Assembly: GCF_014652695.1 (NCBI RefSeq) | Contig: NZ_BMZH01000006.1 | Location: 1 to 64,000 of the forward strand | Source of the DNA: Algimonas arctica | Lineage (GTDB): Bacteria > Pseudomonadota > Alphaproteobacteria > Caulobacterales > Maricaulaceae | DNA length: 64,000 nt | Direction: 5' to 3' | Part shown: piece after piece, positions 1-64,000 of the stretch | Layout of the letters: the number at the start of each line of letters is the position of its first letter | How positions within the stretch are numbered: the stretch's first letter is position 1 | Notes under the pieces: model-generated | The model's input: only the letters and a program-made list of their open reading frames with translations | Database searches by the model: none | Told to the model about the DNA's origin: nothing | Made by a program: the position numbers and the translations under genes

Positions 1-101
1 AGCTGATCGTCCCAATCGCGATGGAAGAGAAGCTCCGCTTCGCCATCCGCGAAGGTGGCCGCACAGTCGGCGCCGGCGTGGTGTCAAAAATCACGGAGTA
101 G
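1..101 (+). CDS. tuf: Elongation factor Tu, 3' end only
   Basis: This is the last 32 codons of EF-Tu, cut by the left window edge. The visible protein runs [19 protein letters not shown] and then [13 protein letters not shown] before a TAG stop at 99-101. That is the conserved domain 3 end of EF-Tu, the GTPase that brings aminoacyl-tRNA to the ribosome. It lies 105 bp upstream of rpsJ, the usual str-operon order tuf-rpsJ. Only the C-terminal strands are visible, so it cannot be told whether this is one of two tuf copies. Confidence 0.95.
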
Positions 102-146
102 GCCCAATCAATTTGAAGCGGGCCTGCTTCAATCCCTAACCCCGAT

Positions 147-166
147 GCGGAAGGTTATTTTTCCGC
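147..166 (+). other. Hairpin in tuf-rpsJ spacer
   Basis: The arms GCGGAA (147-152) and TTCCGC (161-166) enclose a T-rich loop, about 40 bp before the rpsJ start. Because the T tract is in the loop rather than after the stem, it is not a standard terminator. It could be an mRNA processing or leader structure. This is visual inference only. Confidence 0.35.
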
Positions 167-206
167 GTCGGATCGTTGTTTGAAAACATAAAAATAAAGT
201 AGAGCC

Positions 207-521
207 ATGGCTGCCCAAAACATCCGCATTCGGTTGAAGTCATTTGACCACCGTATCCTCGACAAGTCGACCGGCGAAATCGTCGCGACGGCCAAGCGCA
301 CAGGCGCATCGGTCCGTGGCCCAATTCCGCTGCCAACGCGCATCGAGAAATTTACGGTCAACCGGTCGCCCCACGTCAATAAAAAGTCACGCGAACAGTT
401 CGAAATTCGGACTCACAAGCGTATGCTCGACATCGTCGACCCGACACCACAAACTGTCGATGCGTTGATGAAACTCGACCTCGCCGCAGGCGTCGATGTT
501 GAGATTAAACTGGGCGCATAG
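207..521 (+). CDS. rpsJ: 30S ribosomal protein S10
   Basis: S10 (104 aa) is part of the 30S head and doubles as the NusE antitermination factor. The start [19 protein letters not shown] and the block [19 protein letters not shown] are diagnostic. Length matches the family (about 102-105 aa). It follows tuf in the same direction, but rplC does not follow directly. A large hairpin and a rho-independent terminator come right after it, so here S10 appears to be the last gene of the str-type transcript and not the first gene of an S10 operon. The Shine-Dalgarno is weak (AGAG about 3 bp before ATG). Confidence 0.98.
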
Positions 522-530
522 CGATCCCAA

Positions 531-574
531 CGAAAGGGAGCGGGTGAGCGCTAAGCGCTCAAGCTATCCCTTCG
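531..574 (+). other. Long hairpin after rpsJ
   Basis: A perfect 17-nt palindrome centred on A (TGAGCGCTAAGCGCTCA, 545-561) is flanked by outer arms GGGA/TCCC and CGAA/TTCG (531-574). It lies 15 bp upstream of the rpsJ terminator. A structure this stable would block 3' exonucleases or slow RNA polymerase before termination. Its role is inferred. Confidence 0.6.
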
Positions 575-588
575 TACGATATTATTTT

Positions 589-617
589 AAAAAGGCGTCC
601 TTCGGGGCGCCTTTTTT
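589..617 (+). terminator. Rho-independent terminator of rpsJ
   Basis: The GC-rich stem AAGGCGtcc-ttcg-gggCGCCTT with a TTCG tetraloop is flanked by A4-5 on the left and T6 on the right. The symmetry means it could also act for transcripts from the right (the permease, minus strand). Its presence inside what is usually one continuous ribosomal operon is notable. Confidence 0.85.
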
Positions 618-764
618 ATTGGCCTCATGCGGTCTTGGTCGACCAAAGAATGATGAAGGATCCCCCTTGGGTCCACAATGGAATTATCAAACTGATAGGC
701 GTGCGGGACAGCCTGATCATCCACCCTAATTTGAGCCCATCTATTCGCCGCGTTCAACGTAGAC

Positions 765-2111
765 TTAAATCCACAAGTACTGAAATCCTAGCGCCACGCC
801 CAACGCGACGGTTGACCCTAAAAGATAGGGGTTGACTCGCCCTTTGTTCACAACGGCTTGCTTGAGACTATAAGCCACAAAACCAAACAGCATGGATTTG
901 TCTAAGCTAAAAGTGAGGAATGCGATCGCACCCATGACGACGATAATAATAAGGTCAAAGTAATCTAAGCGGCTGCCGGGGTCTTTCGTGCCATATGCGG
1001 CATCAATTAACTCGGTCGTCGGTTGTAGCAGTAAGCCGACAAAGACAAGAACACCGCCAACGGCAGCAACCGGAACGAGTTGTACTAATGGGGCGAACAT
1101 TAAGCTGAGCAGCATCAATACCCCGGCAACGACGGCAACCAGTCCCGTTCTTCCGCCTTGTTTAATGGCGATAGAGCTCTCGACAAAGGTGATGATTGTC
1201 GATGTTCCCATAAGCGAACCGCCAACCGTCCCCAAACTGTCAACATAAAGGGCCGCCTTAGGGTCTTTGATTTCAGGAATATCAGCCAAATTCGTACCGC
1301 GCGTAAGGCCAATAAACTTCCCAATGCTGCCGTAAAAGTCGATCATAAAGAAGATCAATAAGGCTGCCCAAGCACGGGGGTCTGTAAAAATAATAAAGAT
1401 ATCCAAACGACCGATCGCTTGTGTGAATTGTTCAGGTTCAGCGGCGGGGGTGTCAGCCACGATTCCGAGTGGTCTGGCGACAATCGAACAAATAATAATT
1501 GCAATCAGCATGCCGGCGGGAAAGCGGAGCGGTTTCCAGGCTAAGACCACTGAAATGACTAAGCCGAGTACCAAAAGAACGAGTTTTGGATTGGCGAACT
1601 CCCCAATACCGGTCAGCAGTCCATTTTCAAAAGTCAGGACATCGGTCACAACAAGGCCGATAACTAAGACAAATATACCTACACTGGCGGTAATCGCTGC
1701 TCTTAATCCTTCTGGAATGGCATCAATAATCTTGGGTCGGATAGGTATCAACGTCAGAAGAACACACAATATCCCGGACCAGAAGACCAAACCAAGAGCT
1801 TGTTGCCAGCTAAACCCCAACGAAACGACGACGACAAAAACGAAAAAACTACTCGATTCAAGTCCGGGCGCGACAGCAAAGGGTAATTTTGAATATACCC
1901 CCATCCAAATTGTGAAGGCGGCCGATGTAACAACTGTAGCGAAGAATGCCGCGCCAGCCGGTATGCCGGATTCCGCAAGAATAGTCGGATTCACAATGAA
2001 TATATAAGACAGGCTGAGGAACAGTGCGATGCCAGCGACAACTTCTCTGAGGAGATTCGTGCCTCGCTCCTCCATAGACGATATGGTTATCTGACGAATG
2101 CTGGAGATCAT
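765..2111 (-). CDS. NCS2 family (AzgA-like) nucleobase permease
   Basis: A 448-aa polytopic inner-membrane protein of the NCS2 purine/pyrimidine:cation symporter family, AzgA (AGZA) branch. Diagnostic blocks are DFYGSIGKFIGLTRG and TSTIITFVESSIAIKQGGRTG, which match the AzgA DFYDTxGTLxG and TxFIESxxGxxxGGRTG signatures. The substrate-site segment near residues 81-90 reads APGLESSSFF rather than the usual APGMGLNAYF, so the substrate may not be adenine, guanine or hypoxanthine. Its start overlaps the stop of the upstream small membrane gene by 4 bp (ATGA), giving a two-gene minus-strand operon. It sits between rpsJ and rplC, pointing against both. Confidence 0.85.
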   Translation of the reverse strand: MISSIRQITISSMEERGTNLLREVVAGIALFLSLSYIFIVNPTILAESGIPAGAAFFATVVTSAAFTIWMGVYSKLPFAVAPGLESSSFFVFVVVVSLGFSWQQALGLVFWSGILCVLLTLIPIRPKIIDAIPEGLRAAITASVGIFVLVIGLVVTDVLTFENGLLTGIGEFANPKLVLLVLGLVISVVLAWKPLRFPAGMLIAIIICSIVARPLGIVADTPAAEPEQFTQAIGRLDIFIIFTDPRAWAALLIFFMIDFYGSIGKFIGLTRGTNLADIPEIKDPKAALYVDSLGTVGGSLMGTSTIITFVESSIAIKQGGRTGLVAVVAGVLMLLSLMFAPLVQLVPVAAVGGVLVFVGLLLQPTTELIDAAYGTKDPGSRLDYFDLIIIVVMGAIAFLTFSLDKSMLFGFVAYSLKQAVVNKGRVNPYLLGSTVALGVALGFQYLWI

Positions 2112-2551
2112 TGACCTGATTCCTTTGATTGATGTTTATGCCTATTCTTTTGACGGTTTCGGCCAATGTTCGTGCCAAGTAGGGCTCCGGTTGCACTAAA
2201 GAATGCTTTCTCGGCCATGGCTGCGGAGCCCGACTTTTCAAAAAAGACCGACCCAACCCAAACCACGCTGGCCAAGAGAAAAAGGAATAGAAAAACCGCG
2301 GTTTCCCCGGCCGATGTTTCATTCATTTCTCTGATCAAAATATCTAGGTGGCGTGAAAGCCCCCACGTGAGATTCATGACGAACCCAAACGCTGCGACAA
2401 ATGCGGCGGGAAGAAAGGATAAGACATTGCCAAGGAACGGGGGCTGACCAGCCACAAAGCAATAAGTACCAAAAAGAAATAGAGCGATTGTCACGAGCAC
2501 GATCAGAACTATTACAAGTTCGCGCTCTCCCTCTCTACGTGTATCTATCAT
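2108..2551 (-). CDS. Hypothetical small membrane protein upstream of NCS2 permease
   Basis: I do not recognise this 147-aa protein. The start MIDTRREGERELVIVLIVL is chosen because AAGGG lies 7 bp before this ATG; a longer frame starting at 2578 has no such site. It shows about three hydrophobic segments (residues about 11-33, 41-62 and 84-103) and a basic tail rich in Asn, Arg, Lys and His. It is the first gene of a minus-strand pair and is translationally coupled to the permease, so it may assist or regulate the transporter. That role is inferred from position only. Confidence 0.65.
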   Translation of the reverse strand: MIDTRREGERELVIVLIVLVTIALFLFGTYCFVAGQPPFLGNVLSFLPAAFVAAFGFVMNLTWGLSRHLDILIREMNETSAGETAVFLFLFLLASVVWVGSVFFEKSGSAAMAEKAFFSATGALLGTNIGRNRQKNRHKHQSKESGQ

Positions 2552-2896
2552 GTATACACCCTTAATGTTCTGAGGCACCGAAAGTCAATTACGTAGGCGC
2601 TATATATTTTTACAACTTTAAGGTGTGTATCCTGAACGTAAATGTGAAAGGTGAGGCAATCTGCACTTCTGCTGTTGACGACTCGGAATCATCTCCATAA
2701 AGCCCGCGATGTTCATAGCTGGCAGTGCTTAGGCAGACGCGGCTCACGACATTGGACTAAAAGACGGCCAGACGCTCTGATAGCGTGCTGGCCTGATTTT
2801 GTATTTGTCGTTAGTCTATCTCCCAAAACACTGTTCATATGACGCCCGAAGACCAATGAGGGTCATCAGGTGTACTTCATGAAGGATAACCTACTG
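2552..2896. other. Divergent intergenic region: start of the L3 operon
   Basis: This 345-bp gap lies between the divergent small membrane gene and rplC. Because rpsJ ends in its own terminator, the promoter of the long L3-to-L17 transcript should be here. The best hexamer seen is TTGACG at 2675-2680, but the partner at the right distance (CATAAA, 15-bp spacer) is poor. An AT-rich stretch near 2600-2625 could serve the minus-strand genes. No convincing gene is present; a 63-codon frame at 2651-2842 has no ribosome site or recognisable product. Confidence 0.4.
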
Positions 2897-3646
2897 ATGC
2901 AACGATCAGGATTATTGGCGCGCAAACTCGGGATGACCCGGGTTTATGACGACGCCGGCAACCATATCGCTGTCACTGTTCTGGACCTGCAAGGGTGTCA
3001 GGTTGTGGCGCAAAAAACTCCTGAGCGCGACGGCTACGCCGCTTTGCAGCTCGGTTCTGGTGAAGCGAAGGTCAAACGCGTGTCTAAAGCGGAGCGCGAG
3101 CGCTTCGGTAAAGCGGGCGTAACGCCGAAACAGAAACTCGTCGAATTCCGCGTTTCTCCGGATAATATGATCGAAGTCGGCGCAGCGATGTCTGCGGAGC
3201 ACTTTGTTCCGGGTCAGAAAATCGACGCCTCCGGCATTACTGTCGGTAAGGGTTTCGCTGGCGCGATGAAGCGTCACAATTTTGGTGGTCTTCGGGCCAC
3301 ACACGGTGTGTCAATCTCACACCGTTCACACGGCTCTACAGGGCAGTGTCAGGATCCGGGCCGCGTCTTCAAAGGTAAGAAGATGGCGGGTCACATGGGT
3401 GCGGTTCGCCGGACTTTGCAAAACCTGACGGTTGCACGTGTTGATGCTGAAGAGGGTCTGGTTTTGGTTCACGGACACGTTCCGGGTTCCAAGGGTGCGT
3501 GGATTGAGTTGCGTGACGCTGTCAAAGGCGTGAAAGCAACGGATCTGCCGATGCCAGGTAAATTTACAATGGACGCGCCTAAAGCTTCTAAAGCAAAGGC
3601 GGCTCCGGCTGCTGATGCTGCGGCGTCTAAAGGCGAGGAAGAGTAG
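2897..3646 (+). CDS. rplC: 50S ribosomal protein L3
   Basis: L3 (249 aa) nucleates 50S assembly near the peptidyl transferase centre. The N-terminus [17 protein letters not shown] and the central [27 protein letters not shown] block (around residues 145-170) are typical. The ATG at 2897 is preferred over an in-frame upstream ATG because it matches the family N-terminus and has AAGGA 10 bp upstream. The C-terminus has an Ala/Lys-rich tail, as in other alphaproteobacterial L3. It is the first gene of the long ribosomal transcript here, 2 bp before rplD. Confidence 0.98.
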
Positions 3647-3648
3647 TC

Positions 3649-4269
3649 ATGAAGATCGATGTGACAACACTCGACGGCAAAAAGGGCGGCTCTGTCGACC
3701 TTGATGACGCTGTCTTTGGCCAAGAGCCACGCAAAGATATCCTGCACCGCATGGTCCGCTATCAGCTAGCCAAGCGCCAAGCAGGCACACACCAAGTGCA
3801 AGAGCGCGGCGATGTCTCTAAGACAACGAAGCGTATTGGTAATCAAAAAGGCGGCGGTTCAGCGCGTCACGGTAACGGATCTGTGTCACAGTTCCGCGGC
3901 GGTGCAAAAGCGCACGGTCCACGCACACGCAGCCACGCGCATGACCTGACGAAAAAGGTCCGCAAAATGGCATTGCGTCACGCTTTGTCAGCCAAGCAAT
4001 CAGCGGGTGAGTTGATCATCGTTGATACGCTGAGCATCAAAAAAGCCAAAACAGCCATGTTGCGCAAGCAACTCGAAGCGATGGGCGTGACAAATGCGCT
4101 GATCGTGGGTGGTTCTGAGGTTGATACGGTCTTTGGTCGCGCTGCACGCAACATTCCAAACATCGACGTGCTGCCAAGCCAAGGTGCCAACGTGTATGAC
4201 ATTCTACGTCGTCACACATTGGTCTTGTCTAAAGACGCTGTCGAAGCCCTGCAGGAGCGTCTAAAATGA
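3649..4269 (+). CDS. rplD: 50S ribosomal protein L4
   Basis: L4 (206 aa) lines the peptide exit tunnel. The motif [22 protein letters not shown] followed by [11 protein letters not shown] (residues about 63-97) is the conserved tunnel loop. In gammaproteobacteria L4 represses the S10 operon; since S10 is detached here, any such control would act on another leader. It starts 2 bp after rplC and overlaps rplW by 4 bp (ATGA). Confidence 0.98.
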
Positions 4270-4562
4270 GCGCGAACGCCAAACATTATGATACAGTTCT
4301 GACACCCGTCATTACTGAAAAATCGACTATCGTCGCTGAGAACAACCAGATTGTTTTCCAAGTGCCTTTGTCTGCCACGAAGCCGGAAATAAAAACTGCT
4401 GTCGAACAGCTGTTCAATGTCTCCGTCATGGCCGTCAACACGATCTTGACCAAAGGGAAGACAAAGCGCTTTCGTGGTCGTCCGGGTCGTCGGAATGACG
4501 TCAAGAAGGCCATTGTTACGCTGAAAGACGGCGACACCATCGACATTGCGACGGGGCTCTAG
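4266..4562 (+). CDS. rplW: 50S ribosomal protein L23
   Basis: L23 (98 aa) sits at the exit tunnel mouth and docks trigger factor and SRP. The N-terminal [18 protein letters not shown] and the basic segment [21 protein letters not shown] are typical. Length is normal. It is coupled to rplD by a 4-bp overlap and lies 4 bp before rplB. Confidence 0.97.
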
Positions 4563-4566
4563 AACC

Positions 4567-5403
4567 ATGGCATTGAAGACATTTAACCCAACAAGCCCAT
4601 CGCGGCGTCACCTGGTTCAGGTTGACCGTAGCGAGTTGCACAAAGGGCGTCCTGAAAAGGCGCTTACTGAAGGTCTGACAAAGACCGGCGGTCGCAACAA
4701 CACAGGCCGCATTACATCTCGCCGTCAGGGCGGGGGTCACAAGCGCCTTTACCGGATGATTGATTTCAAACGGAATAAGGTTGGCATGGAAGCCACAGTT
4801 GTCCGTTTGGAATATGATCCGAACCGGACCGCTTTCATCGCATTGATCCAGTATAAAGACGGCGAAAAAGCTTACATCCTTGCGCCACAACGCCTCGCGG
4901 CAGGTGACACAGTCTTGTCAGCCGAAAAAGCAGACGTGAAGCCGGGCAATACCATGCCGCTTCGCTCTATGCCTGTCGGGACAATCGTTCATAACATCGA
5001 AATGAAGCCAGGTAAGGGCGGGCAGATTGCTCGTTCCGCCGGTGCCTATGCGCAGCTTGTCGGTCGGTCTGAAGGTTACGCGCAGGTGCGTCTGAAATCA
5101 GGCGAGATGCGGATGATCCACCAGACATGTCTTGCGACTGTTGGGGCGGTTTCCAACCCGGATCACATGAACATTAACCTCGGTAAAGCTGGCCGTAAGC
5201 GTTGGTTGGGCGTTCGTCCTTCTGTTCGCGGTGTGGCCATGAACCCGGTCGATCACCCCCACGGTGGTGGTGAAGGTCGGACATCCGGTGGTCGTCACCC
5301 TGTGACACCTTGGGGTAAGCCGACGAAGGGCGCACGGACGCGCTCGAACAAGGCTACTGACAAATTCATCATTCGTTCGCGTCATGCGAAGAAGAAGCGC
5401 TAG
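4567..5403 (+). CDS. rplB: 50S ribosomal protein L2
   Basis: L2 (278 aa) is needed for subunit joining and peptidyl transfer. The near-invariant block [20 protein letters not shown], which contains the functionally important histidine, and the end [12 protein letters not shown] identify it. The start at 4567 ([11 protein letters not shown]) is chosen over an upstream in-frame ATG at 4546, which would lie within rplW and adds non-family residues. Confidence 0.98.
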
Positions 5404-5417
5404 GAAAGGACGAAACT

Positions 5418-5696
5418 ATGCCACGTTCCGTCTGGAAAGGGCCGTTTGTTGACGGTTACCTTCTGAAAAAGGCCGAGGCTTCTCATGCCGAAGGTCGTCG
5501 TAAACCGATCAAGACATGGTCGCGTCGTTCGACAATTATGCCAAATTTTGTAGGCCTGACATTTCAGGTTCATAATGGCCGAAAATTCGTGCCTGTGCTC
5601 GTCGATGAAGACATGGTCGGTCACAAGCTCGGTGAATTTTCGCCAACCCGCACTTATTACGGCCACGCGGCTGATAAAAAAGCCAAGCGGAGATAG
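5418..5696 (+). CDS. rpsS: 30S ribosomal protein S19
   Basis: S19 (92 aa) is a 30S head protein next to S13. The start [20 protein letters not shown] and the segment [27 protein letters not shown] are diagnostic. An AGGAAAGGA Shine-Dalgarno precedes the ATG. It is in the usual order between rplB and rplV. Confidence 0.98.
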
Positions 5697-5702
5697 AGAC
5701 CG

Positions 5703-6089
5703 ATGGGTAAGCAAAAACAACCGCGTCGGCTCGCCGACAATGAAGCGCGCGCTAAGCTGCGTATGATCCGCATCTCGCCGATCAAACTGAACCTTGTGGC
5801 TCAGTTGATCCGTGGCAAGAAAGTGGACGTCGCCTTGGCTGACTTGGAATTCTCGCATAAGCGGATTTCCGGTGACGTGAAAAAGGTGCTGGAAAGCGCG
5901 ATCGCGAACGCTGAGAACAACCATAATCTGGACATCGATAATCTGATCGTTTCCGAAGCCTATGTCGGTAAGAACTTCGTTATGAAGCGCTTCCGGGCCC
6001 GGGCTCGCGGTCGCGGCGCGCAGATTCTCAAGCCGTTTTCCGAGCTGACAATTGTCGTCAAGGAAGTGTCTGAAGAGGAGGCCGCGTAA
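5703..6089 (+). CDS. rplV: 50S ribosomal protein L22
   Basis: L22 (128 aa) extends a beta-hairpin into the exit tunnel. The segment [20 protein letters not shown] and the C-terminal [23 protein letters not shown] (hairpin plus end strand) are typical. The stop and the rpsC start share one base (TAATG), so translation is coupled. Confidence 0.98.
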
Positions 6090-6838
6090 TGGGTCAGAAG
6101 ATCAATCCGATCGGCCTTCGCCTCGGTATCAATCGCACTTGGCAGTCACGCTGGTATGCCAACACGAACGATTTTGGTGATTTGCTTCACCAAGATCTGA
6201 CGATCCGGAATTTCCTGACGTCAGAACTTAAAAACGCCTCTGTGTCTCGCATCGTTATCGAGCGTCCGCACAAAACATGCCGCATCACAATCTACACGGC
6301 GCGTCCGGGTGTTGTGATCGGTAAAAAAGGCGCTGACATTGAAAGCCTGCGTCTACGTGTTGCGACGATGGTTGATGGCGAAGTGTTCATCAATCTTGTC
6401 GAAGTCCGCAAGCCGGAAGTCGATGCGAACCTCGTTGCTGAAGGCATTGCCCAACAGCTTGAACGTCGCGTCTCTTTCCGTCGCGCCATGAAGCGGTCGC
6501 TGCAAAGCGCGATGCGCATGGGTGCTAAAGGCTGTAAGATCAAATTGGGTGGACGTCTTGGCGGTGCCGAGATTGCCCGGGTTGAACAATATCAAGAAGG
6601 TGCCGTGCCGTTGCATACATTGCGCGCCGACATCGACTACGGGACTGCACGCGCGATGACTGCCATGGGCATCATCGGGATCAAAGTGTGGATCAATAAA
6701 GGCGAGATCATGGAGCATGACCCATATGCCCATGAACGCCGTATGACAGAGCAGGGCGATACACGCTCGCGCGCAGGCGGCGACCGGGGCGGTCGTGGTG
6801 GCGATCGCGGCGGACGACGTCCAGCTCGTACGAACTAG
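6089..6838 (+). CDS. rpsC: 30S ribosomal protein S3
   Basis: S3 (249 aa) forms part of the mRNA entry channel. It has an N-terminal KH type-2 domain with the loop [11 protein letters not shown] (residues about 72-82), then the S3 C-terminal domain [20 protein letters not shown]. The tail after residue about 225 is Gly/Arg/Asp-rich ([13 protein letters not shown]), longer than in E. coli S3 and common in alphaproteobacteria. Confidence 0.98.
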
Positions 6839-6850
6839 GAGGCAGGCGAG

Positions 6851-7270
6851 ATGCGTCAGCCAAAGAGAACCAAGTTCCGCAAAGCCCATAAGGGTCGGAT
6901 TAAAGGCACTGCCAAAGGTGGCACGGCCCTGAATTTCGGCTCCTACGGTCTTAAGGCTCTCGAGCCTGAGCGGGTAACAGCACGCCAGATCGAAGCGACT
7001 CGTCGCGCGATCACGCGTCACATGAAACGTGCCGGTCGCGTGTGGATCCGGATTTTCCCGGATGTGCCAGTGACAAAAAAGCCTACTGAAGTCCGTATGG
7101 GTAAAGGTAAGGGTTCGGTTGAATTCTGGGCCTGTAAGGTCAAGCCGGGTCGTGTCATGTTCGAAATCGACGGTGTTAGCGATGAAGTCGCTCGCGAAGC
7201 TCTGCGCCTCGGCGCTGCGAAGCTTCCGATCAAGACAAGAATCGTCACACGTCCGGGTGAGGGCAACTAA
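6851..7270 (+). CDS. rplP: 50S ribosomal protein L16
   Basis: L16 (139 aa) helps form the A-site of the 50S. The start [19 protein letters not shown] and [20 protein letters not shown] are typical; the MGKGKG segment follows. A GGAGGC-type Shine-Dalgarno lies just upstream. It is 1 bp from rpmC. Confidence 0.98.
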
Positions 7271-7271
7271 A

Positions 7272-7508
7272 ATGGCCGATAAAAATCTCAAAGTTGGCGA
7301 ATTGCGCCAGATGACTGACGATCAGTTGTCGGAAAAGCTGTTGATGCTCAAGAAAGAGCAATTCAACCTGCGCTTCCAAGATGCAACCGGTCAGCTTCAA
7401 AGCACAGCACGCGTTCGTGAAGTTCGCCGGGCTGTTGCGCGGGTCAAAACACTTCAAGTCCAGCGTAAAGCCACGGCTACGAAGACTGACAAGAAAGCGG
7501 AGGCGTAA
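7272..7508 (+). CDS. rpmC: 50S ribosomal protein L29
   Basis: L29 (78 aa) lies near the exit tunnel with L23. The core [20 protein letters not shown] and [20 protein letters not shown] is the family signature. The start MADKNLKVG at 7272 is used; the frame stays open upstream into rplP but those residues are not L29. The Lys/Ala tail after residue 65 is slightly longer than usual. Confidence 0.97.
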
Positions 7509-7513
7509 GCGCT

Positions 7514-7747
7514 ATGCCAAAACGTATTCTGCGAGGCACAGTGGTGTCTGATAAGGGTAACAAGACAATCGTCGTCAAAGTTGAGCGTCAGTTCCTGCAC
7601 CCGCTGCTGAAAAAGACAATTCGTCGGTCCAAGCGTTACGCGGCACACGACGAGCAAAACGTGCACAAAGTAGGCGATAAAGTTCGCATTATTGAGTGCC
7701 CGCCCAAGAGCAAAACCAAGACCTGGGAAGTCGTCACATCTGCTTAG
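7514..7747 (+). CDS. rpsQ: 30S ribosomal protein S17
   Basis: S17 (77 aa) is an OB-fold primary 16S binder. [21 protein letters not shown] and the block KYAAHDE-like [21 protein letters not shown] are typical. It is followed by a 38-bp gap before rplN. Confidence 0.97.
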
Positions 7748-7785
7748 GCAGATGTGCGCGAGACTCCCAAGCTTAGGAGAGACCA

Positions 7786-8154
7786 ATGATTCAGATGCAA
7801 TCCAATCTGGAGGTCGCGGATAATTCCGGGGCCCGCCGCGTGCAGTGCATCAAGGTGCTGGGCGGATCAAAACGCCGCTACGCACATGTTGGCGACACGA
7901 TTGTCGTTTCTGTGAAGGAAGCCATTCCTCGCGGTAAAGTAAAAAAGGGTGACGTCCGTAAGGCCGTCGTCGTTCGTGTTCGTAAGGACATTCAACGTCG
8001 TGACGGCTCTGTCATCCGCTTTGATGGCAATGCTGCCGTCATTATCAATAATAACGGCGAGCCCATCGGCACGCGGATCTTTGGCCCTGTTCCTCGCGAA
8101 CTGCGTGCTAAGAACCACATGAAGATCGTCTCGCTCGCACCTGAGGTGCTGTAG
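7786..8154 (+). CDS. rplN: 50S ribosomal protein L14
   Basis: L14 (122 aa) contacts 16S rRNA in an inter-subunit bridge. [20 protein letters not shown] and the end [14 protein letters not shown] match the family at full length. The Shine-Dalgarno TAGGAGAG lies 5-6 bp before the ATG. Confidence 0.98.
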
Positions 8155-8156
8155 TC

Positions 8157-8477
8157 ATGGCTGCGAAGATCAAAAAAGGCGACTATGTTGTCGTCATCGC
8201 CGGTGCGGATAAAGGCAAGAAGGGCAACGTCCTTCGTGTCATTCCTAAAGAGGACCGTGTTGTTGTCGAAGGCGTTCGCGTTGTAAAACGTCACGTCCGG
8301 GCCAGTCAGACTGACCCTGAAGGCGGCATCAAACAGTTCGAAGCCCCGATCCACATTTCCAATGTCGCGCACATCGATCCCCGTGATGATGTTCCAACGC
8401 GCGTTGGTTTCAAGACGCTCAAGGATGGTAAAAAAGTCCGCGTCGCCCGTAAATCGGGAGAAGTCATCGATGTCTAA
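8157..8477 (+). CDS. rplX: 50S ribosomal protein L24
   Basis: L24 (106 aa) is a 50S assembly initiator with an N-terminal KOW motif ([20 protein letters not shown], residues about 5-24). It ends with [20 protein letters not shown]. It starts 2 bp after rplN, and its last 8 bp overlap the start of rplE. Confidence 0.98.
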
Positions 8478-9024
8478 GCCTTATGAACCTCGCCTCGCGG
8501 CCGTCTATCGTGACGAGATCCGCCCGGCCCTTAAAGAGCAGTTTGGTTATTCCAACGAGCTTCAGATTCCCACGGTCGAAAAAGTCGTCCTTAATATGGG
8601 TCTCGGTGAAGGCGTTGCGGATAAGAAAAAAGTCCAAGCTGCGATCGAAGAGCTCACACTGATTGCGGGTCAAAAACCTGTTCCGACAATCGCCAAACAA
8701 TCCATTGCGGGCTTTAAGCTTCGTGACGGCATGATCATTGGCGCCAAAGTCACGCTCCGTCGTGACCGGATGTGGGAATTTTTGGATCGTCTAACCAACA
8801 TTGCACTGCCGCGCGTTCGTGACTTTCGCGGACTGAACGCTAAGAGCTTTGACGGTAATGGGAACTTTGCCATGGGTCTGAATGACCTGTTGGTTTTCCC
8901 AGAGATCAGCTATGACAAGTCCGATGCCACTCGTGGTATGGATATCGTGGTGCAAACCAGCGCCAAAACAGATGAAGAAGCCAAGGCATTGTTGGCCGCG
9001 CTTTCGTTCCCCTTCCGTAAATAA
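8470..9024 (+). CDS. rplE: 50S ribosomal protein L5
   Basis: L5 (184 aa) binds 5S rRNA and contacts P-site tRNA. The blocks [20 protein letters not shown] and [19 protein letters not shown], followed by DLLVFPEI, are typical. The start [17 protein letters not shown] at 8470 overlaps rplX by 8 bp; longer in-frame extensions lie within rplX and are rejected. Confidence 0.98.
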
Positions 9025-9060
9025 TCGGACGTCGGACCAAAAGCGAACGCAACGAGCTAA

Positions 9061-9094
9061 GCGGGAACCCCTCAACATATAGGGTTCTCCCCGC
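9061..9094 (+). other. Hairpin in rplE-rpsN spacer
   Basis: The arms GCGGG-AACCC (9061-9070) and GGGTT-CT-CCCCGC (9082-9094) pair across a short AT loop. There is no T tract, so it is not a classical terminator. The stem ends a few bases before the AGGAG ribosome site of rpsN, so folding could affect rpsN translation. Confidence 0.45.
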
Positions 9095-9110
9095 ACAGGA
9101 GAAAATTTGA

Positions 9111-9416
9111 ATGGCTAAAGTCAGTTCAGTCGAACGCAATCTAAAGCGTCAACGTTTGGTGGCTCAGTATGCCGCGAAACGCGCACTGCTTAAAGATATT
9201 GCCCGCGACAAAGACCTTCCGGTCGAAGAGCGTTTCGGCGCTCAGTTGAAACTTGCGGCCTTGCCGCGGAATTCAGCCCCTTCGCGTATCCGTAACCGTT
9301 GTCAGGTTACCGGTCGTCCGCGCGGTTATTACCGGAAAATGAAAATGAGCCGGATCGCATTGCGCGAATACGGTAGCCAGGGTCTGATCCCTGGTCTCAC
9401 GAAATCCAGTTGGTAG
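9111..9416 (+). CDS. rpsN: 30S ribosomal protein S14 (zinc-free type)
   Basis: S14 (101 aa) is the long class without a CxxC zinc ribbon. [21 protein letters not shown] and [20 protein letters not shown], with the end [11 protein letters not shown], identify it. It follows an 86-bp spacer with a hairpin and has a good AGGAG site. Confidence 0.97.
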
Positions 9417-9427
9417 GAGGGTAGACC

Positions 9428-9826
9428 ATGTCTTTTTCCGATCCCCTCGGCGATATGCTCACGCGTATTCGTAATGCGATCATGCGGGGCCGTACGTCGG
9501 TCTCGACACCCGCCTCTAATCTTCGCGGCGCCGTCTTGAACGTGCTCGCTGACGAAGGCTTCATCCGCGGTTTCTCTGAAGCCAAAGATGATAAGGGCTT
9601 TCGCGTCTTTAACATCGAATTGAAATATTACGAAGGCGACGCCGTTATCCGTGAAATTAAACGGATTTCTAAACCCGGCCGCCGCGTATATTCTTCGGTC
9701 AAAACGTTGCCACAAGTCCGTAACGGTCTTGGCATCGCCATCTTGTCCACGCCCAAGGGCGTCATGAGCGACACCGCTGCCCGCGAACATAACGTCGGCG
9801 GCGAAGTCCTCTGTCAAGTCTCCTAG
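9428..9826 (+). CDS. rpsH: 30S ribosomal protein S8
   Basis: S8 (132 aa) binds the centre of 16S rRNA and is the spc-operon repressor in E. coli. [30 protein letters not shown] and the end [21 protein letters not shown] are diagnostic. A GGAGGG site precedes the ATG. Confidence 0.98.
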
Positions 9827-9839
9827 GAAAGGGCGAGCA

Positions 9840-10373
9840 ATGTCACGAATCGGCAAAAAGCCCATCGCAGTCCCTGCTGGCGTCACGCTGACGCAAAAGG
9901 GCCAGTCCATTTCGGTCAAAGGACCGAAAGGAGAGCTATCCTTCGTGCTTCCCGACGCCGTTGTCGGAGAGTTCAAGGATAATGAGTTGACAATCACGGA
10001 TGTTGAGGGCGTCAAAAACGCCAGCGCTATGTGGGGCATGGCCCGCACAATGGTCTCAAACATGATTGAAGGCGTCACAAAGGGTTACAGCAAAGCGCTG
10101 GAACTCCGGGGCGTTGGTTATCGCGCGCAAGCACAAGGCACTGGCCTGACGATGCAGCTCGGTTACTCTCACGATATTAATTACACACCGCCTGCCGGCA
10201 TCACGATTGAGGCGCCTAAGCCAACATCAGTGATCGTTTCCGGGATCAACAAGCAGCAAGTCGGTCAAGTCGCAGCTGAAATTCGCGCCTTCCGCAAACC
10301 TGAGCCTTATAAAGGCAAGGGTGTTCGCTATGTTGGCGAATATGTGCGCCAGAAAGAAGGGAAGAAGAAGTAA
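9840..10373 (+). CDS. rplF: 50S ribosomal protein L6
   Basis: L6 (177 aa) has two related domains near the factor-binding site. [15 protein letters not shown] at the start and [20 protein letters not shown] at the end are typical. Its stop overlaps the rplR start by one base (TAATG). Confidence 0.98.
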
Positions 10374-10726
10374 TGGCTTCCACTGCCCACAAATTAATGA
10401 AACGCCGGGCGCAACGCGTTCGTCGTCGTCTCAAAAAACATTCGCAAGGTCGTCCGCGTTTGTCAGTTACTCGTTCCGACAAGAATATTTCGGTTCAGGT
10501 GATCGACGATGCACAGGGCATCACCGTTGCTTCCGCCTCGACGCTTGAAGATAAGAGCCAAAAAGGGTCCGACGTTGCTGCGGCAACACGGATCGGCACT
10601 TTGATCGCCGAACGCGCAACCAAAGCGGGTGTCACCGACGTGGTCTTTGATCGCGGCGCTTATCTTTATCATGGCCGCGTCAAGGCGCTGGCTGACGCCG
10701 CGCGTGAAGCCGGCCTGAAATTCTAG
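10373..10726 (+). CDS. rplR: 50S ribosomal protein L18
   Basis: L18 (117 aa) binds 5S rRNA with L5. [22 protein letters not shown]-type N-terminus, [20 protein letters not shown] and the end AAREAGLKF are diagnostic. It is translationally coupled to rplF. Confidence 0.98.
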
Positions 10727-10736
10727 GATAAACGAT

Positions 10737-11309
10737 ATGGCAGGCAGAAATGACAACCGCCGCGGCGGTCGTAACGACGAACAAGACAGCGAGTTCATTG
10801 ACCGTCTCGTCCACATTAATCGTGTGGCTAAGACTGTTAAGGGGGGCCGGAACATGAGTTTCGCCGCACTCGTCATCGTAGGTGATGAAAAAGGCCGGGT
10901 CGGCTTCGGTAAGGGTAAGGCACGTGAAGTGCCAGAAGCCATCCGTAAGGCGACTGAAGAAGCCAAGAAAACAATGATCCGCGTGCCCTTGCGGGAAGGC
11001 CGGACCTTGCACCATGATGTCAAAGGACGTCACGGGGCTGGTAAAGTCATGATGCGTGCAGCCCCTCCCGGGACTGGCGTGATCGCAGGTGGTCCAATGC
11101 GGGCTGTTCTTGAATGCCTCGGCATTCAGGATGTTGTTGGCAAATCCATCGGGACGTCCAATCCTTACAACATGGTTCGGGCGACTTTTGATGCGCTAAA
11201 GCGTATGGAAAGCCCACGGACTGTCGCGTCTAAGCGCGGTAAGAAGGTCGCAGATATCGTCGAGCGTCGCTCCGACGGCGCATCTGCACCGGAAGCATTG
11301 GAGGCTTAG
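10737..11309 (+). CDS. rpsE: 30S ribosomal protein S5
   Basis: S5 (190 aa) helps control decoding accuracy and mRNA entry. The dsRBD-like block [19 protein letters not shown] and RPLRE-like [19 protein letters not shown], then [16 protein letters not shown], are typical. The tail after residue about 170 is acidic/Ala-rich. Its stop directly abuts the rpmD ATG. Confidence 0.98.
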
Positions 11310-11498
11310 ATGGCTGCCAAGAAAACATTAAAGGTTCGCCAAACAGGCTCGCCGATTCGTCGTAAGCCGGATCAGCGCCAAACCCTGGTTGGTCTTGGAC
11401 TGAATAAAATGGGCCGCGTCCGTGAGCTCGAAGATACGCCGTCTGTGCGCGGCATGATCAAAAAAGTCTCCCACATGGTGGAGATCGTCGAAGAGTAG
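11310..11498 (+). CDS. rpmD: 50S ribosomal protein L30
   Basis: L30 (62 aa) is a small 50S protein. [20 protein letters not shown] and [20 protein letters not shown] match the family at normal length. It lies between rpsE (no gap) and rplO (47-bp gap). Confidence 0.97.
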
Positions 11499-11545
11499 TC
11501 CCCCGGCTCCTTGAGTCTTCGGAAACCTCTCGAAAGGTAAATACA

Positions 11546-12466
11546 ATGCGTTTGAACGAATTATCAGACAATCCGGGCGCAACAAAAGCCCGTAAACGTG
11601 TCGGTCGTGGTATCGGCTCCGGTAAAGGTAAAACCGGCGGTCGTGGTGTCAAAGGTCAGAAATCCCGTTCCGGTGTTTCGATCAATGGCTTTGAGGGCGG
11701 CCAAATGCCGATCCACATGCGCCTGCCGAAACGTGGTTTTAACAAGCCGAACCGTTTGCGTTTTGCTGAGCTGTCCATCGTGAACCTAGAGCGCGCGATC
11801 CAAGCCGGTAAAATCAAAAAAGGCGACAAGCTTGACGCCGAAGCCCTTGTCCGCGCGGGTGTTATCCGCCGCTCACATGATGGTGTTCGCATCATCGGTG
11901 CCGGTGAATTGAGCCAGCCATTGGATCTTCACGTTGCATCCGCGACAAAAGGTGCTCTCGCGATTGTTGAGGGGGCCAAAGGCTCCATCACAATGGTCGA
12001 AGGTAAGCCTGAGCGCGTGATGAAAGACAAAGCAGACGGCACAGAGCCGAAAGCCAAGAAGCCTGCAAAAGCGAAAAAAGCTGATGTTGTGGCTGAAGAT
12101 AAGCCTGCGAAAAAAGCACCGGCTAAAAAGGCCGCTGCCAAAAAAGACGATGCTGACTCTGAGTATCTTGCCAAAACGCAGGATTATGATGCTGATGCGG
12201 ACAATGCCGTTGTGACAAAAATCGAGAAATATCTCGGGGCGTCACTCTCAAACCGCGACGCGAAATATGTGTCGTGTAGTGATGAGACGGAATTGGAAAC
12301 AATCGTCAAAGGCTTCATGAAGAAAAAGTTGGGCATCGATGATAAAGATGCGGCCATGGAGAAGGTGAAAGCCGTCTGTGAAACCATGAAGCCGACACGG
12401 ATGAAAAACCGCGTCACATTCTACTACTTGCTTGCCAAAAACGAAGGCAAGCTAGGCGAATTCTAG
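11546..12466 (+). CDS. rplO: 50S ribosomal protein L15 fused to a DUF2853-like domain
   Basis: The product is 306 aa, about twice the usual L15 length (about 145-165 aa). Residues 1 to about 158 are a full L15: MRLNELSDNPGATKARKRVG, the GGRGVKGQKSRSG loop, GFEGGQMPIHMRLPKRGF, and the end of the L15 fold. Residues about 159-202 are a Lys/Ala/Pro-rich linker. Residues about 203-306 resemble the stand-alone DUF2853 family, with NAVVTKIEKYLGASLSN, SCSDETELETIVKGFMKKKL and NRVTFYYLLAKNEGKL. The reading frame is continuous, with no stop or second strong ribosome site seen at the junction. The ribosomal role of L15 is known; the role of the added domain is unknown. Confidence 0.93.
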   Translation: MRLNELSDNPGATKARKRVGRGIGSGKGKTGGRGVKGQKSRSGVSINGFEGGQMPIHMRLPKRGFNKPNRLRFAELSIVNLERAIQAGKIKKGDKLDAEALVRAGVIRRSHDGVRIIGAGELSQPLDLHVASATKGALAIVEGAKGSITMVEGKPERVMKDKADGTEPKAKKPAKAKKADVVAEDKPAKKAPAKKAAAKKDDADSEYLAKTQDYDADADNAVVTKIEKYLGASLSNRDAKYVSCSDETELETIVKGFMKKKLGIDDKDAAMEKVKAVCETMKPTRMKNRVTFYYLLAKNEGKLGEF

Positions 12467-12482
12467 TTAGCCTACCCCATTT

Positions 12483-12520
12483 GACCCCGGCGCAACTGCG
12501 GCGGGGTCTTTCGCTTTTGG
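12483..12520 (+). terminator. Terminator or attenuator between rplO and secY
   Basis: The stem GACCCCG-CGC / GCG-CGGGGTC (about 11 pairs with one mismatch, 12483-12508) has the loop AACT and is followed by TTTCGCTTTT. The weak, interrupted T tract suggests partial termination, which would lower secY expression relative to ribosomal proteins. Inferred from sequence only. Confidence 0.6.
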
Positions 12521-12597
12521 GACACCGTCCCTAGCTAAGGAAGATATCCGCAACGCCGCGTCATTTCTTCGCGCGTTCGCGAAGAGGACCTTCGATC

Positions 12598-13965
12598 ATG
12601 GTATCAGCCGCAGAACAGCTTGCGCAGAACTTCCGGCCCGGGACCTTTTTTAAGGCCAAGGAGCTGCAGCAGCGCCTTCTCTTTACTCTCGGTATTCTCG
12701 TCATCTATCGCCTTGGAACCTACATCCCGGTTCCGGGTGTCGATTTAGGTATGTTTGAGAGCTTTCTCAGCAGCGGCACATCCGGTGGCTTTGGCGACCG
12801 ATTGAATATGTTCTCTGGCGGTGCCGTAGAACGGATGGCGATTTTCGCGCTTAACGTGATGCCTTACATCTCTGCGTCGATCATTATGACGCTGATGAAG
12901 GGGTCTGTTCCAAGCCTAAAAGAGCTGGACAAAGAGGGCCAGCAAGGCCGCCAACAGATCAACCAATATACGCGCTACCTCACGCTCGTTCTCGCGGCGT
13001 TCCAAGCCTTTGGTGTGGCCAAGCTGATTGAAAAATCCGGTGCGGCGATTGATCCGGGTGTGTTCTTCCAAACTTCGACTGTGATTACATTGGTCGGCGG
13101 GACGATGTTCCTGATGTGGCTTGGTGAACAGATCACGGCGCGGGGTGTCGGTAACGGCGTTTCTTTGATCATCTTCGCGGGTATTGTTGCAGAGCTGCCG
13201 CGCGCGATCTTCCAGGTCTTCTCGCTGAATAGCTCGTCTTCTGTTGTCTCGACGCAACTCCTGATCTTCCTCATCGTGATGTTTATCGCCCTATCGATGC
13301 TGATTGTTTACGTCGAACGCGCGCAACGTCGCCTGTTGGTGCAATATCCAAAGCGTCAAATGGCGCGGGGCCGTCAGTTCGGGGGCGAAAGCTCCTTTAT
13401 GCCGCTTAAGCTCAATACGGCCGGTGTTATCCCACCGATCTTTGCAAGCTCGCTTTTGATCCTGCCAACAACACTCGCGCCTCTTATGCTGGGCCAAGAT
13501 GGTTCCGGCGCGTCTGGCGTGGCGACAACGCTTCTGGCTGCGCTTGGTTATGGTCAGCCGATCTATCTCGCGCTGTATGCCTTGCTGATTGTCTTCTTTT
13601 GTTATTTCTACGTTCCTTACGTTTTCAAGCCAGATGATGTGGCGGATAATTTGCGTAAGAATGGCGGTTTTCTTCCCGGTATTCGTCCGGGCGCGCGGAC
13701 GGCTGATTACCTCAGCTATGTCTTGTCTCGCCTGACGTTTATCGGCGCGTTTTATGTCGCCTTTGTCTGTGTTGTGCCTGAGCTTGTGATTGCGCAGAAT
13801 GACGGAATTCCACCGTCTGTCGCGATGCTGATCGGCGGGATGAGCTTGCTGATTATTGTTTCTGTGACCTTGGATACGGTCGCGCAGATTCAGTCGCACT
13901 TGATCGCGCACCAGTATGAAGGCCTGATCAAGAAATCACGCATGCGCCGTAGAGCTAAAAAGTAA
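12598..13965 (+). CDS. secY: Protein translocase subunit SecY
   Basis: SecY (455 aa) is the channel of the Sec translocon in the inner membrane. It has about ten membrane segments; GTYIPVPGVD after TM1, the plug/TM2 region MFSGGAVERMAIFALNVMPY, and the cytoplasmic loop NLRKNGGFLPGIRPG with the conserved Arg are diagnostic. The C-terminal SRMRRRAKK tail is basic. It is the last spc-type gene here, 21 bp upstream of adk as usual in alphaproteobacteria. Confidence 0.98.
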   Translation: MVSAAEQLAQNFRPGTFFKAKELQQRLLFTLGILVIYRLGTYIPVPGVDLGMFESFLSSGTSGGFGDRLNMFSGGAVERMAIFALNVMPYISASIIMTLMKGSVPSLKELDKEGQQGRQQINQYTRYLTLVLAAFQAFGVAKLIEKSGAAIDPGVFFQTSTVITLVGGTMFLMWLGEQITARGVGNGVSLIIFAGIVAELPRAIFQVFSLNSSSSVVSTQLLIFLIVMFIALSMLIVYVERAQRRLLVQYPKRQMARGRQFGGESSFMPLKLNTAGVIPPIFASSLLILPTTLAPLMLGQDGSGASGVATTLLAALGYGQPIYLALYALLIVFFCYFYVPYVFKPDDVADNLRKNGGFLPGIRPGARTADYLSYVLSRLTFIGAFYVAFVCVVPELVIAQNDGIPPSVAMLIGGMSLLIIVSVTLDTVAQIQSHLIAHQYEGLIKKSRMRRRAKK

Positions 13966-13986
13966 GCCCGCAGGGGTGGGGAGCAC

Positions 13987-14628
13987 ATGTCGATGACTGA
14001 TCGAAAGCTAAATCTCATTTTGTTCGGCCCTCCTGCGGCTGGCAAAGGCACACAAGCCAAACGGCTTGTCGCCGATCACGCGCTTATCCAACTTTCAACG
14101 GGCGATATGTTACGCGCCGCTGTGGCTAGCGGCTCAGAGCTCGGCGAACGCGTTAAGCTGATCATGCAGCGCGGGGACTTGGTCTCTGATGACATCGTGA
14201 TCGCGCTGATCGAAGATCAAATTAATCAAAATCCTGACGCGGCCGGGTTCATCTATGATGGTTTCCCGCGTACAGTGCCGCAAGCCGAAGCGCTTGATGC
14301 TGCGCTCGCGTCACGCGGCATGGCGATCGACTCGGTCATTCGTTTGGTCGTGGATGACACCGCACTGATGGACCGGATCAAGACGCGATTCGCAGAACAG
14401 GGACGCAAAGACGATAATCCTGAGAGTTTCGCGATTCGTCTCGGAAATTACAATAAACAGACGGCCCCGTTGCTCCCGTATTATGTGGCACAGGGCAAAT
14501 TAGCCGAAGTTGATGGGATGCAGAGCATCGAATCTGTGTCGACTCAGGTCGGTGATGTGCTAAAGATGATCAAGGCCGCAAAAAGCCCTCAGAAAAAGGG
14601 TTTCTTCGCACGTCTTTTCTCACGCTGA
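13987..14628 (+). CDS. adk: Adenylate kinase (short form, with C-terminal tail)
   Basis: Adk (213 aa) catalyses ATP + AMP to 2 ADP. The P-loop GPPAAGKGTQAKRLV (residues about 14-28), STGDMLRAAVASGSELG and DGFPRTVPQAEALD are typical. The zinc-type LID insertion is absent (QGRKDDNPESFAIRLGNY), as in other alphaproteobacterial short Adk. The last 15 residues (SPQKKGFFARLFSR region) form a basic, aromatic tail beyond the usual fold, possibly amphipathic. GGGGAG lies about 5 bp before the chosen ATG; a second ATG two codons later is also possible. Confidence 0.97.
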   Translation: MSMTDRKLNLILFGPPAAGKGTQAKRLVADHALIQLSTGDMLRAAVASGSELGERVKLIMQRGDLVSDDIVIALIEDQINQNPDAAGFIYDGFPRTVPQAEALDAALASRGMAIDSVIRLVVDDTALMDRIKTRFAEQGRKDDNPESFAIRLGNYNKQTAPLLPYYVAQGKLAEVDGMQSIESVSTQVGDVLKMIKAAKSPQKKGFFARLFSR

Positions 14629-14668
14629 CTGACATCGCTGCTGCGTTCCTGTTGACGGAACTGTGGTT

Positions 14669-14780
14669 GCGGATTAAGGGAGCGCCCTTCGCGAAGGTGG
14701 CGCGTAATCCGCCTATATCCCTATGGGAAACGCTCTTTGTATTAAGAGCACAAGAAACAAGCGGACTGCCATTGCGGTCC
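14669..14780 (+). promoter_or_regulatory. Structured leader upstream of rpsM with three hairpins
   Basis: Three successive inverted repeats fill most of the 205-bp adk-rpsM gap. They are GCGGATTA/TAATCCGC (14669-14712) with an inner GCGCC/GGCGC stem, GCTCTT/AAGAGC (14732-14749), and GGAC-GC/GC-GTCC (14763-14780). None has a T tract. A TTGACG hexamer at 14652-14657 could be a -35 box, but no clear -10 follows. Translational control of the alpha operon is known in other bacteria (by S4 in E. coli); S4 is not encoded here, so the ligand is unknown. Confidence 0.5.
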
Positions 14781-14833
14781 AAAGCGCACCCGACCATCCC
14801 GGTCTAGGTTCGCCAGGAAGAAGGAAGAGCATT

Positions 14834-15202
14834 GTGGCTCGTATCGCTGGGGTAAATATCCCGACCAATAAGCGCGTAAAAATCGCGCTCACGTATATCC
14901 ATGGTATCGGTCCGGCGAAAGCCCTCGAGATCGTCACGGCCGTTGGCATTGCTGACGATCGTCGTGTCCAAGATCTGACTGATTCTGAAGTTTTGAGCAT
15001 TCGCGAAGCGATTGATCGCGACCACATGGTCGAAGGTGATCTGCGCCGCGAAGTTAGCCAGAACATCAAGCGCCTTATGGATATGGGTAACTATCGTGGC
15101 CTGCGTCACCGTCGTGGTCTTCCGACCCGTGGTCAGCGGACACATACCAATGCTCGTACCCGTAAGGGTCCCGCCAAAGCCATTGCCGGCAAGAAGAAGT
15201 AG
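14834..15202 (+). CDS. rpsM: 30S ribosomal protein S13
   Basis: S13 (122 aa) contacts the P-site tRNA and bridges to the 50[21 protein letters not shown], the GIG motif and the end [20 protein letters not shown] are diagnostic. The start is taken as GTG at 14834 because the family begins (M)ARIAGV and a GGAAG site lies about 8 bp upstream; an ATG at 14723 would add 37 foreign residues. Confidence 0.97.
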
Positions 15203-15211
15203 GACGAAACA

Positions 15212-15601
15212 ATGGCTAAGGAACCAGGTCGCGTCCGCCGTGCGGATCGCAAGAACATCACATCGGGCGTTGCCCACGTGAATTCAACATTCAACAATAC
15301 AATCATCACCATCACCGACGCACAGGGTAACGCTGTTGCTTGGTCGTCTGCAGGGACAATGGGCTTTAAAGGATCGCGTAAATCGACTCCTTATGCAGCT
15401 CAGGTCGCCGCAGAAGACGCCGCAGCAAAAGCTCAAGAGCACGGCATGAACACATTGGAAGTCAATGTGAACGGTCCTGGCTCTGGTCGCGAATCGGCTG
15501 TCCGTGCATTGCAAGCGGCTGGTTTCACCATCACGACTATTCGTGACGTGACACCAATTCCACACAATGGCTGTCGTCCGCCTAAGCGCCGTCGCGTTTA
15601 G
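15212..15601 (+). CDS. rpsK: 30S ribosomal protein S11
   Basis: S11 (129 aa) lies on the 30S platform near the Shine-Dalgarno helix. [39 protein letters not shown] and the end [15 protein letters not shown] match the family exactly in order and length. It is 9 bp after rpsM. Confidence 0.98.
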
Positions 15602-15649
15602 ACGCTTCGGTTTAATCGGCACGTCTACGCCGAGTTAGTTTCTACAGCC

Positions 15650-15700
15650 TGCCGGAGAGACGTTTCCGGCAAGGCTTACAGCCCCGAATATCGGGGTTTT
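15650..15700 (+). other. Two hairpins upstream of rpoA, the second terminator-like
   Basis: The first stem pairs TGCCGGA and TCCGGCA (about 15651-15671). The second is CCCCGA-ATA-TCGGGG (15682-15696) followed by TTTT (15697-15700), and lies about 20 bp before the rpoA start. The second resembles a short attenuator. Since rpoA and rplQ must still be expressed, partial read-through or mRNA processing is more likely than full termination. Confidence 0.5.
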
Positions 15701-15720
15701 CCCAGGAGAGGGAACCCACC

Positions 15721-16737
15721 ATGATCGAAAAGAACTGGCAAGAGCTTATCCGTCCGATCAACCCGGAAATCGAACCGGGCCGTAATCCAGAACGCAAAGC
15801 CACGATCACGGCTGAGCCGTTGGAGCGTGGCTTTGGTATGACACTGGGTAATGCGCTGCGTCGCGTCCTATTGTCGTCCCTGCAAGGGTCGGCTGTCTCG
15901 GCTGTGCAGATCGACGGTATCGTTCACGAATTTACATCTATCCCGGGCGTCCGCGAAGACGTCACGAATATCGTTCTTAACATTAAAGGCCTGACGGTCC
16001 GTTTGCACGCGGAAGGTCCTAAGAAAGTCCTGCTCCGTCATACGGGTTCAGGTCCTGTCACAGGTCACGATATTGAAGAAACGGCTGACGTCGAAATCCT
16101 CAATAAAGATCACATCATCTGCACCGCCGACGAAGGCGCCGACATCCGTATGGAACTGACCATTACCTCTGGTAAAGGCTATGTCCCTGCGTCAGCGTCC
16201 CGTCCCGAAGATGCGCCGATTGGTCTGATTTCGATTGATGCGCTTTATTCGCCCGTCAAACGCGTGGCTTACCGCGTCGAAGATACTCGCGAAGGCCAAG
16301 TGCTCGACTATGATAAGCTGCTAATCGATATCGAAACCAATGGTGCTGTGTCGCCTGAGGATTCTATCGCTGTTGCTGCGCGGATCCTTCAGGATCAGTT
16401 CCAAGTCTTCGTCAACTTTGATGATCCAGAAGACACGGTTCGCGGCGAAGAGAAGCCAGAGCTCGACTTTAACCCAGCGCTGCTGCGTAAGGTTGATGAG
16501 CTTGAGTTATCTGTGCGTTCAGCCAACTGCCTCAAGAACGATAATATCGTTTACATTGGTGATCTGATTCAAAAATCCGAAGCCGAAATGCTCCGGACCC
16601 CGAACTTTGGTCGCAAATCTCTGAACGAGATCAAAGAAGTGCTCGCCGCTATGGGTCTGCACCTCGGTATGGATGCGCCAAACTGGCCACCAGAAAACAT
16701 TGAAGAACTCGCCAAGAAATACGACGATCATATCTAG
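15721..16737 (+). CDS. rpoA: DNA-directed RNA polymerase subunit alpha
   Basis: RpoA (338 aa) dimerises to start RNA polymerase assembly and contacts upstream promoter DNA and activators. The N-terminal domain holds [22 protein letters not shown] (residues about 35-56). The C-terminal domain holds [22 protein letters not shown] and [14 protein letters not shown] (residues about 260-320). Length is normal. A strong AGGAGAGGG site precedes the ATG, just after a terminator-like hairpin. Confidence 0.98.
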
Positions 16738-16802
16738 GCTCCTCTCATAAAAGAGAACGCCTGATTTCAGGTCGCACGTTTTAAAGCTAAGGAATTTTTG
16801 CC

Positions 16803-17213
16803 ATGCGCCATCGCATTGCCCACCGCAAACTGAACAAAACAGCCTCACACCGTAAGGCTATGTTCGCAAACATGTCATCGAGCCTCGTCGAGCACGAGCA
16901 AATCGTCACGACATTGCCGAAAGCCAAAGAGCTTCGTCCATTCGTAGAGAAGCTCGTCTCACTCGCCAAAAAAGGCGATCTTGGCTCCCGCCGTATCGCC
17001 ATCGCGCGTATGCGGAACAAGGAACAAGCTAGGAAGCTTTTTGATATTCTCGGCCCACGCTATGCGGAACGCTCCGGCGGTTATATTCGCATCATGAAAG
17101 CCGGTTACCGCTATGGCGATAACGCGCCTATGGCTGTTATCGAATTTGTTGACCGGGACGAAAGTGCCAAAGGCAAAATCGATCGCGAACGCGCAGAAGC
17201 GGCTGACGCATAG
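16803..17213 (+). CDS. rplQ: 50S ribosomal protein L17
   Basis: L17 (136 aa) ends the alpha operon. [39 protein letters not shown] and [19 protein letters not shown] are typical. It is followed by two weak hairpins and one strong terminator. A decayed copy of residues about 28-47 is found at 18504-18563. Confidence 0.98.
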
Positions 17214-17221
17214 CGTCAGGC

Positions 17222-17243
17222 AAAAGCTCCTTAATGAGCTTTT
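17222..17243 (+). terminator. First hairpin after rplQ
   Basis: AAAAGCTC (17223-17230) pairs with GAGCTTTT (17236-17243) across CTTAAT, 9 bp after the rplQ stop. The right arm itself supplies the T run. It is a weak candidate terminator backed by the stronger one at 17292-17324. Confidence 0.5.
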
Positions 17244-17291
17244 GACGTCAGAGCGCCGACGTCTCAATACGTCGGGGTCTCAATCTATATT

Positions 17292-17324
17292 AAAAGACCT
17301 GCCTCACGGCAGGTCTTTTTTTTT
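17292..17324 (+). terminator. Strong rho-independent terminator of the ribosomal operon
   Basis: The perfect stem AAAAGACCTGCC / GGCAGGTCTTTT has the loop TCAC and is followed by a run of T to 17324. It closes the L3-to-L17 transcript. Confidence 0.92.
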
Positions 17325-17479
17325 GGCGGATGCGCGATAGGTAGGAAATCAGCGGCAGACGTCGTCCTGAGGAAACGGACTTTAATCTCCAGAGTCCACA
17401 CGATCCAAGCTTCTCAAACGCTCACAATTGGATTGTCAGGTTTGAGGTCAAAGTCTTGGCTTTCTTTGTGCGGACATGC

Positions 17480-18283
17480 CTAACCCAAAACGGGGAACCA
17501 CATACCCAGCGTGGTTAAACCCACGCCGACTGTGGTGGCCAGCGCGGCGAACCACAGGAAGATAGCGAAGGCGAAGCGGACGCGGCTACTCGGTCCAACT
17601 TTGATCCGCCAGTAAACTTCGTACAAGACGACCGGTAAGAATTGTAGGACTGACATAGCGTCGATAAACCACCCCGTACCATTCGATTGGTCTATGCCGA
17701 TGCCTCCCGTCAGGACAAACCAGATCATAATCAGAACTCTGAAGAACCAGACCGCACTGGCGGCAAGGAATAACCGCGTGGCCCAACGCATATGCACAGT
17801 GAATTTGCGTTGCCGCGCATAACGGACGGTTTGCCAAGCGAACCATAAGATCAAAAATCCTTGGAAGGCGAATCCGGCCCGCAGGGTCCAAGCGCCAATC
17901 CCGCGCGCCACCAGCATATAGGCCCCAGTGGCGACAACGATAATAACGGTGACAACAAAAGCCCGGCCAGACCATCGGTGGAAGGCGGGAAACTTGGCGC
18001 GAACGGCGGGCACGAGTTGCAAGGGCCCGAAGAAATGGATGATAACTGCCAACGCCAAATGCGCCGCCACAGCGACATTTCCAAATGTTCGGCTCTGCAC
18101 ATAGGCGTCCGATAAATGCGCATTCATACCGGCCGGGTTGCCAGCGATAAGAGGTCCGCCATAGGCATAAAGGATATAGGCAACAAATATCCACTGACCG
18201 ATTAAGACCGGGGTATACCAAGCCGACGCGGCAATCTTCAGGGCTTTGATTGACCGGGGAGACGGGACACTTATATCTGACAT
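17480..18283 (-). CDS. DUF2306 family membrane protein
   Basis: A 267-aa polytopic inner-membrane protein of unknown function. The segment IIHFFGPLQLVPAVRAKFPA and HRWSGRAFV (residues about 80-110) is the DUF2306 signature, and QRKFTVHMRWATRLFLAAS fits the later conserved helix with His and Arg. About seven hydrophobic helices are visible. The start MSDISVP (18283) or an ATG five codons upstream (18298) is possible; neither has a clear ribosome site. The hexamer CGATAA is repeated three times just upstream (18285-18311). It stands alone, convergent with rplQ. Confidence 0.75.
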   Translation of the reverse strand: MSDISVPSPRSIKALKIAASAWYTPVLIGQWIFVAYILYAYGGPLIAGNPAGMNAHLSDAYVQSRTFGNVAVAAHLALAVIIHFFGPLQLVPAVRAKFPAFHRWSGRAFVVTVIIVVATGAYMLVARGIGAWTLRAGFAFQGFLILWFAWQTVRYARQRKFTVHMRWATRLFLAASAVWFFRVLIMIWFVLTGGIGIDQSNGTGWFIDAMSVLQFLPVVLYEVYWRIKVGPSSRVRFAFAIFLWFAALATTVGVGLTTLGMWFPVLG

Positions 18284-18298
18284 TCGATAAAAATACAT

Positions 18299-18647
18299 CG
18301 ATAAACGATAACTGTCAATTGCTTATGTTTGGATTAATCCATGGACGTGGCGTGCCTAAGATATAGCGAACCAAAGACGTAAACTGCGCTTCGTTTTTGA
18401 TGGGCGTTAAGTCAGGTTCGATAATCTTCCAAACAAACCTGATCTTCGTTAACCGTTGATAGACTTACCCGCCGGGATCGGGTTGACGGGGAAAAATCCC
18501 GCGCCTCATTGAGCACGCGCAAATTGTTTCGACATTGCCAGCAGCCAAAGCGCTTCGTTCATTTTTTTGTTGGGCGGATGTGCGCGCGTTGCGCCTGTGT
18601 CGTCCAAAAACTAGGGGCTCAACGTAGCCTTTGAATAACCTCTGGGG
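18299..18647. other. Intergenic region holding a decayed rplQ fragment
   Basis: No intact gene is present. The left part is the promoter area of the DUF2306 gene. The right part holds a 60-bp stretch related to rplQ, described separately, followed by GGCGGATGTGCGCG, which resembles the sequence just after the rplQ terminator (GGCGGATGCGCGA at about 17325). Confidence 0.6.
18504..18563 (+). pseudogene. rplQ (L17) fragment
   Basis: Reading from 18504 gives LIEHAQIVSTLPAAKALRSF, against [20 protein letters not shown] in the intact L17: 14 of 20 residues match. By hand alignment the DNA matches 16884-16943 at 48 of 60 bases. It has no start, is followed by TTTTTTT and unrelated codons, and carries no upstream L17 sequence. 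It is a decayed partial copy, about 1.6 kb downstream of the intact gene and in the same direction. Confidence 0.75.
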
Positions 18648-19082
18648 TTAAACCGTGTCTTTTGAGGGCCTGAGGCCAAACTCAACGAAGGGGTGGTTTT
18701 TATCTCCTCCGCTTTCGGCGTGAAAGGCCAATCCCATTTGCAGACTTTGCGCAATCCGTTGCGCCATGGCGTGCATAGCAACGGACTGCTCTGGCAATAA
18801 GACGGCGTCGGCCGTGTCTTTGAACAGAGCGAGCCAGCGCGTGAAATGGGCTGGGGTCAAGCCCTCTATGGCGACATGTTTGCGCATGGGATTGCCCGTA
18901 AATCGCCCCGTCTTGAGGAAAATAGAACTCCAAAAATCAATGATATGGTCGTGATGTTGAGGCCAAGCCTCAGCCGCAATTTTCGTCGCAAAGATCGGGG
19001 CCAGAACGGGGTCTTGCCGAACCCGCGCGTAAAAGGCGTGGACGATTGTTTTAATACACGCTTCATCAATGGGGGCTGACAT
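18648..19082 (-). CDS. Group III truncated hemoglobin
   Basis: A 144-aa haem protein of the bacterial truncated hemoglobin group III (2/2 globin). The order HAFYARVRQDPVLAPIFA, WPQHHDHIIDFWSSIFLKTGR and GNPMRKHVAIEGLTPAHFTRW gives the helix pattern and the likely proximal His region. Such proteins bind O2 or NO and are often linked to nitrosative stress. The start MSAPIDEACIK at 19082 matches the family; an upstream in-frame ATG (19133) lies within the next small gene. It follows a 56-aa membrane protein on the same strand, and both point away from an NsrR-like regulator. Confidence 0.85.
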   Translation of the reverse strand: MSAPIDEACIKTIVHAFYARVRQDPVLAPIFATKIAAEAWPQHHDHIIDFWSSIFLKTGRFTGNPMRKHVAIEGLTPAHFTRWLALFKDTADAVLLPEQSVAMHAMAQRIAQSLQMGLAFHAESGGDKNHPFVEFGLRPSKDTV

Positions 19083-19084
19083 CT

Positions 19085-19255
19085 CTAGCGAATGACAAAG
19101 GGTAGGGTGCAAAACATCGCAATGATCCCCCAAAAGATCATGTTGATCATGGACCGGAAAATTCCGCCATCACTATCGACGGCAATATTGAGCGAAGACA
19201 GAACAGTCGTTCCCGGGAACAGAAAAATTACGGCGAGTTGACGGAGCACAGCCAT
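19085..19255 (-). CDS. Small membrane protein (56 aa) beside truncated hemoglobin
   Basis: This short gene encodes MAVLRQLAVIFLFPGTTVLS at its N-terminus and ends IFWGIIAMFCTLPFVIR. It has two hydrophobic stretches (residues about 6-24 and 37-55) around a short polar loop (DSDGG), so it is a likely two-helix inner-membrane protein. Its stop is 2 bp before the hemoglobin start, consistent with coupling, and its start lies just inside the divergent promoter region with the palindrome at 19264-19292. I do not recognise the family. Confidence 0.6.
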   Translation of the reverse strand: MAVLRQLAVIFLFPGTTVLSSLNIAVDSDGGIFRSMINMIFWGIIAMFCTLPFVIR

Positions 19256-19263
19256 GATAAACC

Positions 19264-19292
19264 TATAATAAGTAAACTATTTGCGTATTATA
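19264..19292. promoter_or_regulatory. 29-bp palindrome, candidate NsrR operator
   Basis: The outer arms TATAATA (19264-19270) and TATTATA (19286-19292) are perfect inverted repeats, and AAA/TTT and G/C pairs continue the dyad around a centre at 19278. It is AT-rich and sits between the divergent hemoglobin and NsrR-like genes. The half-site spacing (about 11-1-11) is like known NsrR sites, although the bases do not match the gammaproteobacterial consensus closely. Autoregulation by the adjacent Rrf2 protein is inferred. Confidence 0.55.
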
Positions 19293-19352
19293 TAGATCAG
19301 CTTTATAGGGGCGTCAAGCTGCGGGCGTATGGCCTACCGAAAGAGAGGGTTT

Positions 19353-19790
19353 ATGAATATTACGACGTTTTCGGATTATGCCTTGCGCGTGCTCATTTAC
19401 CTGGCGGTCGATGAGGCCGAGAAATCCACGGCCAAAGATATTGCGGCCTCCTACGATATTTCATTCCATCATGTGGCAAAGGCGGCGCAATGGTTAGCGC
19501 GCGAGGGCTATATACACGCCGAACGCGGACGATCGGGGGGCATATCGTTAAGTCGGCTTGCGCAAGACATTAATGTCGGCGAGCTCGTGCGCGCGACGGA
19601 AGCGGGGACGGCTCTCGTTGACTGTATGCGTGTGGACGGGGGCGCTTGCTCTATCCGTCCCGCCTGCGGGTTGAAACAGGCCTTAGCCGAAGCCCAAGAC
19701 GCCTTTTATGCCGTCTTAGACAGGGTCAGTCTGGCGGATGTTGTCGTAAAACGCTCCGCACTGAGCCAATTACTTACTGTGGGAGATTGA
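19353..19790 (+). CDS. nsrR: Rrf2 family regulator, NsrR-like
   Basis: A 145-aa Rrf2 protein with an N-terminal winged helix (MNITTFSDYALRVLIYLAV, then KDIAASYDISFHHVAKAAQWL) and three cysteines C91, C99 and C105 that fit an iron-sulfur ligand set (CMRVDGGACSIRPACGL). NsrR senses nitric oxide through its [2Fe-2S] or [4Fe-4S] cluster and derepresses detoxification genes. The start at 19353 has GAGAGGG upstream. It is 1 bp from the DUF1971 gene and divergent from a truncated hemoglobin, which supports the NO-sensor call. IscR or RirA are less likely because those have different cysteine spacing. Confidence 0.8.
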   Translation: MNITTFSDYALRVLIYLAVDEAEKSTAKDIAASYDISFHHVAKAAQWLAREGYIHAERGRSGGISLSRLAQDINVGELVRATEAGTALVDCMRVDGGACSIRPACGLKQALAEAQDAFYAVLDRVSLADVVVKRSALSQLLTVGD

Positions 19791-19791
19791 T

Positions 19792-20070
19792 ATGGCAGCG
19801 ACATTACCCGAGCCGGTCAAGAAATACGCCGAATCCCCAATTTTTACAGAACAGACGGTCCCGAAGAAATTAACGCGGGAACATGACACCAAGCCGGGTG
19901 TCTGGGGGCGCCTGATTGTCTTGAAGGGCGAACTTGATTTCGTCATTCCCGGTCTTCCGGCCATAACGGACCGCATCGACATACATGCCCCTGCGATCAT
20001 AGAGCCCACAGTCTTGCATTACCTCGTGTTGGATGGGCCCGTGACGTTCAAAATAGAATTCCTCAAATAG
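19792..20070 (+). CDS. DUF1971 (YeaR/TehB-like) cupin protein
   Basis: A 92-aa small beta-barrel protein. LPEPVKKYAESPIFTEQTVP and HDTKPGVWGRLIVLKGELDF match the DUF1971 family (YeaR and the TehB N-terminal region). In E. coli yeaR is induced by nitrate and NO through NsrR, which fits its position directly behind the NsrR-like gene. The Shine-Dalgarno GGGAG is 7 bp upstream. The biochemical role is unknown. Confidence 0.8.
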   Translation: MAATLPEPVKKYAESPIFTEQTVPKKLTREHDTKPGVWGRLIVLKGELDFVIPGLPAITDRIDIHAPAIIEPTVLHYLVLDGPVTFKIEFLK

Positions 20071-20136
20071 ATCGCACAGCCAGAGTTTCGCGTCGGCAAG
20101 GGGTGAGGGTTATTTGAAACACCCCGGCGGGCGGTT

Positions 20137-21050
20137 TCAGATGGGTTTCTCAAGGGTCATTGTCTGCGTCATTGTCTGGGTCATGGGCGTGACATCCGGT
20201 TCAACCACATGCCAAACTAACCCCATCTTGCGCAAGGCTTGAAGAACCCACCAGCCGGGATCGGGCTGCCCCGGAAATAGACCCAATCGCGCGCTCTCTG
20301 GAAAGGCGTGATGGTTGTTGTGATAGGCTTCGCCAAAGGTGATGAGGCCAAAGCCACGAACATTATGCCCTTGGGTGCAATGTCCTTCATTATGGAAATC
20401 GCGATGACCTTGATTGTGGGCGACCCAACCGACCGCCCAATGTCCGAAGATTGAAAGGCTGATCCGGCCACATACCGCCCACGCGACAAATCCGGGGCCG
20501 CCGCCCCATAATAAAAGCAATGCCACGGGAATCTGTTGGGCGAAGGCCGTCAATTGCAGGCGCTGCATCGTGCGACTGGACTGATAGAGCGCACTCGGCT
20601 CAAAGTCTGGGGGGTGGTCGAGCTTTAAGGCACCATGCACTTGCCAGAAAAATCACGTAGTGGGCCATGCCCATGACGCAAATAGGGGTGGCAATCCGCC
20701 TGCCGCTGAGCCCAGTCGCGTAGGTCATGTGTGTGCATCATGGTGCGTGGACCGCCGAGTCCCACCAACGTTCCGAGCCAGACCCCGATCAGCGTTAGCC
20801 AGTGTGGGCAGTCAAAGCTTTCATGGATTAAGCGTCGATGCATCCCGAGCGAATGCCCTCCGCACAGAACGATAGCGCACGCGACAAAGAACGCGGCCAC
20901 AGCGGCCCAACTAAACCAGATATAGCCTCCAATAATCCAACCTGCGGTTATTGCGCTCCACCAAAGTGATTTTACCGGGTCCCAAGTGACGCACCCTGCG
21001 ACAGGGTCCGCTTCGCGCGTCTTGATTATCCTCGCCGTGATATCTCTCAT
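20137..21050 (-). pseudogene. Fatty acid desaturase, frameshifted
   Basis: Two overlapping frames together make one membrane desaturase. Residues from 21050 give HSLGMHRRLIH (first His box) and HTHDLRDWAQRQADCHPYL (second region). After about 20650 the protein continues in another frame with QVHGALKLDHPPDF, HNQGHRDFHNEGH and HNNHHAFPESARLG (third His box). The break falls in a run of five A on the + strand (20648-20652); one more base would restore a continuous frame reading LRDFFWQVHGALKLDHP. It may be a real inactivation or a homopolymer sequencing error. It overlaps the upstream membrane protein gene by 4 bp, so it belongs to the GbsR-type operon. Confidence 0.8.
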
Positions 21051-22039
21051 TGTGCGGGTCCAAGAATATCACGCAGCGCGTAATCCAGACCGTCACCGAC
21101 GGCTTTCTTTTGTAGCGGTGCAAAATACCATGCGGGGGCGAGCTTACGCTCATACCCGACCGTGATGGTGACTTGGGTCTGTCCCGTTGTGAGCGGGGTC
21201 ATCTCGAGCGCCCACGTCTCGAAATTCATGTAATGCGACAGGTAACTATCGTCATGGATAAAGCGCGCCCGGAGCCGCGTCGGGGTGCTTTCCGTGAATT
21301 CCATGACTGTCGTGCCACGGTGCACATTGATGTGGGCCAATCCCCAACGGCGATATTCCATATGCGCGGTATGTATCGTGCCGATGTCCAGTGATTGAGC
21401 ATCGACGGAGATCGGGCGCGGAAACAACGCGAGGAAACGAGACCGCCCGGCGGCCGGATAAGTATGACCAATAATATTGGCGCGGACTTGTGCGGGTGTG
21501 AGGTCGAGAACAGCCGTGCGACTGACGGTGGTCGCTTTGTCAGGACCGAGTGAAACCCCTGTGCCGGGAATGCCTTCTAAAGACAGAATCACAATGATCA
21601 TCGGAATCAGGCTAGACCGCAGATGCTGTCCGGGTCCGCCGTCACTATTTTCGCTTAATATACTGTCGCTGGGGGCTTTCATATATCGCGAGTTCGTCGC
21701 GATGATCAGAATCGCGAAGAAAAAATAAATCGGCAGGAACATAACGACACAGAGGAACCCCTCAAAGAGCAGCAGTGACGTGGACAACATGACTATCAAG
21801 GCCGTCCGCATATGGGTCCACAGCCGTGCCCAAAACCCGATCCCGGATGCCGGAGGTGTCACGAGATAAATGAGAACCCCGACAAGATAGGGGATGAGCA
21901 CGTATAGCACCGCGCTTTCACGCATCCATTGTGTGCCGAGCGCGAAGCGCGTCATGCCAGAGGCCGCCGCAATCAACAGAAGGTATCGGATCCAGATCGG
22001 TTTCGGACCTGCCTGCGTAAACCATTGCCATCGCGTCAT
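21047..22039 (-). CDS. Hypothetical membrane protein with C-terminal soluble domain
   Basis: A 330-aa protein that I cannot place in a family. The N-terminal 170 residues carry about five hydrophobic helices (for example IRYLLLIAAASGMTRFAL and TALIVMLSTSLLLFEGFL). The C-terminal 150 residues read like a START/polyketide-cyclase type fold (VMEFTESTPTRLRARFI, SHYMNFETWALEMTPL, GQTQVTITVGYERKLAP), followed by a helix. It lies between a GbsR/MarR-type regulator and the desaturase, with a 4-bp overlap to the latter, so a membrane-lipid or stress role is plausible but inferred. Confidence 0.65.
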   Translation of the reverse strand: MTRWQWFTQAGPKPIWIRYLLLIAAASGMTRFALGTQWMRESAVLYVLIPYLVGVLIYLVTPPASGIGFWARLWTHMRTALIVMLSTSLLLFEGFLCVVMFLPIYFFFAILIIATNSRYMKAPSDSILSENSDGGPGQHLRSSLIPMIIVILSLEGIPGTGVSLGPDKATTVSRTAVLDLTPAQVRANIIGHTYPAAGRSRFLALFPRPISVDAQSLDIGTIHTAHMEYRRWGLAHINVHRGTTVMEFTESTPTRLRARFIHDDSYLSHYMNFETWALEMTPLTTGQTQVTITVGYERKLAPAWYFAPLQKKAVGDGLDYALRDILGPAQ

Positions 22040-22061
22040 GATTGCCTCCTCCGAGGTGCGG

Positions 22062-22619
22062 TCAGCTTTTACTTAAACCAAGCAGCGCGACGATCCGGTC
22101 ACCGAGGCGTACAAGTCGGGTCAGGGTGCGGACGGGCAGCGCCTGCATTTGGCTGTACCAGCGGTCCATATCGGCGGTGAAGGCGTGCATCTCGCGGAGG
22201 CGGCGACGCTGTTCGTCCGAGACCTGAATGTCGCCCTCCGCGTCGCTAAGGCAATGCGCAAGCGTTTCGAGCGCCGGATCAATCTCGCGGGCCTTACGGA
22301 CGGCGGCAATTCGGCGCGCTAAGTCCCACACATCGGTTTCGGCAGTAAAATGATCGCGCCGTTCGCCCGCGACGGGAACGCGTCGGACGATTTTATACCC
22401 CATGAGTTCCTTGAGACTGTTGCTGACATTACTGCGCGCAATTCCCAGTGCTTCGCTGATTTCGTCGGCGGGAAGGGGATGCTCGGTGATGTAGAGAAGC
22501 GCGTGAATCTGCGCGATGGATCGGTTTACCCCCCATTGCTGCCCCATGTCGCCCCAGTGCAAGATGAACCGACGCACGGCTTCGGGCATCACATCAATTG
22601 TTTTCGTTATTTCTGTCAT
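22062..22619 (-). CDS. GbsR/MarR family transcriptional regulator
   Basis: A 185-aa winged-helix protein. IHALLYITEHPLPADEISEA and GIARSNVSNSLKELMGYKIV form the helix-turn-helix, as in the GbsR subgroup. The C-terminal half is helical and may bind a ligand. It is the first gene of a minus-strand group with a membrane protein and a desaturase. An inverted repeat TTTCTGT-cata-ACAGAAA spans its own start codon (22610-22627), which suggests autorepression. Confidence 0.8.
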   Translation of the reverse strand: MTEITKTIDVMPEAVRRFILHWGDMGQQWGVNRSIAQIHALLYITEHPLPADEISEALGIARSNVSNSLKELMGYKIVRRVPVAGERRDHFTAETDVWDLARRIAAVRKAREIDPALETLAHCLSDAEGDIQVSDEQRRRLREMHAFTADMDRWYSQMQALPVRTLTRLVRLGDRIVALLGLSKS

Positions 22620-22627
22620 AACAGAAA
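22610..22627. promoter_or_regulatory. Inverted repeat over the GbsR-like start codon
   Basis: Perfect 7-bp arms TTTCTGT (22610-22616) and ACAGAAA (22621-22627) flank CATA, which contains the minus-strand start codon. MarR-type proteins bind dyads of about this size. It may be an operator or a start-masking RNA hairpin. Confidence 0.45.
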
Positions 22628-22825
22628 CATAAGAAATAAAGACCGGAAATGCAAGGCCGAAGCTCCCGCTATTTCGCCAGACGGTGGGCGAACTGTGGGC
22701 TGATGTACCGCGCGGTCATCCCGTCACGATTCTGAGTTTAGAGTGACAGACGCACCTCGTTCAGATACGAAAAGTTGAAGGCGTTGGGTCCGTAATTGAG
22801 CGACCCAGCCCAAACCGGAGGAGAC

Positions 22826-23563
22826 GTGGCGATTTCAAGCAAAGACGGAAAGGAGGGTAGCGCGGGCTCAGTGATACCTCAATCGGCGTCTGTTTTGAGA
22901 AATGACGCGACGGCACAGGCTGAAATTGACGCTGAACGCGCGCCAGCCGCGCAGGCCACGCATCTTCCGAACCGCGCAGCCCTGATGACCGAAAAATCCC
23001 TGTCAGCGTCGAAGCGCGATGCCATATGGCTCACCGCAATTGCGGATAATCGTGACGCGACTGCGCTCACGGCGCTGTTCGAGGTTTACAGTCCAAAGCT
23101 CATAGGGTGGCTGATGGCGCGCGGTGCGGGCGGGTCTACGGCGGAAGACGCGGTGCAAGATGTGATGATCAAAGTGTGGACCAGCGCACATATGTTCGAT
23201 CCGTCGAAGGCGTCATTTGCGACGTGGGTTTACCGCATGACGCGTAACCGCTGGATTGATCATCAGCGCAAACATGGGCGCATGGATGTGCGGGACCCGG
23301 AGTTGATGAAAACCATTGCGGATGAAGAAGTGCCGAGTGCCGAGACGGGTTATATGGAGCAGCAGGATAGTCATTGGGTCAATGACGAAATCGCCAAGCT
23401 AACCCCGTCGCAACAGGTGGCGATCCGGATGGCCTATATGGAATTTAAGACGCACAAAGAGATTTCCAAGGAAACGGGCTTGCCGCTCGGGACCGTTAAA
23501 ACCCGCATCCGCTCTGCTATGCAAGCGCTCAAGGCGAATATGGGGGAGCGCGACCCGGACTAA
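22826..23563 (+). CDS. ECF RNA polymerase sigma factor, RpoE/ECF11-like
   Basis: A 245-aa sigma-70 family ECF protein. Region 2 is LTALFEVYSPKLIGWLMARG plus EDAVQDVMIKVWTSAHMFDP and ATWVYRMTRNRWIDHQRK; region 4 is LTPSQQVAIRMAYMEFKTHK plus ISKETGLPLGTVKTRIRSAM. It is closest by eye to the RpoE-ChrR (ECF11) group that answers singlet oxygen in Rhodobacter. A GTG start at 22826 is chosen because GGAGGAG lies directly upstream. The N-terminal 60 residues are extra compared with the family. No ChrR-like anti-sigma gene is adjacent, which is unusual. Confidence 0.85.
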   Translation: MAISSKDGKEGSAGSVIPQSASVLRNDATAQAEIDAERAPAAQATHLPNRAALMTEKSLSASKRDAIWLTAIADNRDATALTALFEVYSPKLIGWLMARGAGGSTAEDAVQDVMIKVWTSAHMFDPSKASFATWVYRMTRNRWIDHQRKHGRMDVRDPELMKTIADEEVPSAETGYMEQQDSHWVNDEIAKLTPSQQVAIRMAYMEFKTHKEISKETGLPLGTVKTRIRSAMQALKANMGERDPD

Positions 23564-23598
23564 CCGGGCCGCTGTTTTTAGGATGACCTGAGGGTCGA

Positions 23599-25683
23599 CT
23601 AGTCAGACGGGTCCGTCTTGGTTGCGTCCATTTTGGCGGGGTCATATTTCGCGAACCAGCCCATGATATTATCCGTCTTTGCGATCAGGCGGCTCGGACG
23701 GCTCGCGATGTAATGTGGCGAGTCCGGAACACGGATTAAGGCCGTGTCGACACCGTTCATTTTCAGCCCCGTGTAGAACTGTTCCGCTTCCCATGCGGGT
23801 GTGCGGAAGTCCTGTTCCCCTACCATCATCAGAGTCGGGGTCGTGACTTTATCGACCATCATAATCGGAGAGAAATCAAGATAGGCGGCTGGGTCCTTCC
23901 ACGGATCGGCGCGGATCCAGTGACGACGCACATATTGTCCAATATCCGCGGCCAAGGCCATCGTCATCCAATTGATAACGGGTTTGACCGACGCGGCCGC
24001 AGCAAAACGGTCCGTCTTACCCACGGTCCAAGCCGTCAGGATGCCGCCGCCAGAACCGCCTGTGACGAACAAGCGTTTTGAATCGGCATACGAGCGTTCG
24101 ACGAGGCTATCGACGATATCCATCAGGTCTTGATAATCATCGCCGGGATAGGCGAGATCAATCAATTGCGCGAAGTCCTGACCGTAGCCTGTTGACCCGC
24201 GTGGATTGACATAAACAGTGACGTAGCCTTCTGCCGCATAACGTTGAATTTCGCTGGCGAAATACGGGCCATACATCGTGTTTGGTCCGCCGTGAATTTC
24301 AAGGATGAGCGGGAAGCTCCCGTCTGCCTTGAAGTCAGCGGGAAGGGCAACCCACGCTTCGATTTCTATACCGTCAACGGAGGAGGCGACTTTGATCTCT
24401 TCAACCGTGGCCATGTCGAGATAGGGTAATAGGTCCGCATTCAGATCCGTCAAAGTGCGGGCGGATCGTCCGGGTGTTTGCACGGCGATGTCTGCCGGTT
24501 TGTCCGTTGATCCGATAGTGAAGGCGACGGTCGGCGTGTCCGTTTGTGAAATACTAAAACTGCCGCTCGCATAGGGCCGCCCGATGGATGTGCCGCCGAT
24601 ATTGGTGGCCACAGTTTTCGCGCGGCCATTACCCGTGCCGACCGCGATGACATCGATGACGCCTTTATTTTCGACCTGTGCGTAAATCGTCCGATTGTCG
24701 CTGCTCCACGACAAACCTCCGAAGGATGAGTCAATTTCCGCCGCCAATTGGCGCTTGTTCGATCCATCAGCGTCCATGATGTAAAGGCGTGTGTCCTGAT
24801 AGGCTTTGAGCATATCGTCATAGCCGACATAGGCGATGCGGGACCCATCCGGTGAAACAGAAGCGCCGCCGTCCGGACCGTCCCGGCTCGTCAAAGGCGA
24901 CAGGGAAAGATCACTGAGATTGACGGCGTAAATCTCACTTTCAACCGGATCCATGTCCCGGTCTTCGGCCATATTGCCTTGCACAAGCAGGGTTCCTTGA
25001 CCGAGCCATTGCGGATTACTGAAATCGACTTCACCGGAGGTAATTTGGCGCACGGAGCCGCCGTCAGTCGACAGTGTGAACACATGTGTGGCGCCTTCGC
25101 GCAGATAGCCGGCGCCATCGAAACGAAAGCTCATATCGTCAAAGACGCGGACGGGGGCATTCCACTCCGCCCCTTTAGGCGCGGCGATCGGCGTCGCGAA
25201 GGCGGGAGTTTTTCCAGGCACGAACTGTGTGAACGCAATCGTTTTGCCATCCGGAGACCAGGCCGCGCTGCCTGGACCTTCGGAGAATTGCGCAAGCGAG
25301 ACACTGTCACGACTATCCATATAGAAGAGGCGTAAATCTGGACGACCGTCCGTTGCGGTCGAATAAAGCAGTTGCGTTCCGTCTGGCGACCAACGGGGTC
25401 CGCCTTTTGACGATCCGCCGACAATCAGGGGACGGTGTGCGCCACTGGCGATGTCGAGCGTCCAAATGTCGCCGCGATCCGTGTCGGTTTGGCGGTCCAT
25501 CGAGCGACGGACATAGGCGATGGTTTTTCCGTCGGGTGAAATCTGTGGGTCGCTGGCATATTCAATGTCAAAAACGCGCTCTGCGGTGAAGCGTTTCGAC
25601 GCGGTGTCATCAGCTTGTGCGAGGCTGGGGGAGAGGGCGGCGAGCGCCAGTAGGCTCGCTCCCGCGATGATAAACTGCTTCAT
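23599..25683 (-). CDS. Secreted S9 family prolyl oligopeptidase-like peptidase
   Basis: A 694-aa alpha/beta-hydrolase peptidase. It begins with a signal peptide (MKQFIIAGASLLALAALSPS, likely cut after AQA), then a beta-propeller with repeats such as SPDGKTIAYVRRS and WSPDGTQLLYS, then the catalytic domain. The nucleophile is in FVTGGSGGGILTAW, the Asp in MVGEQDFRTP, and the His in PDSPHYIASR. The start at 25683 has AAAGG 7 bp upstream; the longer frame from 25725 adds residues before the signal peptide. It lies 67 bp after a Kef-type antiporter on the same strand. The substrate is probably di- or oligopeptides in the periplasm. Confidence 0.9.
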   Translation of the reverse strand: MKQFIIAGASLLALAALSPSLAQADDTASKRFTAERVFDIEYASDPQISPDGKTIAYVRRSMDRQTDTDRGDIWTLDIASGAHRPLIVGGSSKGGPRWSPDGTQLLYSTATDGRPDLRLFYMDSRDSVSLAQFSEGPGSAAWSPDGKTIAFTQFVPGKTPAFATPIAAPKGAEWNAPVRVFDDMSFRFDGAGYLREGATHVFTLSTDGGSVRQITSGEVDFSNPQWLGQGTLLVQGNMAEDRDMDPVESEIYAVNLSDLSLSPLTSRDGPDGGASVSPDGSRIAYVGYDDMLKAYQDTRLYIMDADGSNKRQLAAEIDSSFGGLSWSSDNRTIYAQVENKGVIDVIAVGTGNGRAKTVATNIGGTSIGRPYASGSFSISQTDTPTVAFTIGSTDKPADIAVQTPGRSARTLTDLNADLLPYLDMATVEEIKVASSVDGIEIEAWVALPADFKADGSFPLILEIHGGPNTMYGPYFASEIQRYAAEGYVTVYVNPRGSTGYGQDFAQLIDLAYPGDDYQDLMDIVDSLVERSYADSKRLFVTGGSGGGILTAWTVGKTDRFAAAASVKPVINWMTMALAADIGQYVRRHWIRADPWKDPAAYLDFSPIMMVDKVTTPTLMMVGEQDFRTPAWEAEQFYTGLKMNGVDTALIRVPDSPHYIASRPSRLIAKTDNIMGWFAKYDPAKMDATKTDPSD

Positions 25684-25750
25684 GAAATTCGCCTTTCGAT
25701 CAATCAATTGTCGTTGCCTTATCATGCGTCTTCACAGAGCGGTAGCGCGG

Positions 25751-27565
25751 CTAATTGTGCCCGGACCGCCGCTGCGCGCGCTCGGTTTCGAGCGTCTCTT
25801 TTAACAAAGCCCGCGCTATTTTCGACCGCTCAGCGAGCGCGTCAATATCATCCCGCAAATGGTAGGTTTCTTGGATGTTTTGGTGATCCAGTTCTAAAAA
25901 GCGGTCTGCGATCATGTCTGCTTCACTCTCACTGGTTCCCATGGCCATCATCGCGGCGCGTCCTAATGCGATCGCCCCGCGCACCGTTTCGCGCTCGGCG
26001 AAATGAACCTCTTCGGCCAAGAGCTCAAATAGATGCGGACGTCCCCGCGCGCGAACGATCAGTTTAGCCGCTGGGTAAGCCGCCTTGATCTCTTTCACTA
26101 AAGCGGTGTTATCGGCGATCGCGATGACGATGATCTTGGCGTCTGCCGCTCCGGCCAAGCGGAGTAATTCCATATCCGTCGCATCGCCATAAAAGACGCG
26201 GTGGTGAAATTGTTTGAGGAACTCAATATGGTCGCCATTATTGTCGATCAGGGTTGTATGAATGCCCTGTGTTTCGAGCAGCCGCCCGATAATCTGTCCA
26301 ATTCGGCCATAGCCCAGAATAAGCACAGGGTGGTTTTGATTGATCGGCGCTTCCCCGGTGGTCTCTGGTCCGCGCTGGAAACGGGGCATAATAATTCGAT
26401 CAAAAGCGAGGAGGGCCAGCGGCGTCATGGCCATCGATAAGGCGATGACGGCGGTCAGTATGCTCGATGTTTCAGGTGAGATCGCTCCTTCGGTTAAGGC
26501 AAAGGTGAACAACACAAACCCGAATTCACCGGATTGGCACAGCAGGAGGGCGAAAAACAGGCGCGGCAGACGGCTTAAGCCTGAAATCTTACCGATACAG
26601 ATTAAGATCAGGAATTTGAGGGCCATCAGGCCGAGTACCAACCCAATGATCAAAACCGGCTGCGTTGCGATAAAAATAAGATCAAGGCTCATGCCGACAG
26701 AGATAAAGAACAATCCGAGCAGGAGGGCTTTGAACGGTTCGATATCGCGTTCCAGCTGGTGGCGATATTCGCTATCGGCCAGAACCATGCCCGCAATAAA
26801 GGCCCCGAGCGCCGCAGAGAGACCGAGCCAATCCATCAACAACGCCGCCCCAACAACGAGCAGGAGCGCGACGGCGGTGAAGGTCTCGCGCACTTCTGCG
26901 CGGGCAATGAGACGAAACAACGGGGTGAGGAGGTAACGCCCGCCCAAAAACATACCAGCAAAGACCAGTAGCGCGGAGATGCCGAGCCAAATGCCGCTCG
27001 GGCCGGGGCGCTCTGCGCCGTACTCGCTGACCGTCCCCTCAAAGGGCGTCAGTGTTGCCAAGATAGGCATGGCGGCAATCATCGCAATGACAATAACATC
27101 TTGAAACAGCAGTATCGAGAAGCCGCTTTCGCCTTCCGGTTCTGACATGAGTCTCCGGTGTTGTAGGATTTGTAGCGCGATGGCGGTCGATGAGAGAGAC
27201 AGCGCCATACCGACGGCGAGCGATTCACCGAGCGACAGCCCAATCATGACGGCGACGCCTGTGAGCGCGAGGGTGGTGAGCGCGACTTGCGATCCCCCCA
27301 ACCCGACAAGCTTGCCCCGCATCGACCAGAGTTTGCGCGGTTCGAGCTCCAGCCCAATCAAAAACAACATCATGACGACGCCGAATTCCGCAAAATGCAA
27401 GATGGTGATCGGGTCTGAAATCAACCCTAAAACGCTGGGTCCAATCAGGACACCTGCGACGAGATAGCCAATAACCGACCCAAGCCCGGAGAGCTTGCTG
27501 ATCGGAACCAAGAGACAAGCCGCGCAGAGAAAGATAAAGACGGAGAGTAGAAAATTGCCATCCAT
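25751..27565 (-). CDS. CPA2 family (KefB/KefC-like) cation:proton antiporter
   Basis: A 604-aa protein with an N-terminal Na+/H+ exchanger domain of about 12 helices (GYLVAGVLIGPSVLGLI, MMLFLIGLELEPRKLW, LSSTAIALQIL, LLFQDVIVIAM) and a cytosolic RCK/TrkA-N domain near residue 410 (VLILGYGRIGQIIGRLLE, FYGDATDMELLRLAG). KefB/C are glutathione-gated K+ efflux systems; no KefF/G partner is adjacent. The ATG at 27565 with AGG 8 bp upstream is used instead of a TTG two codons earlier. Confidence 0.88.
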   Translation of the reverse strand: MDGNFLLSVFIFLCAACLLVPISKLSGLGSVIGYLVAGVLIGPSVLGLISDPITILHFAEFGVVMMLFLIGLELEPRKLWSMRGKLVGLGGSQVALTTLALTGVAVMIGLSLGESLAVGMALSLSSTAIALQILQHRRLMSEPEGESGFSILLFQDVIVIAMIAAMPILATLTPFEGTVSEYGAERPGPSGIWLGISALLVFAGMFLGGRYLLTPLFRLIARAEVRETFTAVALLLVVGAALLMDWLGLSAALGAFIAGMVLADSEYRHQLERDIEPFKALLLGLFFISVGMSLDLIFIATQPVLIIGLVLGLMALKFLILICIGKISGLSRLPRLFFALLLCQSGEFGFVLFTFALTEGAISPETSSILTAVIALSMAMTPLALLAFDRIIMPRFQRGPETTGEAPINQNHPVLILGYGRIGQIIGRLLETQGIHTTLIDNNGDHIEFLKQFHHRVFYGDATDMELLRLAGAADAKIIVIAIADNTALVKEIKAAYPAAKLIVRARGRPHLFELLAEEVHFAERETVRGAIALGRAAMMAMGTSESEADMIADRFLELDHQNIQETYHLRDDIDALAERSKIARALLKETLETERAQRRSGHN

Positions 27566-27607
27566 GGGCAAGGCCTAAAGTTTAGACCCCCGCTTGACCA
27601 GTGACAA

Positions 27608-28312
27608 TTAGCCGAGGTGGCGTGCCAAATTTCCCAAGGTCACGGTTTCTGTGCGCAACGCCACGCGAACGGCTTCATCATCCTCGTCCACACCCCAAAT
27701 CTCGGCGCGATAAATCTCGTCGATTCGCGAGAGATCAAATGCGTCTCCGGGGTGGAGTTCGCCCTCCATCACAGCCATCGCGAGCACAGATGACCCCGTG
27801 ACGGCGATGAGGTGGACAAATAGCGTCAGAGAAAAATCACACAAAGGCGTGGCATAATTGGCCACAGCATCGAGGCTCGTCGGGTCTTGGTCGATGGCGC
27901 GGATAGCGTCCGTTGTCTGCAAGATCACACCGCGCGTCACCGCCCAGTCGAGCCAAGGATTCCACGCCGCCGCTTGACGGGCGACATAGTCCGCAGGGTC
28001 TGGCGCGCGGTAGGACAAAAGGTCAGTCCCGGCATAGGTGCGGGCTTCCGCGATTAGGCTATCGCGCCGCTCAGAGACATTTTCGCTCGCGACGTTGGCG
28101 AGCCGGGTGACAGGCATAACGGTCGGGTCGATGTTGCCATCCGTGGCAGGTGGAACGGCGTCCCACTCCGCCTTGATTTGGGCCGCAATCGGCGCGGAAG
28201 GCACGCGAAGGGCGCGTTTGCCCGGCGTCTTTAGCGCGCGTCCATCGAGCCGGATGAAATGCCCGTCTGCGTCATTGTCTAGCGTCACCTCGGTGTAGAA
28301 ACGCTTCGCCAT
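27608..28312 (-). CDS. ATP12 family F1-ATPase assembly chaperone
   Basis: A 234-aa protein of the ATP12 family, which in mitochondria binds the F1 alpha subunit during assembly. RFYTEVTLDNDADGHFIRLD followed by GRALKTPGKRALRVPS, and AEWDAVPPATDGNIDPTVMP, are the family signatures. Its presence marks the genome as alphaproteobacterial. Its ATG overlaps the rluC-type stop by one base, giving a CrcB-RluC-ATP12 operon. Confidence 0.92.
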   Translation of the reverse strand: MAKRFYTEVTLDNDADGHFIRLDGRALKTPGKRALRVPSAPIAAQIKAEWDAVPPATDGNIDPTVMPVTRLANVASENVSERRDSLIAEARTYAGTDLLSYRAPDPADYVARQAAAWNPWLDWAVTRGVILQTTDAIRAIDQDPTSLDAVANYATPLCDFSLTLFVHLIAVTGSSVLAMAVMEGELHPGDAFDLSRIDEIYRAEIWGVDEDDEAVRVALRTETVTLGNLARHLG

Positions 28313-29286
28313 TACAGCAGCTCATCCCAGTCAACTTGCTCTTCACTTTCGGAGAAACCAAACAACTCAAACGCGCTCTTCATATGTTTGGGCATCGGCG
28401 CCGTCACGGATAGGTCGGGTTGGCCGTCGCGCGGAATAGTGAGCGAGCGGGCGTGCAGGTGCAGGCATTTGTCCAAACCACCGGGCAGCTGTCGATCCGT
28501 CATATATTTCGGGTCCCCCGCTAAAGGCGCGCCGAGAATTTGCATGTGTAGGCGGAGCTGATGGGTCCGTCCCGTCAGGGGCATCATGGCGACGAAGGCG
28601 GCTTTCGCTCCGGCCGTTGCCACCACTTCATAGAGGGTGCGCGCGTGTTTGGCCTTGGGTGTGCCGTGGCGCACGGCCATCATGACCTCTTTGCCCTCAT
28701 GGATATTTCCAAAGCGGTTATCGAGCTCACCCTTAGCCATATAACCGGCGATTTCACCGGACAGCGGGCGCGGCACGCCATTGGTGACACCCCAATAGAT
28801 TTTCTTGGCCGTGCGACTTTGAAAGGCGCGACCCGCCCATTTAGCGGCTTGAGCTGATTTCGCGATCAGCAGGACGCCTGACGTATCGCGGTCGAGCCGG
28901 TGCACGAGGCGAAAGCCGTCCGGCAACATGCCGTCAATATGCTCATGCGTATTGGTCCCGCCCTGCACGGCTAGCCCAGCGGGCTTGTCGATAGCGATGA
29001 GGTCGCGGTCCTCATAAATGACCATGTCGAAGAGGCGGCTTCTGTCGCGTTTGCTTGTTTCGGCTTTTACAACCTCGGGGTCGGGTAAGGGCGGAATGCG
29101 AACAGACTGTCCGGCCTCTAGGCGAAAATTACCTTTGGCCCGTTTACCGTCGACGCGGATTTGTCCCGTCCGCAGGAGTTTTTCGACCTTGCCGTGGGCG
29201 ACATGCGGGAACAGCCGTTTGAACCAACGGTCAAGCCGTTGTCCGGCATCATGCTCCGGCACGTCGAGTTGTTGAACACCACTCAT
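28312..29286 (-). CDS. rluC: RluA/RluC family 23S rRNA pseudouridine synthase
   Basis: A 324-aa enzyme that isomerises uridines, probably in 23S rRNA. It has an N-terminal S4 domain (GQRLDRWFKRLFPHVAHGKV) and the catalytic motif GFRLVHRLDRDTSGVLLIAK with the essential Asp. The start MSGVQQLDVPE at 29286 overlaps crcB by 4 bp; a longer in-frame extension lies within crcB. RluC is favoured over RluD or RluA by the S4 domain and the alphaproteobacterial crcB-rluC-ATP12 order. Confidence 0.88.
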   Translation of the reverse strand: MSGVQQLDVPEHDAGQRLDRWFKRLFPHVAHGKVEKLLRTGQIRVDGKRAKGNFRLEAGQSVRIPPLPDPEVVKAETSKRDRSRLFDMVIYEDRDLIAIDKPAGLAVQGGTNTHEHIDGMLPDGFRLVHRLDRDTSGVLLIAKSAQAAKWAGRAFQSRTAKKIYWGVTNGVPRPLSGEIAGYMAKGELDNRFGNIHEGKEVMMAVRHGTPKAKHARTLYEVVATAGAKAAFVAMMPLTGRTHQLRLHMQILGAPLAGDPKYMTDRQLPGGLDKCLHLHARSLTIPRDGQPDLSVTAPMPKHMKSAFELFGFSESEEQVDWDELL

Positions 29287-29660
29287 GCGAAGGCCTTTCG
29301 GGCAATAAGAAGGCCAACTGCAATCGCTGCAATGGCCAAGATAACAGAGCCGCCGACATAGGCGGCGAGGACCCCGTATCGGCCTTTTTCGAACATCAAA
29401 AATGCGTCGAGTGAAAAGGCTGAGAACGTCGTGAATCCACCGAGTAAACCGACGCCAAGCAGCAGGCGCAAATTCTGTCCGCCGTCTTTTGTCGCCAGCC
29501 ATCCGGCCAATAATCCCATGAGCAATCCGCCCAGCACATTGGCGGCCAGAGTTCCCACGGGAAAACCGGGACCAAAGACGCGAAAGGTGAGCTGGCCGAG
29601 ACCGTGTCGCCCCATGGCGCCGATCCCGCCGCCTAAGGCAATAAGGAGGTAAGCTTGCAT
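29283..29660 (-). CDS. crcB: Fluoride exporter CrcB/Fluc
   Basis: A 125-aa four-helix membrane protein that exports F-. GGGIGAMGRHGLG, GTLAANVLGGLLMG and GLLGGFTTFSAFSLD (the central GGxTTFSTF-type motif) are diagnostic. I looked upstream for a fluoride riboswitch (GATGG...TCC type) and saw none. It is the first gene of the minus-strand crcB-rluC-ATP12 set. Confidence 0.95.
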   Translation of the reverse strand: MQAYLLIALGGGIGAMGRHGLGQLTFRVFGPGFPVGTLAANVLGGLLMGLLAGWLATKDGGQNLRLLLGVGLLGGFTTFSAFSLDAFLMFEKGRYGVLAAYVGGSVILAIAAIAVGLLIARKAFA

Positions 29661-29740
29661 GGGCGGGGCTATACGCGACCCCGCGTCTGTTTCAAGCGTC
29701 CGCCGCGCTCAGTGCGCTGTGGACCGCACAGGGTTGCGGA

Positions 29741-31183
29741 CTAGGTTGGGTTCGGGATCGCGCGAATAGGCAACAGCCCAATTCGGCCTTGGCGGTCTAT
29801 TTCAACCTCCCAGACATCGCTGTTTTCTTCGGCTTTTAGGCTTCGTTCCAGATCGTTGGTCGCGTCAACGATCCGGTCATTGACCGATAGAATGAAATCA
29901 CCGGGCCGGAGGCGGTTATAATAGGCGGCGGATCGGCGCTGGACTTTGAGGACCATGACGCCGTTCAAATAGGGGTCAAATCCCAGTTCCTCGCCCAGCG
30001 CGGGGCTCATATTAACAACGGTCGCGCCGTCGAGCGGATGCACACCAAGCAATTCGCGCTCATCGCGTTTTGGGCTTTCCTGTGGAATATCGATTTTAAC
30101 AGTCGCGGTGCGTTCACGGCCATCGCGGACATAGTCGACGCGCGTGCGCTCCCCGCTTTCCATTGTCGCCAATGTGAAACGCAGACCGCTATTATCATTC
30201 ACTTCCGTGCCGCCAACGGATAGGATCACGTCACCTTTGCGCAGACCCGCTTCGTCGGCGGGGCCGCCATCCAATAACTCATTGATGACCGCACCGCGCG
30301 CGCGATCAAGGCCTAGCGCTGCCGCCATAGTGGCGTCAACGGCATCGGTGCGCGCGCCAATCCACGGGCGGACAATTTCGCCGGTGGATAAGGCACTATC
30401 GACGGCGCGACCGACCAGTTCGGCGGGGATCGCAAAGCCGATTCCGTTTGATCCACCAGAGCGTGAGAAAATCGCCGTATTGACGCCGATTAACTCACCC
30501 GACAGGTTGACGAGCGCCCCGCCAGAATTGCCGGGGTTTACCGCCGCGTCCGTTTGAATGAACGAGCTGGAATTGGACACATTGGTCCGACCGAGAGCCG
30601 AAATTATTCCGCTTGTGACGGTCTGCCCGACGCCAAAGGGGTTGCCGATCGCGAGCACAATGTCGCCAATTTCGCGGTCGCCGTCCTGTTGCAAGCGCAA
30701 CGTGGGGAGCTGTTCGCCGGCTGTGTCGATTTGTAGGACGGCCAAGTCGAGATCATCATCTTTAGCGATAACGGTGGCATCGAATTCACGGCGGTCATTC
30801 AAGACCACGCGCAGTTCATCAGCCCCGCGAATGACGTGGGCGTTGGTGACGACTGTGCCGTTCGAGCGGACGATAACACCAGAGCCAAGCGAATTTTCAA
30901 CGCGTTCTTGCGGCGCGCGGCCCATCCCAAACATACGGTCAAAGAAATCATTGCCCGTCGACTGGCGTCTTTGCACTGTGCGGGACGTAAAGATGTTAAC
31001 GACTGCTGGCGCGGTTTCCGACACGACAGGCGCGTAGGACAGTTGGACCTCCATTTGTGAGGTCGGGATTTGTCGGAGGAGCGGTTGAAGGGCGGGGTTC
31101 AGCGGGGTTTGGGCATGCGCGGACAGGCTGAGCGTCGCGATCGCTAAAAAGCTGATGAGTGTCTGATTCAGGGCGGTTTTCAT
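29741..31183 (-). CDS. Do/HtrA family periplasmic serine protease
   Basis: A 480-aa periplasmic chaperone-protease. It has a signal peptide (cut after SAHA), the trypsin-like domain with catalytic His116 (VTNAHVI), Asp146 (DLDLAVL) and Ser220 (NPGNSGGAL), then two PDZ domains (from about residue 275 and 390). It degrades or refolds damaged envelope proteins. In alphaproteobacteria a Do-type gene usually follows rplQ directly; here it is 14 kb away and on the other strand. Confidence 0.93.
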   Translation of the reverse strand: MKTALNQTLISFLAIATLSLSAHAQTPLNPALQPLLRQIPTSQMEVQLSYAPVVSETAPAVVNIFTSRTVQRRQSTGNDFFDRMFGMGRAPQERVENSLGSGVIVRSNGTVVTNAHVIRGADELRVVLNDRREFDATVIAKDDDLDLAVLQIDTAGEQLPTLRLQQDGDREIGDIVLAIGNPFGVGQTVTSGIISALGRTNVSNSSSFIQTDAAVNPGNSGGALVNLSGELIGVNTAIFSRSGGSNGIGFAIPAELVGRAVDSALSTGEIVRPWIGARTDAVDATMAAALGLDRARGAVINELLDGGPADEAGLRKGDVILSVGGTEVNDNSGLRFTLATMESGERTRVDYVRDGRERTATVKIDIPQESPKRDERELLGVHPLDGATVVNMSPALGEELGFDPYLNGVMVLKVQRRSAAYYNRLRPGDFILSVNDRIVDATNDLERSLKAEENSDVWEVEIDRQGRIGLLPIRAIPNPT

Positions 31184-31198
31184 AACACCTCTATAGGC

Positions 31199-31228
31199 GA
31201 CGTCCCGCGAGGGTAAAAGCGGGACGTC
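31199..31228. other. Perfect 10-bp stem hairpin upstream of the Do protease gene
   Basis: GACGTCCCGC (31199-31208) and GCGGGACGTC (31219-31228) flank a 10-nt loop between the BlaR1-like stop and the protease start, both on the minus strand. No T tract follows on the minus strand. It may limit read-through from BlaR1 or stabilise the protease mRNA. Confidence 0.45.
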
Positions 31229-31268
31229 AGAGAGTGACCAAGGTTTAAGGTGGTCTTTGTGGGGTAAT

Positions 31269-33119
31269 TTAGCGGCCGCTGCTTTTTTCGATGGCCGTGC
31301 GGGCTTTTTCTAATGCTTTGAGCGCTTTCTCAAGCTCCCGCTCTGCACTGCGAAGGTCTTTCTGGGCATCACCTTCAGCGGTTTCGCGCAAATCCGCCAG
31401 CATCTTGTCGGTTGATGCGAGCATTGATTGGGCGGCGCGCAGTTGGCTTTCCGCCATGACAGAACTACCGTCTTCGCCCTGAGCGAACGTGAAGCTGTGT
31501 GATTTTCCGTCATTGGAAACCCAATTCGACATTTCATTATTCGTTGTGAAAACACGAAGCTTTTGTTCGCCATCGCTCGTCGGGAATCTATCGCTGCCGC
31601 GAATAACGATCGTTTCAATGCCGGGGACATCCCCCATTTCGTCTTCGCTGATTTCTGTGCGCGTGCCGTCGTCTTCAATGCGGAAAACCTGTTGGACACC
31701 ATCCTTAACTTTGACCTCATAGGACCCGCCGTCGCTATCGCTACTTTTTTTGATGATCATTGTGCGGACGTGGGTTTCAGCCGGGGTGTGGGTCAGTGCG
31801 TGTAAACTCGGTTCTCCGTTTAAGCGCGCGCGATGCGGCGGCGGTGGGGGCGGCGGCGCTTTGACGTCCAGCAACGTATCGACGTCGATATCATATTCGG
31901 CTTCTAGTTGCTCGCGAGTGAGTGTCTCAGTTGTGCCGTCACGGCTGACACGCAGATAGGTTTTGACGCCGTCTTCACTGCGAATTTCATAGCCCGGTTT
32001 GTCGTCATCGGTAAATTCCGCGCGCACGACGTGGACAGATTTTTGTGTCGTTGTGCTTGTTGTCGTTGTTTCTGGTGTGTCTGTCGTTGGCGGGCCGTCA
32101 GCCAAGCTCAGCGGGGCCGTGAGGGCCGCGCCGGTGAGGAGTAGGGCAGCGAGGCCCCATCGGCTCGCACCGCGTCGTGAATTCGTCGAAGTTCCCAGAG
32201 TCATAAGTCTCTCCTTTACGGGATGGTGAAGCGACAGGGTCAGTCCTGTTGCGGAAGCTGGGTTGGCAAGCCCAGATTTTTTCGTGGCAGTTCTGGCCGC
32301 CGTGAGCAGCGTTTCTGCATAATCCGCGCGCGCAGCCTCACCCGTCAGCCGCAATACGGCGGCGTCACAGGCGGCTTCTTGGTCGGCGCGAAAGCGAGGC
32401 CACGCCAGATGGGCGAGGGGGTTCGGCCAGAGGGCTAAGCGGAAGGCCATCATTGCACTGGCGGTCCAGAGGTCGCCGCGCCGCACGTGAGTCATTTCGT
32501 GCAGAAGGGCGAGGTGGCGTTGCGCGGGCGTAAAACGCTGTGTGAAATTGACGGGTAAGATGATGACGGGACGGACTAAGCCGCACACGAGCGGGCCATC
32601 ATTGTCGAGACTCATGCGTAGAGTAGGTATCGTTTTAAGACCGGATAGGCGCGAGGCGCGGGCAATCTCCACCCGCAAAACCGTATCGGGCATAAGGCTC
32701 ATTCGGTGAATACGACGCGCGAAACGGTGCTGTCGGATCAAAACCCACAGGGACCCAACCCCGATCCCGATCAACCAAATGGCTATTAGTCCCGTCGGCC
32801 AGAAATCAGAGAGCGTTGACCCAGAGGATGCGAGAACAGGTATGACGTCAGCGCCCTCATAATAGGCGACAAATTTGGGCGCGGGCTCCGCTACTTTATC
32901 AAAGGCTTGTGTGTACCAGCGGCTTATGCCCCAGTCGGACGGCAGGCTGATGGGCGGTGTTACCAAACGCAGGATGGGCAGTAACCAAAGCGCATAAGCG
33001 ATGCGCGCGCCAAACCGACGTGTCACCGCGCGGCGGGTGAGTAAGACGAGAGCCAGAAGCGCTGTCACGGCGATCCCCGTTGAAATCAACGACTCAGATG
33101 AGATGAACAAATCAGTCAC
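31269..33119 (-). CDS. BlaR1/MecR1-like M56 metallopeptidase sensor
   Basis: A 616-aa membrane protein. The N-terminal part has helices around residues 10-28, 38-55 and 108-128, and the zinc protease site HEMTH (H207-E208-H211) in LALLHEMTHVRRGD, with RADQEAACDAAVL further on. A further membrane helix lies near residue 325. The C-terminal 280 residues are not the penicillin-binding sensor of BlaR1: they contain Thr-rich and poly-Pro stretches, acidic repeats of the EVKVKDGVQQVFRIEDDGT type, and a terminal coiled coil (ERELEKALKALEKARTAIEK). It overlaps the BlaI-like gene by 8 bp. It likely inactivates that repressor after an unknown envelope signal. Confidence 0.85.
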   Translation of the reverse strand: MTDLFISSESLISTGIAVTALLALVLLTRRAVTRRFGARIAYALWLLPILRLVTPPISLPSDWGISRWYTQAFDKVAEPAPKFVAYYEGADVIPVLASSGSTLSDFWPTGLIAIWLIGIGVGSLWVLIRQHRFARRIHRMSLMPDTVLRVEIARASRLSGLKTIPTLRMSLDNDGPLVCGLVRPVIILPVNFTQRFTPAQRHLALLHEMTHVRRGDLWTASAMMAFRLALWPNPLAHLAWPRFRADQEAACDAAVLRLTGEAARADYAETLLTAARTATKKSGLANPASATGLTLSLHHPVKERLMTLGTSTNSRRGASRWGLAALLLTGAALTAPLSLADGPPTTDTPETTTTSTTTQKSVHVVRAEFTDDDKPGYEIRSEDGVKTYLRVSRDGTTETLTREQLEAEYDIDVDTLLDVKAPPPPPPPHRARLNGEPSLHALTHTPAETHVRTMIIKKSSDSDGGSYEVKVKDGVQQVFRIEDDGTRTEISEDEMGDVPGIETIVIRGSDRFPTSDGEQKLRVFTTNNEMSNWVSNDGKSHSFTFAQGEDGSSVMAESQLRAAQSMLASTDKMLADLRETAEGDAQKDLRSAERELEKALKALEKARTAIEKSSGR

Positions 33120-33486
33120 GGCGCTTCAGCTCCCGAATAATGGCTTCCAACTCAGCAATGTCTGAGTCAGACAGCCCGTCTCCTTCCGCAAGATGCGCCA
33201 CAATGGGCGCAGCCCGGCCGCCAAACAGCCGCTCGGAAAAGCGGCGTGTGGCACTGGCGGCATAGTCGTCGCGCGATAATGTCGGGTGGTAGAGAAACCG
33301 GCGACCGTCGCGTTCCGCGCGCAACGCGCCCTTGTCGACCAGACGCGACAAAAGCGTCTTGATCGTTTGTAAGGAGCGACCGTCATCGGTCGGAAGTTTG
33401 GCATGGACGGCGCTTGCCGCGAGACCGGATTGATCCCAAAGCACGCTCATGAGATCAAGTTCAGACCTTGCAATTGCGCGTTTCAT
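33112..33486 (-). CDS. BlaI/MecI family transcriptional repressor
   Basis: A 124-aa winged-helix repressor. ARSELDLMSVLWDQSGLAAS, LQTIKTLLSRLVDKGALRAE and the cleavage-region FSERLFGG are typical of BlaI. The ATG at 33486 is chosen over an upstream TTG. Two boxes of the BlaI type (TACA-N2-TGTA) lie immediately upstream, spaced 24 bp, which supports autorepression of the blaI-blaR1 pair. Confidence 0.9.
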   Translation of the reverse strand: MKRAIARSELDLMSVLWDQSGLAASAVHAKLPTDDGRSLQTIKTLLSRLVDKGALRAERDGRRFLYHPTLSRDDYAASATRRFSERLFGGRAAPIVAHLAEGDGLSDSDIAELEAIIRELKRRD

Positions 33487-33515
33487 TAAACCACACCCCA
33501 ACGATTATCTTACGA

Positions 33516-33551
33516 CTACAGTTGTAGCCTTAGAATCGATTACAAGTGTAG
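33516..33551. promoter_or_regulatory. Two BlaI-type operator boxes
   Basis: CTACA-GT-TGTAG (33516-33527) and TTACA-AG-TGTAG (33540-33551) share the core TACA-N2-TGTA, with centres 24 bp apart, upstream of the BlaI-like gene. BlaI/MecI proteins bind TACA/TGTA dyads as dimers. The spacing is close to two helical turns. Confidence 0.75.
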
Positions 33552-33632
33552 TCAATGGTAATTTGAGGGTGGAAAATTGAATTTTAGACAGGTTTTCCAG
33601 AGACGCGAATTGGGTCGTCAGGCAGGCGTTGA

Positions 33633-34094
33633 CTAATTATTGAGGGTTGCCGCGTGCGGCATGCCTTCGAATATCGGGTCGAGATAGGCGTCGTTATTGC
33701 CGGCATCCCAATTCTCGACACCTTTAATGCAGAAGTGTTCAATCGCGGGGGGCTGTTCCGCGAGACGCGCGTCGGTTTCCATGCGGTGATAGGATTGAAT
33801 ATCCGCCAGTGTGGTCGCTTTTCCATTGAGGCAGGACAACACCAGAGAGTCCGGGGTTGCGTCATCAATCTGGATAAATTCTGAACGGTTATAGGCTTTG
33901 TAACTTACGCTGACGCCGTCCGCAGAGAGGTATTTCACAAAGACCATACGGCGATAATTGGGGTTATCGCTGGGCCCTGTTTCAATCAGGAGGGTCGGGG
34001 ACAGATCGGCGGATTGTGCCGCCGATGCATTAGGGATGATTAGCGCCACGAGCCAGGTGGCCGCCACACATCCTGCCGATTTGCTAAATCCCAT
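33633..34094 (-). CDS. Hypothetical exported protein
   Basis: A 153-aa protein with a signal peptide (MGFSKSAGCVAATWLVALII, likely cut after ASA). The mature part has no motif that I recognise; YRRMVFVKYLSADGVSVSYK and a pair of cysteines (SCLNG and FCIKG) could form a disulfide. The start at 34094 has GGAG 8 bp upstream; a longer frame from 34136 lacks one. It is single, divergent from an SDR gene. Confidence 0.65.
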   Translation of the reverse strand: MGFSKSAGCVAATWLVALIIPNASAAQSADLSPTLLIETGPSDNPNYRRMVFVKYLSADGVSVSYKAYNRSEFIQIDDATPDSLVLSCLNGKATTLADIQSYHRMETDARLAEQPPAIEHFCIKGVENWDAGNNDAYLDPIFEGMPHAATLNN

Positions 34095-34202
34095 AATGGG
34101 TTCTCCACACTTGCCCCAGCGCTTATCCCATACCATGGATGAACACAGGATGGCATCTGCAATGGCAGAGTCAGCTTAATTGTAAACGCGACAGGACATT
34201 AT

Positions 34203-35177
34203 ATGAGCGACCGCAGCGGCTTCGGCCATCAGACAACAGCGGACGAAGTTCTCGATGGGATCGACCTGTCAGGACGGCTCGTACTGATTACGGGCGGCGC
34301 GTCGGGGTTGGGACATGAAACCGCGCGGGCCATGGCGGCAAAAGGGGCGCAGATTATCATTGCCGCGCGCGATATGGAAAAGGGCGAAGCCGCCATGACG
34401 GCGATCCATGGGTCAGTCCCGGACGCGCAGATCGAAGTGATGCAGCTCGACCTCGCGGACCTTGATAGTATCCGCGCCTTTACAACGCTGTTCTTGCGCG
34501 AACATCCACGGCTTGATCTGCTGATTAATAATGCGGGCGTGATGGCGTGTGCGCAAGCGACCACCAAAGACGGATTTGAGATGCAATTCGGGACCAATCA
34601 TCTCGGGCATTTTCTGCTGACCAATCGCTTGCGTCCTGCTTTGGAAGCCTCTGCGAAAGAAGGCCGCAAGCCGCGCGTCGTCACCCTTTCGTCTCGGGCT
34701 CACCACACCGCCCCCGTTGATTTGGACGATCCAAATTATAAGCAGGCGACTTATGAAAAATGGGAAGCCTATGGCCGGTCAAAATCAGCGAATGCCCTGT
34801 TCGCGTTGGAACTCGACAAACGCGGGCGCGATACGGGTCTGCGCTCTTACGCCGTGCATCCCGGGGGTATTATGACCAACCTCGGTCGGCATTTGACAGA
34901 TGAGGATATTGCGATGTTGATGGCGCGGTTCAGTCAATCCGATGATCAGCCGGGCTTCAAAACCATCCCACAAGGGGCGGCGACCAGCTGTTATGCTGCG
35001 ACGGCACCAGAGCTGGCAGACATAGGCGGGATGTATCTCGAAGATTGCGGGCAGACCTTCGTCAATGACGATCTAAAAGGCGATAAAGCCGGTCAGCGGA
35101 GTTGGATTATGGATGCTGATGTTGCGTCGAAACTCTGGACTTTAAGCGAAGAACTCGTCAGCGAGCAATTCGCCTAG
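34203..35177 (+). CDS. SDR family oxidoreductase
   Basis: A 324-aa short-chain dehydrogenase/reductase of the retinol-dehydrogenase-like (RDH/WWOX) type. The cofactor motif is TGGASGLGHE (residues about 30-39), followed by NNAGVM and the active-site Tyr-Lys in YGRSKSANALFA (Ser in TLSSRAHH). The lack of an acidic residue at the end of beta-2 (IIAARD) fits NADP(H). The substrate cannot be told. It stands alone. Confidence 0.9.
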   Translation: MSDRSGFGHQTTADEVLDGIDLSGRLVLITGGASGLGHETARAMAAKGAQIIIAARDMEKGEAAMTAIHGSVPDAQIEVMQLDLADLDSIRAFTTLFLREHPRLDLLINNAGVMACAQATTKDGFEMQFGTNHLGHFLLTNRLRPALEASAKEGRKPRVVTLSSRAHHTAPVDLDDPNYKQATYEKWEAYGRSKSANALFALELDKRGRDTGLRSYAVHPGGIMTNLGRHLTDEDIAMLMARFSQSDDQPGFKTIPQGAATSCYAATAPELADIGGMYLEDCGQTFVNDDLKGDKAGQRSWIMDADVASKLWTLSEELVSEQFA

Positions 35178-35368
35178 TCGATATTCGCGACGATAGTTTG
35201 GGCGAGTTGGTCAAGGATGTTCCAGCGTTCCCGACTGTTCCTCACGCCCGCTCTCGATACATATCATAGGGCAGCAGGGGGGCATCTTTGTCTCAGGCGT
35301 CTGGGCCATAACCCCGTGCCATAAGAGTTCATAATTGGTATTGCGGTCTATACAGTCTGGCTCAGGCC

Positions 35369-35503
35369 TCAGCCGAGCAAAATTATCCCGGCGACCACAA
35401 CGACTAAAATTGAAATAATCGCGATAGTTGACGGGCTGAAGCGAGATTTTCCCGCTTTTCCTTTGTGCATATCGTCGGTTCGGCTTTGTAAATGGTCTGG
35501 CAT
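35369..35503 (-). CDS. Small single-helix membrane protein (44 aa)
   Basis: The reading frame starts MPDHLQSRTDDMHKGKAGKS and ends with the helix STIAIISILVVVVAGIILLG. AAGGA lies 6 bp before the ATG, a strong ribosome site. A basic N-terminus and a hydrophobic C-terminal 20 residues suggest a tail-anchored inner-membrane peptide. There is no recognised family. It lies in a 400-bp gap between the SDR and antiporter genes, divergent from the latter. Confidence 0.6.
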   Translation of the reverse strand: MPDHLQSRTDDMHKGKAGKSRFSPSTIAIISILVVVVAGIILLG

Positions 35504-35584
35504 GATTGTCCTTTCTCTAAAAAAGGAACGTTTAGGGCGTGTAGCGGTTCCAATGTATGAGGTCAGTCATCATGGCCGAAACAT

Positions 35585-36889
35585 GTGGGGCGCCCGAATT
35601 TGACCGATATACTTCTCACAAACTCAGTGGCCAGCGTCTATGCGCTGATCGGGTTTGCGCTGTTCGGTTTAACCCTGCAGCCTGCCTTGGCGCGGCGATA
35701 TCATATTAATTTACCAGCGCTTTATATCGCCTTGGGCGTTATTGCGACGCTGCGGGGGTTTCCGCATCTCTCGCCGCTTGGCTCCGATCTACAAGCGACC
35801 ATTCTTGCTCATGCGTCTGAGCTCATCGTGATTGTCTCCCTAACAGCGGCCGGCCTGTCGATTGATCTCAAGTCCGGATGGAAACGCTGGAACGCGACGT
35901 GGCGTCTTCTGGGGATTACGATGCCTCTGACGATTATCGCGCTCATCGCGCTTGGTCACTGGGCAGGGTTGGGGCTTGCGGGCGCTATTTTGCTGGGCGC
36001 GGCACTTGCCCCGACGGACCCTGTGTTGGCGCGGTCTGTTCAGGTCGGGGGCCCTGGCGAAGATGAAGACCCAACGCGGATCGCCCTCACATCCGAAGCG
36101 GGTCTAAATGATGGTCTCGCGTTCCCCTTCGTTTGGGCCGCGATTGCCTTGGCGGCCGGCACATTTAATTGGACAGAGTTTCTCGCCTATGACGCGCTTT
36201 ATCGCGTGGCGGCGGGGATTGGGGTTGGCTGGGGTGTCGGATGGTGTGTCACGCGTGTTGTGGTGTCAAAGTTTGGCGACGCCGCAAATGAGCGCAGCAA
36301 CCCGCTGATATTCGTGCTCGCCGCGACCTTCATCGCATACGGCCTCGCGGAGTTTGTCCACGCTTATGGCTTTCTGTCCGTCTTTATTGCGGCGCGTTCC
36401 GGGCGCCAAAATGACCAAGACGCAAAAGTACGGCAGCCTGACGAGAGGGCCTATTCACGCAAAGCGCATACGTCGGCGGATCAATTTGAAAGTATCTTAA
36501 TGGTGATCCTCTTGCTCTGGTTCGGCACCTTTGTGGCGGCAGAACTATGGGATCAATGGCGTTGGACGGACCTTATAATTGCCCTCGCCCTATTACTCAT
36601 CGTGCGCCCTTTGGCGGGGTGGATTGCGATGATCGGTTTTGGCTGTTCCAAGACGGAGCGGTTTAAAATGGCGTTTTTCGGTATCCGCGGCATGGGGACG
36701 ATTTTTTACATCGCCTATGCGCAAACTCATGCGCAATTTGACGATATTGACGCGGTCTGGCGGATTGCCGGGCTTTGTATTCTGATTTCCGTGCTGATGC
36801 ATGAAAGTCTGGCGGGCTGGCTGTTTAATCGCTCTCGTGTCGCCATTCCGATTGCGACGACAGATATGGGCGCGAACCACCCGATCTAA
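35585..36889 (+). CDS. CPA1-type Na+/H+ antiporter
   Basis: A 434-aa membrane protein of the NhaP/CPA1 exchanger family with about 12 helices. The core motifs are GAALAPTDPVLARSVQVG and SEAGLNDGLAFPFV, which hold the ion-binding Asp residues, and the conserved basic helix FFGIRGMGTIFYIAYA. The start is uncertain: GTG at 35585 is used because it is the first in-frame codon, and no clear ribosome site is seen. No accessory gene is coupled to it. Confidence 0.88.
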   Translation: MGRPNLTDILLTNSVASVYALIGFALFGLTLQPALARRYHINLPALYIALGVIATLRGFPHLSPLGSDLQATILAHASELIVIVSLTAAGLSIDLKSGWKRWNATWRLLGITMPLTIIALIALGHWAGLGLAGAILLGAALAPTDPVLARSVQVGGPGEDEDPTRIALTSEAGLNDGLAFPFVWAAIALAAGTFNWTEFLAYDALYRVAAGIGVGWGVGWCVTRVVVSKFGDAANERSNPLIFVLAATFIAYGLAEFVHAYGFLSVFIAARSGRQNDQDAKVRQPDERAYSRKAHTSADQFESILMVILLLWFGTFVAAELWDQWRWTDLIIALALLLIVRPLAGWIAMIGFGCSKTERFKMAFFGIRGMGTIFYIAYAQTHAQFDDIDAVWRIAGLCILISVLMHESLAGWLFNRSRVAIPIATTDMGANHPI

Positions 36890-36900
36890 GTCATCTGAGC

Positions 36901-37119
36901 TTAGCGCCGTCCGCCCGTCTCGAAACCAATCAAATTGACCAAATGCACAATTAACATGAAGCCGACCGCGATGGCGACGAGGGCGATGATCATCCACGGC
37001 ATCCGGTAGGGCCGGATATCAGTACTTTCACGAAAGCGCAGACGAATGCCAAGCGCGGCGAGAACCGCACACACGGCAATGCCCGAAAGGGTCAGAATTA
37101 AATCAAGATTCGCATACAT
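36901..37119 (-). CDS. Small membrane protein (72 aa)
   Basis: The product MYANLDLILTLSGIAVCAVL continues to two hydrophobic helices (residues about 7-23 and 42-62), separated by a charged loop RLRFRESTDIRPYRMPW. An in-frame TTG at 37137 overlaps the end of the glycosyltransferase pseudogene (TTGA), so the genes may once have been translated together. There is no recognised family. It is convergent with the antiporter gene. Confidence 0.55.
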   Translation of the reverse strand: MYANLDLILTLSGIAVCAVLAALGIRLRFRESTDIRPYRMPWMIIALVAIAVGFMLIVHLVNLIGFETGGRR

Positions 37120-37737
37120 GGCCGGCACATCTATCAACCACCTGTCGCTTCAGGCGGCGCGCCCGTAACACCATGTTCAGTCTTGTGCCAGTGGAAGGGA
37201 CGGGTTTGTAGCTCAATCAGCGCTTGGAGAAGCGGTGGGAACAGTAAGAGCCAGTAGAGCGGCATGAACGGCACGTGTTTGAGTAAATGAAGTTGCCCTG
37301 CGCGGACAGCCCCCTAGGCGCCAACGGCCATGCCGCAGAGCAGGCTAAACCCAAGTGCCAGAAGGTAAATCGCGGGGATGGTCGCCTCCATGATACCCAT
37401 CAAACGGGCGCCTTCATACAGCGCCAAACCGGTCATAACCGGGGCAAAGAATAGCACAGACAGCAACGATAGCCCCAAGGTCACTTGCAACATCACGGCC
37501 CGTCGCCACCCTCCCGACAGGGGCGCATTCATATGCACCAGCCATGTTTGCAGATAACCTTTTAGCCAGCGTGAGCGTTGCTTGAACCAAGGGCGAAGCC
37601 GAGAGACAGCTTCTTCTTGCGTGGGGAGGTGTATCCAGCCGATTCCGCCACCGTTTGCGACTAAGCGAAACGCCAAATCGGCATCCTCAGTCACATTAAA
37701 CGGGTCCCATCCGCCCACAGTTTCTAACGCGCTGCGA

Positions 37738-37745
37738 CGCATATG
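37738..37745. repeat. Left 8-bp target site duplication
   Basis: CGCATATG directly abuts the left end of the element at 37746 and is repeated perfectly at 40919-40926. Eight bp is the known duplication length of IS1595-family transposition. Confidence 0.92.
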
Positions 37746-37770
37746 CGGACTTATGTAGCAAACGCACCAA
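37746..37770. repeat. Left terminal inverted repeat
   Basis: This 25-bp end begins CGGACTTATGTAGCA and ends CGCACCAA. It pairs with 40894-40918 with one mismatch (A versus G at position 16). Confidence 0.92.
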
Positions 37771-37812
37771 GCATGACGCCTCATGCGGGCGGGCGCTAGT
37801 ATGAGCGCCCTT

Positions 37813-38748
37813 CTATGTAGCCTCGTCTTTCTTGCGGTCTCTTTTAACAGTGTATTGCGGCCCCATAAATTCGAAGCCGTGACACATAAGGTCGAATACG
37901 GTTACGGTTCGGAATTGACGTCCACCACTAAAGTCGCTGTATTCAACTCCGACGTAAATTTGGGTCCGGTATCCATCTCTAATTTCAATGTCTCTGACAA
38001 CGCTAACTACGTCGGTTTCAGAGTTAACGCTTACGGTAATAGGCGAACCTGTGCTCCGTCCATATACCTCAGTTGCGCTTGCCGCCAAATGGCCACAAAA
38101 CTTCAAAATCTCCCCCGCCTCAGAAAAGAGTTTATCGCGATTTTCGGAGGTGTGCAGAGAAACATTAAGTGCGGGGTATTTACCGATATTTTTCACTTCA
38201 AGTTCGACGGTATAGGTTTCTCGATTTTGAGTGATCCAATCCCCTATGGCATTAACTTGGACATTTTCAAAAATAAGGTAGGGGCGGATTTCGGCGGCGG
38301 TCGCCTTGCGAGATTCCGTCAAGGTCTCTTCCGCAATTCTCAATGTTTCAGAGGCCGCGCCGGATGCCTTGCTGGTTTGCAGCAAAGTGAGGACAATCGT
38401 TGCGAGGCCCAGCAACCCTATCCACACGCCCCAGAATGCTACGAGCGCCATGAATTGCTGGGCCTTAAGGTCATCGCACGCAATAAAGTCGGTCAAGCGC
38501 TCGCGGGTTTGGTCTTGTTTTTTTGCCTGATTTGGGGATTGCGTATTAGACGAAAACTCCCCAGCCAGAGTTTCTGCTTTACTCGACTGACTGTGGATTT
38601 GCTGTGCTTCGTAACGGCAGCTTATGTTTTGATTATACCCGCCACTTGGTGAAATCGCCGCCCCGATCATCAACCAAACACCAGCACACAGAATGAAACC
38701 GATACGGCTGAACATTACTCTTTGCTTCTCGTCGTAGAAGGGACTCAT
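37813..38748 (-). CDS. Passenger membrane protein of unknown function
   Basis: A 311-aa protein with one hydrophobic helix near residues 14-32 and a second at about 98-122 (MALVAFWGVWIGLLGLATIV), a short coiled-coil stretch (ASETLRIAEETLTESRKATAA), then a beta-rich domain (EIRPYLIFENVQVNA onward, with ELEVKNIGKYPALNVSL). This layout resembles hypothetical proteins often found in mobile elements and prophages. AAGGT lies before the ATG. It follows the DUF6471 gene by 9 bp in one transcript. The function is unknown. Confidence 0.7.
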   Translation of the reverse strand: MSPFYDEKQRVMFSRIGFILCAGVWLMIGAAISPSGGYNQNISCRYEAQQIHSQSSKAETLAGEFSSNTQSPNQAKKQDQTRERLTDFIACDDLKAQQFMALVAFWGVWIGLLGLATIVLTLLQTSKASGAASETLRIAEETLTESRKATAAEIRPYLIFENVQVNAIGDWITQNRETYTVELEVKNIGKYPALNVSLHTSENRDKLFSEAGEILKFCGHLAASATEVYGRSTGSPITVSVNSETDVVSVVRDIEIRDGYRTQIYVGVEYSDFSGGRQFRTVTVFDLMCHGFEFMGPQYTVKRDRKKDEAT

Positions 38749-38757
38749 ACAACCTTG

Positions 38758-38979
38758 CTAGAGCCGAATCGTCTCGACTCCAAGCGCTTCTAAAACTTGG
38801 ACCATGAACGCGGCTGAAAACTTACCGCGCCCAATCTTGTTGCGCACATTCGCCTCTTTCTCATTCACGCCCATCTCATTCAGCTTTTCAGTCAAGCTGG
38901 CATAGGTATGCCCTGCCCGCTTGATCTCGCCTTTCAGAATCGCTGAAATACGGCCTTCGTAAGTGTCTGTATCGGGCAT
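38758..38979 (-). CDS. DUF6471 domain protein, probable DNA-binding
   Basis: A 73-aa protein. The segment KGEIKRAGHTYASLTEKLNE then EANVRNKIGRGKFSAAFMVQ and LEALGVETIRL matches the DUF6471 family, a short helix-turn-helix-like fold often encoded beside IS1595-type transposases. The ATG at 38979 (MPDTDTYE) is used; a GTG two codons earlier gives MHM, mirroring the transposase start. It is divergent from the transposase and may bind the repeated boxes between them. Confidence 0.75.
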   Translation of the reverse strand: MPDTDTYEGRISAILKGEIKRAGHTYASLTEKLNEMGVNEKEANVRNKIGRGKFSAAFMVQVLEALGVETIRL

Positions 38980-39066
38980 ATGCACTCTTTATGATGTTTT
39001 TTGCACTATATAACGTGCTTTTATGTTGCTTCTATAGTTCTTATGCACTATAAACAGTGCATATGC
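38976..39066. promoter_or_regulatory. Divergent control region of the IS with repeated boxes
   Basis: Two copies of GCACTATA-N4-GTGC occur at 39003-39018 and 39045-39060. In addition GTGCATATGC is present as inverted copies exactly at the two gene starts (38976-38985 on the minus strand and 39057-39066 on the plus strand), so both products can begin MHM. The region is AT-rich and must hold both promoters. The second box overlaps the transposase start, so occupancy would block transposase expression. Confidence 0.6.
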
Positions 39067-40022
39067 AACACTTCTTACTATCCGCCAAGTCCCGCTCATT
39101 GAGCCTCAAAGCCATCTACAAAATGGGTGAGGCCAAGGCGTATGAAGCGTTCTGTCAGTTGCGCTGGCCTGAAACAGGCGGTGAGGCCGTGTGTCCACGT
39201 TGCGGCTGTGTCGAGTCCTACAAGATCACCACGCGCCGCAAGTTCAAGTGCAAGGGCTGTCACCATCAGTTTAGCGTCACGTCCGGCACGATCCTGCATA
39301 GCCGCAAACTGGATTTCACAGACCTGCTCGCTGCTATCTGTCTATTCGTGACAGGCGCTAAGGGCATGAGCGCCGTTCAATTCTCACGCACAATGGACGT
39401 GCAATACAAGACCGCGTGGGTTCTGTGCCACAAGCTACGCGAAGCGCTAGCAGACGAAACAGACCACGCGCGCCTATCCGGCGAAGTCGAGATTGATGGC
39501 TGTTACGTTGGCGGCAAGGTTCGCCGCGCGAACTATAAGAACGACCGTCTGGACAAGCGTCTGACTGGCAACCGTTCGCCTCGTCGCCGCGTTGTTATTG
39601 CGTTGCGTGAACGTGGCGGGCGCACACTTCCTTTTGTCCGCCGCTCTGAAAGCGAAGGCGTGGAATTGGCGCGCGGCTTAGTCGAGACTGGCAGCACAAT
39701 AATTGCCGACGAAGCCCGTCATTGGGACGCGCTGGAATGGGACTTTAAGTCGGAACGCATCAACCACAGCGAAGCATATAGCCACGAAGGCGTTCACACG
39801 AACTTTGTCGAAAGCTACTTTGCGCGTCTTCGTAAAATGGTCGGTGGTCAGCATCACTTCGTAAGCGCCAAGTATCTCTATCAGTATGCAGAACACTGCG
39901 CTTGGATCGAAGATCACCGCACGACGGACATAAAAGAGCTGGCGTTCAAGCTGGTTGATGCGGCTATGGCGGCTCCGAAAAGTTCAAAGTTTCGCAGTTA
40001 TTGGCAGCGAGCACAAAACTAG
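39063..40022 (+). CDS. IS1595 family (ISXO2-like) transposase
   Basis: A 319-aa transposase. It has an N-terminal zinc ribbon (CPRCGCVESYKITTRRKFKC, then KGCHHQFSVTSGTILHSRKL) and the ISXO2-like DDE-type domain (EVEIDGCYVGGKVRRANYKN, TIIADEARHWDALEWDF, HTNFVESYFARLRKM). The last catalytic position reads Asn-Phe-Val-Glu, typical of the family. It is intact and full length. The ATG at 39063 or a GTG two codons earlier may be used; both lie within the repeated boxes. Confidence 0.93.
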   Translation: MQHFLLSAKSRSLSLKAIYKMGEAKAYEAFCQLRWPETGGEAVCPRCGCVESYKITTRRKFKCKGCHHQFSVTSGTILHSRKLDFTDLLAAICLFVTGAKGMSAVQFSRTMDVQYKTAWVLCHKLREALADETDHARLSGEVEIDGCYVGGKVRRANYKNDRLDKRLTGNRSPRRRVVIALRERGGRTLPFVRRSESEGVELARGLVETGSTIIADEARHWDALEWDFKSERINHSEAYSHEGVHTNFVESYFARLRKMVGGQHHFVSAKYLYQYAEHCAWIEDHRTTDIKELAFKLVDAAMAAPKSSKFRSYWQRAQN

Positions 40023-40076
40023 AACAAAAAGTCGCACCCGATTCGCATAATGATGTTCTGTGGGATATAAAAAGAT

Positions 40077-40106
40077 GAAGGCGAACCGCTGAAACGATTC
40101 GCCTTC
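40077..40106 (+). terminator. Hairpin after the transposase gene
   Basis: GAAGGCGAA (40077-40085) and TTCGCCTTC (40098-40106) form a perfect 9-bp stem, followed by TTAACCCC. The weak T run makes termination only likely, not certain. Confidence 0.55.
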
Positions 40107-40170
40107 TTAACCCCGCTGATAAGAGCGGTTCATGTACACGACACGCACCTAACTTTAGGGCTGTCGAAGA

Positions 40171-40206
40171 TCAACTCTTATCACCGACATAGATGAAAAG
40201 AGTTGA
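40171..40206. promoter_or_regulatory. Inverted repeat before the 63-aa HTH gene
   Basis: TCAACTCTT (40171-40179) and AAGAGTTGA (40198-40206) are perfect 9-bp inverted repeats 18 bp apart, ending 3 bp before the ATG at 40210. The right arm overlaps the only purine-rich ribosome site (AAAAGAG). It may be an operator for the encoded HTH protein or an RNA hairpin that hides the ribosome site. Confidence 0.5.
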
Positions 40207-40209
40207 GTC

Positions 40210-40401
40210 ATGTTTGACAATTTAGAGCCATATAAAGAGCGTATTCCGACCTTTTTGGAAGCTGTCGAAGTCCATAAACTTGTGAAACGCGGGTTCCCAA
40301 ACTCGCAAATTGCGGGGCTTTTTCAGACCAACCAAGGCCGTATTAGCGAGATTCGCACAGGCAAGCGCCATGCTGGATCGAAAACTAAGGCGTTCGGCTA
40401 A
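40210..40401 (+). CDS. Small helix-turn-helix protein (63 aa)
   Basis: The product contains FLEAVEVHKLVKRGFPNSQI and AGLFQTNQGRISEIRTGKRH, a simple HTH of the kind found in small mobile-element regulators (recognition helix near NQGRISEIRTG). It ends immediately before the stop of the convergent 152-aa gene. It may control the element or be a passenger. Confidence 0.6.
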   Translation: MFDNLEPYKERIPTFLEAVEVHKLVKRGFPNSQIAGLFQTNQGRISEIRTGKRHAGSKTKAFG

Positions 40402-40860
40402 CTAACGACGGGGCCGCAATGTCCATTGGATGTTGCGGCTCTCGTCCTGCTTGCCAATCACAACGCCCTTTTCCCTCTGCGTCCGTAGCGCCTTACTCAC
40501 ACGCCGCGTTAGATCACTCACAGCGCGCCTGTCGCGTATATCGTCGCCCGAAGTGGCGAGTATGTTCTGCGCTAACTCACGGGACCGTAGCGGGCCTTCT
40601 GCGTGACGTAATTCCAGCATGAGCGCGCCTAGCAGCTCCCCTTGCCCAAACATGACGTTGCGCTTCTGCCTTGGCATTATGGCGTCCAGTTCGCCGTCAT
40701 AGCCGACTAGGCGCAAGGTCTTATCCAACGCCTTCACGTCGTTCTTGATCTCTGCCAGCCGTTCCGTGATCCGCTCGGCTTCGTTGAACAGATCAGCGCG
40801 GGTCTTTAGCAAGCCGTTCTGTGTCTCGCTGTAATCGGTAATTCGGGAATAGTGGGACAT
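40402..40860 (-). CDS. Passenger protein with coiled coil and winged-helix-like end
   Basis: A 152-aa protein. Residues about 13-48 are a coiled coil (ADLFNEAERITERLAEIKND). The C-terminal 85 residues (GELLGALMLELRHAEGPLRS, AVSDLTRRVSKALRTQREKG, VVIGKQDESRNIQWTLRP) look like a winged helix with a beta wing. It is the last gene of the element, close to its right end. No specific family is recognised, and DNA binding is inferred. Confidence 0.6.
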   Translation of the reverse strand: MSHYSRITDYSETQNGLLKTRADLFNEAERITERLAEIKNDVKALDKTLRLVGYDGELDAIMPRQKRNVMFGQGELLGALMLELRHAEGPLRSRELAQNILATSGDDIRDRRAVSDLTRRVSKALRTQREKGVVIGKQDESRNIQWTLRPRR

Positions 40861-40893
40861 GCACCGGATTTAGCGCGCATTCATGGCTTTGTG

Positions 40894-40918
40894 TTGGTGC
40901 GTCTGCTACATAAGTCCG
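40894..40918. repeat. Right terminal inverted repeat
   Basis: The 25-bp end reads TTGGTGCGTCTGCTA then CATAAGTCCG, the reverse complement of the left end with one mismatch. It is followed directly by the second target copy. Confidence 0.92.
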
Positions 40919-40926
40919 CGCATATG
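40919..40926. repeat. Right 8-bp target site duplication
   Basis: CGCATATG, identical to 37738-37745. On the minus strand it encodes part of the conserved HMR of the glycosyltransferase motif GGTSNHMRRSAL. Confidence 0.92.
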
Positions 40927-41756
40927 ATTAGAGGTGCCTCCGAGCGGAAACGGGAGGTCAAGCGCGTCGTAAAAGGGCAGTAAAACCTGGAATAGACCCG
41001 CGTATTCAAGCCCAAATTGCGCGGCGAGCCAGCTGTCGCGCGTATTGAAATAATTGAGCGGAGCTTGCAAAGCGGTCCAGTCCGGGTGCGCGGTAAAGGC
41101 GCTGGCAGCCTGTCGCAACTGTTGCGGGTGAGGCCTGTCTTCGGCATCAAAAATGGTCACTAAACGCCCGTCCGATCTGTCTAACGCATAGTTTAGAGCG
41201 CGGGGTTTTGTTTGCGGAGGGCCGCCCGCAATTGTGGATGGGACGATGAGAACGCGAAAAGGGGGCTGCGCCAAGTTCTGCACCGCTCTGATTGTGTCTG
41301 GGTCATTGGTTTCGCAGGCAAAGATTATGTCGAGGCGATCAACCGGATAATCCAATTGCGAGAGTGACTGGATCAGATTTGGCACCATATGCGCTTCCCG
41401 AAACAAGGGCAGGATCACGGTATAGGTCGGCAAAGCGTCGTGCGGGAGTAACGGAGTGGGTTCTCGTCGCTAGGCGCTGCAGGCGAGTAACCTAAACACA
41501 CTGAGAGCCACACTGACCCAGGCAACAAGAATCGTGAGGTTGAGCAACCCGTCTTCGATGTTAAATTCGGTGGTGATTCCGGCTCCGAGCACGGTCGCCA
41601 AAATGAGTGCGACCCCACTGCTGGTTAAAGTGGACGCCGGTCTGAGTTGATCGGCGCGACCAACATGCCGCAGACGGTGTCGTTTCGTTGTTCCCGGTTG
41701 CCCCATACCGACCTCCCGAGGGAGATCGGATAGAAATCGTTTCGGTTGTGCAACGT

Positions 41757-42809
41757 TTAGTTGGTTTGACTCAACCTAAAACAGGCCCATTCCGCCGCAT
41801 CACGGACCATTGGGACTCCGCTCTGCGTGTGGGGTTGAGCTATTGCTACTAAGGATGGCATATTTGAGTTCCCGATCGCGTAGAGCACATTGCGTAGAAA
41901 TCTTGGCCATCCGATCCGTTTAATCGGTGATCCGGAAAAGCGCGCCCGAAAGCCAGCCTCGCCTAATCCCGCAAGATCCGCCAAGGACGGAGCATTCAAA
42001 TCATCCCGCGCGGCGAGCTTCGTTTCCCGCCCGACTTGCGCGAATTTATTCCACGGACAGACAGCCAGACAATCATCGCACCCATAGATCCGGTTGCCCA
42101 TTTTCTCCCGAAGTTCCAACGCGACCGGGCCATCATGTTCAATTGTCAGATAAGAAATACAACGCCGTGCATCGAGTTGATAGGGAGCGGGGAAGGCGTC
42201 CGTCGGACAGGCGTCGAGACACGCGGTGCAGGATCCGCAATGATCCACCTCGGTCGGTGTCGGTGTGAGTTTGGCCGCGCTCAAAATTGTGCCGATGAAC
42301 AGCCAATTTCCCCAGTCTCGTGACAGTAAATTGGTGTGTTTGCCCTGCCAGCCGAGCCCCGCTGCGGCCGCCAAAGGTTTTTCCATAAGCGGTGCCGTAT
42401 CGACGAAAACTTTAACGTCCTCGCCAGTATCCCGCGCGAGTAAGCCCGCCAGTTCCTTAAGCCGCCCTTTCATCACATCATGGTAATCACGTCCGCGCGC
42501 ATAAACGGATATAGTGGCGCGGTCCGCTTGTTCCAACGTCACAAGCGGGTCTGTCTCTGGTCCGTAATTGAGTCCAAAGATGACGGCAGAGCGCGCCTCG
42601 GGCCATAAGGATTGCGGGTGGGCCCGTCGGTCCAATGTGTCCTGCATCCATGCCATCGACGCGTGACGGCCTTGTGCCACATAATCACGCAAGTGCGCGC
42701 CGGCGTCCGGCCCGAAGGTCGACACATCTGCGATGTAGGGGTCCGTAAGACCCAGTGCGCGCGCGCGATTGCGCAGCGACTTGAGGGGATCGTTAGGTTT
42801 GGACGACAT
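41757..42809 (-). CDS. queG: Epoxyqueuosine reductase QueG
   Basis: A 350-aa cobalamin- and iron-sulfur-dependent enzyme that converts epoxyqueuosine to queuosine in tRNA, the last step of the pathway. [20 protein letters not shown] and [17 protein letters not shown] form the conserved core. Two [4Fe-4S] ligand sets are visible: [16 protein letters not shown] and [13 protein letters not shown]. It is intact and lies upstream of the GT2 pseudogene on the same strand. No other que gene is in the window. Confidence 0.95.
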
Positions 42810-42833
42810 GGCTGCCCCTAGCGCGATGGCTTT

Positions 42834-43508
42834 CTAAAAGTCCAGATCGCTATAGTGGCGCGGCGGGCGAATTCCGGGCACGCGGTCTTGTAAGAACGGA
42901 CGGAAAGACGGGCGCGATTTGATCGTTTGATACCATTCTTGAACCGCGGGCACCTCGCGCCACGGGACTTCATCAAGATAGTCAAGACACGACAAATGGG
43001 CCGCGGCGATGATATCGGCGAGCGTGTAAGCGGGTCCGGCCAGACCGTCGCGTAGGCTCAAGAGCCAGCTCATATAATCCAGATGTTCACGCAAGGCGGC
43101 CCGGCCTTCGCGCAAGGCCTCTGGGTCCGGCGCGCCGCCCAGTAAAACGGTTTCAAGCTTCTCGGGGAAAATTAGCGCGTTCACTTCATGATCAAACCGT
43201 TGGCCAAACCAGGTGCAAAGCCGTCGCACTTCTGCGCGCTTATGCCTGTTGGATGGCATGAGTAGATTACGCGTGCTGGCCTCATCGGCATATTCACAGA
43301 GGGTCTGACTGCCAACAATGGTAACCGTGCCGATTTCTGTCACATCCGTGAGGATCGGCGGAACATCTTCGATCGACAGCGACAGAAATTTATCATCCGG
43401 TTCCCACGGATTGATCTCAACTTCGCGCAGTTTTAGCTTCTTCTCCGCAAAGCAGAGGCGCACGGCGCGGCAGCCGGGATGCAAGGGATAATGATAGAGG
43501 GTCCGCAT
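42834..43508 (-). CDS. Glutathione S-transferase family protein
   Basis: A 224-aa protein with an N-terminal thioredoxin-like domain (RTLYHYPLHPGCRAVRLCFAEKKL, then DVPPILTD with the cis-Pro) and a C-terminal helical domain (YTLADIIAAAHLSCLDYLDE). The SRAVRL-type motif reads GCRAVRL, so the usual catalytic Ser or Tyr may be replaced by Cys or Pro context. It lies 24 bp upstream of queG. The substrate is unknown. Confidence 0.88.
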   Translation of the reverse strand: MRTLYHYPLHPGCRAVRLCFAEKKLKLREVEINPWEPDDKFLSLSIEDVPPILTDVTEIGTVTIVGSQTLCEYADEASTRNLLMPSNRHKRAEVRRLCTWFGQRFDHEVNALIFPEKLETVLLGGAPDPEALREGRAALREHLDYMSWLLSLRDGLAGPAYTLADIIAAAHLSCLDYLDEVPWREVPAVQEWYQTIKSRPSFRPFLQDRVPGIRPPRHYSDLDF

Positions 43509-43567
43509 CCGTCGCGTCTATCCAGACATGGAAAACGAAGCCTTAAGGGACAGGGTTAAGACTGTGT

Positions 43568-44620
43568 TTAGGCGCTATTAAAACGCACATTCCCGTGCGC
43601 CTGCGCGCAACCTGCGGGATGGGGATGGATTAAAATATCTGCGGCGGGGAAAGCCGACATGAGCCGGGTTTCTGCCTCGACGACAATATCGTGACTCTCG
43701 GAAAGGGATAGGTGCGGATCAAGGTCGAGCCGCATTTGCATATGGAGATGCGGCCCAGAGGCCCGCGTGCGCAAATTGGTTACCGCGCGGATACGCGGGT
43801 CGGACATGACGCGATTGATGATCCATTTGCGCTCACTTTGGTCCAGTTCACGATCCATCAATTGAGACCAAGCGAGTCGGGCGACCCGGTAACCGGTAAA
43901 CAGCAACCAGAGCGCCATCACGATCCCGACGACTGCATCGGCCCAATGTGCGTCTGTGAGCGTTGCAATCGCGAGGCCGATCATCACAAAAAGATTGCCC
44001 AGCAGGTCTGCCGTATAATGGGCCCGGTCGCCGCGCACGGCGATAGATCCCGTCGCGCGAATGGCCCAACTTTGTGCAATCAGTAGCCACAATGTCAGCA
44101 TCACAAACACACCCATCACGACAATCGCGATGAGAGAGCCGTTGATGTCATGGCCATGACCCGCGTGATCCGCGCTAACGCCGCCCGTTCCCATTAATGC
44201 GCCGGTCGCAGCCCCGAACAAATGGAAGGCGGCGAGGCCGATTAAGCAGACCTGAAAAACAGCCGAAAAGCTCTCAGCTTTCCCAAAACCGAAGCGATAG
44301 CGATCATCCGGCGCACGCGCCGCAAAGCGCACGGCGATAAACGAGCTTCCGGCCGCGACCATATCCAGTGCGCTGTGAACCAGTGATGATAGAATGCCGA
44401 CAGACCCTGTCAGGCTGTAGAGCCAAAGTTTACCCAGCGCCATGACGACGCCCAACGCCAAAGCGATCGCGGTGATGCGGCGGGTAATGATGGCGGAGCC
44501 TTCAGGCGGTAGACGTCCCGGACGCCCCTTGCGGTCCGGTAGGTCAAAGCGGTCATCGCGACCGCCATTTTTTTTCAAGGCGCGCGCCATCTCTGTATCT
44601 GTTGGGCCAGAAGCGGACAT
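43568..44620 (-). CDS. Cation diffusion facilitator (CDF) metal exporter
   Basis: A 350-aa six-helix CDF transporter with a C-terminal cytosolic domain. The metal site motifs are HSALDMVAAGSSF in TM2 and HYTADLLGN in TM5; RYRFGFGKAESFSAVFQ is the typical FieF-like signature. A His-rich loop DHAGHGHD lies between TM3 and TM4. The C-terminus HLHMQMRLDLDPHLSLSESH fits the metal-binding fold. Likely ions are Zn2+, Fe2+ or Co2+. The N-terminal 40 residues are polar and extra. Confidence 0.9.
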   Translation of the reverse strand: MSASGPTDTEMARALKKNGGRDDRFDLPDRKGRPGRLPPEGSAIITRRITAIALALGVVMALGKLWLYSLTGSVGILSSLVHSALDMVAAGSSFIAVRFAARAPDDRYRFGFGKAESFSAVFQVCLIGLAAFHLFGAATGALMGTGGVSADHAGHGHDINGSLIAIVVMGVFVMLTLWLLIAQSWAIRATGSIAVRGDRAHYTADLLGNLFVMIGLAIATLTDAHWADAVVGIVMALWLLFTGYRVARLAWSQLMDRELDQSERKWIINRVMSDPRIRAVTNLRTRASGPHLHMQMRLDLDPHLSLSESHDIVVEAETRLMSAFPAADILIHPHPAGCAQAHGNVRFNSA

Positions 44621-44734
44621 GGCGGGGGTTTATCACGAATGGACCGTTATACCATAACTTTAACATGTGAGTTGGCGGCACGGGCTCCGTCGGTCTAAAG
44701 GGGCGCGACAGTCTTTCATAAATACGGATTTTCC

Positions 44735-47467
44735 ATGAATCGTGCTCTTCTTATCGCGGCTTCCGCTTTGGCTATTGTTGCTTGCAATCCTGCAACGCAG
44801 ACAGCCCAGACGACTGTGTCCACGGCTCCGACGCAAGCGCAGACAGCGGCTGCGTCACGCGACGTCATTCCTCACGCGCAATTACCTGAAACGGTGATGC
44901 CGTCGGCTTACCGAATTGATCTGGTCATTGACCCGACGGCGGACACAATGGGTGGCGTTGTTGAGATTGATGCGGCGGTCTTAGAGGCGACAGAGGGCTT
45001 CTGGATGCATGCGAAAGAAATGACAGTATCTGAGGCTTCAATCACGATGGGGGAAACGACTTACCCGCTGACATTTGATGCGGTGTCTCCGGCCGATGCG
45101 CCGTCAGGTCTGGCATGGATGCAAGCGAATGAAACCCTTCCCAAAGGTGCAGGGATGATTCGGCTGGCCTTTTCCACGCCCTATAATCAGAACCTTAATA
45201 GCGCCTATAAAGTCATTCGCAAGAATGCCGATGGGATGAATGATTCCTACATTGTCACCCAGATGGAACCGCTCGGCGCGCGCGAAGCCTTTCCGGGCTT
45301 TGATGAGCCGAAATATAAGCAACCTTTTACGCTCTCGATCACGTCCCCGTCTGACAATGTTGTCGTGTCCAACACGCCTCTGACGTCTGAAACGGCGATG
45401 GATGACGGGATGGTCAAACACACTTTTGCCCAAACACGTCCGCTGCCGACCTATCTCGTCGCCTTTGCCGTCGGTCCTTATGATGTCGTCGATTATGGCA
45501 TGATCCCGCCCAATAGCGTGCGGACCCGTCCGCTCGCATTGCGCGGCTTGGCGGCGAGAGGCGAAGGCAAGCGGCTAAATTATGCGCTGGACAATACGGA
45601 CGGTATCCTCTCCGCGCTCGAAGGCTATTTCGGCACTGAATATCCGTATGAAAAACTCGATCTGATTGCCGCCCCAGAATATGCGTTTGGCGCAATGGAA
45701 AATCCGGGACTTATCGTCTATCGTGAAAGCCTTCTCTTGTTAGACGAAAACGCGCCTCTCAGCCAAAAGCGATCCTATGCGCGCGTGCACAGCCATGAGC
45801 TGGCGCACCAATGGTTCGGCAATCTCGTCACGCCTGTCTGGTGGGAAGATATTTGGCTCAATGAGGCGTTCGCGACTTGGATGGGCAATAAGGGCCTGAC
45901 CCTGTGGCAGCCGGACGGTAATTTCAACAACGCGACCTTAAACGCATCGCTCGGCGCGATGAGTATCGACTCGCTGTCCACGACACGCCGTGTGCGCGAA
46001 CCGCTCGCCCGGTCTGAGAATGTGATGGATCAGTTTGACGGGATTACCTACCGCAAGGGCGGCGGCGTGCTGGACATGTTCGAGAGTTATGTCGGCGAAG
46101 CCAATTTCCAGAAAGGCGTCCGCCTGCATATGGAACGCTACGCCGATAAAGTCGCAACGGGCGATGATTTCTTTCAATCCATCGCAGACGGGTCCGGCAA
46201 TCCAGACGTGGTCGCCGCGATGAAGAGCTTTGTCGATCAAAAGGGACTGCCATTAGTGAAGGTCGTTGCGAATGGCACTCAATTTGAAGCCAGCCAGTCT
46301 CGCTACCTGCCACTCGGTTCCGCGATTGAACAAGGCCAAGTCTGGCAAATACCTATTGTCTTGAAAGAGGGGTATGGGGAGGAAGTTCGCGAGACTAAAA
46401 TTATGCTTAAGGCGCGTGAATTAGGTATCGCTGACTTATATCGTAACGAAACACCCGATTGGATCATGCCCAATGCAGACGGGGCAGGCTATTACCGGTT
46501 CACATTGGACGCAGACGGCTGGACCGCCTTGATGGCCAATCTCGATAAGCTTTCGACCAAAGAAGTCCTCTCGGCGCAAGACAGCCTCGTCGCGGGTTTC
46601 CGTGCGGGCAACGTGGACGCCGCAACATTCCTCTCCGGCATGAAAGCCTTCGCCGAACATCCGGAATATGACGTGGCATCTGGATCGACCGAACTCCTCG
46701 GCTTTATTTATGATGAGTTCCCTGACGCGCGCGACGGTCTCGCCGCGCATATTCGTAGCACCTATGGCAAACGTTACCGTGCCTCGCGCGGCAAGGACAC
46801 GATTGAGGGTAATCTTTTGGCCCCATCACTGGGCGCACTGCTGGCCAATGCAGGACAAGACCAAGAGGCAAAGAACTATCTGATCAAACAAGGCTCAGTC
46901 TATTTGGGTCTGGATGAAGATAGAGCAGACCGCCGCGCGCGGGTGCCGAGCAATATACTTAGCAGTGCATTCCGCGAGACCATGCGCGCGCGGCCTGACG
47001 TCGCTTACGCGCCGCTGCTCGAACTGGCGTCCAACGGTTCGCCACTCGAAAAAGGCGCGGCATTGAGCGCGCTGACTGTGACGCCGGATGTCGATCAGGC
47101 GGAACGTCTGCTCGGGATTGCGATTGCCGAGGACAGCCCGCTGACCGGTCGTCAGAGCGGGACAATTATCAATGGCTTGCTCGGCAACGAGGCGCACGCG
47201 GAGATAACGTGGGCGTGGTACAAAGCTAATTTCGACGATTACATGATCCGCAAAGTGCCGGACGTGCGCCGTGGCGGCGCGCCGTCAACGGCAAGCGGGT
47301 TTTGCTCGACGGCGAAACGTGACGAAGCGCGCGAATTTTATACAGCAAAAGCGGCTGTGATCCCGGGGTATGAGCGCAGTCTCGCGCAAGCGATTGAACG
47401 GATTGAACTGTGTACATCGCTAAAAGCCGCACAAGGGCCGTCCCTTGCGGCCGTCCTCAAAGGCTAG
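44735..47467 (+). CDS. M1 family aminopeptidase, predicted lipoprotein
   Basis: A 910-aa zinc aminopeptidase. It starts with a lipoprotein signal (MNRALLIAASALAIVAC, lipobox IVAC, Cys17), so it is probably anchored to a membrane in the envelope. GAMEN is at residues 319-323; the zinc site is H354-E355-xx-H358 with Glu377 in WLNEAFATW. A C-terminal ERAP1-like helical domain follows. Cytosolic PepN lacks such a signal. It removes N-terminal residues from peptides. It is single, upstream of uppP. Confidence 0.92.
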   Translation: MNRALLIAASALAIVACNPATQTAQTTVSTAPTQAQTAAASRDVIPHAQLPETVMPSAYRIDLVIDPTADTMGGVVEIDAAVLEATEGFWMHAKEMTVSEASITMGETTYPLTFDAVSPADAPSGLAWMQANETLPKGAGMIRLAFSTPYNQNLNSAYKVIRKNADGMNDSYIVTQMEPLGAREAFPGFDEPKYKQPFTLSITSPSDNVVVSNTPLTSETAMDDGMVKHTFAQTRPLPTYLVAFAVGPYDVVDYGMIPPNSVRTRPLALRGLAARGEGKRLNYALDNTDGILSALEGYFGTEYPYEKLDLIAAPEYAFGAMENPGLIVYRESLLLLDENAPLSQKRSYARVHSHELAHQWFGNLVTPVWWEDIWLNEAFATWMGNKGLTLWQPDGNFNNATLNASLGAMSIDSLSTTRRVREPLARSENVMDQFDGITYRKGGGVLDMFESYVGEANFQKGVRLHMERYADKVATGDDFFQSIADGSGNPDVVAAMKSFVDQKGLPLVKVVANGTQFEASQSRYLPLGSAIEQGQVWQIPIVLKEGYGEEVRETKIMLKARELGIADLYRNETPDWIMPNADGAGYYRFTLDADGWTALMANLDKLSTKEVLSAQDSLVAGFRAGNVDAATFLSGMKAFAEHPEYDVASGSTELLGFIYDEFPDARDGLAAHIRSTYGKRYRASRGKDTIEGNLLAPSLGALLANAGQDQEAKNYLIKQGSVYLGLDEDRADRRARVPSNILSSAFRETMRARPDVAYAPLLELASNGSPLEKGAALSALTVTPDVDQAERLLGIAIAEDSPLTGRQSGTIINGLLGNEAHAEITWAWYKANFDDYMIRKVPDVRRGGAPSTASGFCSTAKRDEAREFYTAKAAVIPGYERSLAQAIERIELCTSLKAAQGPSLAAVLKG

Positions 47468-47575
47468 GGTTTTACGGTCGCCTATCCCACATAAGGTCTG
47501 CTTTTCTAACGGATAGCGGACATTGGGTGGGGCGGTCGTAACCATATACTAACTAGAATTCGGCTACTCGCGCAC

Positions 47576-48388
47576 ATGACCTGGTGGCAAGCTCTTCTCC
47601 TCGCGCTCATTCAAGGGCTGACCGAGTTTCTTCCCGTTTCGAGCTCGGCTCACTTAATCCTGCCCGAAGTCGTATTTGGATGGACCGAACAAGGCGTGTT
47701 GATTGATGTGATGGCGCATTTCGGCACGCTGTTTTCTGTCCTGCTATATTTCCGCAAAGATGTGGCCGAGATGATGGTCGGTTTGGGGGATCTCTTTCGC
47801 CGTCGCCTGACACGCGGGTCTGCGCTGGCGCTCAACCTCATCGTGGCGACCCCGCCTGCGCTTGTGTTCGGCCTTATTTTGGCGAGCGGCGGTTGGGATG
47901 AAGCCTTGCGTAATCCCGCTATCATTGCAGCGGCGACGATCATTTTTGGGGTTGTCCTGTGGCTCTCGGATGTGTGGGCCAAAGAGACGCGTGAGATGGA
48001 AACACTGACTTGGCGCGGTGCTTTTGGGATGGGATTGGCGCAGATGATTGCCTTTATTCCCGGCACCTCGCGGTCTGGCATTACCATGAGCGCCGGGCGC
48101 GCGATTGGCCTCTCACGCGAAGCGGCAGCGCGTTTCTCTATGTTAATGAGCCTGCCTGTCATTGGCGCGGGCGGGGCCTATGCACTGCTGAAACTGGCAT
48201 CAGGCGAAGATACGGGCGGCGCAACTTTGGGGCAGGGGGTGCTTGTGGCGGCTCTGTCGTTTGTGGTCGCTTACGGGGCGATTGCGGTCTTCTTGCGCAT
48301 CGTGACAAAAATCGGCTTTCTGCCCTTCATGCTGTACCGCTTGGCCTTAGGTATCGCGCTGATTGGTTGGATATTGGCGAGTGGTTAG
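47576..48388 (+). CDS. uppP: Undecaprenyl-diphosphatase UppP/BacA
   Basis: A 270-aa membrane enzyme that dephosphorylates undecaprenyl diphosphate to recycle the peptidoglycan lipid carrier. ALIQGLTEFLPVSSSAHLIL and IPGTSRSGITMSAGRAIGLS are the two signature motifs with catalytic Glu, Ser and Arg. Length is normal. It lies 67 bp before a serine hydrolase gene, possibly in one transcript. Confidence 0.96.
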   Translation: MTWWQALLLALIQGLTEFLPVSSSAHLILPEVVFGWTEQGVLIDVMAHFGTLFSVLLYFRKDVAEMMVGLGDLFRRRLTRGSALALNLIVATPPALVFGLILASGGWDEALRNPAIIAAATIIFGVVLWLSDVWAKETREMETLTWRGAFGMGLAQMIAFIPGTSRSGITMSAGRAIGLSREAAARFSMLMSLPVIGAGGAYALLKLASGEDTGGATLGQGVLVAALSFVVAYGAIAVFLRIVTKIGFLPFMLYRLALGIALIGWILASG

Positions 48389-48454
48389 GGCGTCTTTGCA
48401 CGTCATGGGCGAGCGCTCTCGACAAGCGTGGGCATATGCCTCTAACGAGTCTCT

Positions 48455-49633
48455 ATGAGATTTTGGCTGGCGCTCCTATTTACTTTGATTAGCGGAGTCT
48501 GTGCATCGGCACAGACGGTGCGGGCGCCCGGCGTGGATACAAACGAGTTACATCAGCGTGCTATTCGCCTGATGAATGAACATTCTGAAATGACGGGTCT
48601 GTCCATTGCGGTCGTTGAAGATGGCCGCATTACATTTGCCCATGGGTATGGCGAAACCCAACGGGGCACAGGACGATTGGTCAATAAGGACACGGTCTTC
48701 CGCTGGGCGTCCGTGTCAAAAGGTGTCGCTGCGGCGGCTCTGTTGGGTCTGGTCGAGCAGGGTAAAGTCGATGCGTCTGTCCCCATTGAGCGCTTAGCCC
48801 CGTCGCTGCATTTGCCGCCGACGAATAATAAACATGATATTGTCGATCTTCTTTCCCATCGTATCGGGATTAGCCGGAACGCCTATGATAAGAGTATTGA
48901 GGGCGGGCGAAACGCCAAAGACCTTCGCGCAAAGCTTGAAGGTCTGAAATATGTCTGTCCGCCGGGCACGTGTCATACGTATCAAAATGTCGCGTTCGAT
49001 GCCGCGGCTGAGATCATCGAGGAAGCGACAGAACTCCCATATAAAACCGTCGTGCAACGTGAGATTTTCGATCCGCTCAGAATGAGCAGTGCGAGCATGA
49101 CAATGGAAGCGATGACGCACAGCCGCAATTGGGCGCGTCCGCACAATAGCCAGGGCCAACAAATCAGCCGCGTCAAGCCAACTTATTATCGAGTCCCAGC
49201 GGCGGCTGGCGTGAATAGTTCTGTCGAAGATTTGGCGAAATGGATGATCGCGTTGATGCCGCCGAAAATCGGAGAGCCGATCAACACGCCTTTCCCCTTG
49301 GAGCGTTTGATGGCGATGCAAACGCCGATTGTGGCAACGCCCGGCGAAGAACGTTTCATGGACAGCCAGTATCATGCGCTCAAAAACAGCCATTATGGTC
49401 TAGGGTTGCGCGTCTATGATTATGAGGGCCGTAAGGTCGTCGGTCATCGCGGCGGCGTTGAAGGCTACCGCGCTTTGATCCTATTTGATCCCGAACAACG
49501 GTCCGGGATCGCCGTGATGTGGAATAGTCCGCATAGCCAACCGATTGGCTTGCAGATGGAATTCATGGACCAGCTCTATGGCCTACCAAAGCGTGATTGG
49601 TTGCGTTTGGGTCAGAAACGCAAACCAAGCTAG
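48455..49633 (+). CDS. Exported serine hydrolase (beta-lactamase/DD-peptidase-like)
   Basis: A 392-aa protein with a signal peptide (MRFWLALLFTLISGVCASAQ). The class C-type catalytic SxxK is SVSK in FRWASVSKGVAAAALLGL; the YxN-type motif may be YQN in CHTYQNVAFDA; the third motif is HRGGVEGYRA. Such proteins include DD-carboxypeptidases, esterases and AmpC-like enzymes; true beta-lactamase activity cannot be claimed. It follows uppP, hinting at cell wall metabolism. Confidence 0.88.
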   Translation: MRFWLALLFTLISGVCASAQTVRAPGVDTNELHQRAIRLMNEHSEMTGLSIAVVEDGRITFAHGYGETQRGTGRLVNKDTVFRWASVSKGVAAAALLGLVEQGKVDASVPIERLAPSLHLPPTNNKHDIVDLLSHRIGISRNAYDKSIEGGRNAKDLRAKLEGLKYVCPPGTCHTYQNVAFDAAAEIIEEATELPYKTVVQREIFDPLRMSSASMTMEAMTHSRNWARPHNSQGQQISRVKPTYYRVPAAAGVNSSVEDLAKWMIALMPPKIGEPINTPFPLERLMAMQTPIVATPGEERFMDSQYHALKNSHYGLGLRVYDYEGRKVVGHRGGVEGYRALILFDPEQRSGIAVMWNSPHSQPIGLQMEFMDQLYGLPKRDWLRLGQKRKPS

Positions 49634-49648
49634 CGTTTTTGAGAGGGA

Positions 49649-50119
49649 TTAGCTCGCCGTCGCGCGGAGCATCCACGCTGTTTTTTCATGCAAAGTCACA
49701 CGCGGTGCAACGACATCGGCGGTGGCGTCATCTCCGGCGGCCTCAGCCGTGCGCAGAACGTCACGCGCCGTGGCGGCAATATGTTCGTGACCTTTGGCGA
49801 GCGTTTTGACCATTGTCTTCCAATCCGGCGGTGTACCGTCTTCTTCCGACAGTGATGCGAGTTTTGCCATTTGCGCGTAAGATCCCGGCGCGTAAAATCC
49901 GAGCGCGCGGATACGTTCGGCGAGCTCATCAGAGGCGGTCCACATTTCCGTATATTGTTGCATAAATAGGGCGTGGAGCTGTTGGAAATGCGGGCCTTCC
50001 ACATTCCAGTGATACCCGTGTGTCTTGAGGTAAAGCGTGTAAGTGTCCGCTAGTAGACGCATCAGGGCGTTCGCAGACGCTTTGCGGTCTTCTGCTTTAA
50101 TGCCAATATCAATGTCCAT
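49649..50119 (-). CDS. dps: Dps family DNA-binding ferritin-like protein
   Basis: A 156-aa protein that forms 12-mers, oxidises Fe2+ with H2O2 and protects DNA. The ferroxidase motif is KTHGYHWNVEGPHFQQLHAL with the downstream DELAERIRALG. The ATG has AGAGG about 8 bp upstream. The N-terminus is short and not Lys-rich, so DNA binding may be weak. It is convergent with the serine hydrolase gene. Confidence 0.93.
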   Translation of the reverse strand: MDIDIGIKAEDRKASANALMRLLADTYTLYLKTHGYHWNVEGPHFQQLHALFMQQYTEMWTASDELAERIRALGFYAPGSYAQMAKLASLSEEDGTPPDWKTMVKTLAKGHEHIAATARDVLRTAEAAGDDATADVVAPRVTLHEKTAWMLRATAS

Positions 50120-50175
50120 TATATATCCTCTTTCGTTCGCCCTCTGGGCATACCATCATTGAGAACAATATGGGG

Positions 50176-51345
50176 TCAGTGAGTGCAAAATCCAGCAATG
50201 TTGTGACACGCCTGCGTGACCTCTTCCATCGAGGCCGCATAAGAGAGGCGTAAATGTCCCGGGGCGTAAAACGCGGAGCCCGGAACTGTCGCGACACCCG
50301 CGTGCTCTAGCAACGCCATCGCGAGATCGGCGTCGGTCGAAAATCCCTTGGCAGCCATCACGGCGGTGCAATCGGCAAAGACGTAAAACGCGCCGTCTGG
50401 GACAACACAGGGCAAACCGGCCTTATTCAGAGCCGTCGTCATGGCTTGGCCCCGCGTGCGATACTGCGACCGCCAATCATCAAGGAAATCATGCGGCCCA
50501 TTGAGCGCGGCAACAGCGGCCCACTGGCTGATCGAGCAGGGGTTTGACGTCGTTTGCCCGATAAATTTCCGCATCGCGTTGATGAGCCACTCCGGTCCAG
50601 CGCCATAGCCGATGCGAAATCCGGTCATGGCATAGGCTTTGGACACGCCGTTCATCGTCAGGGTCCGCTCTGTGAGATCCGGCGCGACACTGGCCATTGT
50701 CGCAAATTTCGCTTCACCGAAAACCAAAGCTTCGTAAATGTCGTCCGAGAGAACCATAACCTTTGGGTGACGGCGCAGCACAGCGGCGAGCGCGCCGAGT
50801 TCTTTTGCCGAATAGACCGCGCCCGTTGGGTTGCTGGGGGAGTTGAGCATAAGCCAGCGCGTGGCGGGTGTGATGGCGGCCTCTAATTGCTCGGCGGTAA
50901 TCTTGAAGTCGGTTCCCCCCGACAATATGATCGGCGTTGCGCCGGTCAGTTTGACCATATCGGGATAGCTGACCCAACAAGGCGCGGGTATGATGACCTC
51001 GTCACCTGGTCCAACTGTCACCGCGAGCGCATTCCACAACACGGCTTTTCCGCCCGGAGAGACATTGATTTGGGCGGGGGTAAAGGTCAGGCCATTATCG
51101 CGGGTGAACTTGCTGGTGATGGCCTGTTTGAGCTCCGCGATCCCGTCTGCGGCTGTGTAACGCGTATGACCGTCTGTCATGGCGCGGGTCGCAGCATCGA
51201 GAATGTGGCTTGGCGTCGCGAAATCGGGCTCACCAACACTCAGCGAAATCACGGCTTTCCCACTGGCGCGCCGATCACGGGCCGCCTGTGTCATGGCCAT
51301 GGTCGCGCTTGTGGCGACGCGTTGAATTCGGTCAGAGAGTTGCAT
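50176..51345 (-). CDS. Class I pyridoxal-phosphate aminotransferase (aspartate type)
   Basis: A 389-aa enzyme. The Schiff-base Lys is in MNGVSKAYAMTGFRIGY; LNSPSNPTGAVYSAKEL and SVGEPDFATPSHI are typical of the AspC subgroup I-gamma, common in alphaproteobacteria. It transfers amino groups between aspartate and 2-oxoglutarate, perhaps also prephenate or aromatic acids. It is divergent from the EamA gene, 40 bp away. Confidence 0.92.
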   Translation of the reverse strand: MQLSDRIQRVATSATMAMTQAARDRRASGKAVISLSVGEPDFATPSHILDAATRAMTDGHTRYTAADGIAELKQAITSKFTRDNGLTFTPAQINVSPGGKAVLWNALAVTVGPGDEVIIPAPCWVSYPDMVKLTGATPIILSGGTDFKITAEQLEAAITPATRWLMLNSPSNPTGAVYSAKELGALAAVLRRHPKVMVLSDDIYEALVFGEAKFATMASVAPDLTERTLTMNGVSKAYAMTGFRIGYGAGPEWLINAMRKFIGQTTSNPCSISQWAAVAALNGPHDFLDDWRSQYRTRGQAMTTALNKAGLPCVVPDGAFYVFADCTAVMAAKGFSTDADLAMALLEHAGVATVPGSAFYAPGHLRLSYAASMEEVTQACHNIAGFCTH

Positions 51346-51385
51346 AATCGTAGCGATGCTAGCGCGGCGCTGCTACGGCGGCAAT

Positions 51386-52294
51386 ATGAGCTTACGCGAA
51401 TCCCTTGTCCTGTTGATGATCTGCACCATTTGGGGCCTGCATTTTGTCGTTATGCGCACAGCGATCGGCGATTTCGGAATTCCGCCGATTTTCTATGCCG
51501 CGACCCGCATGAGCCTCGTGGCGTTGATAATGATGCCCTTTTTGAGTTGGCATCCGGGGCAAATGGGCAGGGTGCTGATTGGCGGCCTCGGCTTTGGTGC
51601 GCTCAACTATGCCTTTATGTTTCCAGCGATGGGCATGACGACGGCGAGCGCTGCGGCCGTAGCGGTTGAACTCTACATGCCGTTTTCTGTTCTGCTCGGT
51701 GTGATTATCTTGGGCGAACGGATCAAGGGTTGGTCCTGGCTTGGTATTAGTCTGGCGTTTGTGGGTGCGGTTATCATTGGTCTCGCAGGGCCGGGCGAGG
51801 CCGCTGGTCCGCTCTTCGCTGTTGGTATTGTAATGATGGCTTGCGCGGCCTTAAGTGAAGCGTGCGGCGCGATTGCGGTCAAACTAACGCGCAACATTAA
51901 GCCGGCGCAACTGGTGGCCTGGTTTGCTGTTGTCGGGACCATCGTATTGTGGCCGCTGACGGTTTTGATTGAGACGGATCAAACGGCTGTTTTTGCACCG
52001 GATATTCGGTGGAAATTTGCCGCGGCGGTTCTCTACTCGGTGTTGCTCGTGAGCATTGTCGCGCATGGGTCTTATTATTGGTTGCTATCCCGGCTGCCCA
52101 TTCAGGTGGTCACGCCTAGTGGTTTATTGACCACAGTGATCGGTGTCGCGGGCGGGCTGCTGATTTTAAAAGAGCCCCTTTCCATTGGTCTGACAGTCGG
52201 AATTGCGATCACGTTAACGGGCGTCGCGATTGTCATATGGCGCGGCAATCGACGTGCAACAAAGATGGCCAAAATGGTCACACCGATGCCATAA
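51386..52294 (+). CDS. EamA/DMT superfamily transporter
   Basis: A 302-aa permease with two EamA repeats and about ten helices (for example LVLLMICTIWGLHFVVMRTA in the first, and GEACG-like LSEACGAIAVKLTRNI in the second). The start MSLRESLVL at 51386 is used; an upstream in-frame ATG adds ten polar residues. Members export amino acids or metabolites, and the substrate is unknown. It is divergent from the aminotransferase, which may hint at amino acid export. Confidence 0.88.
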   Translation: MSLRESLVLLMICTIWGLHFVVMRTAIGDFGIPPIFYAATRMSLVALIMMPFLSWHPGQMGRVLIGGLGFGALNYAFMFPAMGMTTASAAAVAVELYMPFSVLLGVIILGERIKGWSWLGISLAFVGAVIIGLAGPGEAAGPLFAVGIVMMACAALSEACGAIAVKLTRNIKPAQLVAWFAVVGTIVLWPLTVLIETDQTAVFAPDIRWKFAAAVLYSVLLVSIVAHGSYYWLLSRLPIQVVTPSGLLTTVIGVAGGLLILKEPLSIGLTVGIAITLTGVAIVIWRGNRRATKMAKMVTPMP

Positions 52295-52325
52295 ATCGGA
52301 CATGTACCCCTGCCAATGAGCGCTC

Positions 52326-52445
52326 ATGGACCGATATTTTATGATGACGCGAACACGCCCAGAAGACCGGACAGGCAAGACCTTTGAACGCAGCGTATTC
52401 TGGACCAGCATAGCGTTGGCCGCGCTGGTTCTTGTCACAGCCTAG
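52326..52445 (+). CDS. Possible small membrane peptide (39 aa)
   Basis: The frame encodes MDRYFMMTRTRPEDRTGKTF followed by a hydrophobic end WTSIALAALVLVTA. It looks like a short cytosolic part plus one helix. The ribosome site is weak (GAG about 6 bp upstream). It lies between the EamA gene and the Pro/Glu-rich protein gene. There is no family. It could be chance. Confidence 0.35.
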   Translation: MDRYFMMTRTRPEDRTGKTFERSVFWTSIALAALVLVTA

Positions 52446-52525
52446 TCAAACTGCCTTGCGTGACAAAGCCGTAAGCGATGTAAGCCACATCTTGGCCTGA
52501 GCGCGAACCCTGCTAAGCGGGGTCC

Positions 52526-54319
52526 GTGGCGGCGCATTCACCATATGATCAAGGGCTCTATGCGCCCATCGGCGGAGGGTTCTCCCCGTACCACGATCCC
52601 GATCCAATTGCGGATTTCTTTGAAGACGATGCGCAACGGGGGACGGGCACGGTCATCACGGCTGTTTTGGTGCATGCGGCTCTGTTTTTTGCACTTTCAT
52701 CCAACTTCATAGTTCCGGATCTTAAACCCGAAGAGCCAGATTTCGTCCCTGTCCAAATTGTGTCTTACGAAGCCCCGCAACCGGAGCCTGAACCTCTGCC
52801 AGAGGTCGACGTGGCTCCGCCCGCGGTTCCTGTTCCCGCTCGCGCGCCCAGACCCCGCCTCACCCCGCCGCCGCCCGACCCTGAACCAGAGCCAGATCCT
52901 GAGCTGATTCCAGAGCCGACACCTGAACCTGAACCTGAGCCGATACTGGAACCAGAGCCTATTCCTGAGCCAGAACCGATTCCAGAACCGATTCCAGAAC
53001 CCGAACCCGCGCCTCCACCGCCGCCTGAAATTTTGTCTCAACCGATTGTTGAACCGGAACCTGAGGCGCTGTCCGTTCCTGAGCCCGTTATTGAGCGTGA
53101 ACCAGAACCCACGCCCGAACCCACGCCGGAACCGATCCCAGAACCGATCCCCGAACCTGAGCCTGTCCCCGAACCTATCCCTGAACCAGAGCCTCTGCCC
53201 GATCCGGAACCGCTTCCAGAGGTTATTATCGAACCAGAACCAATCGTTGAGCCGACGACCCCGGTTGAGGACCTTGTCATTGAACCGGTGCTTGAACCCG
53301 AACCCGAGTTTGAGCCTGAAATAGAGCCTGAAATAGAGCCTGCGCCGTTTGTGAGTCCAAACCCAATAGAGGCGGACCCATTGCCGGGTATTATTACGCC
53401 AGACCCACTGCCAGAGTTACCGCTCATCGAGGAGATGTTGCCGCTCCCTGACCCCGAGATCATTGAGCCGGACTTAATTGAGCCCGAGCCTGCGCTGACC
53501 CCGGTCATTGAGCCGGAGCCTGACGTTCTGCCCGATCCTGCCCCTGTTCCTATCGAACCCGACATTATTGCTCAGCCGCAGACCATACTGGCGTCGCCCG
53601 AAGCGCCGGAAACAATTATTGAGCAGCGACGGGCTGTGACAGAGGAAGAATCTGATCCCTTCATGGACTTGATGCAACGTGATCGTCCGTTAGGGCCGAG
53701 CAACACCGCAGACCCGGGACAAACGCGTCGTCCGGCGGGGAGCCCGCTTTCGGGGCCGGTCTCAGGCGGCGGTAATATTGGGACGCCTCCGGGCGGAGGT
53801 ACACAACGCGCGGCCCCCGGTGCTGGCGGATGGAATCTCGCGCCGGGCAGTTACGGGAATTCTCTGGGGACAGGCTATGAAGGGATCAACATTGATATGC
53901 GGTGCCGCGAGGCCGGTAAGACGCACGAAGAATGCCCGGAATATCTGCGCACGTTCCAAGGTCGCGATGCCAATGGGTTTGAGGATTATGACCGCTATAA
54001 GGCGCGCGGTGTGGAACGGTCGTCACGGCCACAAGGATTCCGCCAAGGTAATTCGGTTGGCCGCAACATTGCGGGCGGGGGCGATCCGTGGTCAACGGGA
54101 ATTGGCAATAATTCAATCAACGCGGGCGGCCCGTCGACAACCTTGTTAGATGATGGGCCGGAGGTTGATTTTTCACGCGAGTTTCTCGGCAATCCGGTGG
54201 TTGTGCAAGGCGACCAATCTCGCTTGCGGGATATTTTCGCCGATCCAGAAGAAGACGAGGATATTTTCAAAATTGATGAATTGGTTCTGCCGGACCCAGA
54301 GCCTGAAGACCGCCGCTAG
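52526..54319 (+). CDS. Membrane-anchored Pro/Glu-rich protein
   Basis: A 597-aa protein. After a polar N-terminus it has one membrane helix (residues about 42-62), then a very long tract of [11 protein letters not shown] and similar units from about residue 84 to 360. Next comes a Gly/Pro-rich stretch and a conserved-looking end with [20 protein letters not shown] (two cysteines) and [20 protein letters not shown]. The layout (short cytosolic part, helix, rigid P/E spacer) is TonB-like, but the TonB C-terminal fold is absent. A GTG start with GGGG upstream is used. It may span the periplasm. The function is unknown. Confidence 0.75.
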
Positions 54320-54360
54320 TGGCGGTTGTGTCAGTCGCGTGCTGTCCGTAAATGCGGCCC

Positions 54361-54834
54361 ATGACAGATAATTCAACCGGGCTAAATTTACTTTCAGGCT
54401 ATCGCATTGATCCGCGCTGGCTAAACCGTGATCTTTACCATCAAGCGGTTAGTGTCCGGCCGCGTTTTCAGGACCTCGACCCTCTTAACCAAGTGAATAA
54501 TGTCGCGATGGCGGCCCTATTCGAGGATGCGCGGGTGCAATTTAATCACCCGATGCGCAAACATTTTCAGACCAAAACTGTGCGAACCATGGTGGCGGGG
54601 CAGACGCTCAATTACATCAATGAATGCCACCTTCGACCGGCTCTGACATTTCATATGGGCATTGGTAAAATTGGCACATCGTCCTGGGTGATGCAGGCGT
54701 GTGCTTATCAAGACGAGACACCCGTCTTGCTCGCGATTGCTACAATGGTCGCCACGCAAGGTGGGAAAGCCTGTCCTATCCCAGAGACATTGCACGCGAT
54801 GATTTCAGAGCGTCGCATGCTTGTTCCAGAATGA
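54361..54834 (+). CDS. Hotdog-fold acyl-CoA thioesterase
   Basis: A 157-aa protein of the 4HBT/FadM type. VRPRFQDLDPLNQVNNVAMA then LFEDARVQFNHPM gives the conserved Asp and the helix; VAGQTLNYINECHLRPAL follows. Such enzymes cleave acyl-CoA thioesters. The start MTDNSTGL at 54361 is used. Its TGA overlaps the next ATG (ATGA). Confidence 0.8.
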   Translation: MTDNSTGLNLLSGYRIDPRWLNRDLYHQAVSVRPRFQDLDPLNQVNNVAMAALFEDARVQFNHPMRKHFQTKTVRTMVAGQTLNYINECHLRPALTFHMGIGKIGTSSWVMQACAYQDETPVLLAIATMVATQGGKACPIPETLHAMISERRMLVPE

Positions 54835-55397
54835 AGTCGCTCTACGGCGTCTTCGGCGCGGTTGGACGGTGGCCCGAGTGGCAGCGGTTCTTTGATCGCT
54901 CACGCACAGGCATGATCACATCCTTTTTGGCGCTGGGGCTTTGTTTTCCGGCGCTGTGGCTGGTCATGGTCGGGCTTGAGACAGAGCGCGCGCAGTTAGC
55001 CGGGAGCGATGTGCCAGACTTCCGGATCGCGCCGTTTGTGCTCATCATTGGTCTGTGGCTTTTGTCATTCCCGATGACGTCGGCCTTAGTCGGGATATTG
55101 ATGAGCCGGACGGATCGTCTGCCGCTCTGGTGGACGGTGCGAAATTGGGCCGTGACGTGGCTTTGCGTGGCGTTAGGCCTCGTGTTTGTTGGCGTAGTGT
55201 TTCTCGGACTGCCCGCGATTATTGGCTATGGCGCCTTGCTCGCGGCCTATCTTGGCTTGCTGCCGATCGACATTCGTTTGGCACAGCGCGCAGGCGGGTT
55301 TTCGTTTAGTACGGCGATCCTGATCGGCTGTATTGTCGTTTCAACCGGGATGATGGTGATGCTGACGGGCCTGTTGCAGGTTATGTCTCCGCCGTAA
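54831..55397 (+). CDS. Hypothetical polytopic membrane protein
   Basis: A 188-aa protein with about five hydrophobic helices ([95 protein letters not shown]). It is coupled to the thioesterase by a 4-bp overlap, and its 3' end overlaps the convergent truA by 17 bp. No family is recognised. Confidence 0.7.
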
Positions 55398-56139
55398 GAT
55401 CTGGGTAGTTGACGTGGATGAGATAGAGCCCGTCCGGCGGGCTGACGGGGCCGCACTCAGTGCGGTCACGCGCCTCTAACACGGCTTTCATATCCGCGCG
55501 GTTCCACTTTCCCAGACCAACTTCGACGAGGCTGCCGACCATGCTGCGCACTTGTTTGTGCAGGAAGGAGCGCGCCGAAAATTCGCAATGAACTTCGTCG
55601 CCGACGCGGGACACCCGCGCCATGTCGAGCGTTTTGTCCGGGCTTTTCGCCTGACAGGCTGTATCACGAAATGTCGTGAAATCATGTTTCCCGACGAGCA
55701 CTTGCGCGGCATAATCCATCGCATCCGTATCCAGCTTTACCGGCACACGCCAAACCCGACCCCGGTCGAGCGCGAGTCGTGGACGGCGGTCGAGAATACG
55801 GAACAGGTAGCGCCGCTCGCGCGCATCAAAGCGGGCGTGGAATTCATCGTCGACGAGTTCCGCATCGAGTACGCTGATCGGATGTTTACCGAGGTGAAAG
55901 TTGATCGCGTCACGGACTTTATCTTGGCGGAGGTTTTTGACCAAATCGACATGCGCGACTTGGGCGAGCGCATGTACACCGCTATCGGTCCGGCCAGAGC
56001 CATAGACTTCGCGCGGGCCTCCATCGAGTTTCGCGACGGCGGCCTCAACGGCGCCCTGCACAGACGGTCCGTGGTCTTGCCACTGCCAGCCCATATAAGG
56101 ACCGCCATCATATTCGAGGGTGAGTTTATATCGTGGCAT
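55381..56139 (-). CDS. truA: tRNA pseudouridine(38-40) synthase TruA
   Basis: TruA (252 aa) makes pseudouridine at tRNA positions 38-40. The active-site Asp is in [31 protein letters not shown] and [14 protein letters not shown] are typical. The start [12 protein letters not shown] at 56139 fits the family better than the ATG eight codons earlier. It lies near fmt, as in other alphaproteobacteria, with one unknown gene between and no def gene. Confidence 0.95.
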
Positions 56140-56260
56140 CGCGCGGTTCCAATTTTCGATCACCCCGGGTCAAAAAGAGGCGTGTCGAAAATAGCGAGAA
56201 GCCCCGCACGATGTGCGAGGCCGGAAACTTATGTTTCTGTCTCCAAATTCAATAAGTCGC

Positions 56261-56773
56261 TTATTTGTCGGAATATTTCACGACGGCGTCGGCCAACTCT
56301 TGGTGCATGACCCATTCGTCTGTGCTGGTGTCCAATGTGCCAATTGCGGTGATCGCGTTCTTTGAATCGTCAAGGTCGATGGCGAGATCGAGTTGCTCAG
56401 CCAGACGACGGCCCAGCTTGCTATAATGCGCCTTGGCAGAACTATCGCGTTTCCAACCCACGACATCGGCGAGCTGCTGCGGCGTCATCCGGCGTTCCGG
56501 CGCGGCGGCGTGGGCGCTCAACATCATATATTCTTTTTTGTTCGGACTTTGTGTGACGAGGGCTTCGAGATAGCCATCCGCTGTGGCGATATGGCCTTCG
56601 CGGCGCTCACCCTTAAGCTCGGTTAAATGCCGGTCGATCCAAGACTTGGCCGCTTCTAAATCTTCAAACGTGTCATGGTGGGCCAATCCGCCATCACCGG
56701 TTAGCAACCGGGCGCCTGATTTATTGTGCACGATCGAGTAACCGTGATAATCTTCAAATTTTCTCTGTGCCAT
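56261..56773 (-). CDS. Hypothetical protein between fmt and truA
   Basis: A 170-aa soluble protein. The N-terminal 50 residues (YHGYSIVHNKSGARLLTGDG, HHDTFEDLEAAKSWIDRH) resemble a small alpha/beta domain. The C-terminal part (RRMTPQQLADVVGWKRDSSA, KAHYSKLGRRLAEQLDLAI) could be a helix-turn-helix. I cannot assign a family. It starts 10 bp after fmt and may be co-transcribed with it. Confidence 0.6.
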   Translation of the reverse strand: MAQRKFEDYHGYSIVHNKSGARLLTGDGGLAHHDTFEDLEAAKSWIDRHLTELKGERREGHIATADGYLEALVTQSPNKKEYMMLSAHAAAPERRMTPQQLADVVGWKRDSSAKAHYSKLGRRLAEQLDLAIDLDDSKNAITAIGTLDTSTDEWVMHQELADAVVKYSDK

Positions 56774-56783
56774 TTTCAATTTC

Positions 56784-57701
56784 TTAAAGTAAAACAGTGC
56801 CCTTAGCCACGGGTGATCCGTGGAGAAAGGCCTCTGTGGTCATGACCGGCTTTCCGGCGGGCTGGACTTTTGTTAAACGGAGGGCGCTGTCGCCACAGGC
56901 AACCAATAACCCTTCATCCAGCACTTCGCCCGGACGTCCTGATCCGTGCTCTGCTATTGCCATATGCACTTTAACACGCGCGCCGTCAATTTCGCACCAC
57001 GCCCCGGGGAAGGGCGCGAGGCCGCGAATGTGACAATCTAGCGCGGAGGCGGGGCGGGACCAATCGATCCGGGCCTCGGCCTTGTCAATTTTATGGGCAT
57101 AGGTGGGTTCGCCGTCCTGCGGGACGGGCCTGATTGCGCCGCGCTCGACAGCGCCGAGAATTCGCGGCCACATGCCCGCGCCAATCTGCGCCATCCGGTC
57201 CGATAGGCTCTGCGCCGTATCATGGGGGAAAATATCGAGGGTCTCGGACAGGAGCACATCGCCCGTATCCAGCCCCTTGGCCATTTGCATGATCTGTACC
57301 CCGGTCTGGGCGTCGCCCGCCATAATCGCGCGCTGGATCGGCGCCGCCCCCCGCCACCGCGGCAGCAGCGACCCATGCAGGTTCAAGCAGCCCTCCGTCG
57401 GGGCGTCGAGCGCCCGTTGCGGCAGGATTTGACCGTAGGCAACGACGCAGGCGACATCAGCGTTCAGCGCCTCAAGCCCATCAATCACGGCGGATTTGCG
57501 GAAACTCTCCGGCGTCTCGACCGGAAGCCCCATGATCTCGGCAAATTGATGTACGGGCGACTTCGTCAATTTCTGACCGCGCCCGGATTTGCGCGGCGGC
57601 TGCGTGTAAACGCGCACAACATTATGCCCATTGGCGACAATTTCGGCCAGCGACGGCACAGCAAAGTCGGGCGTGCCCATGAAAACGACATTAAGCGGCA
57701 A
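56784..57701 (-). CDS. fmt: Methionyl-tRNA formyltransferase
   Basis: Fmt (305 aa) formylates initiator Met-tRNA. VVFMGTPDFAVPSLAEI, the active block NLHGSLLPRWRGAAPIQRAI and GVQIMQMAKGLDTGDVLL are diagnostic; the C-terminal domain begins near residue 205. A TTG start at 57701 is inferred, since the first ATG is inside the fold and AGGA lies 8 bp before the TTG. def, its usual partner, is not adjacent. Confidence 0.95.
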   Translation of the reverse strand: MPLNVVFMGTPDFAVPSLAEIVANGHNVVRVYTQPPRKSGRGQKLTKSPVHQFAEIMGLPVETPESFRKSAVIDGLEALNADVACVVAYGQILPQRALDAPTEGCLNLHGSLLPRWRGAAPIQRAIMAGDAQTGVQIMQMAKGLDTGDVLLSETLDIFPHDTAQSLSDRMAQIGAGMWPRILGAVERGAIRPVPQDGEPTYAHKIDKAEARIDWSRPASALDCHIRGLAPFPGAWCEIDGARVKVHMAIAEHGSGRPGEVLDEGLLVACGDSALRLTKVQPAGKPVMTTEAFLHGSPVAKGTVLL

Positions 57702-58703
57702 GGGGGAAATCCTGAGTGTGGAAGAACGAATTGTTCGAGAGTTGAGCTAGGAGAATAGAGCAGGCCAAGGGTTAAATTCAAGCGGTGTCGGCGGTGGAAG
57801 GCCATTGGGTTTAAAACGCCCCTTCATCACCGAACTTGATTCGGTGATCCAACACCGGAGCGCCCTATCGCGAAGCGCCAATCCTACGAACCGTCTGGAG
57901 ATGGATGACGGCGTCAAGCGCCGCGATGTAGGAGAGAGAGGCGCCGGCTGTCTTTAGGCAGACGTCCACGTCCAACCGCCTCGCAGATCCGGCGGCAACT
58001 TGCGTATCTCGCTTGATTAAGCGGCACGAAGCGCGGGCTTTGCCCTGTGACGGACACGAAGCGTCTCTGATCATCCATCTGGGGGATGGATGATAGCGAA
58101 GTGCCGAACGGCCCGCGCCGTTCGGGTTGGATAGACGGGGTTTCGCCCCTCCGTTCCTCCCCCGGACAGGGGGAGGTGGGCGAACGAAGCGAGGTCGGAG
58201 GGGGAGACCTCGAAGATTAAATTCAAGCTAAGCCAGAGTGTAACGCCCAAACCCCGTCTCCCCCTCCACCCCTCAGTCTTACCAAACGCCCCTCGCTCAT
58301 CCCGATGACAATCGGGATCCAGCACGACCCTGAAACAAAACAGTCAAACTGCAAAACTCACCGAGGGCTGGATCCCGACCTGCGTCGGGATGAGCGGAAG
58401 AATTGGGAGAGCGGCACGCAGAGTGCCCGAAGGGGGCTTGAACTCACATCAGCGACCCAACGAAGACCATCTCTCCACCCATCCCCACACGCTTACCGCC
58501 GACTTGTGCAGCCTGCCCCGGACTTGATCCGGGGGCGGGGCCAAGGCGCGATCGCCAAGCTGAATGAAAAGGTGAGAATTATGCTCCATGGGCAGGCCGA
58601 TCAAGTCTGCCTGAGACGAAATGTTTGTACGCAGAATGCGAAAGAGAGCTGCTTATGTTCGGGCAACTAACAAAATGATCGATAATGAAATAAGAGGTGT
58701 CGA
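57702..58703. other. 1-kb gene-poor region with palindromic repeats
   Basis: No convincing gene is found. The open frames are low-complexity and lack ribosome sites. The stretch contains GC-rich pieces often seen in alphaproteobacterial intergenic repeats: CTCCCCCTCC-type runs, GGGGGAGG and GATCCGGGGGCGGGG, and a pair of related palindromes at 58295-58323 and 58367-58395. It separates fmt from the DUF2199 gene. Confidence 0.6.
58295..58395. repeat. Inverted pair of palindromic REP-like units
   Basis: Unit 1 (58295-58323) contains ATCCCGA-tgacaa-TCGGGAT and unit 2 (58367-58395) contains ATCCCGA-cctgcg-TCGGGAT. Each unit is a hairpin by itself, and the two units are also inverted copies of one another (23 of 29 matches by hand) ending in CCAGC/GCTGG. 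This is a typical form of an intergenic repeat that may form a large cruciform. Confidence 0.7.
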
Positions 58704-59282
58704 TTACACATGCCCATAATGACGATAAATGTCTAAGGCTCGTTGTGCGGTAATTCCGTCACGCTGTAATCGACCGAGGTCAGAGTTTTCGTCCTGCATA
58801 AACACTTGCGGGCGTTGCCTGTTCTTTTGTGGGTAAACCCAACATGGCGTGGCGTAAGTTTCACCAAAAACGGGTAATTGATTCATGAACCAACCAGTCC
58901 ATTCGACACCTTTACTGGTATGGCCAGGGTCAAATTCACTCACATGTGCCTCGAAGTTTTCGCGCGATAGCGTTGACCATACCCCGAAGCCGAGCGGTTG
59001 CTCCAAGCCGTGAATTGGCAGGAGCAATACGCAGCGAACTATAAAATTTTCTCCATTGATGACGCAAAAATCTTCTGAAAGAAAATTCCCGTCGAGGCAA
59101 AGATTGGCGTTAGGCTCATAATCCGCTTCGCCGGGCCAAGCGGCGGGTCCAAAAACTGCTAAATGAAAAAGGCCTGTATGCTTGTCATCACACTTTGAGC
59201 ATATCCAAGACCCTGACGCCATCGCTTTCAATTCTTCTAATGTTTTGGCTTCGATCCGTTTATCACGCCACTTTTGGAGCAT
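58704..59282 (-). CDS. DUF2199 domain protein
   Basis: A 192-aa soluble protein. SWICSKCDDKHTGLFHLAVF (a CxxC pair with following His), NLCLDGNFLSEDFCVINGEN and LGFGVWSTLSRENFEAHVSE match DUF2199, a family of unknown function with a possible metal-binding CxxC. It is single and AT-richer than its neighbours, in front of the cmk operon. Confidence 0.7.
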   Translation of the reverse strand: MLQKWRDKRIEAKTLEELKAMASGSWICSKCDDKHTGLFHLAVFGPAAWPGEADYEPNANLCLDGNFLSEDFCVINGENFIVRCVLLLPIHGLEQPLGFGVWSTLSRENFEAHVSEFDPGHTSKGVEWTGWFMNQLPVFGETYATPCWVYPQKNRQRPQVFMQDENSDLGRLQRDGITAQRALDIYRHYGHV

Positions 59283-59306
59283 ATTGCCAGCTTTCAGACT
59301 GAATTT

Positions 59307-59348
59307 GAGTTATGGCTGTTATATCATGAATTATGGCTATTATATCAT
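59307..59348. repeat. 21-bp tandem repeat, two copies
   Basis: Copy 1 (59307-59327) and copy 2 (59328-59348) both read as GA-TTATGGCT-TTATATCAT with two differences. They lie in the 177-bp gap between the DUF2199 gene and cmk. Confidence 0.75.
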
Positions 59349-59459
59349 ATTGGATAGAGTGATTGCGAGTTTGCAATTTGAAACGCCTTTTGAGAGACCC
59401 GTGTAAATCATCGCTCTATTCTTACATAAGTTTTCAAACCACCTTAAACGCCCCACACC

Positions 59460-60098
59460 ATGACCCATCCCCTCAACATCGCCATCGACGGAACCTTTTC
59501 CTCCGGCAAAGGCACGCTCTCGCGCCGCATCGCCGCGCATTATGGCTTGGCCTGTCTCGACACGGGGAAGCTGTACCGGGCGGTGGCGCGGGATGTGTTG
59601 GCGGCGGGCGTGTCGCTGGCGGAGGGGGAGCAGGCGGCGGTGATTGCGGCGCAGATTGATCCGTCCACCTTGGATGATCCTTATCTTAAGAGCGGAGAGA
59701 TCGGCGCGGCGGCGTCAAAGGTCAGTGTACATCCGCCAGTGCGCGCGGCGCTGCTCGCGTTTCAGCGCGATTTTGCCGCCAAAGGCGCGGTGCTGGATGG
59801 GCGCGATATTGGCACGGTGATTTGCCCCGATGCGGACGCGAAACTATTTGTCACGGCGGACCCGGAAGTGCGGGCCGAGCGGCGCTATCAAGAGCTATTG
59901 GGCTACGGCGAAGATGTGACTTTGGCGGGCGTGCTGTCGGACCTTACGGAACGCGACCACCGCGACATGAACCGCCGCGTCGCGCCGCTCAAACCCGCTG
60001 TCGATGCGCACTTGCTGGATACGACCGATCTCTCTATAGAGCGCGCGGTCAGTACGGCTATTCGAATGATCGATGCAGTGCTGGACGCGAACGCCTAA
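59460..60098 (+). CDS. cmk: Cytidylate kinase
   Basis: Cmk (212 aa) phosphorylates CMP and dCMP. The P-loop is IDGTFSSGKGTLSRRIA, followed by ACLDTGKLYRAVARDVLA, LDGRDIGTVICPDADAKLFV and ERDHRDMNRRVAPLKPA. The P-loop TFSSGKG is slightly different from the usual GPxGSGKG. It precedes rpsA, a conserved pair, but aroA, the usual first gene, is absent. Confidence 0.95.
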   Translation: MTHPLNIAIDGTFSSGKGTLSRRIAAHYGLACLDTGKLYRAVARDVLAAGVSLAEGEQAAVIAAQIDPSTLDDPYLKSGEIGAAASKVSVHPPVRAALLAFQRDFAAKGAVLDGRDIGTVICPDADAKLFVTADPEVRAERRYQELLGYGEDVTLAGVLSDLTERDHRDMNRRVAPLKPAVDAHLLDTTDLSIERAVSTAIRMIDAVLDANA

Positions 60099-60187
60099 AA
60101 ACGCTGAGCGGACCCCTCCAAGGTCTCTCCCCTTTTTGACTTCGTGAGTTTCAACAAACCCGGCCATTCCGGTCCGGGTAGTCCGCA

Positions 60188-60212
60188 GGTCCTATGATCT
60201 GTCGGCAGGACC
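60188..60212 (+). promoter_or_regulatory. Hairpin in the rpsA leader
   Basis: GGTCCT (60188-60193) pairs with AGGACC (60207-60212), 16 bp before the rpsA ATG. A 14-codon frame starts with the ATG at 60194 and overlaps the rpsA start. rpsA itself lacks a clear Shine-Dalgarno, in line with the S1-autoregulated, structured leaders known in other proteobacteria. Confidence 0.4.
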
Positions 60213-60227
60213 ATATTTGGACACCCC

Positions 60228-61928
60228 ATGATTATTGAGGAAACCCTCAACCCCTCCACCGATGATTTCGCCGCCATGTTTGAGGCGGCTGTCGAAGCGT
60301 CTCCTATGCGCGAAGGCAAAGTCGTCGAAGGTATCGTCACTGGTATCGAAAAAGACATCGCCATTGTTGATGTCGGCCTGAAAACTGAAGGCCGGATCGA
60401 ACTGCGCGAATTTTATGAGCCAGGACAAGAGAATAAGCTGAAAGTCGGCGACACGGTCGAAGTCTTTCTAGAGCGCATCGAAAACGCGCTCGGCCAAGCC
60501 GTTCTGTCGCGCGACAAAGCACGCCGCGAAGAGAGCTGGGTCACCATGTCCAAGTTCCACGAAGGTGAAGAGCCGGTCAAAGGCGTCATCGTTGGTCGCG
60601 TTAAAGGCGGCTTTACGGTTGACCTTGGCGGCATCAATGCCTTCTTGCCCGGTTCACAGGTTGATATCCGCCCCGTGCGCGACATTGGTCCGTTGATGGG
60701 TTCCGAGCAGCCGTTCATGATCCTGAAAATGGACAAGAGCCGTGGCAACATCGTTGTCTCGCGTCGTGCGATCCTCGAGGAAAGCCGTGCCGAACAGCGT
60801 GCTGAGCTTGTTGCTCAGTTGCAAGAAGGCGAAGTCCGCGAAGGCGTGGTCAAGAATATCACCGATTACGGCGCATTCGTCGATCTCGGCGGTATCGATG
60901 GTCTATTGCATGTCACCGACATGAGCTGGCGTCGCGTCTCCCACCCGAGCCAAGTCCTCAATGTGGGCGACACGGTTCAGGTCAAAGTTATCCGCATTAA
61001 TCCTGAAACACAGCGCATCAGCCTCGGCATGAAGCAATTGCAGGATGATCCGTGGAATGCAGCCGCTGCGAAATACACGCCCGGCACACGTCACACTGGC
61101 CGCGTTACGAATATCGCTGATTACGGTGCATTCATCGAATTGGAAGAGGGCGTTGAAGGCCTCGTCCATGTGTCTGAAATGTCTTGGACCAAGAAGAACG
61201 TGCATCCCGGCAAGATCGTGTCGACTTCACAAGAAGTCGAAGTCGAAGTGTTGGACGTGGACGAAGAGAAGCGTCGCATCTCACTCGGCCTCAAGCAGGT
61301 TCAAGCCAACCCATGGGACAGCTTCACAGAGCGTTTCCCGGTCGGTTCAACAATCTCTGGCGAAGTCAAATCCGTCACCGAGTTTGGTCTGTTCATCGGT
61401 CTCGAAGACGATATCGACGGCATGGCTCACCTCTCCGACCTGTCGTGGGACAAGTCTGGCGAAGAAGCCCTCAAGGACTACAACAAAGGCGATATGGTTG
61501 AAGCCAAGATCCTCGAAGTTGATGTTGAGAAAGAGCGTATCTCTCTCGGCGTGAAACAGCTGGAACGCGACACAATGCCAGAAGGCGCCAAGTCGTTCGG
61601 CAAAGGCAACACGGTCACATGTACTGTCACGAACGTGCAGCCAGCTGGCCTTGATGTCACCTTCGGCGAAGACGAAGTTGAAGTCGCCGCCTTCATCCGT
61701 AAGGGTGATCTGTCCCGCGATCGTTCAGAGCAACGCCCGGAACGGTTTGCTGTTGGCGATAAAGTTGACGCGATGATTACCCGCGTTGACCGTAAAACGC
61801 GTCAGTATCAGCTGTCGATCAAAGCGCTGGAAATCAGCCAAGAGAAGAAAGCTGTCGCACAATATGGGTCTAGCGACTCCGGTGCGTCCCTCGGCGATAT
61901 CCTCGGTGCCGCGCTGAAAGGCGAATAA
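60228..61928 (+). CDS. rpsA: 30S ribosomal protein S1
   Basis: S1 (566 aa) unfolds and delivers mRNA to the 30S. Six S1 domains are visible, starting near residues 30, 115, 200, 285, 372 and 455 (for example VVKNITDYGAFVDLGGIDGL and RVTNIADYGAFIELEEGVEG). Domains 3 and 4 are the best conserved. The leader has weak ribosome-site sequence and a hairpin, suggesting autoregulation. It is followed by a strong terminator. Confidence 0.97.
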   Translation: MIIEETLNPSTDDFAAMFEAAVEASPMREGKVVEGIVTGIEKDIAIVDVGLKTEGRIELREFYEPGQENKLKVGDTVEVFLERIENALGQAVLSRDKARREESWVTMSKFHEGEEPVKGVIVGRVKGGFTVDLGGINAFLPGSQVDIRPVRDIGPLMGSEQPFMILKMDKSRGNIVVSRRAILEESRAEQRAELVAQLQEGEVREGVVKNITDYGAFVDLGGIDGLLHVTDMSWRRVSHPSQVLNVGDTVQVKVIRINPETQRISLGMKQLQDDPWNAAAAKYTPGTRHTGRVTNIADYGAFIELEEGVEGLVHVSEMSWTKKNVHPGKIVSTSQEVEVEVLDVDEEKRRISLGLKQVQANPWDSFTERFPVGSTISGEVKSVTEFGLFIGLEDDIDGMAHLSDLSWDKSGEEALKDYNKGDMVEAKILEVDVEKERISLGVKQLERDTMPEGAKSFGKGNTVTCTVTNVQPAGLDVTFGEDEVEVAAFIRKGDLSRDRSEQRPERFAVGDKVDAMITRVDRKTRQYQLSIKALEISQEKKAVAQYGSSDSGASLGDILGAALKGE

Positions 61929-61965
61929 CGACACTTAGACCCCCAATTTGAGGGTCTTACGTTTA

Positions 61966-62003
61966 GGCCCCCGCTCGGTAAAACCGGGCGGGGGCTTTTT
62001 TTT
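61966..62003 (+). terminator. Terminator of rpsA
   Basis: GCCCCCGC-TCGG / CCGGGCGGGGGC pair around a TAAAA loop, followed by T8. A smaller hairpin (GACCC-ccaattt-GGGTC) lies just before it (61938-61957). Confidence 0.92.
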
Positions 62004-62060
62004 GACTTGAAAGCCCGATTGCTCTTGACGAGATGCGTCCGAACGCGGTTAACAAGGCGC

Positions 62061-62348
62061 ATGCTACGATCAGAGCTCATAGACCGACTCCACGAAGAGA
62101 ACCCGCATTTAACGCGCCGCGACATGGAGCGTGTTGTCGCGGTCGTGCTGGAATCCGTGACCCAAACATTAGAACGCGGCGCCCGCGTTGAATTGCGCGG
62201 ATTTGGCGCGTTTTCTGTGCGTCATCGCAAAGCGCGGGCCGGACGTAATCCTCGCACGGGCGATCCTGTTGCTGTGCCAGAGAAACATGTACCGTTCTTT
62301 CGAACGGGCAAGGACCTCCGCGAACGGATCGACGAATCGCGCGATTAG
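62061..62348 (+). CDS. ihfB: Integration host factor subunit beta
   Basis: IhfB (95 aa) bends DNA as a heterodimer with Ihf[21 protein letters not shown] and [20 protein letters not shown] then [22 protein letters not shown] are diagnostic, with the DNA-intercalating Pro in RNPRTG. The ATG at 62061 has AAGG upstream. It follows rpsA, as usual in proteobacteria. Confidence 0.95.
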
Positions 62349-62430
62349 TGAGTTTTCGCGGAATTTTCGCGCACCAAACCCCGTATTAATCTTACATTCA
62401 ACGACGTTTTGCTTATGATGGCCCGTTAAC

Positions 62431-62447
62431 TGCGCCATTTTGGCGCA
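62431..62447. other. Small palindrome upstream of mscL
   Basis: TGCGCCA-TTT-TGGCGCA, 24 bp before the mscL ATG. It may be an operator or a leftover terminator for ihfB; there is no T tract. Confidence 0.4.
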
Positions 62448-62470
62448 AGCGATTATGGGGATATAATCAA

Positions 62471-62893
62471 ATGGGTATGCTTTCAGAATTCAAATCTTTC
62501 GCCATGAAGGGCAATCTTGTCGATATGGCCGTTGGCTTCGTCATGGGCTCAGCGTTTGCGACTGTTGTCACAGCGTTCACCCAAGGCGTATTCTTGCCAT
62601 TACTGTCACCGGTCATGGGCGGGATTGATCTCTCAGAAATGAAATTCACCGTGAGCGAAGCGGTCCTTGCTGCGGATGGCACCGTATTGACAGATGCGGC
62701 CGTTGTTGACTTCGGGACATTCCTGTCGGCCACGATCTCTTTCATCATTGTGGCTTTCGTTATGTTCATGATCATCAAAGGTTTGAACAAAGCTAAGAAA
62801 AAAGAAGAAGCCGCGCCGTCCGCGCCGCCGGCTGATCAAGTTCTGCTCGCAGAAATCCGTGATCTTTTGGCGCGACAAAACGCCAAACTTTAG
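62471..62893 (+). CDS. mscL: Large-conductance mechanosensitive channel
   Basis: MscL (140 aa) opens at high membrane tension to release solutes in hypoosmotic shock. LSEFKSFAMKGNLVDMAVGF (N-terminal helix and TM1) and TISFIIVAFVMFMIIKGLNK (TM2), with the C-terminal bundle EIRDLLARQN, are typical. Length is normal. It has its own terminator. Confidence 0.96.
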   Translation: MGMLSEFKSFAMKGNLVDMAVGFVMGSAFATVVTAFTQGVFLPLLSPVMGGIDLSEMKFTVSEAVLAADGTVLTDAAVVDFGTFLSATISFIIVAFVMFMIIKGLNKAKKKEEAAPSAPPADQVLLAEIRDLLARQNAKL

Positions 62894-62915
62894 TCGCCAA
62901 TCGCGCCTGAAATTC

Positions 62916-62948
62916 AAGCCGCCGCGACTCTGTCGTGGCGGCTTTTTT
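62916..62948 (+). terminator. Terminator of mscL
   Basis: AAGCCGCCGCGA and TCGTGGCGGC form the stem around CTCTG, followed by T6. One G-T pair is present. Confidence 0.9.
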
Positions 62949-63032
62949 GTTGTTTGAATGATTGTCTGTCTAAGCGATGGGAACTTTTTCGCCTCCATCG
63001 GCTATATTGAGTAAGAATATTAGGAAGGTCAC

Positions 63033-63908
63033 ATGGTCAATCGTCGCGCATCCTTAACCAGATCCAACTTTGGCGGCCAATCCGTTCGCCGTCGGGGCGG
63101 TGGCTTTCGTTGGCAAATCATGTTGCTGTTTGCCGTAGGCGCGGCCGTTTATTATTTTGCCAATCAAGAACAAGTCCCATTTACGGGACGCACGCAGCTT
63201 CGCACGATGGAGCCTGCGCAAGAGATGCAACTGGGTCTGCAAAGCTACCAGCAAATCCTGTCCGACTCCCGCGTTTTGCGCGATGAACCCGTCGTCACAG
63301 TTGTGCGCGATATTGGTGCTCGGATTGCGCGCGCTGCCGCGCCCGAAGACCCTGGGTTTGAGTGGGCGTTCAACGTGATTGATAGCGATCAAGTTAACGC
63401 CTTCGCCCTGCCGGGCGGGTACACAGCCGTCTATACGGGCCTCATCCCTGTGGCGCAGACAGAAGACGGCCTTGCGGTGGTGATGGGCCACGAAGTCGGC
63501 CATGCGCTGGCACACCACGGTGCAGAGCGGATGGCGCAACAAAATATGCAGCGCATTGTTGGAGCCGGCGTCGCAATGGGCGCAGGCGGCATGGATAGCG
63601 GCGCGCAACAGGCTGTTATGGGCGTATTTGGCGGGATTAGCCAATATGGCTACGCTTTACCGTTTTCACGCGCCCATGAATCAGAAGCCGATTATATCGG
63701 CCTGATCCTGATGGCGCGGGCCTGTTATGATCCTCGTGAAGCCCCGCGATTGTGGGAACGCATGGGCGCGGCCGGCGGGGCGACACCGCCCGAGTTTCAA
63801 AGCACACACCCGAGTCCTGAAACCCGGATCAATGATTTCAAGACATGGATGCCCGAAGCGATTGAAGTTTATAATCAGAATTGTCCCACCGATATTTCGC
63901 TGAATTAA
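63033..63908 (+). CDS. M48 family metallopeptidase (membrane-anchored)
   Basis: A 291-aa zinc protease. One hydrophobic helix (residues about 27-43) anchors it in the inner membrane, and the rest faces the periplasm. The zinc motif is H153-E154-VG-H157 in MGHEVGHALAHHGAER; the third ligand Glu is in SRAHESEADYIGLILMA; FALPGGYTAVYTGL is the M48C signature (Oma1/YcaL/LoiP-like). It may degrade misfolded envelope proteins. Confidence 0.92.
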   Translation: MVNRRASLTRSNFGGQSVRRRGGGFRWQIMLLFAVGAAVYYFANQEQVPFTGRTQLRTMEPAQEMQLGLQSYQQILSDSRVLRDEPVVTVVRDIGARIARAAAPEDPGFEWAFNVIDSDQVNAFALPGGYTAVYTGLIPVAQTEDGLAVVMGHEVGHALAHHGAERMAQQNMQRIVGAGVAMGAGGMDSGAQQAVMGVFGGISQYGYALPFSRAHESEADYIGLILMARACYDPREAPRLWERMGAAGGATPPEFQSTHPSPETRINDFKTWMPEAIEVYNQNCPTDISLN

Positions 63909-63939
63909 CACATCACGGCGGGCATGGTGCCGCTGGGTT

Positions 63940-64000
63940 TATTGCCCTGCGGTGGTGGCCTCTTCCAAGTGGTCAAGCAGCGAGTTTAATCGGTCCTTGC
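63940..64000 (-). CDS. C-terminal end of an unidentified gene (partial)
   Basis: On the minus strand the open frame entering from the right edge reads KDRLNSLLDHLEEATTAGQ before a TAA at 63940-63942. The helical, charged pattern looks like a protein C-terminus and the gene would converge on the M48 gene. Too little is visible to name it. Confidence 0.35.

Follow-up and report, generated by a model that had tools for sequence, protein, structure and literature searches.

The window analysed here, a 64,000-nt stretch of contig NZ_BMZH01000006.1 of Algimonas arctica, carries an rplO gene flanked by what we take to be its neighbours in a ribosomal operon, rpmD before it and secY after it (Table 1). 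A single open reading frame of 306 residues contains both a ribosomal protein L15 and a second, C-terminal domain. The L15 part matched the NCBIfam equivalog model rplO_bact (TIGR01071) at residues 2-148 with 140 bits against a cut-off of 77.95, covering model positions 1-143 of 144 as a full-length bacterial L15 does, and Pfam Ribosomal_L27A matched at residues 76-149. The C-terminal part scored 104.3 bits against Pfam DUF2853 (PF11015; E 5.8e-30, cut-off 25) over profile positions 1-100 of 101, which places it in this family, and a whole-genome profile search found DUF2853 at the same place in rplO. Taken alone, the domain matched 2pyq_A, the one solved chain that we found for the family by sequence, at E 8e-15, and the match rose to E 1.2e-31 when a profile of 52 DUF2853 sequences served as the query. 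An earlier note, based on the letters of this DNA, had read the gene as L15 fused to a DUF2853-like domain, and the profile matches bear this out. That note had also placed the added domain on every 50S subunit, which is to be expected given that this is the L15 gene of its ribosomal operon.

Table 1. Features of the rplO locus, with positions counted in the window.
Feature	Position	Strand	Basis
rpmD (presumed neighbour)	11310..11498		
rplO, L15-linker-DUF2853 fusion, 306 aa	11546..12466	+	open reading frame and profile matches
Ribosomal protein L15 domain, residues 1-148	11546..11989	+	NCBIfam TIGR01071 and Pfam Ribosomal_L27A
Lysine/alanine-rich (K/A) linker, residues 149-205	11990..12160	+	composition; mostly the loosest part of the gene
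DUF2853 plug-in domain, residues 206-303	12161..12454	+	Pfam PF11015; 2pyq_A
rplO-secY spacer	12467..12597		
secY (presumed neighbour)	12598..13965		

The stretch between the two domains (residues 150-203) consists of 31% K/R, has a net charge of +7 and is probably flexible, judging by its composition; the DUF2853 domain is near neutral, with a net charge of -1. No other open reading frame in the window contains DUF2853. A second copy in the same genome forms the C-terminal end of a membrane coiled-coil protein, and the genome's S2 (310 aa) and L21 (103 aa) both end without such a head. Separately, the rplO-secY spacer folds more stably than its shuffled versions (z -2.42; 2 of 200 as stable) and holds a strong GC hairpin followed by TTTCGCTTTT. 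This could be a terminator or attenuator within the ribosomal operon; a terminator scan of the spacer found no site on the + strand.

The same fusion was found in relatives. Close L15 matches among named relatives came from Litorimonas, Algimonas, Hellea and Robiginitomaculum, all of which NCBI taxonomy assigns to the Robiginitomaculaceae in the order Maricaulales, and Litorimonas cladophorae, a named isolate, matched the fusion across residues 1-306. Our L15 search covered a family set of 137 genomes including the window's own, grouped for searching in a way that may differ from the NCBI family, of which 133 were matched by the query. The L15-DUF2853 fusion was present in 24 genomes from six genera, 23 with DUF2853 alone and one with both a helix-hairpin-helix (HhH) domain and DUF2853. 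Because it was read at 24 of 50 complete L15 C-termini of the genera with L15 tails and matched in L. cladophorae, the sequences tell us that the fusion is not an assembly artefact of the window's genome. DUF2853 itself was present in 58 of the 137 family genomes versus none of 14 control genomes, and in only 9 of 385 genomes drawn from the class, the window's included; the class-wide matches outside the family lay in open reading frames of lengths 106-157, which fit single-domain proteins.

Across seven hand-picked pairs, pN/pS ranged from 0.03 to 0.15 for DUF2853, from 0.06 to 0.28 for L15 and from 0.08 to 0.52 for the linker, at dS values of at least 0.85, where synonymous changes are near or past saturation. 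By this measure the DUF2853 part of the fusion is under purifying selection as strong as that on L15 or stronger. The earlier note had named two separate proteins, from internal initiation or cleavage, as one way in which its reading could fail; free L15 and free DUF2853 would then act apart. Relatives do have standalone DUF2853 genes, and 20 of 23 fusions offer at least one possible in-frame start (ATG, GTG or TTG) between residue 151 and about 60 residues before the end, the window's gene having five. The positions of these codons shift, however, so that no start is conserved among the 23 fusions, and three fusions have none in this stretch; we therefore regard two separate proteins as very improbable and rejected a conserved internal start.

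DUF2853 was also found on other carriers. S2 ends in this domain in 11 genomes and S16 in one, G131 (L180:857-1747), while a cut open reading frame in G138 has a tail similar to the S16-DUF2853 of G131; the domain further terminates a phasin-like protein and a membrane coiled-coil protein. This survey ruled out a fusion unique to L15: the fusion and the identity of the domain, as read in the earlier note, stand, and what that note had missed is that the tail is not specific to L15. The membrane protein of the window's genome (L002:1489-2508, on contig C4) combines a membrane-anchored coiled coil, a long K/A linker and DUF2853, and follows a gene that we presume to be OmpA-like. Its relatives bring together a TM stretch, a coiled coil, often HhH, and DUF2853, and their added HhH matches that of protein-O from the Dinoroseobacter reaction-centre complex. 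Two further proteins have HhH-type ends. In G004, an acyltransferase-like protein (L291), presumably a wax-ester synthase/acyltransferase, has a C-terminal K/A linker and HhH. The NuoE of the window's own genome (L309, C4:92473-92661), which we take to be the 24 kDa subunit of complex I, has a C-terminal linker followed by an HhH-like stretch that scored 14.5 bits against Pfam HHH_5, below the cut-off.

A tree of 112 DUF2853 domains over 107 columns, many forks of which are unresolved, united the 33 membrane-type rows in a single clade (support 94/99). Four changes are required for the L15 label on this tree, at least three of them forced. S2 domains are interspersed with those of L15: ten of them cluster with the G004 L15 domain (97/87), one S2 domain lying outside this cluster, and five L15 domains of genus g11 group with the phasin-like type (98/68). 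Three residues, K87, R89 and Y94, are invariant in the aligned domains. The tree placements suggest repeated movement of the domain from gene to gene, and recombination between K/A-rich linkers may be what moves it. Among 25 short loci scanned, seven have a phasin-like DUF2853 gene directly after rpsP, suggesting that the S16 domain was transferred from this neighbour.

The fused domains are separate in the tree from a standalone type that resembles 2pyq by alignment (2pyq itself being outside the tree). Of 59 loci examined, 15 (L004:288-2953 and relatives), all from genera g1 or g12, have a standalone DUF2853 gene flanked by ccrM and mutY, and a second standalone type lies directly upstream of nth in all three f5 loci. 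This company of DNA genes lends weak support to a DNA role, as the ccrM/mutY context occurs in g1 and g12 alone, and it is absent from most standalone loci examined. As proof of a DNA role we rejected these neighbours, since the context is limited to related genera.

We then compared C-termini within the genera that have long L15 tails (g1, g2, g6, g11, g12, g16, g18 and g19; 63 genomes). Fifty complete L15 C-termini divided into 23 with DUF2853, 19 with HhH, one with both and seven with neither; six of the seven without a head measure 228-283 aa and carry a long K/A tail, and the seventh, from G086, is short at 185 aa. S2 showed the same alternation, with HhH at 29 of 53 C-termini, DUF2853 at 11 and neither at 13, and nine L15/S2 tail pairings occurred among the 44 genomes in which both were read. 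These counts drop proteins truncated by a contig end (L15 of G011 and G068, S2 of G088) and omit genomes whose L15 or S2 was not found or fetched, g16 contributing S2 only. In G091 (L212/L252), an L15 of 418 aa carries HhH and DUF2853 in series. In three of the 44 genomes neither L15 nor S2 has a recognised head, two of the three retaining an L15 K/A tail, and a head is therefore dispensable.

The two kinds of head have no detectable homology by hhalign (probability 0.1 over 1 column), and DUF2853 as a distant HhH was thus rejected at the level of sequence profiles. To place the exchanges we used a tree of L15 and S2 cores with 46 rows, comprising the 44 paired genomes together with the cut G068 and, from genus g7, G023. 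L15 labels took 16 changes by parsimony (minimum 4; mean of shuffles 21.0, with 1 of 200 shuffles as low), and at least nine changes for DUF2853 and at least six for HhH are forced on well-supported branches; S2 labels took 11 changes (least 2; shuffled mean 18.6). Considered by itself, the DUF2853 label on L15 shows scarcely more clustering than expected by chance, with 14 changes against a shuffled mean of 15.3 and values as low in 155 of 500, which indicates fast turnover and speaks against a simple functional reading.

Linkers follow a different rule from heads. On L15 they are basic with either head (mean net charge +10.7 for DUF2853, n=23; +11.5 for HhH, n=19), and on S2 they are acidic with either head (mean -7.0; DUF2853 n=10, one of 11 having been left out for a cut start; HhH n=29), with mean lengths of 60-69 residues on the two proteins. 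Linker charge thus follows the host protein, and the head rather than the linker is therefore the common element; the K/A linker as the generally active part was rejected, as the S2 linker is acidic while its head is the same. The six K/A tails on L15 of relatives have a mean net charge of +24. The window's L15 does not end in a histone-H1-like terminal K/A tail of this kind, its K/A stretch being a linker ahead of DUF2853.

A complementary pattern emerged for L21, which we surveyed over the same 137 genomes with an L21-HhH query of 224 residues, counting by hand. Within the tail-bearing genera a core row was obtained in 43 of 63 genomes (20 gave none), and in all 43 the match ended at residue 101-116 of 224. 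Among the other 74 genomes, 72 gave a core row and 70 of these matched to residue 147 or beyond; the two exceptions are explained by a contig end (G033) and a likely frameshift in the tail (G160). Individual proteins agreed: L21 was 103-105 aa in 11 of 11 cases read in the tail-bearing genera, and elsewhere it had an HhH end in 30 loci, which were best matches chosen by search, and a K/A tail in seven. L15 read elsewhere in the family measured 157-179 aa in 16 of 16 cases. In genus g7, three of four L21 proteins read without an apparent frameshift have a K/A tail and the fourth (G149) has HhH; in G063 the L21 tail appears broken. Since genera with a tailed L15 are bare on L21, and genera with a bare L15 mostly have HhH or K/A on L21, the 50S tail seems, from these sequences, to have moved between the two proteins. 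A strict rule of one tail per 50S was rejected, because L3 of G012 (L303) has a C-terminal HhH-like domain beside L15-HhH, the domain scoring 20.9 bits against Pfam HHH_5, below the cut-off of 27. G006, G007 and G016 also gave HhH-search rows where L3 is expected, identified by position alone.

This pattern bears on the possibility that the tails do nothing, and that recombination through low-complexity K/A linkers simply scatters small domains over abundant proteins. Such drift would suit the DUF2853 label on L15, which turns over about as fast as shuffled labels, and also the rpsP loci, where a phasin-like DUF2853 gene sits nearby and one rpsP carries the same domain type. Purifying selection and the L15/L21 pattern are nevertheless hard to account for without function, and we consider drift improbable. 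The many carriers, the alternating tails and the tailed L15 with a bare L21 point to docking or localisation.

Phasins offered a parallel. The phasin-like protein aligned, at a profile probability of 97.2 over 54 columns, with the phasin region of an HhH-ending phasin that belongs to another family of the same order, the HhH-phasin profile having only two near-identical rows; it scored below the Pfam phasin cut-off (19.2 versus 28.8 bits). In the window's genome, one phasin-like gene adjoins phaC (199 bits) and has a short K/A end only, and the K/A tail of a second copy is longer. Thirty phasin-like proteins were read across the genera grouped with the window's own: DUF2853 terminates 17 of them and a short K/A end the other 13. 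For genus g7, where 15 genomes gave a match, all 13 proteins read have K/A tails. In G036 and G040, from another family of the order, the phasins end in HhH, as does L21. One of these two phasins was scanned: it scored 35.7 bits against Pfam Phasin, and the NCBIfam models of PhaH, S2, L21 and NuoE match the HhH end of such a phasin locally, below their full-length cut-offs. Excerpts of a 2025 review (PMC13052382) describe PhaH as binding DNA non-specifically through its HhH domain, PhaF and PhaM as doing so through histone-like domains, and DNA-binding phasin tails as tethering polyhydroxybutyrate granules to the nucleoid. With two of the three exchangeable tails being DNA tethers according to these excerpts, DUF2853 would most simply be one as well.

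By this analogy, we propose that DUF2853 tethers ribosomes to the nucleoid, probably by way of nucleic acid, and put the probability of this reading at about one half. The domain would serve as a small docking head at the C-terminus, held on an arm 54-80 residues long, one displayed per 50S subunit. Unrelated tails (HhH, DUF2853, H1-like K/A) substitute for each other on L15 of the 50S, and in sister genera it is L21 that bears an HhH or K/A tail; DUF2853 likewise alternates with HhH on S2 of the 30S, and with K/A at the ends of phasin-like proteins. DUF2853 may bind nucleic acid, most likely chromosomal DNA, and so keep the nucleoid joined to, or intermixed with, ribosomes, granules and certain membrane assemblies. 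On ribosomal proteins, HhH and K/A tails would then bind DNA as they do in phasins, and DUF2853 would be functionally equal to both. In its broadest form, which we put forward tentatively and with somewhat more doubt than confidence, an exchangeable head (DUF2853, HhH or H1-like) on L15 or L21, often with a second on S2, would physically tether the ribosomes of this alphaproteobacterial family to the nucleoid; DUF2853 would be a new nucleic-acid-binding domain, and the same toolkit would position granules and membrane complexes. The near-neutral charge of DUF2853 counts against a tether, being unlike that of a classic DNA-binding tail.

The same near-neutral charge would suit a head that docks on protein, with DUF2853 and HhH binding a common protein partner or each other and thereby clustering ribosomes, granules and the membrane protein. 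HhH domains are also able to bind protein or RNA. The membrane protein, which unites TM stretch, coiled coil, often HhH, and a DUF2853 that forms one clade (33 of 112), fits this reading, as do the HhH tails on NuoE and on protein-O of the reaction-centre complex, where DNA has no obvious use; the source on protein-O (PMC12079452) gives the function as unknown. The near-neutral charge and these two HhH carriers keep protein docking alive. It requires, though, that two unrelated domains and a K/A tail share one partner, for which nucleic acid would be the simpler candidate, and we judge it unlikely, if still a serious contender.

A role within translation was nearer to the earlier note, which had suggested assembly, dormancy or stress: the head would bind rRNA, mRNA or ribosomes in 50S assembly, hibernation or polysome packing. 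In its favour, L15, S2 and S16 are all ribosomal carriers of DUF2853. Harder to reconcile with it are the phasin-like and membrane carriers of DUF2853 and the HhH of NuoE, none of these proteins being a translation factor, and the domain is absent or replaced in close relatives. A part in assembly, dormancy or stress is not supported by our survey, and we hold a translation role to be rather improbable.

Collectively, the fusions, the tail exchange, the L15/L21 pattern and the selection on DUF2853 are established at the level of sequence, and a nucleoid tether is our preferred interpretation of them. We know of no function for the DUF2853 family, and this uncharacterised family now gains a testable role; the functional lead that the earlier note had anticipated comes from the exchange of tails. 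L15 is a universal ribosomal protein, and yet its tail has been replaced repeatedly between close species. Ribosomes of Caulobacter are mixed with the nucleoid. A built-in ribosome tether could explain ribosome-nucleoid mixing in these Alphaproteobacteria. For most bacteria, part of a published account (PMC12858079) gives ribosomes as largely excluded from the nucleoid, and for Mycoplasma as mixed with it.

How new this arrangement is can be judged against known systems. HhH tails on S2, L21, NuoE and PhaH are already in named models, and the kind of tail is therefore known; our literature search found nothing on a DUF2853 head, on L15 or S16 as carriers, on tail exchange or on the L15/L21 pattern. 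Standalone DUF2853 proteins such as PDB 2pyq belong to the same domain family and differ in being single-domain. The NCBIfam models PRK12311, PRK12278 and PRK12373, which describe long S2, L21 and NuoE proteins with a C-terminal HhH, share the principle of an extra domain on a ribosomal protein, but here the carrier is L15 and the head is DUF2853. PhaF, PhaM and AlgP, as described in excerpts of the review (PMC13052382), have a K/A-rich basic stretch, and six L15 tails end in this way, whereas the K/A stretch of the window's L15 is a linker to a further domain. The closest counterpart is PhaH of Caulobacter crescentus (Salinas et al. 2023, as cited in those excerpts of PMC13052382), a particle-bound protein with a small C-terminal head, and a phasin-like relative in the window's group has DUF2853 where PhaH has HhH. 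By sequence, L15-linker-DUF2853 has the same layout as nucleoid tethers of the PhaH/PhaF type, namely a particle-bound part, a linker and a C-terminal head; it differs from PhaH in that the head of PhaH is an HhH, unrelated in sequence to DUF2853, and in that the carrier here is the ribosome.
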